Shown one piece after another: positions 1 through 29,156 of a DNA stretch of 29,156 nt (within the stretch, counting starts at the first letter, position 1; every line of letters starts with the position of its first letter). The notes beneath the pieces are model-generated. The model saw only the letters and a list, made by a program, of their open reading frames with translations. It had not been told where the DNA came from and ran no database searches. The stretch spans positions 1 to 29,156 of IMG/VR virus record IMGVR_UViG_3300020435_000218, one strand, 5' to 3'. This DNA is from a virus. A program made the position numbers and the translations under genes.

Positions 1-307
1 TAGTGAGTCCTGTCATTGCGGAGCCAAGAAATGACATTGCTAAACCACCTAGTTTCAATTTTTTGAATAAACCTGGCGACTCCTCTGTTTCTACTTTAAT
101 AGCAATTTCGGGACCTTCTTCATCATCACCCGCGGCTCTAGCAGCTTCTCTCGCAGCTTCTCTCGCAACTGCAGCAGCATCTTCAGCAGCTTCCACTTGA
201 GCCTCACCGATGTTACGGATTTGGGTAAGCTTGAAGTTTTGCTCTTTCAGTTGTTCCGTTAAAGATTGTAACGTGCTCTCAGAAGCGGGATCAGGTGCGC
301 GCGCCAT
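1..307 (-). CDS. Probable tape-measure protein, N-terminal part (runs off the window)
   Basis: The coding region starts at ATG 307-305, right after an AAGGAG ribosome site and directly abutting the TAA (310-308) of the upstream reading frame, and stays open to base 1, so about 102 residues are visible. The N-terminal 60 residues are charged and alanine-rich (AEDAAAVAREAAREAARAAG), predicted helical or coiled coil. An acidic stretch and a hydrophobic glycine-rich helix (LGGLAMSFLGSAMTGL) follow near residues 86-101. That mix of long helix and hydrophobic segment is usual in tail tape-measure proteins. The position supports it: in long-tailed phages the tape measure lies directly after the frameshifted tail-assembly-chaperone pair, which is what precedes it here. 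The call rests mainly on context; the bulk of the gene lies left of base 1, and another tail or hub component is possible. Confidence 0.55.
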   Translation of the reverse strand, partial: MARAPDPASESTLQSLTEQLKEQNFKLTQIRNIGEAQVEAAEDAAAVAREAAREAARAAGDDEEGPEIAIKVETEESPGLFKKLKLGGLAMSFLGSAMTGLT

Positions 308-505
308 TTAAATTCTCCTTTTTGCGTTTTGTTCTCTCACTTTTTCATTTTCATCTTTAATCCATTGTTGTAATAACATTACATATATTCCTCTTTCAAA
401 TGGAATCATATTATCTAATTCTGTTAAGCTCCATTTATGATGCTGAATCATAGCGAAGTTTGTTTGATAATGATTCGCCAGAGTGTCATGATTCAGCCCT
501 AGCCG
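308..505 (-). CDS. -1 frame extension of gp26 (tail assembly chaperone 'T' part), likely made by frameshifting
   Basis: An open frame of 65 codons continues from the gp26 slippery site in the -1 frame: the first codon after slippage is CGG (505-503) and the stop is TAA (310-308). The peptide begins RLGLNHDTLANHYQTNFAMI and continues with a conserved-looking helical segment (WSLTELDNMIPFERGIYVML) and a basic end. The frame has no start codon overlapping gp26. The first in-frame ATG is at 451, would yield only 47 residues, and would omit the conserved-looking NHDTLANHYQTNFA stretch. Translation by slippage from gp26 would give a fusion of 243 + 65 = 308 residues, like lambda gpG/gpGT. The stop is followed without gap by the next start codon. 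In T4 the corresponding position holds gene 51; I cannot show homology to it by eye. The reading frame is clear, the mode of expression is inferred. Confidence 0.72.
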   Translation of the reverse strand, partial: RLGLNHDTLANHYQTNFAMIQHHKWSLTELDNMIPFERGIYVMLLQQWIKDENEKVREQNAKRRI

Positions 506-1233
506 AAAAAAGAGTCTAACCCCTCAAGTACTAGGGGAGCTGACTTTTCACATTTCGGACAAGTCCATGTAATTTCATGTGTTAATCTAGGCATACTTTC
601 AAAATACTTACGTATCTTATTAAACTGTTCAGTACTAAGTGATTCAATAAAATCATTTAATTCTTTTTTAGTAGAATCTTTTGCTTTATATATTTCATCT
701 CCATCCCAGATATAATCAATACAATCAATAATCATTTTAAATACATCCTCAGTTCCTAGTGTACCACCTGTCTTGACATATTTTTGTATTGTGTCTATTT
801 GAGGAAAGTTTAATTTTACTCCAATTTCTTCTGTAAGTTCTACTTCAGGGGTTTCCATCTTTGAAGTATCCATTACTATATCACGAATATCGACTGATAT
901 TGGTGCAGCGTTGGGACAAACCTCTTCTTCACATTTAATTCTCTCTGGTTTTGCTAAATTAATTTCTATTACATCGCCAACCGATTTTCCTCTAAGTTGA
1001 AGAAAAATATATTCAACATCAAATGATGCAAGTTCTTTTAACTTAACTTCTCCTTCTGTACAAGCAGTTATGATATCTTTCATAGCTTTGGTTATAGTGG
1101 CTGGACTACCATCTTCCGCTGCTATTAATAATGCCTTTTCTTCTTTTACAAGAAATGGTCGGTATTCAATTTTCTTTCCCGTTGAAGGGATTGTCAATTC
1201 ATAAGTGGCTGTTTCCAATCTTGGTAATGCCAT
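499..1233 (-). CDS. gp26: Baseplate hub subunit gp26 (T4_baseplate family)
   Basis: This 244-residue protein matches the T4-like gp26 family in the style of its opening (MALPRLETATYELTIPSTGK), its acidic middle and its helical second half (FNKIRKYFESMPRLTHEITW). Four cysteines could form a metal site: C101 and C106, and the C-terminal CPKC pair C225/C228. The start at 1233 has a good AGGAGAA ribosome site. T4 gp26 is about 208 residues and takes part in central baseplate hub assembly. By analogy with long-tailed phages, the protein and its -1 frameshift extension may act as chaperones that coat the tape measure. It follows the tube gene by 25 bases and reads into the frameshift site at its last codons. 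The family call is from memory of sequence style and from gene order; the chaperone role is inferred. Confidence 0.82.
   Translation of the reverse strand: MALPRLETATYELTIPSTGKKIEYRPFLVKEEKALLIAAEDGSPATITKAMKDIITACTEGEVKLKELASFDVEYIFLQLRGKSVGDVIEINLAKPERIKCEEEVCPNAAPISVDIRDIVMDTSKMETPEVELTEEIGVKLNFPQIDTIQKYVKTGGTLGTEDVFKMIIDCIDYIWDGDEIYKAKDSTKKELNDFIESLSTEQFNKIRKYFESMPRLTHEITWTCPKCEKSAPLVLEGLDSFFG
505..525 (-). promoter_or_regulatory. Programmed -1 ribosomal frameshift site (slippery heptamer plus upstream SD-like element)
   Basis: Two codons before the gp26 stop the message reads T TTT TTC (511-505), which fits the X XXY YYZ rule in the zero frame (codons TCT TTT TTC GGC TAG). Eight bases upstream of it lies GAGGGG (525-520), a Shine-Dalgarno-like element at a distance where such elements stimulate -1 slippage in bacteria, as in dnaX. 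CCCCT further upstream could pair with this AGGGG to make a 5-bp hairpin. No obvious downstream stem or pseudoknot was found by eye. Confidence 0.7.
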
Positions 1234-1258
1234 AATATTCTCCTATAATATAAAATGA

Positions 1259-1924
1259 TTATCTACCTCCACGGCCGCGAAAGGTCGGCCGATGGGGTGT
1301 TCGATTTGTTGTTCTACTTCTACCTCTACCACCGTGTTCTTCTCCATGTCGGAGTTCAGTAGATGGTGTACCATTTGAGCCAGTTGCAGTCCACCAGCTA
1401 TATGCAACATCTACTTCAAAATCTACTAGCTCTGTACTTTCCCATCCTAGTTCTATGGCGCTTATTGTTTTCGGCCAAGCTTCATGTAATGTTACTTGAT
1501 GTGTGGGGCTTGTTGTGTCTTGTTCTGTTTCATTATAAACTGAAATTTTAACAGTTCCTATAAACTCTCTATAGTAATTCATATTATATGAATTTGTACT
1601 TTGTATGTGTGAAATCCAATCATTCCAAAAGCTTCTAGCAGACCAATCATTTGTACCTAAGAAAGAAATTGATATAGGTTCTTCTGTCATTTCATAGGGA
1701 ACATCTAAACCAAATTTACCACCACTTCTGTAAGTAGTTGTTCCAAAAGTTCTAGCTGGAAATGATACAGTTTTAATAAGGAATTCTATTGATGAGGCCT
1801 GAACACTACTAACCAATGTTGTAGGTGCAATAATTTCAACAGTAAATCTATTACTTTTTGCATAACTACCTTTACCGTCCAATTTGGACATAAATTCATC
1901 AACTGCAAATGCTGATGTTGCCAT
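1259..1924 (-). CDS. Tail tube family protein (gp19/gp54-like) with Arg/Gly-rich C-terminal tail
   Basis: The 221-residue protein has the phage T4 gp19 tail-tube fold signature. It has a short N-terminal helix, then NRFTVEI near residue 26, a FLIKTVSFPARTFGTTTYR segment (residues 48-66) that fits the conserved strand and glycine turn, an NDW/FWNDWI helix, and an ending EAWPKTISAIEL...VDFEVDVAYSWW typical of the last tube strands. The family includes the major tube protein gp19 and the baseplate tube-initiator gp54. Its place among baseplate genes, away from any sheath gene in this window, favours gp54, but gp19 is not excluded. After the core (about residue 180) comes a basic, glycine-rich tail ending RGRGGR, absent from T4 tube proteins as I know them. 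Its ATG overlaps the stop of the preceding gene by one base (TAATG), implying coupled translation. Confidence 0.82.
   Translation of the reverse strand: MATSAFAVDEFMSKLDGKGSYAKSNRFTVEIIAPTTLVSSVQASSIEFLIKTVSFPARTFGTTTYRSGGKFGLDVPYEMTEEPISISFLGTNDWSARSFWNDWISHIQSTNSYNMNYYREFIGTVKISVYNETEQDTTSPTHQVTLHEAWPKTISAIELGWESTELVDFEVDVAYSWWTATGSNGTPSTELRHGEEHGGRGRSRTTNRTPHRPTFRGRGGR
1272..1291 (-). repeat. GC-rich inverted repeat at the 3' end of the tube gene
   Basis: CGGCCG occurs at 1272-1277 and 1286-1291, separated by eight bases, giving a six-base-pair all-GC stem in an otherwise AT-rich region. It lies within the codons for the arginine/glycine tail, about ten bases before the tube gene's stop and ahead of gp26. 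There is no clean U-run directly after it, so it is not a standard terminator. It could slow polymerase or shield the upstream message from 3' exonucleases. It may also merely reflect the GC-rich Arg/Gly codons. Confidence 0.4.
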
Positions 1925-2529
1925 TAGAACATTCTCCCGCTATGAGCCCATACTTGTTTTTTGGTTGCTTTCTTAAATCTCTCTACTGGTAGAAAAAGAG
2001 CTACTTCCCATTCATCTGCATTAACAAGAACAAATTTAGAATTAACTTTAGAATTAAGATATCTGTGTACTGTTGGTTTTGCTCTTTTAATCTTAGTAAA
2101 ACCTTTTAACATATTATATGATAATCTTAACTTAGTAGTTTCATCGTACTTCTTATTATTAGCAAACATCTTAAGTTGATCCATTAATATAGCTCTATGT
2201 TTCGGAGCAAGATAATGAAAGTTCAATCCAAGAAATCCATCAGGATATCTTTCAATAGGAAAAACTAAAGGAAAGGTATCGTACCAAGGAAGCTCATCTT
2301 TCCATTTAGGATTATAAGAATAGAAATACATTTTTCCCAGTACACTTTTAGACACCAAACTTTCTTGTCGAGAAAGGATTTTCTGTGGTGTTTCTTTGGA
2401 AAATTGTCCTCTTGTTCTATTAACAATTGAGCGAAACCAGTTACCTGCTGCTCTTGCTTTAGCAGCAACTTGGTCTGTTCTTATTGCATCTTTTAATTTA
2501 TCCAAATAGGATTCTTCTACTGTAGCCAT
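1924..2529 (-). CDS. Conserved T4-like phage protein of unknown role (201 aa)
   Basis: This 201-residue basic protein lies between gp4 and the tube protein. The N-terminal third is charged and helical. The centre holds an aromatic-rich stretch (MYFYSYNPKWKDELPWYDTF, residues 67-86) followed by PLVFPIERYPDGFLGLNFHYL and an LRLSYNML helix. The C-terminal part has ADEWEVALFLPVERFKKATK and ends with basic and aromatic residues. I recognise the pattern as one conserved among marine T4-like phages but cannot attach an established function. Context suggests a head-tail joining or tail-completion part. No Shine-Dalgarno site is evident before ATG 2529-2527, which lies only seven bases after the gp4 stop, so it is probably translated by coupling. 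It overlaps the tube gene by one base. Confidence 0.8.
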   Translation of the reverse strand: MATVEESYLDKLKDAIRTDQVAAKARAAGNWFRSIVNRTRGQFSKETPQKILSRQESLVSKSVLGKMYFYSYNPKWKDELPWYDTFPLVFPIERYPDGFLGLNFHYLAPKHRAILMDQLKMFANNKKYDETTKLRLSYNMLKGFTKIKRAKPTVHRYLNSKVNSKFVLVNADEWEVALFLPVERFKKATKKQVWAHSGRMF

Positions 2530-2536
2530 AATATAA

Positions 2537-2959
2537 CTATTTAGTTGTCAGAGTGTCCTCTGTTATTATTTGCCATTTCCAACCCTTGTGTTCACAAAAC
2601 TCTTCTGCTGCCTTCCATTTAGCCTCATTAATTCCCCATGCTTTTACTTCTTTAAGGTATCTTCTTCTGTGTTTGGGGTTTGGTTTAGGGGGTTTAGTTT
2701 GTTTCTTTGGTTTGATTTCAATTAGAGACTCACCCTGAGCAGTTTTGACCCAAAAATCGGGATAATATCTATGTAATCTACTATCAATAGGGGAACGATA
2801 GGGTATAATAACCTCTTCACTTGACCACCGCAAGACTTCAGGCTGTCGATCTAAGTATTTCATGAAGGTTAATTCCCACCCAGACCGATAAATTATTTTT
2901 GTATGATCCCCCTTATATTTTTTGTAATTTTGAGGGCGAAATTTTCCTTTGTATGCCAT
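2537..2959 (-). CDS. gp4: Head completion protein gp4 (T4 gp50/gp4 family, nuclease-like)
   Basis: The 140-residue protein starts MAYKGKFRPQNYKKYKGDHT and continues YRSGWELTFMKYLD and SSEEVIIPYRSPIDSRLHRY, a strong match to the T4 gp4 head-completion family. YYPDFWV...LIEIK (D68, E81, K83 with E29 upstream) forms a PD-(D/E)xK nuclease-like motif of the TnsA type. In T4 the protein is needed for heads to become competent for tail attachment after packaging. The frame is open for ten further codons upstream to an ATG at 2989, but the family's usual MAYKGKF start fits the ATG at 2959. No clear ribosome site is seen for either. The start codon overlaps the late promoter box of the opposite-strand operon. 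Confidence 0.92.
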   Translation of the reverse strand: MAYKGKFRPQNYKKYKGDHTKIIYRSGWELTFMKYLDRQPEVLRWSSEEVIIPYRSPIDSRLHRYYPDFWVKTAQGESLIEIKPKKQTKPPKPNPKHRRRYLKEVKAWGINEAKWKAAEEFCEHKGWKWQIITEDTLTTK

Positions 2960-2966
2960 ATAAATA
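2959..2966 (+). promoter_or_regulatory. T4-type late promoter box before gp48
   Basis: TATAAATA, the exact T4 late-promoter -10 consensus recognised by the gp55-type sigma with gp33/gp45, lies 43 bases before the chosen gp48 start. It sits in the only divergent gap of the window and points rightwards. There is no -35 element, as expected for T4 late promoters. It overlaps the gp4 start codon on the other strand. Confidence 0.7.
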
Positions 2967-3008
2967 TATAGATAGTTCAAGAATACCAATCACAAAAGGA
3001 TGTCCGTA

Positions 3009-3986
3009 ATGAAAATTTACACAGAAGTTATATACCATTGGGATGATGATAAAGGTGAGTTAGTACAAGAATCCTCAAAATTCTACGATTATGATGGGCC
3101 ATTAACTTTGGCTAATGATTCATCTAGTGGAATTATGGACCCAACCACTTCAGCACAAACATCAGTACAATATATGGAATATCCTTCCAATATTGGTGGA
3201 ATGGCTAGCCAAACAGATAATTGGATAATGTTTGAAGCTGTAAATTTCAAAAGTCAGAACCCAACTCTTAATATTGCAATGTATATTCCGGGCGGAGCTC
3301 TTGGAACATCCTATAAGTCAGATTATGAAACAACTTCATTGGGTGGAATAGGAGCCGGAGCAGATCGGTTCGTGGAAGCAATGCAAAAGCCGGGTGCTGG
3401 TTTAGATACCGCAAGCTTGATAAAAGCCGTTGCAGATAGTACGGCGGGAATGGCAAGTGAATCAACAGGAAAAGTAGGGTTGCTTAAAATAGGAGAGAGG
3501 GCTAATGTTATCCAAGAAGGAACAAAACAAATAATGGAACGAGCAACCGGTGCTGTACTTAATCCTTTTCTTATTGCCGCATATAAAGGTCCTTCTGATA
3601 TGAGGACACATGACTTTGATTTTGTGATGTTGCCACAATCTGTAGAAGAATCTAAGGTTTGCGTAAAAATTGTAAGTGCGTTTAAAAAGTCTATGTTACC
3701 TTCTCATGCTGGAGGAGATAGTCAAACTGCACCTTCAATGATGTTTGGATATCCCGATACATTTACAATTACCTATTATATTAATGGAACAGCCTTGCCG
3801 AATGATGATACAAATCCCATGTTTAATATAGGAAAATCTGTATTGACGGCTTGCGAATTAAATTTTGATACAGAAAATGTACCTCTATTTTTTGATGGTA
3901 CACAATATCCGGTGTCTATAGCAATGAAACTTTCGTTCATGGAAACAGATGTGATGTATAGAGAAAAAGTAGATCAGGGGTTTTAA
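3009..3986 (+). CDS. gp48: Baseplate tail-tube cap gp48
   Basis: A 325-residue protein that I assign to the gp48 tube-cap family (T4 gp48 is about 364 residues). It has an N-terminal beta segment (MKIYTEVIYHWDDDKGEL), an AMYIPGGALGTSYKSDYE segment (about residues 90-107), a low-complexity Ala/Gly helical middle, then a C-terminal half resembling a tube fold: RTHDFDFVMLPQSVEES, FGYPDTFTITYYING, and PLFFDGTQYPVSIAMKLSF. gp48 joins the baseplate hub to gp54 and the first tube ring. Two ATGs are possible; the second (3009) is preferred because AAAGGA stands eight bases before it, whereas the first (3000) overlaps that site and has none. It heads the rightward late operon with gp53, 15 bases downstream. 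Confidence 0.8.
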   Translation: MKIYTEVIYHWDDDKGELVQESSKFYDYDGPLTLANDSSSGIMDPTTSAQTSVQYMEYPSNIGGMASQTDNWIMFEAVNFKSQNPTLNIAMYIPGGALGTSYKSDYETTSLGGIGAGADRFVEAMQKPGAGLDTASLIKAVADSTAGMASESTGKVGLLKIGERANVIQEGTKQIMERATGAVLNPFLIAAYKGPSDMRTHDFDFVMLPQSVEESKVCVKIVSAFKKSMLPSHAGGDSQTAPSMMFGYPDTFTITYYINGTALPNDDTNPMFNIGKSVLTACELNFDTENVPLFFDGTQYPVSIAMKLSFMETDVMYREKVDQGF

Positions 3987-4001
3987 TAGGAGAGAATAAT
4001 T

Positions 4002-4577
4002 ATGTCCGAATTTTTTTCACATTATCCACAAATTAATTATGATATTACTGGGACAAAACCAGTAAAAACTAAGACTGCGATTAATATTATGGTTAAGGCA
4101 AAAATAAAAAACATTATTCAAAATGATATTGTTAATTATTTTCCTTATTCAATACCAGATTCAGAACGACCTGATATAACCGCATTTAAGATATATGGTG
4201 ATGTAAAATATACGTGGTTAATATTTTTGATTAATAATATACATGATCCTCTTTTCGATTGGCCATTGAATACTAGAGAATTTGGAAATTATGTTAGAAG
4301 TAAATATGGTACACTTGCAATTGCAAAGAATACAATACATCATTATGAACAAATAGTAAGAGCCCGTGTAGAAGCAACGGGGACAAGTGAAGCGTATCCT
4401 CTGAAATGTATTGAAGTTGATGAAACAACATATCTTACTCTTGATGATTCATCACGAAGGATTGTATATTATTATGAGTGGGAAGTAGATAGAAATGAAG
4501 CTAAACGAGATATTAAGTTAATTGATAGAAGGTATGTTGCAGACATACTCTCTGAACATTCGGAGAAACTTGAGTAA
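4002..4577 (+). CDS. gp53: Baseplate wedge subunit gp53
   Basis: The 191-residue protein is close to T4 gp53 in length (196) and has the family pattern: the N-terminal SEFFSHYPQINYD, a helix with NIIQNDIVNYFPYSIPDSERPDI, then the hallmark KIYGDVKYTWLIFLINNIHDPLFDWPL (residues 64-90) and a late EWEVDRNEAKRDIKLIDRRYV segment. gp53 clamps adjacent wedges around the hub so that six wedges assemble into the baseplate. It has a strong AGGAGA ribosome site and its stop overlaps the next start (TAATG). The C-terminal residues fit the region that in T4 is LysM-like. Confidence 0.93.
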   Translation: MSEFFSHYPQINYDITGTKPVKTKTAINIMVKAKIKNIIQNDIVNYFPYSIPDSERPDITAFKIYGDVKYTWLIFLINNIHDPLFDWPLNTREFGNYVRSKYGTLAIAKNTIHHYEQIVRARVEATGTSEAYPLKCIEVDETTYLTLDDSSRRIVYYYEWEVDRNEAKRDIKLIDRRYVADILSEHSEKLE

Positions 4578-6355
4578 TGGCCGGACGAGATGGATTTGGT
4601 ACAATTCTTGATAGGCGGAAAGCTGGTACAGGTACTGCTACAGAAACCGCCGATCATGGAACTAAAAGCCAATTTTTAAAAAAAGCAGAACAAGGAAAAG
4701 TCCCTTCATACCCTGGTGACTTTGAGCTTCAAAAACTTACCCTTACTTCTCCCAATAGAAGGGGGTTTGTTAACCTAAAGGCGGCGTGGTCAGATTTTAA
4801 TATCTATGAAGATCTTTTTGGAAGTTATCTTAGTGGAAATATACGCATTCAAGATGGTGTAGGATTATTGGAAAGTGTTCCTATTATTGGTGAAGAAACT
4901 ATACACATTCAAGTAAAGACAAAAGGCCTTGCAAGAGAAAGAAATCAACAAACCCAGCCTGGCCCCTTTGAGGGAAGTCAAAATGAAGGTATAATTAATT
5001 TAAAATTTAGGGTAGTTAAAATTTCTAATATTATAAAACAGAATGATCAACTACAATCCTATCAATTATCTTTCGTTTCTGAAGAGGCCATTTTAAATCT
5101 AAAACAAAAGGTTAGAAAATCCGCGCTTGATCCAACTTCACTAGAACCACGAAAAATATCTGATGTAGTAAGTTCTCTCTATAGACAATTTTTTAAGAAG
5201 GGTAGAATTGCTAAAAAAATCTTTATTGAACCTACTAAAAACCTTACAAATTTAATTATACCAAACCAAGCTCCATTTAAGGCTTTTAATTTCTTGGCAT
5301 CAAGAGCAGTATCTGCGGGTAAACACGCAGTTGGATCTAGTTTTGTTTTTTATGAATCTATAAGAGGATTCTTTTTTATTTCTATGGAAACCCTTATGGC
5401 AGGTGGAGGTACAGGATATAGTACAGAACCAGAAAGTGCTAACTCACCAAATGAACTAGTATATACTGCACCAGAAGATCCTGTTAAAGAAACATACGTA
5501 ATCCAACCAAAACGATTAGGCGCACAGAAAGATGATGCTAAAAACGTTGCTGTAGAAATGACCGCCGTTGATTCATATTCATTCTCTTCTAATTTTGATG
5601 TTCTTCAAAATTTATCAAAAGGTATGTATTCCAACCGATTACTTACACATGATTTGGTTAGAATGAAATATGATACATTAGATTTTAATTTGTTAGAACC
5701 GGTTGGGGAACAAACACTTATAAATGAGGCAACAGGTGGTACTGAAATAACAGAGTTTCTAACACTAGCGGCCGATGCTAAAAACTTTACTGATTCTTTT
5801 ACTCATTTAGGAAAAGGGAAACTAGCTACTGAAAAACAAGATGCATTGGGTTCGCCTGAATCGGTGATAAGTTTTTATCCTACTAATTTTGCACATGATG
5901 TTCGATTTAAAGAAGATATAGGATCACAAGGAGTAAGAGGACAAGTAAAATCCAATTTAAACATTATTCCTAGTAGAGTAGAACAATGGATGCAATCACG
6001 ATTAGTACAAGGTCAACAAGCTACTAATATTAAATTAAATATTAGAGCGCCGGGATTATCTACTAGAGCGGTAGGAGATTTAATTGAATTTAAATTACCC
6101 ACACAGTATATTGAAGATAGAGATGGAAAGACACAATCACAACATCATGCGTATTTAAGTGGTTATTATTTAATTACTAAATTACGACACCATTTTACTA
6201 AAGAAAAATATGAGATAGAATTTGAGGCAATTAAAGATTCACTAAAAGTTCCACCTGGAAGTGATAGATCAACACCAGAAGCCGATGAAACATCAAATAT
6301 TAATAGACCACCAGCAACGGTAAATCCAGAAACAGGCAGAACAGGCCCAAGATAA
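4577..6355 (+). CDS. Baseplate central hub protein (gp27/gpD-like)
   Basis: A 592-residue protein translated by TAATG coupling from gp53. After a hydrophilic leader of about 50 residues comes a conserved block, FELQKLTLTSPNRRGFVNLK followed by AWSDFNIYEDLFGSYLSGNI (about residues 49-88) and GLLESVPIIGEETIHIQVKT. This resembles the first beta-barrel of hub proteins that carry the spike. The middle has helical regions (ISDVVSSLYRQFFKKGR; NQAPFKAFNFLASRAVSAG). The C-terminus returns to barrel-like sequence (LIEFKLPTQYIEDRD, HAYLSGYYLITKLRHHFTKE, KYEIEFEAIKDSL). T4 gp27 is about 390 residues, so this is larger. Its place directly before gp5 is where a hub trimer partner would be expected. The call is by position and fold style; direct homology to gp27 is not provable here. 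Confidence 0.72.
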   Translation: MAGRDGFGTILDRRKAGTGTATETADHGTKSQFLKKAEQGKVPSYPGDFELQKLTLTSPNRRGFVNLKAAWSDFNIYEDLFGSYLSGNIRIQDGVGLLESVPIIGEETIHIQVKTKGLARERNQQTQPGPFEGSQNEGIINLKFRVVKISNIIKQNDQLQSYQLSFVSEEAILNLKQKVRKSALDPTSLEPRKISDVVSSLYRQFFKKGRIAKKIFIEPTKNLTNLIIPNQAPFKAFNFLASRAVSAGKHAVGSSFVFYESIRGFFFISMETLMAGGGTGYSTEPESANSPNELVYTAPEDPVKETYVIQPKRLGAQKDDAKNVAVEMTAVDSYSFSSNFDVLQNLSKGMYSNRLLTHDLVRMKYDTLDFNLLEPVGEQTLINEATGGTEITEFLTLAADAKNFTDSFTHLGKGKLATEKQDALGSPESVISFYPTNFAHDVRFKEDIGSQGVRGQVKSNLNIIPSRVEQWMQSRLVQGQQATNIKLNIRAPGLSTRAVGDLIEFKLPTQYIEDRDGKTQSQHHAYLSGYYLITKLRHHFTKEKYEIEFEAIKDSLKVPPGSDRSTPEADETSNINRPPATVNPETGRTGPR

Positions 6356-6370
6356 AAATAGGATAATACT

Positions 6371-8377
6371 ATGGCATACTTTATGGGAAAAGAGGGATTT
6401 GTTTGGTGGCAAGGAGTTGTCGAAGACCGCCATGATCCTCTTTATCTTGGAAGATGTAAGATTAGAGTTTTGGGGTGGCATTCAGAAAACAAGAATGACA
6501 TGCCTACTATTTCCCTTCCGTGGGCATATCCAGTTGCGCCTATTACTTCAGCAAGTCAGACAGGAGTAGGTACATCTCCATTAGGTCCAGTAGAAGGAAC
6601 ATGGGTTGTTGGATTTTATCGTGATGGTGAGGCAGGACAAGAGCCAATGTTCTTTGGAACACTTGGTGGTATTCCAGAATTAGATGCAAAGGGAGTTAAT
6701 AATGATGGTACAGCAGTAGGTGGTCAGGGGTTTCTCGATCCAAGATTAGATAGAGGTGATATAGAGCCCGGAGCTGATGTGGGGCATCCAGAGTTTAAAG
6801 ATGAAATAGGACCAAGAACTTTACAATATAATCCCGCTTCTGATATGGTGCCCAGAGAACCTGCAAGTATTATTCATAATGCTAATCCTGATCCTACTGA
6901 AGATGTACAGACAGTTAAAATTTCGGCTAATACTACCCTTACAGAAAAAACCGAAGTAAGGTCTTTGATTGGTCGAACTGGAACGAAATCACCAACTCCA
7001 CCATTTACTGTTAAAGTTGTAGAACAACCAATTAGATCAACATACCCTGATACAGGGCTTGCAGATTCAACTATATCAACAACTAGGAATTTAGATTATT
7101 TAAAAGAACCAACTACAAATAGATTAGCGAGGGGAATTCGTGGAAATACTGATAAGAGTGATCCAAGAATTTCAGGAATTGTTTTTGAAAAAATGCAAAA
7201 CCGAAAAGTCGGTCAAATGGAAATTCCTACATCAGATGGTAAAGCTTGGTCTGAACCTAAAGTTCCCTGGGCAGCTGTCTATCCTTACAATCATGTACAC
7301 CAAACTGAAAGTGGTCATGTTATTGAAATGGATGATACTCCCAATGAGGAAAGATTACATTGGTATCATCGAACAGGTACTTTTACTGAAATTCATCCAG
7401 TAGGTATTAAAGTTGATAAGATTGTAAACAATTATTATAATATTATTTTAGGAGCAAAATATACACACATTGAAGCGGGTGACTATACGACTGTTGATGG
7501 TTCACAAGAAAATTATATTCTTGGTAATAGAGTAGACAAGATTGACGGTGATTATTCTGTTGCTATAAAAAGAGGGCGATTTAATGTTAATAATCCAAAG
7601 GGAGCAATTAATTTAGAATCCTCCAAGATGACAATGAGTGCATCAGAGTCACTTACGTTAAGTGCTAACAATGTAATAATTCAAAATAAATCAGCTGATA
7701 CTAGTACAATAGGAGATGATAAAAAGAAAGTAGGTGGTAAATATTCTGTACACTCTGGAGCATATAGTTTAAATGCTCAAGGTTCTCTAGGATTACAATC
7801 CGGTGGGGGGATGACTCTTAATATTACTGATTCAGTAAATGAATCTATATTTGGGGTGTTACCATCAATGACTTTGGGTTATGCTAAAAAGACAACCGCC
7901 ACTCTAGGTAAAATTGGAATGGAATGTACAGACAATCTTTTGTCTGGTGCAGTTGAAATGAATTTAGGCCTTGCCGGAGCGGGAGCTTCTGTAGCAGTAA
8001 AACCTATTGGAGATATAGAATTAAATTCTAATTTGGGAACTACAGGTATTAAAGGAACCGCATTATTGGGAAATATAGATTTTTCTAGTATAGCAGGAAA
8101 TGCTCAAATGAGTAGTTTATTATCGACACTTAAATTAGAGGCATCAGGCGCAGCTTCTATGCAAGGATTATTAGGTGAGGTAACAGTAAGTTCTACGGGT
8201 AAAGTAAAAGTTAAAGGATTAATTGCATCATTGGCAGAAATATTAAATGAACTAATAGATATTGTGGTAGAACATACACATCCAACCGGAACCGGTCCGT
8301 CAGGTCCACCAATGCCTCCGGCTTCTGTTAAGTTACCACTACTTCAATCTTTAAAAATAGGACAAAGTTTAGAATAA
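6371..8377 (+). CDS. gp5: Baseplate hub spike gp5 (OB-fold plus beta-helix, lysozyme domain not seen)
   Basis: A 668-residue spike protein. Residues 1-105 are the Gp5 OB-fold (KEGFVWWQGVVEDRHDPLYL, RCKIRVLGWH, GTWVVGFYRDGEAGQEPMFFGTLGG), which caps the hub trimer. The block near residues 310-365 (HQTESGHVIEMDDTPNEERL, YHRTGTFTEIHPVG) is the conserved entry into the gp5/VgrG triple-stranded beta-helix. The rest is repetitive beta sequence ending EHTHPTGTGPSGPP. Between OB-fold and helix (about 106-290), where T4 gp5 has its T4-lysozyme-like domain, there is only Pro/Thr-rich linker-like sequence without a recognisable glycosidase. Ribosome site AGGATAAT; the stop overlaps the next ATG. A lysozyme would have to be supplied elsewhere, if at all. 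Confidence 0.93.
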   Translation: MAYFMGKEGFVWWQGVVEDRHDPLYLGRCKIRVLGWHSENKNDMPTISLPWAYPVAPITSASQTGVGTSPLGPVEGTWVVGFYRDGEAGQEPMFFGTLGGIPELDAKGVNNDGTAVGGQGFLDPRLDRGDIEPGADVGHPEFKDEIGPRTLQYNPASDMVPREPASIIHNANPDPTEDVQTVKISANTTLTEKTEVRSLIGRTGTKSPTPPFTVKVVEQPIRSTYPDTGLADSTISTTRNLDYLKEPTTNRLARGIRGNTDKSDPRISGIVFEKMQNRKVGQMEIPTSDGKAWSEPKVPWAAVYPYNHVHQTESGHVIEMDDTPNEERLHWYHRTGTFTEIHPVGIKVDKIVNNYYNIILGAKYTHIEAGDYTTVDGSQENYILGNRVDKIDGDYSVAIKRGRFNVNNPKGAINLESSKMTMSASESLTLSANNVIIQNKSADTSTIGDDKKKVGGKYSVHSGAYSLNAQGSLGLQSGGGMTLNITDSVNESIFGVLPSMTLGYAKKTTATLGKIGMECTDNLLSGAVEMNLGLAGAGASVAVKPIGDIELNSNLGTTGIKGTALLGNIDFSSIAGNAQMSSLLSTLKLEASGAASMQGLLGEVTVSSTGKVKVKGLIASLAEILNELIDIVVEHTHPTGTGPSGPPMPPASVKLPLLQSLKIGQSLE

Positions 8378-8850
8378 TGGCACTAGTTAAAGCAACAATG
8401 TTCGGCGAATTATTAGGAGTATTTTCAGTTCATCAAGCTGATCCGTTGACCCCAGGAAAAAAGATTGCAAAAGCATTTAAAAATTATTTACTGATGGGAC
8501 AAAACGCAGGAGGATTTACTACATCAAATGTAGTAGATATTCCCACCGGAATGACAATCGGACAAGTTTTTTTATCACAATTACCATCAGGCGCGGCGAT
8601 AGGATCTCAGATAGCAACGGCATTAACATCTATGGCAGCAACATATATGTCTATGAATCAAATCGGTCCACCGGCTGTAACACCTTCTCATACAGGGCCG
8701 TTAATAAAATTATTTTCTTCTCCACAGGCATCGGGGATGAGTTTTTCAAAAGAGTTGGCAGGCATATTAGATGATTGGACAAAAACGTGGGTAGTAAGTG
8801 GATTGATCCCAGGATCACCACCAATACCATTTTCAGGACCTTTATCGTAG
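8377..8850 (+). CDS. Small virion-associated protein of unknown role (157 aa)
   Basis: The 157-residue product starts in the stop of gp5 (TAATG). It is rich in Ala, Gly, Ser, Met and Pro, with helices (TPGKKIAKAFKNYLLMGQNA, ATALTSMAATYMSMNQI) separated by Pro/Gly turns (PPAVTPSHTGP) and a C-terminal PGSPPIPFSGPLS. There are no obvious catalytic residues or signal peptide. I do not recognise the family. Its tight coupling to the gp5 spike and the presence of beta/Pro-rich turns suggest a minor spike or hub accessory. PAAR-type spike tips are short and Pro/Gly-rich and lie next to VgrG-like proteins, but a PAAR motif cannot be shown here. Confidence 0.8.
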   Translation: MALVKATMFGELLGVFSVHQADPLTPGKKIAKAFKNYLLMGQNAGGFTTSNVVDIPTGMTIGQVFLSQLPSGAAIGSQIATALTSMAATYMSMNQIGPPAVTPSHTGPLIKLFSSPQASGMSFSKELAGILDDWTKTWVVSGLIPGSPPIPFSGPLS

Positions 8851-8857
8851 GATTACA

Positions 8858-11536
8858 ATGGCAGGAGCAATTGACAAGAAAATAATCGAAATAAAGGATG
8901 AATTGGATAACAGTCCTCGCACTCACTTGTCTGCGAGAACAGGAATTCTTGATTCTGTTACACTACTAAGAGAATTTTCTCAAACACGATTAAATGCTCT
9001 ATGTGAAGCCTTTACAGGAGGAAAAAATGAATCAGGGGTTTCTACAAATATGTCTCTTCACACCGTATGTCAATCATTGGCTGCACAGAGATTAATTTGT
9101 TGTGGAGCAGGTTCTATAAAAGGTAATGCAACAGGTATTAAAAAATTTAATTTACCAGCTTATGAAACAGTAAATGGTGCACTCAGTCTTACAGAACCAA
9201 ACACTTCTTTTATGGGAATCAATGCTACTGATATTAGTGAAACATATACTATTAATTTAACTACTTTAGCAGGAACACAGACACAGGGTGAGAATACATT
9301 TAGTACTGATGTACGAGATTATTATTTAGCTAGATCAAGGGTGACAGGAGAACTAATAGAAATTAGTGATGATATTACTCCATACTCTACACCAGATCAA
9401 GATACTCCTTTTGGTAATGCTGTTGCTTGGGGAGATGATGTAGGAAGTGAAGCGGGAACATGGAATGCTGACTTTGCTAAAGTGAACATTGCTAGTACAG
9501 CACTACAAAGTGAGGGATTATATAATGAATTAGATACTATGACATTACAAGACCATTTGACACAAGGTAGTAATTCTCAATATACTACAGTAGGTGCAGC
9601 ATTCGGCCAAAAGTTTTATTTAAAAAGACATGCAGACCATGTGAACACATTCACTATCACGGGTACAACTACAGTAGGTAGTATAGAGGTAACAGAAATA
9701 TCAGAGACAGATCTTACTAAAATTAAATATGGAGATGTGATTAGTGGAACAGGGATCCCAGATGATAACGTAACCATTGCAGCAGTACGTACTGCAGACA
9801 GTAAAATCAGACTTAGTAATTCGGGAATTGCAACAACAGATGGAACAATTACTCTTACTGTGAATAGTGTTCCATTTGGATATCAAAAAAATGATATCTT
9901 TTGTCAGATAGAAGTAGTCGGAGAAGGATTAGTTATAAATCAAAATTGGAGGCCAGTTGGAGATGATGCTGGTGATTATAGTACGGCAGATGATTCTCCA
10001 CACAAATTATTAAATGCAAATACTTCTCAATTTGTAGGCCTACTTGGTTTCTTTGATCCAGATAATGGAAGTGCTAATGCAACGAATGATTTGACAAAAG
10101 GAGCAAGGGGTGATTGGGTATCTGAAGGAAAAGAATACAATGAAACCTCATATCCTTATGTAGAAAACAATCCATTTTTTCCAGCAATAGGAGGAACACA
10201 TAAAGCGTATGAAGTAGACAATAGTGAAATTGTAGGAATACAACCTACTGGATTAGGTGAAGATGATATTCCTTCTGGAAGATATGTGAGATGGGATGTA
10301 AAAAGAGCTGATGAAGATGGTGCTTTGCCAGAACACAGATATATTATCGATAGTGCTGAAAAATTCTATTATGAACCTCAAGCTAATGGAGCACTTGCAA
10401 CGATAGGATCGGCCACAAGTATTGCAAGTCATTCTATGCCAAATGATGATGAGCCACGGGCATCATTTCCAAGAACAGGTTTGGGAAGTGTGGTAACATT
10501 AGTACGACAAGATCAAACATTAGCGGCAAGTACAAATGGATCTCAATCGATAGTTCCAGTGGATCAAGCAATGTATAATCCAACGCCTAATTCTACTACA
10601 GGAAGTGTACCATCAACTCAAACTGCATATAATTATAGAGTGAGTAGTGGTGTAATTAAGCGGGGAGGATATTCAACAACTTATTCAGGCCCTACACATA
10701 ATTCTACTGGTGGAACTACAAACCCAACAGCGGGTTTTAATTCTTCAGGGAGGTCTGCAATATCTCCAACAGATTATGTTATTGTATCTAATTATGCAGC
10801 AAGAAAATTGACAACCGATGGAAGTACGACTAATGCAGATGTTGCATTTATAACAGGTGTAATAGATGAATTACAGGGGACTACAGCAGGTGGAGCGAAA
10901 TTTCGTGATCCAATCATGGAAGGAGTATCTACTAAACACATGACTTCTGCTTCAGCGAATGATGCAAGTTTTGATACTTATATTTGTGCTACTACTGGAA
11001 CGAATGCAGTCGATACTGCATTGGCAGACATAAAATCATCATTAACTGCTTTTTATAGTGCGGCTGAAATGTCTAGCCGTAGTGTAACATTTGCAGGTAG
11101 CGATACAGCGTGGGGAGATTTAACTGCTCAGGATGATGGAACACAACAAGATTTTGATAATTTTAGTGGTCAAAACGGGCATGCAAAATGGGTAACATTT
11201 TCTACCACAGTTGGTACTCTACAAACCAATCTTGATAATAGAATTGCGGAAATAGATGCACGTATTGGTAAACCAACTCGCTCTGGATCTCCATCAACTT
11301 CAAGGGGAACACCGCCAGCAGTTTATGTGTCAGCTGTTCCAACCGCAAATAGTACAGGAGGTTACGCTCCTTATGGTAGAGCGATTTACGATAGTTGCAA
11401 TTATTTACTAGGAAAAGATCTTAAATTAATGACAGATTTAATACAAAGTATTCAGAGTTTAGGTCAACTAGTAGAGTTAGTAAAAAAGGCTAGAAACAAA
11501 TATGAAATTTATAATGGTAGAGGTAAGGAGTACTAA
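8858..11536 (+). CDS. Large virion structural protein of unknown role (892 aa)
   Basis: The 892-residue product begins with a helical domain (AIDKKIIEIKDELDNSPRTH, LDSVTLLREFSQTRLNALCE) followed by mostly beta sequence rich in Thr, Ser, Gly and Asn. Residues about 260-337 look like a separate beta-sandwich module (FTITGTTTVGSIEVTEISE; DVISGTGIPDDNVTIAAV; GTITLTVNS) inserted between FYLKRHADH and FGYQKNDIFC. Residues about 590-640 are low-complexity Ser/Thr/Gly. The C-terminus is helical (CNYLLGKDLKLMTDLIQSIQ, LVELVKKARNKYEIYNGRG). The length, composition and position between gp5 and gp25 suggest a baseplate or fibre component of the marine T4-like type. Ribosome site TAGGAT; the stop overlaps the next start. 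Confidence 0.85.
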   Translation: MAGAIDKKIIEIKDELDNSPRTHLSARTGILDSVTLLREFSQTRLNALCEAFTGGKNESGVSTNMSLHTVCQSLAAQRLICCGAGSIKGNATGIKKFNLPAYETVNGALSLTEPNTSFMGINATDISETYTINLTTLAGTQTQGENTFSTDVRDYYLARSRVTGELIEISDDITPYSTPDQDTPFGNAVAWGDDVGSEAGTWNADFAKVNIASTALQSEGLYNELDTMTLQDHLTQGSNSQYTTVGAAFGQKFYLKRHADHVNTFTITGTTTVGSIEVTEISETDLTKIKYGDVISGTGIPDDNVTIAAVRTADSKIRLSNSGIATTDGTITLTVNSVPFGYQKNDIFCQIEVVGEGLVINQNWRPVGDDAGDYSTADDSPHKLLNANTSQFVGLLGFFDPDNGSANATNDLTKGARGDWVSEGKEYNETSYPYVENNPFFPAIGGTHKAYEVDNSEIVGIQPTGLGEDDIPSGRYVRWDVKRADEDGALPEHRYIIDSAEKFYYEPQANGALATIGSATSIASHSMPNDDEPRASFPRTGLGSVVTLVRQDQTLAASTNGSQSIVPVDQAMYNPTPNSTTGSVPSTQTAYNYRVSSGVIKRGGYSTTYSGPTHNSTGGTTNPTAGFNSSGRSAISPTDYVIVSNYAARKLTTDGSTTNADVAFITGVIDELQGTTAGGAKFRDPIMEGVSTKHMTSASANDASFDTYICATTGTNAVDTALADIKSSLTAFYSAAEMSSRSVTFAGSDTAWGDLTAQDDGTQQDFDNFSGQNGHAKWVTFSTTVGTLQTNLDNRIAEIDARIGKPTRSGSPSTSRGTPPAVYVSAVPTANSTGGYAPYGRAIYDSCNYLLGKDLKLMTDLIQSIQSLGQLVELVKKARNKYEIYNGRGKEY

Positions 11537-11718
11537 TGGCAGAAGAATCTAGATGGAAAGAAGCAGAACTAAGAAGAGATGATATTAAGAAGTTGTTAGA
11601 AAATACTAAAAAACTTGCTGAAATGTATTCAGATCTTCTCGCCGTAAAACGAACCGGTTGGGAAAATGTTTTAAAGTCGAAGATCAAGAGAGAAGAAAAG
11701 GAAAAACAGAATGGCTGA
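11536..11718 (+). CDS. Small charged helical protein (60 aa)
   Basis: The 60-residue product starts at the TAATG overlap with the preceding gene, with AAGGAG about six bases upstream, and overlaps the next gene by eight bases. It is almost entirely charged helix (ESRWKEAELRRDDIKKLLEN; KLAEMYSDLLAVKRTGW), with heptad-like spacing of Leu/Ile that suggests a coiled coil, ending in a Lys/Glu-rich tail. It has no transmembrane segment. The tight coupling on both sides and a good ribosome site make it a real gene. It may bridge or chaperone the two large neighbours, but no function can be assigned. Confidence 0.8.
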   Translation: MAEESRWKEAELRRDDIKKLLENTKKLAEMYSDLLAVKRTGWENVLKSKIKREEKEKQNG

Positions 11719-13798
11719 GTTTAGTGCATTATTAACAGCAAAAGCTGAATGGAAACCCCATCAAATTGCGAAGGCGGGAGATATATCTGCGTTGGCGCAG
11801 GGCGCCTCAAATCTTGCTGAAACTGTGAAGTCCACTCTGAAGCTTGCAAGTGCTGGAATGGAAGTGGTTAAACTTATGGCCCAGTTACAAAATATTAACC
11901 CACTCTTGATGGCATTGGATGCATTGGCAGATGAAGTTATTAAACAGATTCAGGATTTAAAAGAAGCGGGGTATTACTATTTGTATGTCGATCCATATTT
12001 TGATAAAAATGTATCTCCAACACAAAAATTTGATTATGGGTTTGAACAATTAAGAGATGAAGGTGGAATACGAATATGGCAATGGAAAGATGAAAATGGA
12101 AATTATGTAGATAAGACGGGACTGCCTACAACAGCACAGTTAACCGCAGGAGATGTTAAACCAAAATTAGCCCAGCCAAGAAAATTAATTCCTGCAGGAT
12201 ATAATGATTTTGATCCAATACCAGATCCCCTTGAAAATGCAAGTAAATTTCCTACATTTACAGTAGAAGAAGTAATTGCTGAATTTACAAAAGCATTTGA
12301 TGATGAGGGGGATGTTCCTAGATATAAGTTGGTGGGGAAAATTTCTGGTGCACCAGCTGCAGGCTCTACAGTTTATGATATTGATGGTAATTCTTATACT
12401 GGATGGAATCCACAGAAAGATTTTGGATTAGAATTATTTGATTTGGGTAAGGAGAGTGAAGATGGTAAAATAATTAAAGATTATATAGCCTCAAGAAAGG
12501 CACTCAATTCTAAAGTTACACCAGGTAAACCTAATATTTTAGGGAATACAGAATTTGATGGTGGGTGTGGAGCAATAGCTATTATTATTGGAGCTCCAGA
12601 TTTCACTACGTTTCGTGATGTTTTTAATAAGTTCTCTCAAATGTTTTCTGATATTCCTGAATTTGCAGCAACTACTGGTCAAAATTTATTAGATTCATTA
12701 ACAGAGATTATTACTCCAAATGATGTAACACTTAAATTGACTCAGGTTGATACCAAGTATAAATTATTTGCTGCAGAAGATATCATAGGGGGGAAGAGAT
12801 ATGGAAGCCTTGGAAAAGTAAGGTCTGTTAACTCTGCCGCTACTATTGCAACAACTATGACAGGAACGAAAGAAGTTAGAGTGGTTGATGATGTGGGTGA
12901 TCCAATTTTTCTGAGTCCAGGAGTTCCGGCTACACAGAAAGCAGATTTTGATATGAATCCAGATGAAAGATGGGTGAACATGGAGATAGAAGTATCTCCA
13001 ATCAGAGGTATTGATGGATATAATCCGTGGATTCCTGGCGATACTGTTTTGGAAATGGAAAAAAGAGGATCTTATGGTGTAGCAACAGAAAATTTTGAAA
13101 ATTATGTTATGGTCGGTCAAGGTAGTACAGAATCACCACATGGGAGTAGAATATATCCAAAGGTTGGAAAAGTTGCAATGGAAAAATTGATGATACTTCC
13201 AGATTCCACTCCACCTGATTTTGATGGAATTCAAATCAAAGATGTTGTTCCTGGCTGGGGTGAATTTTTTCAAACATTAGAGAATTTTGTTAAACAACTA
13301 AAAGGAATGATTTCGGATTCTTCCGTTTTTATTCAAGATATGATTGACATGCTTGCAGAGATTGAAGCATTTTTACAATATCTGATTGACCTTATTGATG
13401 AGTTTTTGGGATTCTTCCGAATAACGTTGCCCTCTCAAGGTGTGTACGCCCTTTACATTCCAAATCAAAGCGGGGGTAATGAGGGGATAAAGTCAGAATT
13501 ACAGAATGCAACAGGAATTCCAAATCATGGATACGCAGCAGGAATATTATTTGTTGGTACAGAAGGAGATAAACTTATTGCGGGAGGGGGTAGTAAAAAC
13601 CCAATAGATTTATTAGCACTTGTATTAGGTCTTCTTGGTAGTGATGATTCTCAAACACCTGAAGAATTGGCTAAAGCTGAAGCTGCAGCCCAAGCCGTGA
13701 AGGAAGGAATTGCAAGTGCACTAGACAAAGGAAGTGATGATGCAGAAAAATGGAAAGATAAGAGCCCGGCAGAGAAGCTAGGAACACTATTATTTTAA
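11711..13798 (+). CDS. Virion structural protein of unknown role (695 aa)
   Basis: A 695-residue protein overlapping the preceding gene by eight bases, with AAGGA eight bases before ATG. The N-terminal ~95 residues form helices (NLAETVKSTLKLASAGMEVV, PLLMALDALADEVIKQIQDL). The middle is mixed beta with YYYLYVDPYFDKN, WQWKDENGNYVDKTG and a glycine-rich IAIIIGAPDF. About residues 380-490 are beta-rich. Residues about 515-575 form long amphipathic or hydrophobic helices (FIQDMIDMLAEIEAFLQYLI, DLIDEFLGFF). The C-terminus is Ala/Lys-rich helix. I recognise the general type from marine T4-like baseplate gene clusters but know no defined function. The helix-rich N-terminal and late hydrophobic segments could contact hub or membrane; this is speculative. 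Confidence 0.83.
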   Translation: MAEFSALLTAKAEWKPHQIAKAGDISALAQGASNLAETVKSTLKLASAGMEVVKLMAQLQNINPLLMALDALADEVIKQIQDLKEAGYYYLYVDPYFDKNVSPTQKFDYGFEQLRDEGGIRIWQWKDENGNYVDKTGLPTTAQLTAGDVKPKLAQPRKLIPAGYNDFDPIPDPLENASKFPTFTVEEVIAEFTKAFDDEGDVPRYKLVGKISGAPAAGSTVYDIDGNSYTGWNPQKDFGLELFDLGKESEDGKIIKDYIASRKALNSKVTPGKPNILGNTEFDGGCGAIAIIIGAPDFTTFRDVFNKFSQMFSDIPEFAATTGQNLLDSLTEIITPNDVTLKLTQVDTKYKLFAAEDIIGGKRYGSLGKVRSVNSAATIATTMTGTKEVRVVDDVGDPIFLSPGVPATQKADFDMNPDERWVNMEIEVSPIRGIDGYNPWIPGDTVLEMEKRGSYGVATENFENYVMVGQGSTESPHGSRIYPKVGKVAMEKLMILPDSTPPDFDGIQIKDVVPGWGEFFQTLENFVKQLKGMISDSSVFIQDMIDMLAEIEAFLQYLIDLIDEFLGFFRITLPSQGVYALYIPNQSGGNEGIKSELQNATGIPNHGYAAGILFVGTEGDKLIAGGGSKNPIDLLALVLGLLGSDDSQTPEELAKAEAAAQAVKEGIASALDKGSDDAEKWKDKSPAEKLGTLLF

Positions 13799-13823
13799 TT
13801 TAACTAAATATTAAGAGCAAGAT

Positions 13824-14216
13824 ATGGCTACTACATACGGAAAAGATTACGTTGATTTTGACATGGATTTTACAAAACATCCATCTCATGGAGATTTGTC
13901 TACTGTCAAAAAATCAACAGCTATTAGTAGGTCTATACGAAACCTATTAAGTACGCAAGCAAATGAAAGATTATTTCAACCAAATATGGATAGTGGTATT
14001 GGAATTCTTTTATTTGAAAACTTTAGTAAGCTTACTTCAGCTAGACTAGAAAAAGCAATTAGATATACTATAGAAAAATATGAGCCTAGAGCAAGAATAG
14101 CGAACGTAACCGTAAATGCCAGAGAAGAAGAAAATGCGTATGAGGTAATTATAGTTTATTTACCAGACAACGATATACAAGAAACAAACTTAGAAGTCTA
14201 TTTGGAGAGGACATAG
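13824..14216 (+). CDS. gp25: Baseplate wedge subunit gp25
   Basis: The 130-residue protein matches gp25/GPW_gp25 (T4 gp25: 132 residues). It contains STAISRSIRNLLSTQANERL, NMDSGIGILLFENFS, and the family's EPR motif (residues 87-89) in IRYTIEKYEPRARIANVTVN, with a closing edge strand. gp25 binds the gp6 dimer and starts sheath polymerisation; its EPR motif is conserved into the type VI secretion TssE proteins. It is followed by gp6 after six bases. The 25-base gap upstream holds CTAAATA (13804-13810), a possible degenerate late promoter, and a weak AAGAG ribosome site. Confidence 0.95.
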   Translation: MATTYGKDYVDFDMDFTKHPSHGDLSTVKKSTAISRSIRNLLSTQANERLFQPNMDSGIGILLFENFSKLTSARLEKAIRYTIEKYEPRARIANVTVNAREEENAYEVIIVYLPDNDIQETNLEVYLERT

Positions 14217-14222
14217 ATACAC

Positions 14223-16100
14223 ATGGCAAGCTCAGATGGTAAACTCAATATATCAGAATTAGACTTCACAAAAATTAAAGAAAATCTTTCAGGATTTTTA
14301 ACAAGTCAATCTGAATTCGTAGGATATAATTTTTCGGGATCTTCTTTTGATGTTCTCCTGGATATAATGGCATATAATACTCATTACAATTCATATTATG
14401 CAAATATGGTTGCTAATGAGATGTTTCTAGATTCCGCTTCTCTTAGAAATTCTGTTGTATCAAGAGCTAAACATCTTGGTTATAGACCCCGTTCAGCACA
14501 GGGATCAAAGGCTGCGGTAACTCTTACTATTACTCCAACCGATTCTCCGTCCTCTATAAACATTCCTAAAAATACACAGTTTCAAGGAGAAGTGGGAGGT
14601 GTATCATTTATTTGGTGTAGTTCTAATTCTCACTCAGTAAACATCAATGCTAATAATGTTTATACGGTTGCCGGTGTAGATCTTACACAGGGAATTCCTT
14701 CAACATTTAGATATACTGCAAATACAGGAGATTCAGATCAAAGATATCTTCTTCCTAATGCAAATACAGATATAACTACTTTAGCAGTTTCAGTCCAAAA
14801 TTCAGCTGTTGATACCGAAACAGTAGTATATACTGAAGCTACTGATATCACTACTGTAAACTCCATTTCAACAGTTTATTTTGTAGATGAAGTAGAAGAT
14901 GGAAAATATGAAGTTCAATTTGGTGATGGAATATTAGGGAAAACATTAGCAAATGGAAATATTGTTATATTGTCAAGTTTAATATGTGAAGCTGATGTGA
15001 CTAATGGAGCTAAAGCATTTTCTGTTGTATCTGATGTTGGTGGATATTCTAATGTAAAAATAGAAACCACATCTACCGCTTCAGGTGGAGCAGGTTCTGC
15101 AGACATTGATGAGATTAAATTCAATGCACCCAAAAATTTTGATGCACAAAATCGATGTGTTACAATTCATGATTATGTGGCTTTAGTTAAAAGAGATTAT
15201 GGTGATGCACAGGCAGTTGTTGCTTGGGGTGGAGAAGATGCAGATCCTCCAGCCTATGGAAAAGTTTATGTCGCAATTAAACCAACATCTGGAACAGTTC
15301 TTTCACAATCTTCTAAAAAGTATGTTCAAGATGAAATATTGAAAAAAAGAAATATTGTTGGAATTACTCCAGAAGTTGTAGATCCAGATTATATGTATTT
15401 AAGAGTTAATAGTACTGTCAAATATGATTCTGGGACAACTACAAATAGTGCTTCACAACTTAAAGCAACAGTAACCACAGCTGTTACAGATTTTGGAGAA
15501 ACCAATTTAAAAACTTTTGACAAATCATTTAGATATTCGAAGTTAATTCAGGCTATAGATGCCGCAGAGATTTCTGTTAAAAGTAATCAAACATCCCTTC
15601 AACTAAAAAGATATCTTTATCCACTATTGGGATCAAGTGAAGCCTATGTCTTACCATTTTCTAATCAAGTCTTTCATCCATCTAACAATTTTTGGGGCTC
15701 TGTTACTAGTGGTGAATTCTCGTATAGAGATTCTGCAAATACATTATGGGACAGCTGTAGACTACAAGATGCTAATGGAGTTGTTGAAGTATATAGAACT
15801 TCAGGAGAAGATCGAATTATTGTTAATAATAATGTAGGAACAATAACTTATCTTACTGGAAAAATGGAACTTTCGAGTTTTGAGCCAATTATTATAAATT
15901 CTGAGACTACTGGAAATACCACACCGCTTGAGGTTTTTATTACACCTGCTTCATCAGATGTTAATCCTCTCAGAGAACAAATTATATTAATCGAATCAGA
16001 CGATGTTACTATTACAATGTTGGATGATGCTGGAACAGGTACTTATGTAGAAGGTACTCTATCAACTACTGATGGTACAACTCTCTCAACCGGATATTAA
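14223..16100 (+). CDS. gp6: Baseplate wedge subunit gp6
   Basis: A 625-residue wedge protein (T4 gp6: 660). The N-terminal block is diagnostic: LDFTKIKENLSGFLTSQSEF followed by the GYNFSGSSFDVLLDIMAYNT segment and NMVANEMFLDSASLRNSVVS, ending LGYRPRSAQG (about residues 13-95). Next come a beta domain that includes YEVQFGDGILGKTLANGN and the baseplate-J-like part (RCVTIHDYVALVKRDYGDAQ, GKVYVAIKPTSG), then a C-terminal beta region. gp6 dimers form the inner ring of the baseplate with gp25 and gp53. GGAGAGG lies upstream of the start, within the end of gp25, so the two are co-translated. Confidence 0.95.
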   Translation: MASSDGKLNISELDFTKIKENLSGFLTSQSEFVGYNFSGSSFDVLLDIMAYNTHYNSYYANMVANEMFLDSASLRNSVVSRAKHLGYRPRSAQGSKAAVTLTITPTDSPSSINIPKNTQFQGEVGGVSFIWCSSNSHSVNINANNVYTVAGVDLTQGIPSTFRYTANTGDSDQRYLLPNANTDITTLAVSVQNSAVDTETVVYTEATDITTVNSISTVYFVDEVEDGKYEVQFGDGILGKTLANGNIVILSSLICEADVTNGAKAFSVVSDVGGYSNVKIETTSTASGGAGSADIDEIKFNAPKNFDAQNRCVTIHDYVALVKRDYGDAQAVVAWGGEDADPPAYGKVYVAIKPTSGTVLSQSSKKYVQDEILKKRNIVGITPEVVDPDYMYLRVNSTVKYDSGTTTNSASQLKATVTTAVTDFGETNLKTFDKSFRYSKLIQAIDAAEISVKSNQTSLQLKRYLYPLLGSSEAYVLPFSNQVFHPSNNFWGSVTSGEFSYRDSANTLWDSCRLQDANGVVEVYRTSGEDRIIVNNNVGTITYLTGKMELSSFEPIIINSETTGNTTPLEVFITPASSDVNPLREQIILIESDDVTITMLDDAGTGTYVEGTLSTTDGTTLSTGY

Positions 16101-16102
16101 AC

Positions 16103-19100
16103 GTGCCCGAAATCAAAGATAAAAAAGATGTATCTGTTTTATTAGAAACTCAATTACCAGAGTTTATCAGCGACAAACATCCTAAATTCAAAAAATTCAT
16201 AGAAAAATACTATGAATTTATGGAATCCCACCAACTTTATTTTGGTTCTACATTTAGATTTGATGAAGATAAGATAGTAAATGAATCAGATGGTACAAGC
16301 TATATTTTACGAGAAGAAGGTGAAGCCTGTGGAATACAATTAGAATCAGAACGTGACACAGCCGGTAATGCAAATCTCATGTTCACACTTGGAGAAACCC
16401 TTACGGGTGAGACAAGTGGATCAACCGCAGTTGTTACTGGTACAAAAGGTAATACTATTGCCTTTATAAAATCTACCAGTAGAGCCATGTTTGATTATGG
16501 AGAAAAGGTTACAGGTAGTATATCCCGCTCGTATGGTACTTTAGCAAATGGTATTGTAGATGGAACCTTCCCAGAAGGATCAGTAGAATCCTATCGTTCA
16601 AGAGCTCCCGCCGCCGCAATAAGAGAATTAGAGCAATCACAAGATATTGATACTACATGTAGTGGTCTTATTGATGATGCATGGAAAAAAGAATTTTATA
16701 CAAATGTTCCAAAGACAACGCAAGCTGATAGACGACAACTTCTTAAAAGAATGATTCAAGTTTATCGATCAAAGGGTAACGAAGCTTCTTTTGGTTGGTT
16801 ATTTAGAACTATCTTTGACAAAGAAGATATAGAATTTTATTATCCCAAAACAGACATGTTAAAAATGTCTGATGGAAGATGGGCACTTGATAAGTCAATT
16901 AAAATTGTAACATCCGGCGCGAATAATATTACTTTATTTACTGGCAGAAAAATCACAGGACAACTTTCTAAGTGTACAGCAATTGTCGAAAGTCAACTTA
17001 CTGAATTTGCCGGAGCTCTTGAAGTTACTGAATTAACCCTATCGGATGTTGTTCAGGGTGTAGTTGATGATGAATTATTTTTCTTTAAACCTAATGAACT
17101 TATTACCTCTGAAACTGATATAGATGGATTGTATGCAGAAGCAGTCACATCGGGGATTTTACAAACTGTTACTGTAGATGTTGGTGGAACCAATTATATT
17201 GTTGGTGATGAAATTCATGTTACTGGTGGTGGAGGCCAAGGCGCCCGCGCAAGAGTAGCATCGATTTTAGATTCTGTTGTTGAAGGTATTAATGTTATAG
17301 ATTCTGGAGATGGATATGCCGTAGGAGATGTGATTGATTTTATTAATGATGGAACCGGTGGAAGCGGTGCTGCAGGACAAATTCAAACAATTATTTCTAC
17401 AGGCGCAATATTAAGAAATACAGATCTTATATCTGCCTTTGCTTCAAAACTATTGTCATCCGCCGATTATGTAAATACATTTTCTGAACATAATGCTAAC
17501 ACTCATTTGTATGGTAATTCTTCTCTAATATTTTCTGCAGGAATTAAATCTGTTTCTGCCAAACTTTATAATAGTCAAGGTGCTTATGATGCTACACAAC
17601 ATATCCTTGCCGGAGATAGAATTGCGAAACAAGTAAGTGTAAACACATCAGGTGTAACCCTTACACAATCAGTAAAAACTGTTACTCTTTCTACAGGCCT
17701 CTCTGAGAATGAAAAAATAGATATTGTTGGTGGTAAGCTTACTTATGCAAATGCTAATACTACTCTTATTACTGGATTTTCTGCTAATAATGTCTTACTG
17801 GTTAGGGATGAACATACAATTGGAGCAGGTCAAACCTTCAGCGTTGATTATGCAAGTAATACTTATTGGGGTACAGTTATTAGTGCCAATACTACCGCAT
17901 TTTTATATTCTGTTGGTTCTTATTATCGAGATTCAGATATAGACGCCTTGACTGTACAGAATTTTGTTAATGATGATAATATCATAGTATATGATTCTAA
18001 ATTTACTAAGTTGGGGGCCGCGGCTGACGCGTCAAGGGATGATTCACATAATATGCATAACGGTGTTACCTTTCAAGTTGGTAATACTCCTGCCGCTGTA
18101 ACAACTAATACCTTTACTATGGTCGATGCTCATGGAGCATTGCCTGATTTAGAGTTAGTTTGTAATGGTGCTCTTAATATGACTTCAGTTAATGTTGGAG
18201 CAATCGATGCATTTGTTCTAACATCAGGTGGTGGAAAATATGAAACATCACCCCCTGTTTCTGTTGCTAATAGTTATACTCCAACTTTAGGAAATGCATT
18301 GGATGTAACAGGTGCACCTAATGCCTTACTTAATTTAAATTTACATTCATTTACTTCAGGAACAATTGAACAAGATGGTAATGTAGTTACCTTAACTAGT
18401 GATGACTCTATAGTATTTCCGGACGCTAATTCTGGAGTACTTACACTTACATACGCAAATGGAGCAACAGATGAAATAACTGAAGTTACTAATTCTAGTG
18501 TTATTAGAGTAACTTCAGAGAAACTTTTTGGGGTTGGTACAGGAGATAATCCCGATAAAGAAACCTTTTCTCTTTCTTATATGGCTCTTGCGAATAATAT
18601 CGCACCCAATAGTTTACTCTATAATGATGATTATTCCGCCAGAGGAAGAGTTCTTGATTTTATAGACAATCCTACTTTACCCACACAAAATCCATATATT
18701 GCTAATGGTAATACGACCATTAGAGTGGATATGTTAACCACTCAAGATTTTGGTGGTGTTATAGAACACATATTATTAGAAGGAAAAGATTTTCATAAGG
18801 ATGTTTATAGCCATCAAAAACTTTTACTTGAACATCCAACAATTGGATCGCAACACGGTGGGGGAGGAATATTTTTAACAGAAGATTGTGTTGAATTTTT
18901 AGTAATGGAAGATGATGATCTCATTTGTAATGAATCAGATGAGTCAAGATTTTATTCAGAAGTTACTACGGGTGACCGTGTTACTGCATATAGCAATGGT
19001 ACTACCACATATACCACAGGAACTATTGCTCAATCGGGGACTACAGTTACAGGAGTAGGTACTATATTTCCAAATGATTTTGTTCGTGGAACTATTACCT

Positions 19101-22100
19101 ATTCAGGGGATGATGATACAACTTCAATAATTACAGGATATACTAATGCTACATCATTCACAGTTGAAGATTCTAAGACAGTATCAGCGGGTAACACATA
19201 TTCAATTACTTATAATCCTGTTAGAACGTGGGGAATAAATCGTGAAATTACACTAGCAGCTGGTGGTACAGGAAATAGAACGGTTACTGTAACAGAAGAA
19301 GCACACTATTTGAGGTCAGGTGATAAGGTTAAGATTACTGGATCTGGAACTGAGATTTTTAATGGTATATATCCAATTACTGTTGCGAACAATACTACTT
19401 ACACTTATACTTTACCAGAAGATACGGGAGTAACTTCACCTTCAGGTGAAATTAGATCGAGGCCGGTTTCATCAGTATGGCTCTCCACATCTAATGCAGT
19501 TTCAATGGATACCTCACCAAAAGGTAATAATGCTATAATTGAAGTTTCAGCTATTGCGATTGGTGCAATTCAATCCGCAGAAGTTTATGATTTTGGTGCA
19601 GGATATTCTTCTGTTCCAGCACTTTCAACTACTTCTGGTGATCAGAATGCCGAACTTACCGCAGGACTTGGTGCTTATGCAACATATCCTGGATATTACA
19701 CCGCCACACAAGGATTGCTTAGTGGTGTACCGAAGCTTCAGGATAATAAGTATTATCAAAATTTCTCTTATGTTCTAAAAACCGATTTTGATGTAAACGA
19801 TTTTCGTAATTCAGTAAAAAGATTGATCCACCCATCCGGCCTAATAATGTTTGGTGAATTGGCCATACGTACTAAGGTTTCAGCACAAATGTTTGATGCT
19901 GCTACTAATAATGTTGATGATATAGGAACTATTGTACAAGAAGGGCTGGATAATTATGGAAAAAAATATCATACTATTGTTCTAACTCAAAATGCAGCAA
20001 CCGCAAATGCTCAATATCGGTCTACGAATACTCAACCTGAATTTGAAATTTATACTGCGAGACATCCGTGGCAAGCAATGGATGCCAGACTTGAGACAGC
20101 CGATGAACAAAATCTACAGTTAGAAGACTTTAGAGATATCACATCTATAGTACGAAGCAATTCCACAATGTATGTGGTTACAGAATATTTACATGGATTA
20201 GAAGCCGGTGATACGATTAAAATTTCTGGAGATGAATCCGGTCAACAATTCAACAACAAATATACTGTTACAACATCGCCTACTACAAACACATATACTG
20301 TTACTCCATCACCGGATCATGGTGGCGATGTTGATCAAAACATGTATGATGGATATCTTTATGTTCAATTAGAAGATTTTGATACCGGTAATAATGTTCT
20401 TATGGAAGATGGTAATGAGTTGTTGATGGAACCTTCAGCTTATTTGAAATCTGAAATAACAGCATTTGCAGATGTTTTCCGTGCAGACGCAACAAATTGG
20501 GATTCACCCTTTGCCGGTAATCTTCAAAATGAAGATGATACTGAGATTTTACTTGAACGTGGAGGATCTTATCTCTATCCATCAATTCAATTTCCTGAAG
20601 CAGAGTCAGGAGTTATATCCATTGATGTGAGTTTCAATAGTGATGTTCTCCTTGAAGATGATAATGGAACTTATGGATGGGGATACCTCTTAGATGAAAA
20701 TTCCGGAGCATTAGGTACAGGGCCACAAAGATTTATTTCTCTTGAAGAAGATACACAAGGACCGGATCATCAATATGAAAGTATTCCGATTGTAGATACC
20801 CATGTAATGGAGACTTGGTTTAATTCTGCAAGAGATCATTTAATTTCTGAAAACGGCATAGATCGTTTCATGCATGAAGATGAAGGATTATTGACATTAG
20901 ATACTATACCAATTACTTATGATGCTTCCTTTACCAAACATATTAGAAACTTTGCACACTATAATTGTATTGTAGCAGAGGATGGTTCACCATTAATCAA
21001 TGAAGAAAGTATCGGGCCAATTGGAAGTAATACCTATTTTACAGTAGAAGATGAATATGGCCTACGACAAAATAAACGTACAGATTTAGAATTTGATCTT
21101 GTTGAGTCACTTAATTGGCATCTCTTAATGGAAGATGAAAATCATTTTGCTCAAGAAGTAGATGAAACACGATTCCTTACAGAAGAAAGCATTGTAAAAG
21201 TTTCTACACGCGAAATAAAGCCTCACCTTTATGATACAATGGGATATCATGTAAGGATGGAAAATGAGGATTATCTTGAACATGAAGATGGAACGCTGGC
21301 GATTATAGAAGCTAATCAAGTAGGGGTAGACTACCAAAGAATAGAATATAATCTTTATGAAACAATCTACTGGCACATAATGCAAGAAGATGGTGTAACA
21401 CACACCAGTCTTGAAGATGGTACACGTTTAACTACAGAAGATTTTAATTTAAAAGCAACTTCTTTATTACAACCACCAGTAAAAAACATATATGGTGTGG
21501 ACACTATGGGGTGGCATATAGAATTGGAAGATGCATCACTCCTTGCGACCCTTTCTAGAGTTGATATTACAGTAACCGCAGGTGGCTCCGGCCCCGCTTT
21601 TATATTTGATGGTACAGAGGCCGCTGTTCTTACACTTACAGGGCAAAGAACATATCGTTTTATTATGGAACATTCTTCATTGCGTCCCTCAGAGACAGAG
21701 GCAGATTGGCATCCCTTAAGATTTTCCAAAACACAAGATGGTGAATGGGGTCCGTCAGGAGACATGTCAGACGGTGGTGAAGATTATACAGAGGGAGTTA
21801 CAGTAAATGGTGAGCCAGGAGTATCAGGATCTTATGTTGAATTTACACCAACCAATCTAACTCAACTAGTTTATTATTTTTGTGATAGCCATAGTGGCAT
21901 GGGAGCAGAATTACATATTGTCGCTCAAGATGTTAGCACACAATATCTTGCAATGGAAGACTTTCATAAAGATTTGGGTCAAGTCAATCTTTCAAGAATT
22001 CTTCAAGACATTCCTGAAAATAAAGCTCCTGATATTACCAAACGTTATGTTACAGAAGAAGCACCAAGTGATATGCAAAGGTGGACACCAGCAAACCATG

Positions 22101-24199
22101 AATTAGATTATATTGAAACTTGGCAAGATACAGTTGTTACAAGAACTTTTGGTATGCAACCCTTTAGACCACATTATGTTTCAAACTGGGCTGACGCGGA
22201 ATTATCTTTTGTTGATGAGAAATTTACACAAGAGGATGATTCAGGAGTAATACTATTAGAACATCCTGTAACAAATCAAAATTACTTGCTTGCGGAAGAT
22301 TTTCCTGAATTGAATCAAGATGTACTAAACCTTCAAAGAGAACTTTTGGATGGAATATTATTAGAAGATTCTTTACAGACTTTAGGTACTATTGATGGTA
22401 GACAATATGATTATATTCAACTTGAAGAAATGGTAGAACATCAAGTAATAAGCCTTGAAGATATTGTTCCAGCTTTTGGAAATAACCCTGGCGATCTATA
22501 TTCACTTAATGGAATTCGTCAAGCGCCGATTACTATGGAACGTTTTCAAATTACTAGATTTGATATGAGTCATTCTACAGTTATAGAACATCCAATAGCA
22601 CTTTCAACTACAGAAGATGGTACTCATGGCGGTGGTGTGGAATTTACATCCGGAATGACTGCTGATCGAGTGACATACAACGTAAAAAGTCTTGAAGATA
22701 TTGTTCCACCTTTTGGAAATAACCCTGGCGATTTATTTGATGTTGATGGAGTCCAGAAACCAGAGATTAATTTTTCGAATCGAAACCAAGCTCTTAGAAT
22801 TGAAGTAAGTGATGCAACAATGTCGGAACATCCAGTAGCACTTTCAACAACAAGTGATGGTACTCATAATAGTGGTGTAGCATATACGGCCGGACAGGTT
22901 TCAGCTAATAGTACGTTTATAGTAGAAAGTCTTGAAGATATAACTGATCCTTTTGGAAACAATCCTGGGGACCTGTATGCAGTTGGACTACAAGGATCAG
23001 CTCTAACTCAGCAACCAACATTGATTTTTCCTAATCGACTAGGAGTAATAAGATTTGATACAAGCGATTCCACATTGAGTGAACATCCATTTAGACTTTC
23101 AACAACAAGTGATGGTACTCATAATGGTGGTGTGGAATACACAACCGGAAAAACTATTGTTGGTACGCCAGGACAGAATGGATCTTATACCGATTATGTA
23201 TTGAGTAGAACTACACCAAATACATTATATTATTATTGTCATACTCATGAAGGAATGGGAAATTCAATTACAGTTGCACAAACATCGTATTATGAATGGA
23301 AATTTGATATTAATACACCGAATACATTATATTATTATTGTACCTCTCATGAAGGAATGGGAAATCAAATTAATATTGCAGAAGAATTGTATGCAGAATA
23401 CTATCTTGGAGGAGACGCGCCAGATCTATTATATTATTATTGCGAAATGCATGAAGGAATGGGGAATAAAATTAATGTTGTTGATAGGTCAGGAAATAAG
23501 AGAGCATTACTAGAAACAGCCAAACCAGTTGCAGAAGGTTATGGTGTAGAATATACTCCAACTCAAGCTTGGTCTGTTCTTCCTGCATATCGATATAGTA
23601 GAATATTAACGAGAATGAAGGGCACAATTTCTTTCTCACACATGGGAACTACTGGAACTGGATCTGGAAGTGAATTTACTGAACAACTTAGGGTTGGAGA
23701 AGAATTTCAAACATTAGATGAAAATATTATAGATGAAGATTCTGGTGGAGGTATATTATTAGAAACTGATGAAAGAATAGAAGCCGAAGAAATTCGAATT
23801 ATTCATGTACAAAATGAAGACCTTGCTCAAGATTTATTGGGATGTCAAATTAGAAATTTTCGATGGTTAATAACCACAGAAGATACAACAGTTGCCGCGC
23901 ATGGTACTCATGCCGGGGTCACCGGAGAGTATTCAGCATTCGATACTTCTGCGGAAAGTTTTTGGATTACTACTGATGCAACTAACCAAGCTCTTATAGT
24001 TGGTTTAAATCATGAAGTTGGGGTCCTTGAACAAGAAACTCCCGATTGGGAAAATATTAATATGCTTTGGGAAGACGGGTCAAAAATGACAGTTATAGAT
24101 GCACAAGCCTTTATTGTGAAGACTATTACTAATGATCTTGAACTTGAAGTAACTAGAAAACATATTGGTGGTACTGATAACGTAACCTACCAATTGTAA
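16103..24199 (+). CDS. Giant baseplate-associated structural protein (2698 aa) in the gp7 position, with cupredoxin-like repeats
   Basis: A 2698-residue protein starting at a GTG three bases after gp6. Residues 1-45 form a helix (PKFKKFIEKYYEFMESHQ). Residues 185-265 are a helical domain (ADRRQLLKRMIQVYRSKGNE, ASFGWLFRTIFDKEDIEFYY) followed by SDGRW, a type I associate with the protein after gp6 in marine T4-like phages. Residues about 355-430 repeat a GGxxYxVGD pattern. The middle is beta-rich modules. Residues 1620-1810 hold five degenerate YH/WHxxxED repeats. Residues 1818-1940 are a cupredoxin-like domain (H1870, C1927, H1930, M1933). Residues 2117-2460 hold separated and joined halves of such domains. 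In T4 this slot is gp7 (1032 residues, wedge initiator), and by synteny it may play that role; no sequence likeness to T4 gp7 is visible. The reading frame has no break, so it is one gene. Confidence 0.88.
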   Translation: MPEIKDKKDVSVLLETQLPEFISDKHPKFKKFIEKYYEFMESHQLYFGSTFRFDEDKIVNESDGTSYILREEGEACGIQLESERDTAGNANLMFTLGETLTGETSGSTAVVTGTKGNTIAFIKSTSRAMFDYGEKVTGSISRSYGTLANGIVDGTFPEGSVESYRSRAPAAAIRELEQSQDIDTTCSGLIDDAWKKEFYTNVPKTTQADRRQLLKRMIQVYRSKGNEASFGWLFRTIFDKEDIEFYYPKTDMLKMSDGRWALDKSIKIVTSGANNITLFTGRKITGQLSKCTAIVESQLTEFAGALEVTELTLSDVVQGVVDDELFFFKPNELITSETDIDGLYAEAVTSGILQTVTVDVGGTNYIVGDEIHVTGGGGQGARARVASILDSVVEGINVIDSGDGYAVGDVIDFINDGTGGSGAAGQIQTIISTGAILRNTDLISAFASKLLSSADYVNTFSEHNANTHLYGNSSLIFSAGIKSVSAKLYNSQGAYDATQHILAGDRIAKQVSVNTSGVTLTQSVKTVTLSTGLSENEKIDIVGGKLTYANANTTLITGFSANNVLLVRDEHTIGAGQTFSVDYASNTYWGTVISANTTAFLYSVGSYYRDSDIDALTVQNFVNDDNIIVYDSKFTKLGAAADASRDDSHNMHNGVTFQVGNTPAAVTTNTFTMVDAHGALPDLELVCNGALNMTSVNVGAIDAFVLTSGGGKYETSPPVSVANSYTPTLGNALDVTGAPNALLNLNLHSFTSGTIEQDGNVVTLTSDDSIVFPDANSGVLTLTYANGATDEITEVTNSSVIRVTSEKLFGVGTGDNPDKETFSLSYMALANNIAPNSLLYNDDYSARGRVLDFIDNPTLPTQNPYIANGNTTIRVDMLTTQDFGGVIEHILLEGKDFHKDVYSHQKLLLEHPTIGSQHGGGGIFLTEDCVEFLVMEDDDLICNESDESRFYSEVTTGDRVTAYSNGTTTYTTGTIAQSGTTVTGVGTIFPNDFVRGTITYSGDDDTTSIITGYTNATSFTVEDSKTVSAGNTYSITYNPVRTWGINREITLAAGGTGNRTVTVTEEAHYLRSGDKVKITGSGTEIFNGIYPITVANNTTYTYTLPEDTGVTSPSGEIRSRPVSSVWLSTSNAVSMDTSPKGNNAIIEVSAIAIGAIQSAEVYDFGAGYSSVPALSTTSGDQNAELTAGLGAYATYPGYYTATQGLLSGVPKLQDNKYYQNFSYVLKTDFDVNDFRNSVKRLIHPSGLIMFGELAIRTKVSAQMFDAATNNVDDIGTIVQEGLDNYGKKYHTIVLTQNAATANAQYRSTNTQPEFEIYTARHPWQAMDARLETADEQNLQLEDFRDITSIVRSNSTMYVVTEYLHGLEAGDTIKISGDESGQQFNNKYTVTTSPTTNTYTVTPSPDHGGDVDQNMYDGYLYVQLEDFDTGNNVLMEDGNELLMEPSAYLKSEITAFADVFRADATNWDSPFAGNLQNEDDTEILLERGGSYLYPSIQFPEAESGVISIDVSFNSDVLLEDDNGTYGWGYLLDENSGALGTGPQRFISLEEDTQGPDHQYESIPIVDTHVMETWFNSARDHLISENGIDRFMHEDEGLLTLDTIPITYDASFTKHIRNFAHYNCIVAEDGSPLINEESIGPIGSNTYFTVEDEYGLRQNKRTDLEFDLVESLNWHLLMEDENHFAQEVDETRFLTEESIVKVSTREIKPHLYDTMGYHVRMENEDYLEHEDGTLAIIEANQVGVDYQRIEYNLYETIYWHIMQEDGVTHTSLEDGTRLTTEDFNLKATSLLQPPVKNIYGVDTMGWHIELEDASLLATLSRVDITVTAGGSGPAFIFDGTEAAVLTLTGQRTYRFIMEHSSLRPSETEADWHPLRFSKTQDGEWGPSGDMSDGGEDYTEGVTVNGEPGVSGSYVEFTPTNLTQLVYYFCDSHSGMGAELHIVAQDVSTQYLAMEDFHKDLGQVNLSRILQDIPENKAPDITKRYVTEEAPSDMQRWTPANHELDYIETWQDTVVTRTFGMQPFRPHYVSNWADAELSFVDEKFTQEDDSGVILLEHPVTNQNYLLAEDFPELNQDVLNLQRELLDGILLEDSLQTLGTIDGRQYDYIQLEEMVEHQVISLEDIVPAFGNNPGDLYSLNGIRQAPITMERFQITRFDMSHSTVIEHPIALSTTEDGTHGGGVEFTSGMTADRVTYNVKSLEDIVPPFGNNPGDLFDVDGVQKPEINFSNRNQALRIEVSDATMSEHPVALSTTSDGTHNSGVAYTAGQVSANSTFIVESLEDITDPFGNNPGDLYAVGLQGSALTQQPTLIFPNRLGVIRFDTSDSTLSEHPFRLSTTSDGTHNGGVEYTTGKTIVGTPGQNGSYTDYVLSRTTPNTLYYYCHTHEGMGNSITVAQTSYYEWKFDINTPNTLYYYCTSHEGMGNQINIAEELYAEYYLGGDAPDLLYYYCEMHEGMGNKINVVDRSGNKRALLETAKPVAEGYGVEYTPTQAWSVLPAYRYSRILTRMKGTISFSHMGTTGTGSGSEFTEQLRVGEEFQTLDENIIDEDSGGGILLETDERIEAEEIRIIHVQNEDLAQDLLGCQIRNFRWLITTEDTTVAAHGTHAGVTGEYSAFDTSAESFWITTDATNQALIVGLNHEVGVLEQETPDWENINMLWEDGSKMTVIDAQAFIVKTITNDLELEVTRKHIGGTDNVTYQL
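20960..21520 (+). repeat. Degenerate ~45-residue repeats (WHxxxED...EDGTxLxTE) in the giant protein
   Basis: Five related units begin at residues 1620 (YNCIVAEDGSPLINEES), 1672 (WHLLMEDENHFAQEVDETRF), 1715 (YHVRMENEDYLEHEDGTL), 1757 (WHIMQEDGVTHTSLEDGTRL) and 1804 (WHIELEDASLL). Spacings are 52, 43, 42 and 47 residues. Each starts with an aromatic residue, usually followed by His, then an ED pair, then a second acidic block with Leu. The copies are diverged at DNA level, so the array is old. Confidence 0.65.
21554..21922 (+). other. Cupredoxin-like domain A inside the giant protein
   Basis: Residues 1818-1940 run SRVDITVTAGG, AFIFDG, LTLTGQRTYRFIMEHSS, WHPLRFS (H1870), a glycine-rich loop, GSYVEFTPTN and VYYFCDSHSGMGAELHIV (C1927, H1930, M1933). 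The His upstream and the Cys-x2-His-x2-Met loop between the last two strands match the type 1 copper ligand set with the spacing of amicyanin. Copper binding is inferred from ligand pattern only. Confidence 0.6.
22451..23212 (+). repeat. Three tandem ~80-residue repeats (SLEDI..FGNNPGDL plus cupredoxin front half)
   Basis: Units start at 22451, 22688 and 22928 (237- and 240-base periods; the third is longer and runs into a complete domain). Each opens SLEDI and FGNNPGDL and continues with a front-half cupredoxin-like segment containing EHPxxLSTTxDGTH (H2163, H2243, H2328). The first two units stop after a short strand and lack the Cys-x2-His-x2-Met loop; the third proceeds to it. Nucleotide identity is high in the first 45 bases of each unit, suggesting recent duplication. 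Confidence 0.8.
23213..23480 (+). repeat. Three 102-base tandem repeats of the cupredoxin back half (YYYCxxHEGMGN)
   Basis: Units start at 23213, 23315 and 23417, exactly 34 codons apart. Each encodes LYYYC-x2-HEGMGN-x-I-x-V/I with the Cys/His/Met triads C2379/H2382/M2385, C2413/H2416/M2419 and C2447/H2450/M2453. Only the first is attached to a front half; the second and third are preceded by short strands (YYEWKFDI; YAEYYLGG) in place of one. Confidence 0.85.
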
Positions 24200-24211
24200 A
24201 TTAAAAAAAGA

Positions 24212-24219
24212 TATAAATA
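24212..24219 (+). promoter_or_regulatory. T4-type late promoter box before gp8
   Basis: An exact TATAAATA lies 69 bases before the gp8 start, in the longest intergenic gap of the window (24200-24280). It would start a transcript about where the hairpin at 24223-24238 begins, so the gp8 leader could carry a 5' hairpin. Confidence 0.65.
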
Positions 24220-24222
24220 TAA

Positions 24223-24245
24223 CAATGAGGAATCATTGATTTTTT
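24223..24245 (+). terminator. Short hairpin with GNRA loop and T-run between the giant gene and gp8
   Basis: CAATGA (24223-24228) pairs with TCATTG (24233-24238) across the loop GGAA, followed one base later by six T (24240-24245). The layout is that of a weak factor-independent terminator for the long upstream gene. The stem is only six pairs and AT-rich, so termination would be partial; because it lies at the expected start of the gp8 transcript it might instead be a 5' stabilising hairpin. Confidence 0.45.
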
Positions 24246-24280
24246 AACTAATCTATACAATTTTATGGAGGATAAACAAA

Positions 24281-25930
24281 ATGCCTGCTATAGTAACCAA
24301 TAAATTCAGAATCCACAACGCCAAACAGTTTGTAGAGGCTTTTGATGAAGTATCTACAACCTCTGGCGCTGCAATAACTGATGCAAGTGGGTTACTTAAT
24401 ACTAATATGTACTTATTTATTGGTAAAGTAACCAGCTGGGCGGATGATACAGCACCGCCTACTCCTACTGATTCCGTTTCCAATACAGTCTACAATCACT
24501 GGAGAGACATGATTGCAGCTAAGAAAATTGGATCTACGGATGTCAGTCATGTCGCACCACGTTATAATTGGACAACGGGTTCTAATTACTTTGCATATAC
24601 TCATGCAAACAACGCTCTGTTCGATCAACAATTTTACGTGATGACAGATGACTATAACGTATACAAGTGTCTCGCCAACAATAACGCTGGTGGAACATCT
24701 ACTACAAAACCTACTGGAACAGGAACAACCATTATTTCAACTGCTGACAGTTATAAATGGAAGTTCATGTATCAGATCTCAGCCGCAAGAGCTCTTAAAT
24801 TTGTAACACCAAGTTACATACCCACTCAAAGAGTACGGAAAGCAAACAATGCAATTGCAAATACTACTGACTCATCTTTTCAGTATGATGTTGAAATTGC
24901 AGCAAATACATCAGGTAATGGTGCAATTGAAGTGGCTCACGTAACTGCTGGTGGAAGTGCTTACACATTTGAAGTTGGGACAGTTCAATCAGGACATACA
25001 GAAACCACAACTACTTGTAAAATTACAGGTAGTGGTTTAGCAACTGATGCAATTGTCAATAACGACATTTACTTTACTTCAGATGCCGGTAGTGGTGTTA
25101 CGGGTAAAGGTGGAACAATTACCGATTTCCAATCGGGCACTAAAGTAGTAACTTTCGCACCTGCATTAGCAAGTGCAAACGTTCCAGCTGATGGTGACGG
25201 ATATTCTATCGGTCCTAAAATCTCAATTACTGGTGATGGACATGGAGCAAATGTTCGTGCAACCAATACTGCATCTGGTGTTATTGGTGATATTGTGGTT
25301 GTTGCCGGTGGTAACAATTATGGTAACGCTGTAGCAACAGTTACTACAAATGCTGGTTCTTCCGGTTCTATTTCTCCAATTATCGGCCCACGTGGCGGAC
25401 ATGGAGATGATTCAATTGAAGAACTCGGTGGATTTTTTGTCATGGTTAACAGTAGATTGGAATATGGAGAATCTGGAAACTTTACTACAAACAACGATTT
25501 CCGTAAAATTGGATTGTTAGCACAACCATTGTATGCCAATGGTGATGTTGCAACAGCTACAACTGCTGATCAATGTGTAACTGTTACTGTTCAATCTTGG
25601 AATAGTACAGCATTTGCAGAAGATGAAGTTGTAACAGGATCAGCTTCAGCTGCTACTGGTAAAGTTGTTGACTTCAAAAATAACACAACTCTAAGATTGG
25701 TTGATGTTACTATGGGAGGAAACACTACTGTTGGATATGACGCTATTGCCGGAGCATTTCAAGCAAATGAAACTATTACGGCACCAAGTGGAGCATCAGC
25801 AAATACAAATGGTGTAGTTGGTGGTGATTTCGAGAAATTTTCTGGAGATGTTCTTTACATTGAGAACCGTTCACCCGTAACAAGAGCAGATGACCAAATA
25901 GAAGATGTTAAATTAATTATTGAATTCTAA
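24281..25930 (+). CDS. gp8: Baseplate wedge subunit gp8
   Basis: A 549-residue protein with the opening MPAIVTNKFRIHNAKQFVEA, MYLFIGKVTSWADD, PPTPTDSVSNTVYNHWRDMI, AAKKIGSTDVSHVAPRYNWT and FYVMTDDYNVYKCLANNN, GDxxKWKFMYQIS-like and PSYIPTQRV segments, which are characteristic of gp8 of T4-like marine phages. T4 gp8 is 334 residues; the extra length is a block of beta modules from about residue 205 (VEVAHVTAGGSAYTFEVG-like strands, SITGDGHGANVRATNTASG). gp8 is a dimeric wedge component bound to gp7 and gp10 in T4. Strong ribosome site ATGGAGGAT about ten bases upstream; the gene has its own late promoter box. Confidence 0.88.
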   Translation: MPAIVTNKFRIHNAKQFVEAFDEVSTTSGAAITDASGLLNTNMYLFIGKVTSWADDTAPPTPTDSVSNTVYNHWRDMIAAKKIGSTDVSHVAPRYNWTTGSNYFAYTHANNALFDQQFYVMTDDYNVYKCLANNNAGGTSTTKPTGTGTTIISTADSYKWKFMYQISAARALKFVTPSYIPTQRVRKANNAIANTTDSSFQYDVEIAANTSGNGAIEVAHVTAGGSAYTFEVGTVQSGHTETTTTCKITGSGLATDAIVNNDIYFTSDAGSGVTGKGGTITDFQSGTKVVTFAPALASANVPADGDGYSIGPKISITGDGHGANVRATNTASGVIGDIVVVAGGNNYGNAVATVTTNAGSSGSISPIIGPRGGHGDDSIEELGGFFVMVNSRLEYGESGNFTTNNDFRKIGLLAQPLYANGDVATATTADQCVTVTVQSWNSTAFAEDEVVTGSASAATGKVVDFKNNTTLRLVDVTMGGNTTVGYDAIAGAFQANETITAPSGASANTNGVVGGDFEKFSGDVLYIENRSPVTRADDQIEDVKLIIEF

Positions 25931-25960
25931 TCATAATTTTTATACTAGAGGATAGATTGA

Positions 25961-28900
25961 ATGCCACTTTCTACAAATTTCAATGTTACGCCGTATTATG
26001 ATGATTATGACGAGTCAAAGAATTATTATCGTATTCTTTTTAGACCTGGCTATGCAGTTCAGGCAAGGGAAGTAACACAGCTACAGACCATACTTCAAAA
26101 ACAAATTGAAAGATATGGTCAGCACATGTTCAAGGACGGTAGTAAAGTTCTTGGTGGTGAAGTAACATTAGATACAGATGTTAAATCTCTTAAATTAGAA
26201 ACTCAGGAATCTGCGGTTAATATTAACGCAGCTTCTTTTGTTGGGACAACTATTGTTGGTGCAACTTCTAATGCACGAGCACGTGTCGTGGCTTCGCAGG
26301 CAGCCACTTCAAGTACTCAACCTACGTTAATGTTTCATTATTTGTCAGGTGATACTTTCGATGATGGAGAAACAGTCGCAGCCGGTACAGTACAAGCAAC
26401 AGTTGTTAGTGCGGCCGGAGCATCAGGTATTGAGGGTGCAACTGGTAATGGTTCGGTTGTTAGTGTCGATACAGGCGTATTTTATGTTGGTGGATTCTTT
26501 CTCTTCACTCCCGCAAATACTATAGTTATGGATGCCTATTCCGAAACTCCTTCTGGACGTGTCGGACTAGAAATTACAGAATCAACAGAAACAAGCGATG
26601 ATGATAATACTTTACTTGATCCCGCTTCAGGGACTTATAACTTTGCCGCACCTGGTGCAGCAAGATATAAAATTGCATTAGCATTAAAGAGTAAAGCACT
26701 TACCTCAACAGATCCAGTTTTACAACTTGCCGATGAAAATTTTATCCAGCTATTAAAAGTTATTAGTGGTGTTAAGAATGAAGAAGTTAAATATCCCATG
26801 TATGGGGAACTTGAAAAAACTTTGGCAAGGAGAACATACGATGAATCTGGTGATTATACAATCACTCCATTTAATTTAGACTTAAAAGTTCATAGAGGAA
26901 TTTCTGGTTTAACTTCATCTTCAGGTATTAATGGTACTACAGTACACGGAAATAATACTCTTTTCCTAACTGAACTAGATGTTGGAGATAAAATTTATCT
27001 TGGAGCCAATACCACAACCTCAACTATTACTGCAATTGCTAATAATACAAGATTAACAGTACAAACAACTCTTCCCACGAATTTAGGCAATGCGATAATT
27101 TACAACGAGTCTGAAATCTCTGCTGGTATGGACGCAGGTAAAGCTTATGTAAAGGGGTTTGAATATGAGAGTATTGATACACAGTATATTGATGTAGATA
27201 AAGGTAGAGACACCGAAACTACTACTGATTATAGTATGACTTCAGAGATAGGAAATTATCTTGTAGTTGATACTACTAGTAGTTTATTTGATATTGGTGC
27301 ATCTGAAGTGTGTCAAATGCACTCAGTTCCTTTTGCTTCAATTAACTTGACTAATAATACCACGTATCAAGCAACACAAGTAGGAACTGCAAGAGTTCGC
27401 AGTATGGATTGGGATGCAACCTCTGGAAATATAGCATTCGCAGACACAAACCATTCTAATTACAGACTATATCTTTGGGATGTTAATACTTCAAACAATA
27501 TTACAGGTACCGTTGGTAGCCAAGAATTGGCGAATACAAGAATAGTTCAATTGGATGCTGATTCTACTTCTTATGTAAATGATGCATATACTGGTGCAAG
27601 TATTACAGTTGATACAACAAGTGGAATTGATGTTAGTAATGATGTTAGAATTATAGATGATTATTATTCTGTTGTCAATTTTATTTTGAATGAAGATAGT
27701 AGTGGTGATATAATTCTTTTGGAAGATGATGAAAAAGTATTATTGATGGATTCAGGAAATTTTGTCGTAGCCAATTCTGTATTGTCTCAAGCAACCCAAG
27801 CTAATACTACTTACGAAATAGATTTCAAAATTAAAGATGTAGAAACTATAACCACCGCAACATTAGGTAATCCCCCTTCAATTAATACACACGCCGATAT
27901 TGCTGATACTGGAAAATATAATAGTAGTAGTTCAGGTAATACAATCTTATCTAATACAGATAAGAATACTCTTGTCTTTCCGTTACCTCAAAGTCCAATT
28001 AAAGAAACCGCAGGAGGAGGTAATACAGTTAGCTATATGTTCAAGAAAGTTGAGAAGGCACTATCATCAACTTCTACAGGAAAACTAACTATTACATTAT
28101 CCAATCCTAACTATCGGTTTATGCCGAGTGGTGGAACTTTATCTACAACAAACGCAAGAGAAAATTTTATTGTAATTGTCAAGACCGATAACTCCGCTCA
28201 AACTTTTGTTAATGCTGTTTCTTCTGTCGCGACAATTCCAAGCGCGGCAAATACAGAGGCAAGAGCCGTATCAATAGGAGATTATCTTGACTTAGGAGCA
28301 GTCAATGATGTAGGCTCAACGATTAGGCCAGTTGAAGTTAATGGTAGTAGACAAACAGTAGACATATATTGTAACACAAATGCTACTTTTGTGGCAGATG
28401 TTATTTATACTGTAGAAAGTTCTTCTATAAAGAAAGAGCCCGGACCAAGAACGAAAACATTGGTTTCAGGAAATGGATCAGCTATTGTTGCAACTACTGG
28501 ATCTCCCGCAGTACCTATAACTTCTGTAGCGGGCGGCCAGTTTTATTTTGAAACACCAAATCAAGAAGCTACGGGGACAGATTCTATTCCTGTTTCGGAT
28601 TCATTTAATTTGGTAAAAGTTGTCGATTCAGGACAACCATTTATTCATGTTACTGCAGCAATGATGGCAGCAACTGCTAATAACATTACTGATAGATACA
28701 CATTTGAATCAGGACAAAAAGATAACTTTTATGATCACGCCTCTATTAAATTAAAGGCCGGACAGCCCGGCCCCGCCGGAAAAATTATGGTTGTCGTTGA
28801 TTACTTTGATTGGGATGGTGGAGAAGGTTATCACTCTGTCGATTCTTATCCAACATCTGGAGCTTATAATCAAGTAGACGCCGGAAGCACTCTAACGTTT

Positions 28901-29156
28901 AATTATGGTGCAATTCCAGATTTCACTAGCCCAACTACAGGGGATTCAGTTGCCCTGAGAGATTGTGTCGATTTGCGCCCAAGAAGGGAAAACGCAACAA
29001 ATGATATGAACGATACATTGGCAATCGAAGGAATTCCAACTCCTGACCCAGATGGGACAATTACTTCATCTTTCAGTTATTATTTGTCAAGAGTAGATAA
29101 AATAGCACTTACCAAAGATAGAAAATTCAAAGTACTCAGAGGAGAATCGGGACTCG
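25961..29156 (+). CDS. Large virion structural protein, DUF4815-type, 3' truncated by the window
   Basis: Starts at ATG 25961 with AGAGGATAG upstream, 30 bases after gp8, and is open to the window end (1065 codons seen). The N-terminus, STNFNVTPYYDDYDESKNYY followed by RILFRPGYAVQAREVTQLQT and ILQKQIERYGQHMFKDGS, is the conserved opening of DUF4815-type structural proteins found after gp8 in marine T4-like phages. A beta-rich body follows, with an LLEDDEKVLLMDSG segment related in style to the giant protein and, near the right edge, ALRDCVDLRPRRENATND. Function is unknown; position favours a baseplate or short-fibre-attachment role. The true end lies beyond 29156. Confidence 0.85.
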   Translation, partial: MPLSTNFNVTPYYDDYDESKNYYRILFRPGYAVQAREVTQLQTILQKQIERYGQHMFKDGSKVLGGEVTLDTDVKSLKLETQESAVNINAASFVGTTIVGATSNARARVVASQAATSSTQPTLMFHYLSGDTFDDGETVAAGTVQATVVSAAGASGIEGATGNGSVVSVDTGVFYVGGFFLFTPANTIVMDAYSETPSGRVGLEITESTETSDDDNTLLDPASGTYNFAAPGAARYKIALALKSKALTSTDPVLQLADENFIQLLKVISGVKNEEVKYPMYGELEKTLARRTYDESGDYTITPFNLDLKVHRGISGLTSSSGINGTTVHGNNTLFLTELDVGDKIYLGANTTTSTITAIANNTRLTVQTTLPTNLGNAIIYNESEISAGMDAGKAYVKGFEYESIDTQYIDVDKGRDTETTTDYSMTSEIGNYLVVDTTSSLFDIGASEVCQMHSVPFASINLTNNTTYQATQVGTARVRSMDWDATSGNIAFADTNHSNYRLYLWDVNTSNNITGTVGSQELANTRIVQLDADSTSYVNDAYTGASITVDTTSGIDVSNDVRIIDDYYSVVNFILNEDSSGDIILLEDDEKVLLMDSGNFVVANSVLSQATQANTTYEIDFKIKDVETITTATLGNPPSINTHADIADTGKYNSSSSGNTILSNTDKNTLVFPLPQSPIKETAGGGNTVSYMFKKVEKALSSTSTGKLTITLSNPNYRFMPSGGTLSTTNARENFIVIVKTDNSAQTFVNAVSSVATIPSAANTEARAVSIGDYLDLGAVNDVGSTIRPVEVNGSRQTVDIYCNTNATFVADVIYTVESSSIKKEPGPRTKTLVSGNGSAIVATTGSPAVPITSVAGGQFYFETPNQEATGTDSIPVSDSFNLVKVVDSGQPFIHVTAAMMAATANNITDRYTFESGQKDNFYDHASIKLKAGQPGPAGKIMVVVDYFDWDGGEGYHSVDSYPTSGAYNQVDAGSTLTFNYGAIPDFTSPTTGDSVALRDCVDLRPRRENATNDMNDTLAIEGIPTPDPDGTITSSFSYYLSRVDKIALTKDRKFKVLRGESGL
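28756..28772 (+). repeat. GC-rich inverted repeat within the DUF4815-type gene
   Basis: GGCCGG (28756-28761) and CCGGCC (28767-28772) flank a five-base loop, in codons for AGQPGPAG. It is one of the few GC-dense spots in this AT-rich region and could form a stable RNA hairpin, but its location inside a conserved-looking reading frame means it may just reflect Gly/Pro codons. Confidence 0.4.

Follow-up and report, generated by a model that had tools for sequence, protein, structure and literature searches.

The 3' end of the gp26 gene investigated here is, with high confidence, a programmed -1 ribosomal frameshift cassette that gives two tail assembly chaperones from one gene. The analysed stretch of DNA (the window) is a 29-kb IMG/VR fragment (29,156 nt) of a T4-like phage, and the locus is situated on its minus strand. 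According to the proposed mechanism, most ribosomes would stop at the TAG codon 501..499 and release gp26, the short form of 244 aa (TAC-N). A minority of ribosomes would pause on the heptamer T TTT TTC, held there by an upstream Shine-Dalgarno-like (SD-like) pairing and a downstream stem-loop, slip one base back and read as far as the TAA codon 310..308, which would result in a predicted gp26-gp51 fusion of 308 aa (TAC-NC). If the analogy with G and GT of phage lambda holds, the tape measure protein would be coated by the short form, and recruitment of tail-tube subunits would fall to the long form. In T4, the equivalent pair is encoded by two separate genes, with gene 26 giving the short form and gene 51 the fused long one. 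Both the occurrence and the rate of this slippage are what we infer from the sequences.

The anatomy of the cassette can be read directly from the window. The gp26 homologue (1233..499, minus strand) matches PF12322 (E 2.9e-63) and PHROG 150 (E 6.8e-70), and its 3' end, GAG GGG TTA GAC TCT TTT TTC GGC TAG, encodes a protein ending in GLDSFFG. The initial annotation had pointed to a slippery heptamer just before the gp26 stop, an SD-like element eight bases upstream of it and an open -1 frame that lacks a good start and ends flush with the next gene, and each of these elements was found. The heptamer lies at 511..505 (minus strand), in register with the gp26 frame and of the X XXY YYZ form, and is followed by GGC and the gp26 stop codon. 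The SD-like GAGGGG, a candidate upstream stimulator, occupies 525..520 (minus strand), 8 nt (519..512) from the heptamer, and a candidate stem-loop, a possible downstream stimulator, occupies 442..497 (minus strand), starting 7 nt past the heptamer; both spacers are those of a frameshift cassette. A -1 slip continues with CGG CTA GGG CTG and enters the extension (308..508, minus strand; FRLGLNHD...NAKRRI), which corresponds to the gp51 tail (TAC-C). Its stop codon TAA is abutted by the ATG at 307 of the next ORF (2..307, minus strand), which takes the tape-measure position and of which only the start is present, as the window end cuts it. The first ATG of the -1 frame is located at 451..449, with no SD-like motif ahead of it.

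Elsewhere on the minus strand, the window encodes a head closure protein (PHROG 218) and a DNA end protector (PHROG 429). The plus strand carries an unusually large composite virion protein, a 2698-aa ORF with a GTG start (16103-24199), which has scattered matches to baseplate wedge, neck (Hc2), virion structural and tail fibre families. Two further plus-strand ORFs within the baseplate cluster, of 892 aa (8858-11536) and 695 aa (11711-13798), gave no PHROG match.

The heptamer is nearly invariant among relatives. The search for gp26 homologues found 70 IMG/VR loci, 66 of which include the gene end, and these 66 together with 13 named phage records make up the 79 relatives outside the T4 duplicated-gene group. 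The window and all but one of these relatives (78 of 79) have a poly-T heptamer in register. TTTTTTC was found in all 66 IMG/VR gene ends, and 12 of the 13 named records carry a heptamer in register: TTTTTTC in S-SSM7, Sf-CH1b, Mosig, Syn1, S-N03, Nitratidesulfovibrio SRB7757, Aeromonas AP1, Vibrio F86, Stenotrophomonas Moby and Rhizobium LG08, TTTTTTT in HTVC008M, where it belongs to a run of 8 T, and TTTTTTG in Rhizobium RL2RES. The sole exception, Klebsiella phage 0507-KN2-1 (L083, Ackermannviridae), has no TTTTTTC heptamer. Its gp26 ends in GAG ATT TTC ATT TAA, and the -1 frame stays open for about 54 codons beyond this stop; this phage may use a different slip site or another mechanism.

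Codon choice at the heptamer was assessed in 33 representatives (below 80% identity, window included), which were picked among sequences carrying the heptamer. The residue before Phe-Phe varies (S, A, D or N, encoded by TCT, AGT, GCT, GAT or AAT), yet its codon ends in T in all 33. In a GC-rich relative (L070), TTT makes up about 4% of Phe codons and is nevertheless chosen at the heptamer. Given the residues and the local codon usage, the chance probability of the heptamer is about 1e-34 as a product over the 33 representatives, a value that overstates the strength of the evidence because the representatives are treated as independent.

The fixed register of the heptamer bears on how and whether the frame is changed. 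Bacterial RNA polymerase is known to slip on long runs of T or A, and the 8-T run of HTVC008M would agree with a transcriptional rather than ribosomal change of frame. However, nearly all relatives possess only 6 T, ended by C and kept in one codon register, and a run of this length is too short for efficient polymerase slippage. Moreover, the placement of the SD-like pairing and the stem-loop relative to the heptamer fits ribosomal slippage, and we consider the transcriptional alternative highly improbable. A sequencing or assembly error, or the decay of a naturally fused gene, could also produce such a frame break, and a fused single-frame version does exist in T4 gp51. The same break in the same register, however, recurs in dozens of independent metagenome contigs and in finished isolates, and the 0-frame stop always follows within about 8 codons of the heptamer in the relatives. 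The probability of this reading is practically negligible, since it is already refuted by independent sequences.

The -1 frame downstream of the heptamer is maintained as a protein-coding frame. Across the 33 representatives it contains 0 stops in 1584 codons, as compared with 168 and 114 stops in the other two frames, and its pN/pS is 0.25, as compared with 0.87 and 2.0. The expectation that both the heptamer and the -1 frame would be conserved in relatives is thus borne out. The extension matches PHROG 634, the family of the baseplate hub assembly catalyst gp51, over positions 56-120 of 121 (E 8.7e-29), and PHROG 150, the gp26 family profile, is matched as well at its end (positions 232-279 of 282, E 5e-7). 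A profile of 20 extensions aligns to residues 200-244 of T4 gp51 (E 6e-6), and three helices are predicted in the model of the extension (pLDDT 76). Extensions in the other representatives are 57-68 codons long; L024, with 49 codons, is the only one clearly shortened, which could reflect a contig error or real decay.

The question arises whether gp51 is instead a separate small protein started within the -1 frame, for example at ATG 451, with the heptamer being incidental. Many phage records annotate it so, and an ATG at extension codon 19 or 20 is common among relatives. This ATG is not universal, however: L005 and L040 have TTG at codon 19, and the -1 frame of SRB7757 is devoid of ATG, GTG and TTG throughout. 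In the window, no SD-like motif precedes ATG 451, which falls inside the 3' arm of the predicted stem. Furthermore, conservation extends to the residues preceding the codon-19 ATG (LSHD.L...Y..NF), whose T4 gp51 counterparts in the alignment are joined to the gp26 domain, and the heptamer itself hardly varies. Internal initiation at ATG 451 was rejected on the grounds of the non-conserved start, the missing SD-like motif and SRB7757, and a separately started gp51 appears quite improbable. The initial annotation had named loss of the heptamer with retention of an independent downstream start as the pattern contrary to frameshifting; the opposite was found, as relatives retain the heptamer and do not share a conserved start. 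Separate gp51 genes of 43-63 aa are annotated in NC_020484 (HTVC008M), NC_015287 (S-SSM7), NC_015288 (Syn1), NC_070889 (RL2RES), OZ196285 (F86), NC_070959 (S-N03) and MT647606 (Mosig), and the extension of PV340850 (Sf-CH1b) has no annotation at all. In the seven annotated records, gp51 should probably be given as a frameshift join with gp26.

Under programmed ribosomal frameshifting, stimulatory elements may be expected upstream of the slippery site, downstream of it or on both sides. Pairing with the anti-SD sequence in the six codons before the heptamer averages -7.66 kcal/mol in the 33 representatives versus -6.07 kcal/mol in synonymous recodings, an excess of z -5.5 if the representatives were independent; control windows of the same genes average -2.6 to -4.3 kcal/mol. 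In the window alone, 6% of synonymous recodings match its anti-SD strength. When folding was scanned in 60-nt windows across the gene in the same representatives, the main dip, the strongest in the scanned region, started 5 nt after the heptamer (mean z -2.28 ± 0.35; 18 of 33 below -2), and windows upstream of the heptamer gave z values of about 0 to -0.6. A null that preserves the -1 frame protein gave a mean z of -2.31 and a z of -5.8 for the window.

The predicted stem of the window (-17.8 kcal/mol) consists of an outer helix (497-488/451-442) and an inner helix (479-474/457-452), and 9 outer and 6 inner pairs are kept in 12 of 12 distinct close sequences. No compensatory covariation was seen in the stem, as the close relatives show one-sided changes only (A-U/G-U, G-U/G-C). 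Therefore, the support for the stem is positional and energetic, not compensatory. Other clades build stems from unrelated sequence, many at a spacing of 6-7 nt. The stem is not universal: a significant one is absent in the freshwater clade (L046, L049, L052, L070), HTVC008M and RL2RES. A trade-off between SD-like strength and stem strength was not seen across relatives (Spearman 0.07), and an Rfam search returned no known element.

The position of the locus among tail genes is consistent with a role in tail assembly. Upstream of gp26 lies a tail-tube family gene (1259..1924, minus strand; PHROG 45, PF06841) and downstream a long ORF, an order that matches V-G/T-H of lambda. In relatives with enough flank, the downstream ORFs in the tape-measure position are mostly of 565-919 aa, and the one in the nearest relative (L001) has 779 aa and also starts flush with the extension stop. 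The downstream ORF of HTVC008M matches tape-measure profiles (E 8e-12), and that of L001 does so weakly (E 0.0035). Placement between a tail-tube gene and a tape measure gene, as in lambda, is thus found, with the downstream ORF incomplete in the window and supported via the HTVC008M profile. In a PDB comparison of the AlphaFold model of gp26 (pLDDT 84), the HK97 tail assembly chaperone 2OB9 ranked highest by probability (0.72, rmsd 2.7 over 61 columns); at a weak E of 1.4, this match is suggestive and not proof. A sequence search of solved structures returned no match. Gene order, the type of cassette and the literature on T4 lead us to infer that the two products may act as tail assembly chaperones.

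The comparison with T4 explains the relation between gp26 and gp51. T4 gp26 (208 aa) is the PF12322 domain alone, without the gp51 tail. In T4 gp51 (249 aa), PF12322 covers residues 1-201 (E 3.9e-52) and is followed by the gp51 tail also seen in the extension; the protein matches PHROG 150 almost to the profile end as well as PHROG 634. Therefore, T4 gp51 is the in-frame equivalent of the frameshift product, T4 gp26 corresponds to the short product, and the two T4 genes encode what the window phage would make by frameshifting. For the same reason, the proposed connection of T4 genes 26 and 51 with the lambda G/GT system holds. Assembly in T4 requires gp51, which is not part of the particle (PMC3004832). 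T4 gp26 has no heptamer, the tail being located on gp51. It (L071, 3803-4429, minus strand) ends in RGLKEFFELL, with the codons GAG TTC TTT, and the RGLKEFF end looks like a relic of a slippery-site peptide from which the heptamer was lost. We lean towards a broader interpretation for the T4 superfamily, in which gp26 carries a three-part signal composed of the SD-like element, a near-invariant heptamer and a stem-loop that keeps its position while its sequence varies. Frameshifting would then be the older state, which Tevenvirinae such as T4 replaced by gene duplication, leaving the RGLKEFF relic, and the Straboviridae phage AP1 would still retain the heptamer.

The abstract of the 2022 study by Vladimirov and colleagues reportedly states that frameshifting is conserved in several T4-like groups and that the T4 group has separate genes 26 and 51. 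As cited in two later papers (PMC10885494; PMC12846349), this work established which genes encode the tail assembly chaperones of T4-like phages (Vladimirov, Gautam and Davidson, Virology 2022, 566:9-15). The PRFect paper cites it for T4-like phages that have a short gene and a fused long gene and do not use frameshifting (PMC10885494), and the phage Adele paper for poly-T -1 frameshift signals in T4-like TAC-N genes (PMC12846349). Since the study as cited covers poly-T frameshifting in T4-like phages, our central claim is not new. No description of the stem-loop and the SD-like element at gp26 was found in the literature, where Vladimirov et al. (2022) was represented by the papers citing it, and the stem-loop may be a detail added to the published frameshift.

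Summarizing, the presented results favour reading T4 hub genes 26 and 51, obscure for a long time, as the counterpart of lambda G/GT in T4. They also suggest that gp51 is mis-annotated in many cyanophage records and related ones, where the tail of a frameshift product is listed as a small gene of its own. In culturable phages such as Syn1, S-PM2 and HTVC008M, the proportion of the short and long forms can be tested directly. That related phages are split between frameshifting and duplicated genes offers a clear example of a single function with two modes of encoding: T4 and the window phage have the PF12322 family and the gp51 tail in common, but T4 uses two adjacent genes on opposite strands, the long one fused in frame, whereas the window phage has a single gene with a -1 extension that would be reached by frameshifting. 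The TAC locus of Vandenendeviridae and Andersonviridae (PMC12846349) is similar in its conserved poly-T -1 frameshift at the TAC-N end and in the usual annotation of the downstream frame as a separate gene, but belongs to other phage families and has a GTTTTT motif. With lambda G/GT (Xu, Hendrix and Duda 2004), the locus shares the gene order, a short ORF with an overlapping -1 ORF that is open in relatives, a slippery site close to where the short gene ends and two predicted products with a common N-terminus. It differs in its heptamer and in belonging to a T4-like phage with a contractile tail, and a profile search found no sequence similarity to lambda G or T.

Follow-up and report, generated by a model that had tools for sequence, protein, structure and literature searches.

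The window analysed here is the whole 29156-base stretch of the virus record IMGVR_UViG_3300020435_000218. It carries a T4-type baseplate cluster in which the gene of a 2698-aa protein, P0001, is placed between gp6 and gp8 (Table 1). Genes for hub, tube, tube-cap, wedge and tail-lysozyme proteins lie 5' of the cluster, and the window ends after gp8, inside the gene of a DUF4815 protein. P0001 matched the Pfam family Baseplate_wedge (E 4.5e-07) and the PHROG baseplate wedge subunit phrog_17744 (1.8e-41). The wedge matches were confined to the first 1274 residues, and the PHROGs matched over the cupredoxin-like domains further downstream were those of tail fibres. The wedge profile match and the gp25, gp6 and gp8 neighbours indicate a baseplate wedge protein of T4 type. 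A gp9/gp10-type N-terminal domain (T4_gp9_10_N) was absent from P0001 in a Pfam search at E 1. The YHYH domain, considered because of its reported presence in pelagiphage and jumbo-phage tails, gave no match to P0001 in Pfam at E 1. Residues 1340-2278 (20120-22937) are rich in acidic LED/MED-type motifs; P0001 has 35 'ED' pairs where its composition predicts 14.2, and 19 of its 22 [LMQTEH]ED motifs fall between residues 1340 and 2277.

The motif YYxCxxHxGMG was found four times in P0001, at C1927, C2379, C2413 and C2447. The corresponding DNA pattern was present four times in the forward direction, and neither on the reverse strand nor in a backward-read control was it found at all. Half-domain profiles parsed the protein as N-C, followed by N-N-N-C-C-C. 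A His half stands directly before the loop in only two of the four cases (C1927 and C2379), yielding two complete domains, A and N3-C1, which both contain a His, a Cys, a second His and an axial Met, with Cys-His-Met between the last two strands. A segment, STTSDGTHxGG, is conserved after the first His of the family. The initial annotation had described such loops in a phage baseplate protein, with Cys-x2-His-x2-Met spacing, a histidine 51-57 residues upstream and a beta strand on either side. The present analysis agrees on each count: all four loops lie within 21554-23480, the His-to-Cys distance is 57 residues in domain A (1870-1927) and 51 in N3-C1 (2328-2379), the N3-C1 loop falls between two predicted strands (E94-99 and E107-111, the cysteine being model position 99), and the gp25/gp6/gp8 cluster and wedge matches point to a baseplate protein.

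Table 1. Baseplate genes of the window and the domains and half repeats of P0001.
Feature	Residues	Position	Strand	Evidence or ligands
gp25 baseplate wedge		13824..14216	+	PF04965 1.3e-11
gp6 baseplate wedge		14223..16100	+	PF21379 2.6e-18; phrog_219 9.1e-168
P0001, domain-bearing baseplate protein	2698 aa	16103..24199	+	ORF, GTG start
Wedge-like part of P0001	169-1274	16607..19924	+	phrog_17744 match range
Complete cupredoxin-like domain A	1818-1945	21554..21937	+	H1870 21710-21712; C1927 21881-21883; H1930 21890-21892; M1933 21899-21901
N-half repeat N1	2117-2195	22451..22687	+	H2163 22589-22591; without Cys loop
N-half repeat N2	2196-2275	22688..22927	+	H2243 22829-22831; without Cys loop
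Complete cupredoxin-like domain N3-C1	2281-2395	22943..23287	+	H2328 23084-23086; C2379 23237-23239; H2382 23246-23248; M2385 23255-23257
C-half repeat C2	2393-2426	23279..23380	+	C2413/H2416/M2419; without His half before
C-half repeat C3	2427-2460	23381..23482	+	C2447/H2450/M2453
gp8 baseplate wedge		24281..25930	+	PF09215 2.8e-14; phrog_438 3.5e-101

Among the collected loci, the plain N-C unit was present in 116 ORFs. The N-N-N-C-C-C order was found there only in the P0001 virus (its own loci L001-L004) and in one other contig, IMGVR_UViG_3300032820_003074 (L005/L013), which was 99-100% identical over the matched stretches. The half repeats showed a dN/dS of about 0.4 to 0.8, and their synonymous sites were not saturated: at identical residues, N halves had 7 to 11 synonymous codon differences versus about 21 expected at codon-usage saturation, and C halves 3 to 4 versus 5.3 to 8.0 expected. 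Since saturation was not reached, the ligands retained in the spare halves are suggestive of use without proving it. When the whole array (366 aa) was modelled with AlphaFold, N3-C1 alone was confident (block pLDDT up to 95), and the other halves scored 26-46 because homologues align to N3-C1 only. In two viral copies (L105 and L109), inserted sequence separates the His half from the Cys-His-Met half and the ligands are retained, so the module, judged from these copies, tolerates splitting.

Relationship of the domain to cupredoxins

Profile comparisons were performed with three alignments: the P0001 family (A1, 86 sequences), pseudoazurin-type proteins (A2, eight) and HPFYI-type copper-binding domains (A3, three). 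The family matched the HPFYI type with an E of 8.9e-8, and the HPFYI type matched the pseudoazurins with 4.3e-12; the direct comparison of A1 with A2 gave 1.4e-4 at a probability of only 53%. Each comparison was controlled with 100 column shuffles, all of which scored below the real alignment. The first His, the Cys and the second His shared columns in all three, and the Met was shifted relative to A2, in which the loop has two more residues. The same links were obtained from the C-terminus of gp9, a relative described in the next section, which matched the HPFYI type at 9.8e-14 and, in 37 columns confined to the Cys-His half, the pseudoazurins at 8.9e-8. Across these two comparisons and that with the P0001 family, the gp9 C-terminus scored 45.9 to 96.8, and the best of 50 shuffles each 17.8 to 19.0. 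The ORF L242:5548-11070 of Prochlorococcus phage MED4-213 holds copies of both the window type and the HPFYI type, with all four ligands in both, and is a possible bridge between the two kinds of domain.

Cellular homologues from marine bacteria scored above the 21.2-bit cut-off of PF00127 (L223, 24.5; L229, 24.0; L201, 21.4; L223 and L201 being one protein). PF00127 matched 20 of the 86 family members weakly (best 0.0033), and neither P0001 at E 1 nor the domain searched alone. In NCBIfam, plastocyanin (0.082), amicyanin (0.14) and halocyanin (0.061) matched only weakly, and unrelated families did as well or better (best 0.027). A search of PDB sequences retrieved no cupredoxin, whether the query was one of the two domains, the family profile or gp9. 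At the level of sequence profiles, the family is homologous to cupredoxins.

The N3-C1 domain was modelled with AlphaFold on alignment A1. The predicted fold was a beta-sandwich of seven strands with a mean pLDDT of 85; in blocks of ten residues, values were 92 around the His, 93 to 95 in the strands before the loop, and 89 in the loop and last strand. In a structural ranking taken over 998 re-aligned chains, the top eight rows (Z 6.2-7.1) were seven rusticyanin entries (rmsd 2.4-2.8, 86-89 residues aligned; best Z 7.1, rmsd 2.5, 86 aligned) and one Hyphomicrobium nitrite reductase (Z 6.2, rmsd 3.7). Next came Ig-type folds, at Z 5.8 and below, which were not far under the rusticyanins and filled much of the Foldseek list, in which no match of the model to the PDB reached E 0.001. 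The fold comparison is not decisive by itself, and more weight is placed on the profile comparisons. The Ig-type matches speak for an Ig-like beta-sandwich with a chance C-x2-H-x2-M, a reading that we consider most improbable given the shuffle-controlled profile links, the PF00127 matches of the homologues and the conservation of the ligands. Against predicted viral structures the model gave 50 matches at E 0.001, several of them named cyanophage tail fibre or gp9 connector.

The type 1 copper proteins of PF00127 (plastocyanin, pseudoazurin, amicyanin) and rusticyanin, the best structural match, share with the modelled P0001 domain a beta-sandwich, a His before a strand and Cys-x2-His-x2-Met between the last two strands, and the His, Cys and His columns align. 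The spacing Cys-x2-His-x2-Met is that of amicyanin. The PF00127 proteins are small exported electron carriers, whereas the P0001 domains sit in a long virion-type protein, score below the PF00127 cut-off and belong to a family with the conserved STTSDGTHxGG segment.

Relatives, the gp9 connector and virus particles

Of 50,697 phage records, 296 matched the P0001 domain at E 0.01; 286 of these are named Synechococcus phage, Cyanophage or Prochlorococcus phage, 4 Methylophilales, 3 Pelagibacter, and 3 are others. In a genome search, 111 of 117 pattern matches encoded relatives, and 80 of the 111 were kept; titles of the genome records were mostly marine, including SAR86, other gammaproteobacteria, Bacteroidetes, Marine Group II archaea and Pelagibacter. 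Ten of the genome proteins were scanned, and four had cadherin-type domains and one had collagen repeats. Another of the ten, from a Pelagibacteraceae record (L184:3600-5360), is a tail fibre of T7-type phage (PF03906 7.6e-35) that carries the domain and probably stems from an integrated or co-binned phage.

The gp9-type tail-fibre connector of T4-like cyanophages (phrog_677) has a C-terminal domain of the same family as that of P0001 (hhalign 99%, E 8.9e-18), with all four ligands kept, and its gene neighbourhood resembles that of P0001. The two proteins differ in that P0001 matches phrog_677 only in the domain (2292-2393 to profile 318-410) and leaves T4_gp9_10_N unmatched at E 1. A domain-independent search was performed with the first 313 residues of S-SSM5 gp9. 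It gave at least 600 pattern matches and at least 572 relatives, and the best 80 of these were kept, 77 with a C-terminus of 70 or more residues and 3 cut by contig ends. All 56 unique C-termini from the best 80 of at least 572 relatives kept the four ligands while many neighbouring residues varied; the set consists of close relatives (70-100% identity), so the conservation partly reflects kinship.

Pelagibacter phage Mosig EXVC030M (QOI69069/QOI69068) has a locus with a similar order, in which gp25, a baseplate J protein at the gp6 place, a wedge-like protein and a domain-bearing fibre protein are followed by two small genes and then gp8. Its 874-aa wedge-like ORF shares several PHROG matches with the wedge part of P0001, and its 579-aa fibre protein combines a gp9-type N-terminus with the domain and all four ligands. 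Mosig thus has two genes, the second with the gp9-type N-terminus, where P0001 is one gene with half-domain repeats. Because the Mosig pair occupies the same place, P0001 looks like its fused counterpart.

Proteins of the family were also detected in virus particles. LC-MS of CsCl-purified particles of cyanophage S-SZBM1 is reported to have recovered S-SZBM1_206 (498 aa, 9 peptides, 24.9% coverage), S-SZBM1_53 (13 peptides) and S-SZBM1_208 (PMC9146016). S-SZBM1_206 is a gp9-type protein whose C-terminus has an intact site; S-SZBM1_53 and S-SZBM1_208 carry domain copies in which the site is lost. A protein with the intact site is thus present in virions of a relative, and P0001 itself is known only from sequence.

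Conservation and loss of the four residues

A scan was performed with a pattern of the N half that excludes the loop. At least 120 stretches were reduced to 109 after removal of 9 with insufficient flanking sequence and 2 that were unrelated, and these gave 102 unique copies. Among the matches listed, the His was present in 100 of 102, the Cys in 99 of 102, the second His in 99 of 102 and the Met in 95 of 100. A free variation of Cys, His and Met beside fixed glycine and tyrosines, named by the initial annotation as the pattern that would speak against a metal site, was not observed, all four ligands being intact in 98 of 103 N-half-scan copies among the matches listed and in 56 of 56 gp9 C-termini. 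The annotation's reading of a type 1 copper site was borne out in part, namely in the cupredoxin relation and the conserved complete ligand set; the working copper centre itself is weighed below as an alternative.

A larger set of 223 copies was obtained by making unique 238 of 280 aligned stretches, some of the contributing sets having been searched with patterns that possibly contain the loop. All four ligands were present in 209 of these 223. By source, they were intact in the N-half-scan copies at the rate given above, in 19 of 22 copies from isolates, 80 of 82 from genomes, 4 of 4 from the PF00127 search, both from P0001, and 6 of 10 from the searches that found contig IMGVR_UViG_3300032820_003074. 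Two of the 14 altered copies changed only the Met, to Gln and to His, and the other 12 lost two to four ligands; a single loss of the His, the Cys or the second His was not seen among the 223 copies. Gln is the axial ligand of stellacyanin.

The presence of the His was correlated with that of Cys, second His and Met at phi 0.73, 0.90 and 0.75 in the 223 copies; 68 long-range control column pairs averaged 0.16 and reached at most 0.58. In the 125 copies left without the loop-searched sets, the values were 0.58, 0.79 and 0.84 versus a control maximum of 0.53. When only the N-half scan was considered, in which five copies among the matches listed are altered, they were -0.02, 0.49 and 0.70 versus a control maximum of 0.50. 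Joint loss of the ligands is, in these alignments, clear in the larger sets and not in the N-half scan alone. Copies lacking two or more ligands had 0 to 7 changes at 16 to 18 other conserved columns, and the state of the site changed at least 8 times on a rough tree (FastTree, 103 columns, 98 of 220 inner branches open).

The 223-copy set required all four columns to be filled, so that copies with a replaced loop fell out; a recount with the S-SZBM1 proteins added gave 210 of 224 intact. Partial copies included the Syn33 and S-8S29 tail fibres, in which Thr and Asp replace His and Cys, S-SZBM1_53, with the His kept and the loop lost, and S-SZBM1_208, with Tyr and Asp. Among the split copies, L235 reads His/Cys/His/Glu and L231 has lost all four residues. 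Two further copies (L064 and L128) are cut by contig ends, and the N half of L221, a PF00127-type protein, was unaligned. Three gp7-type proteins (L230:6265-10425, L232:4897-9024 and L234:5923-9045) have two domain copies each, the first with all four ligands and the second with none, in which the DGWH segment is still recognisable.

The shared profile columns and the mostly joint loss argue for a single site formed by the four residues. Conservation for folding only, as a hydrogen-bonded loop or a reactive thiol and with no metal bound, is in our view quite unlikely. It would account for the conservation of surrounding residues, the persistence of copies without the site and the indistinct joint loss in the N-half scan; it fits poorly with the loss, above control columns in the larger sets, of a His and a loop some 51 residues apart, with the repeated state changes on the rough tree, and with the 0 to 7 changes at other conserved columns in copies lacking two or more ligands. 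Because some copies in virion and tail proteins have lost the site, the metal appears dispensable for some uses of the fold.

The predicted metal site and its possible role

Taken together, these results identify a cupredoxin-type domain with a conserved, predicted metal-type site in virion tails, and marine phage particles may carry bound metal, probably copper. We propose that the cupredoxin-type domain is an accessory beta-sandwich module of marine phage tail proteins, including the C-terminus of the gp9 connector, in which the four residues His...Cys-x2-His-x2-Met would work as a single metal site. The virion protein would fold in the host and acquire its metal, probably copper and possibly zinc, there, in the lysate or in seawater. 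The bound metal would lock the loop between the last two strands and give a rigid, stable connector or adhesion domain, and in P0001 a partial duplication of the module, half by half, would have produced three His halves and then three Cys-His-Met halves. We put the probability of this explanation as a whole at roughly 0.6. Within it, we infer metal binding, the identity of the metal and a mechanical or adhesive role, with copper suggested by the ligand set.

Metal sites have been reported in other phage tail proteins. Tail fibres that bind iron through HxH motifs, T4 gp37 among them, have solved or proposed metal sites with paired His and octahedral iron (PMC11705849), in contrast to the His-Cys-His-Met cupredoxin-type site of the P0001 family. 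The YHYH domain is reported to be associated with tail or baseplate and to have a predicted zinc site with a conserved His triad and Asp (PMC7824862, PMC7029224); it resembles the P0001 domains in its location and in having a predicted metal site and differs in the residues. Among the papers listed in our searches of the open-access literature, none described a phage-tail cupredoxin. The plastocyanin that some cyanophages encode in a gene of its own is distinct from the cupredoxin-type domain of gp9 and tail fibres.

A cupredoxin-type fold whose four residues bind zinc or another structural metal instead of copper is possible, if doubtful. Assembly of the virion would take place in the cytoplasm, which offers little free copper, and cupredoxin sites can take up zinc when expressed in E. 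coli; the ligand set is nevertheless that of copper, with amicyanin-like spacing, and the profile aligns with copper proteins.

A working type 1 copper centre with a function in infection would either make the tail-fibre connector a switch that responds to redox state or copper, or engage host copper uptake, the latter version being drawn by analogy with the iron 'Ferrojan/Trojan horse' idea. The complete ligand set with single losses only at the axial position, the 56 of 56 intact gp9 C-termini (from the best 80 of at least 572), and the placement at the fibre connector and in virions are consistent with such a centre, as is the iron precedent of the HxH fibres (PMC11705849). We regard it as unlikely, since the same kinds of protein also carry the domain with the site lost, and we know of no redox partner inside the virion. 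For the same reasons, namely the lack of a known redox partner and the use of the fold in copies that have lost the site, a stabilising, metal-locked connector or adhesion module is favoured over electron transfer, with a switch or a role in metal uptake being possible.

The analysis assigns a family to a domain that is unnamed by Pfam in gp9 connectors, baseplate proteins and tail fibres, and it gives a specific pattern, the site being kept in all gp9 C-termini examined (56 unique, from the best 80 of at least 572) and lost in some fibre and gp7-type copies. A far-reaching and speculative version, which we hold to be improbable as it stands, is that the particles of marine T4-type phages carry copper in gp9, whose type 1 site would be filled, with a copper state that would control fibre deployment or receptor engagement, and an N-N-N-C-C-C array that would build three sites from separated halves. 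A T4 particle has 18 gp9 copies, and the copper-carrying version would imply some 18 sites per particle if cyanophage gp9 is arranged in the same way. If the sites of the favoured metal-locked module do hold copper, they would offer a simple handle on how marine tail fibres work, and many marine cyanophages would carry tail-bound metal, which would link them to the trace-metal chemistry of the ocean.
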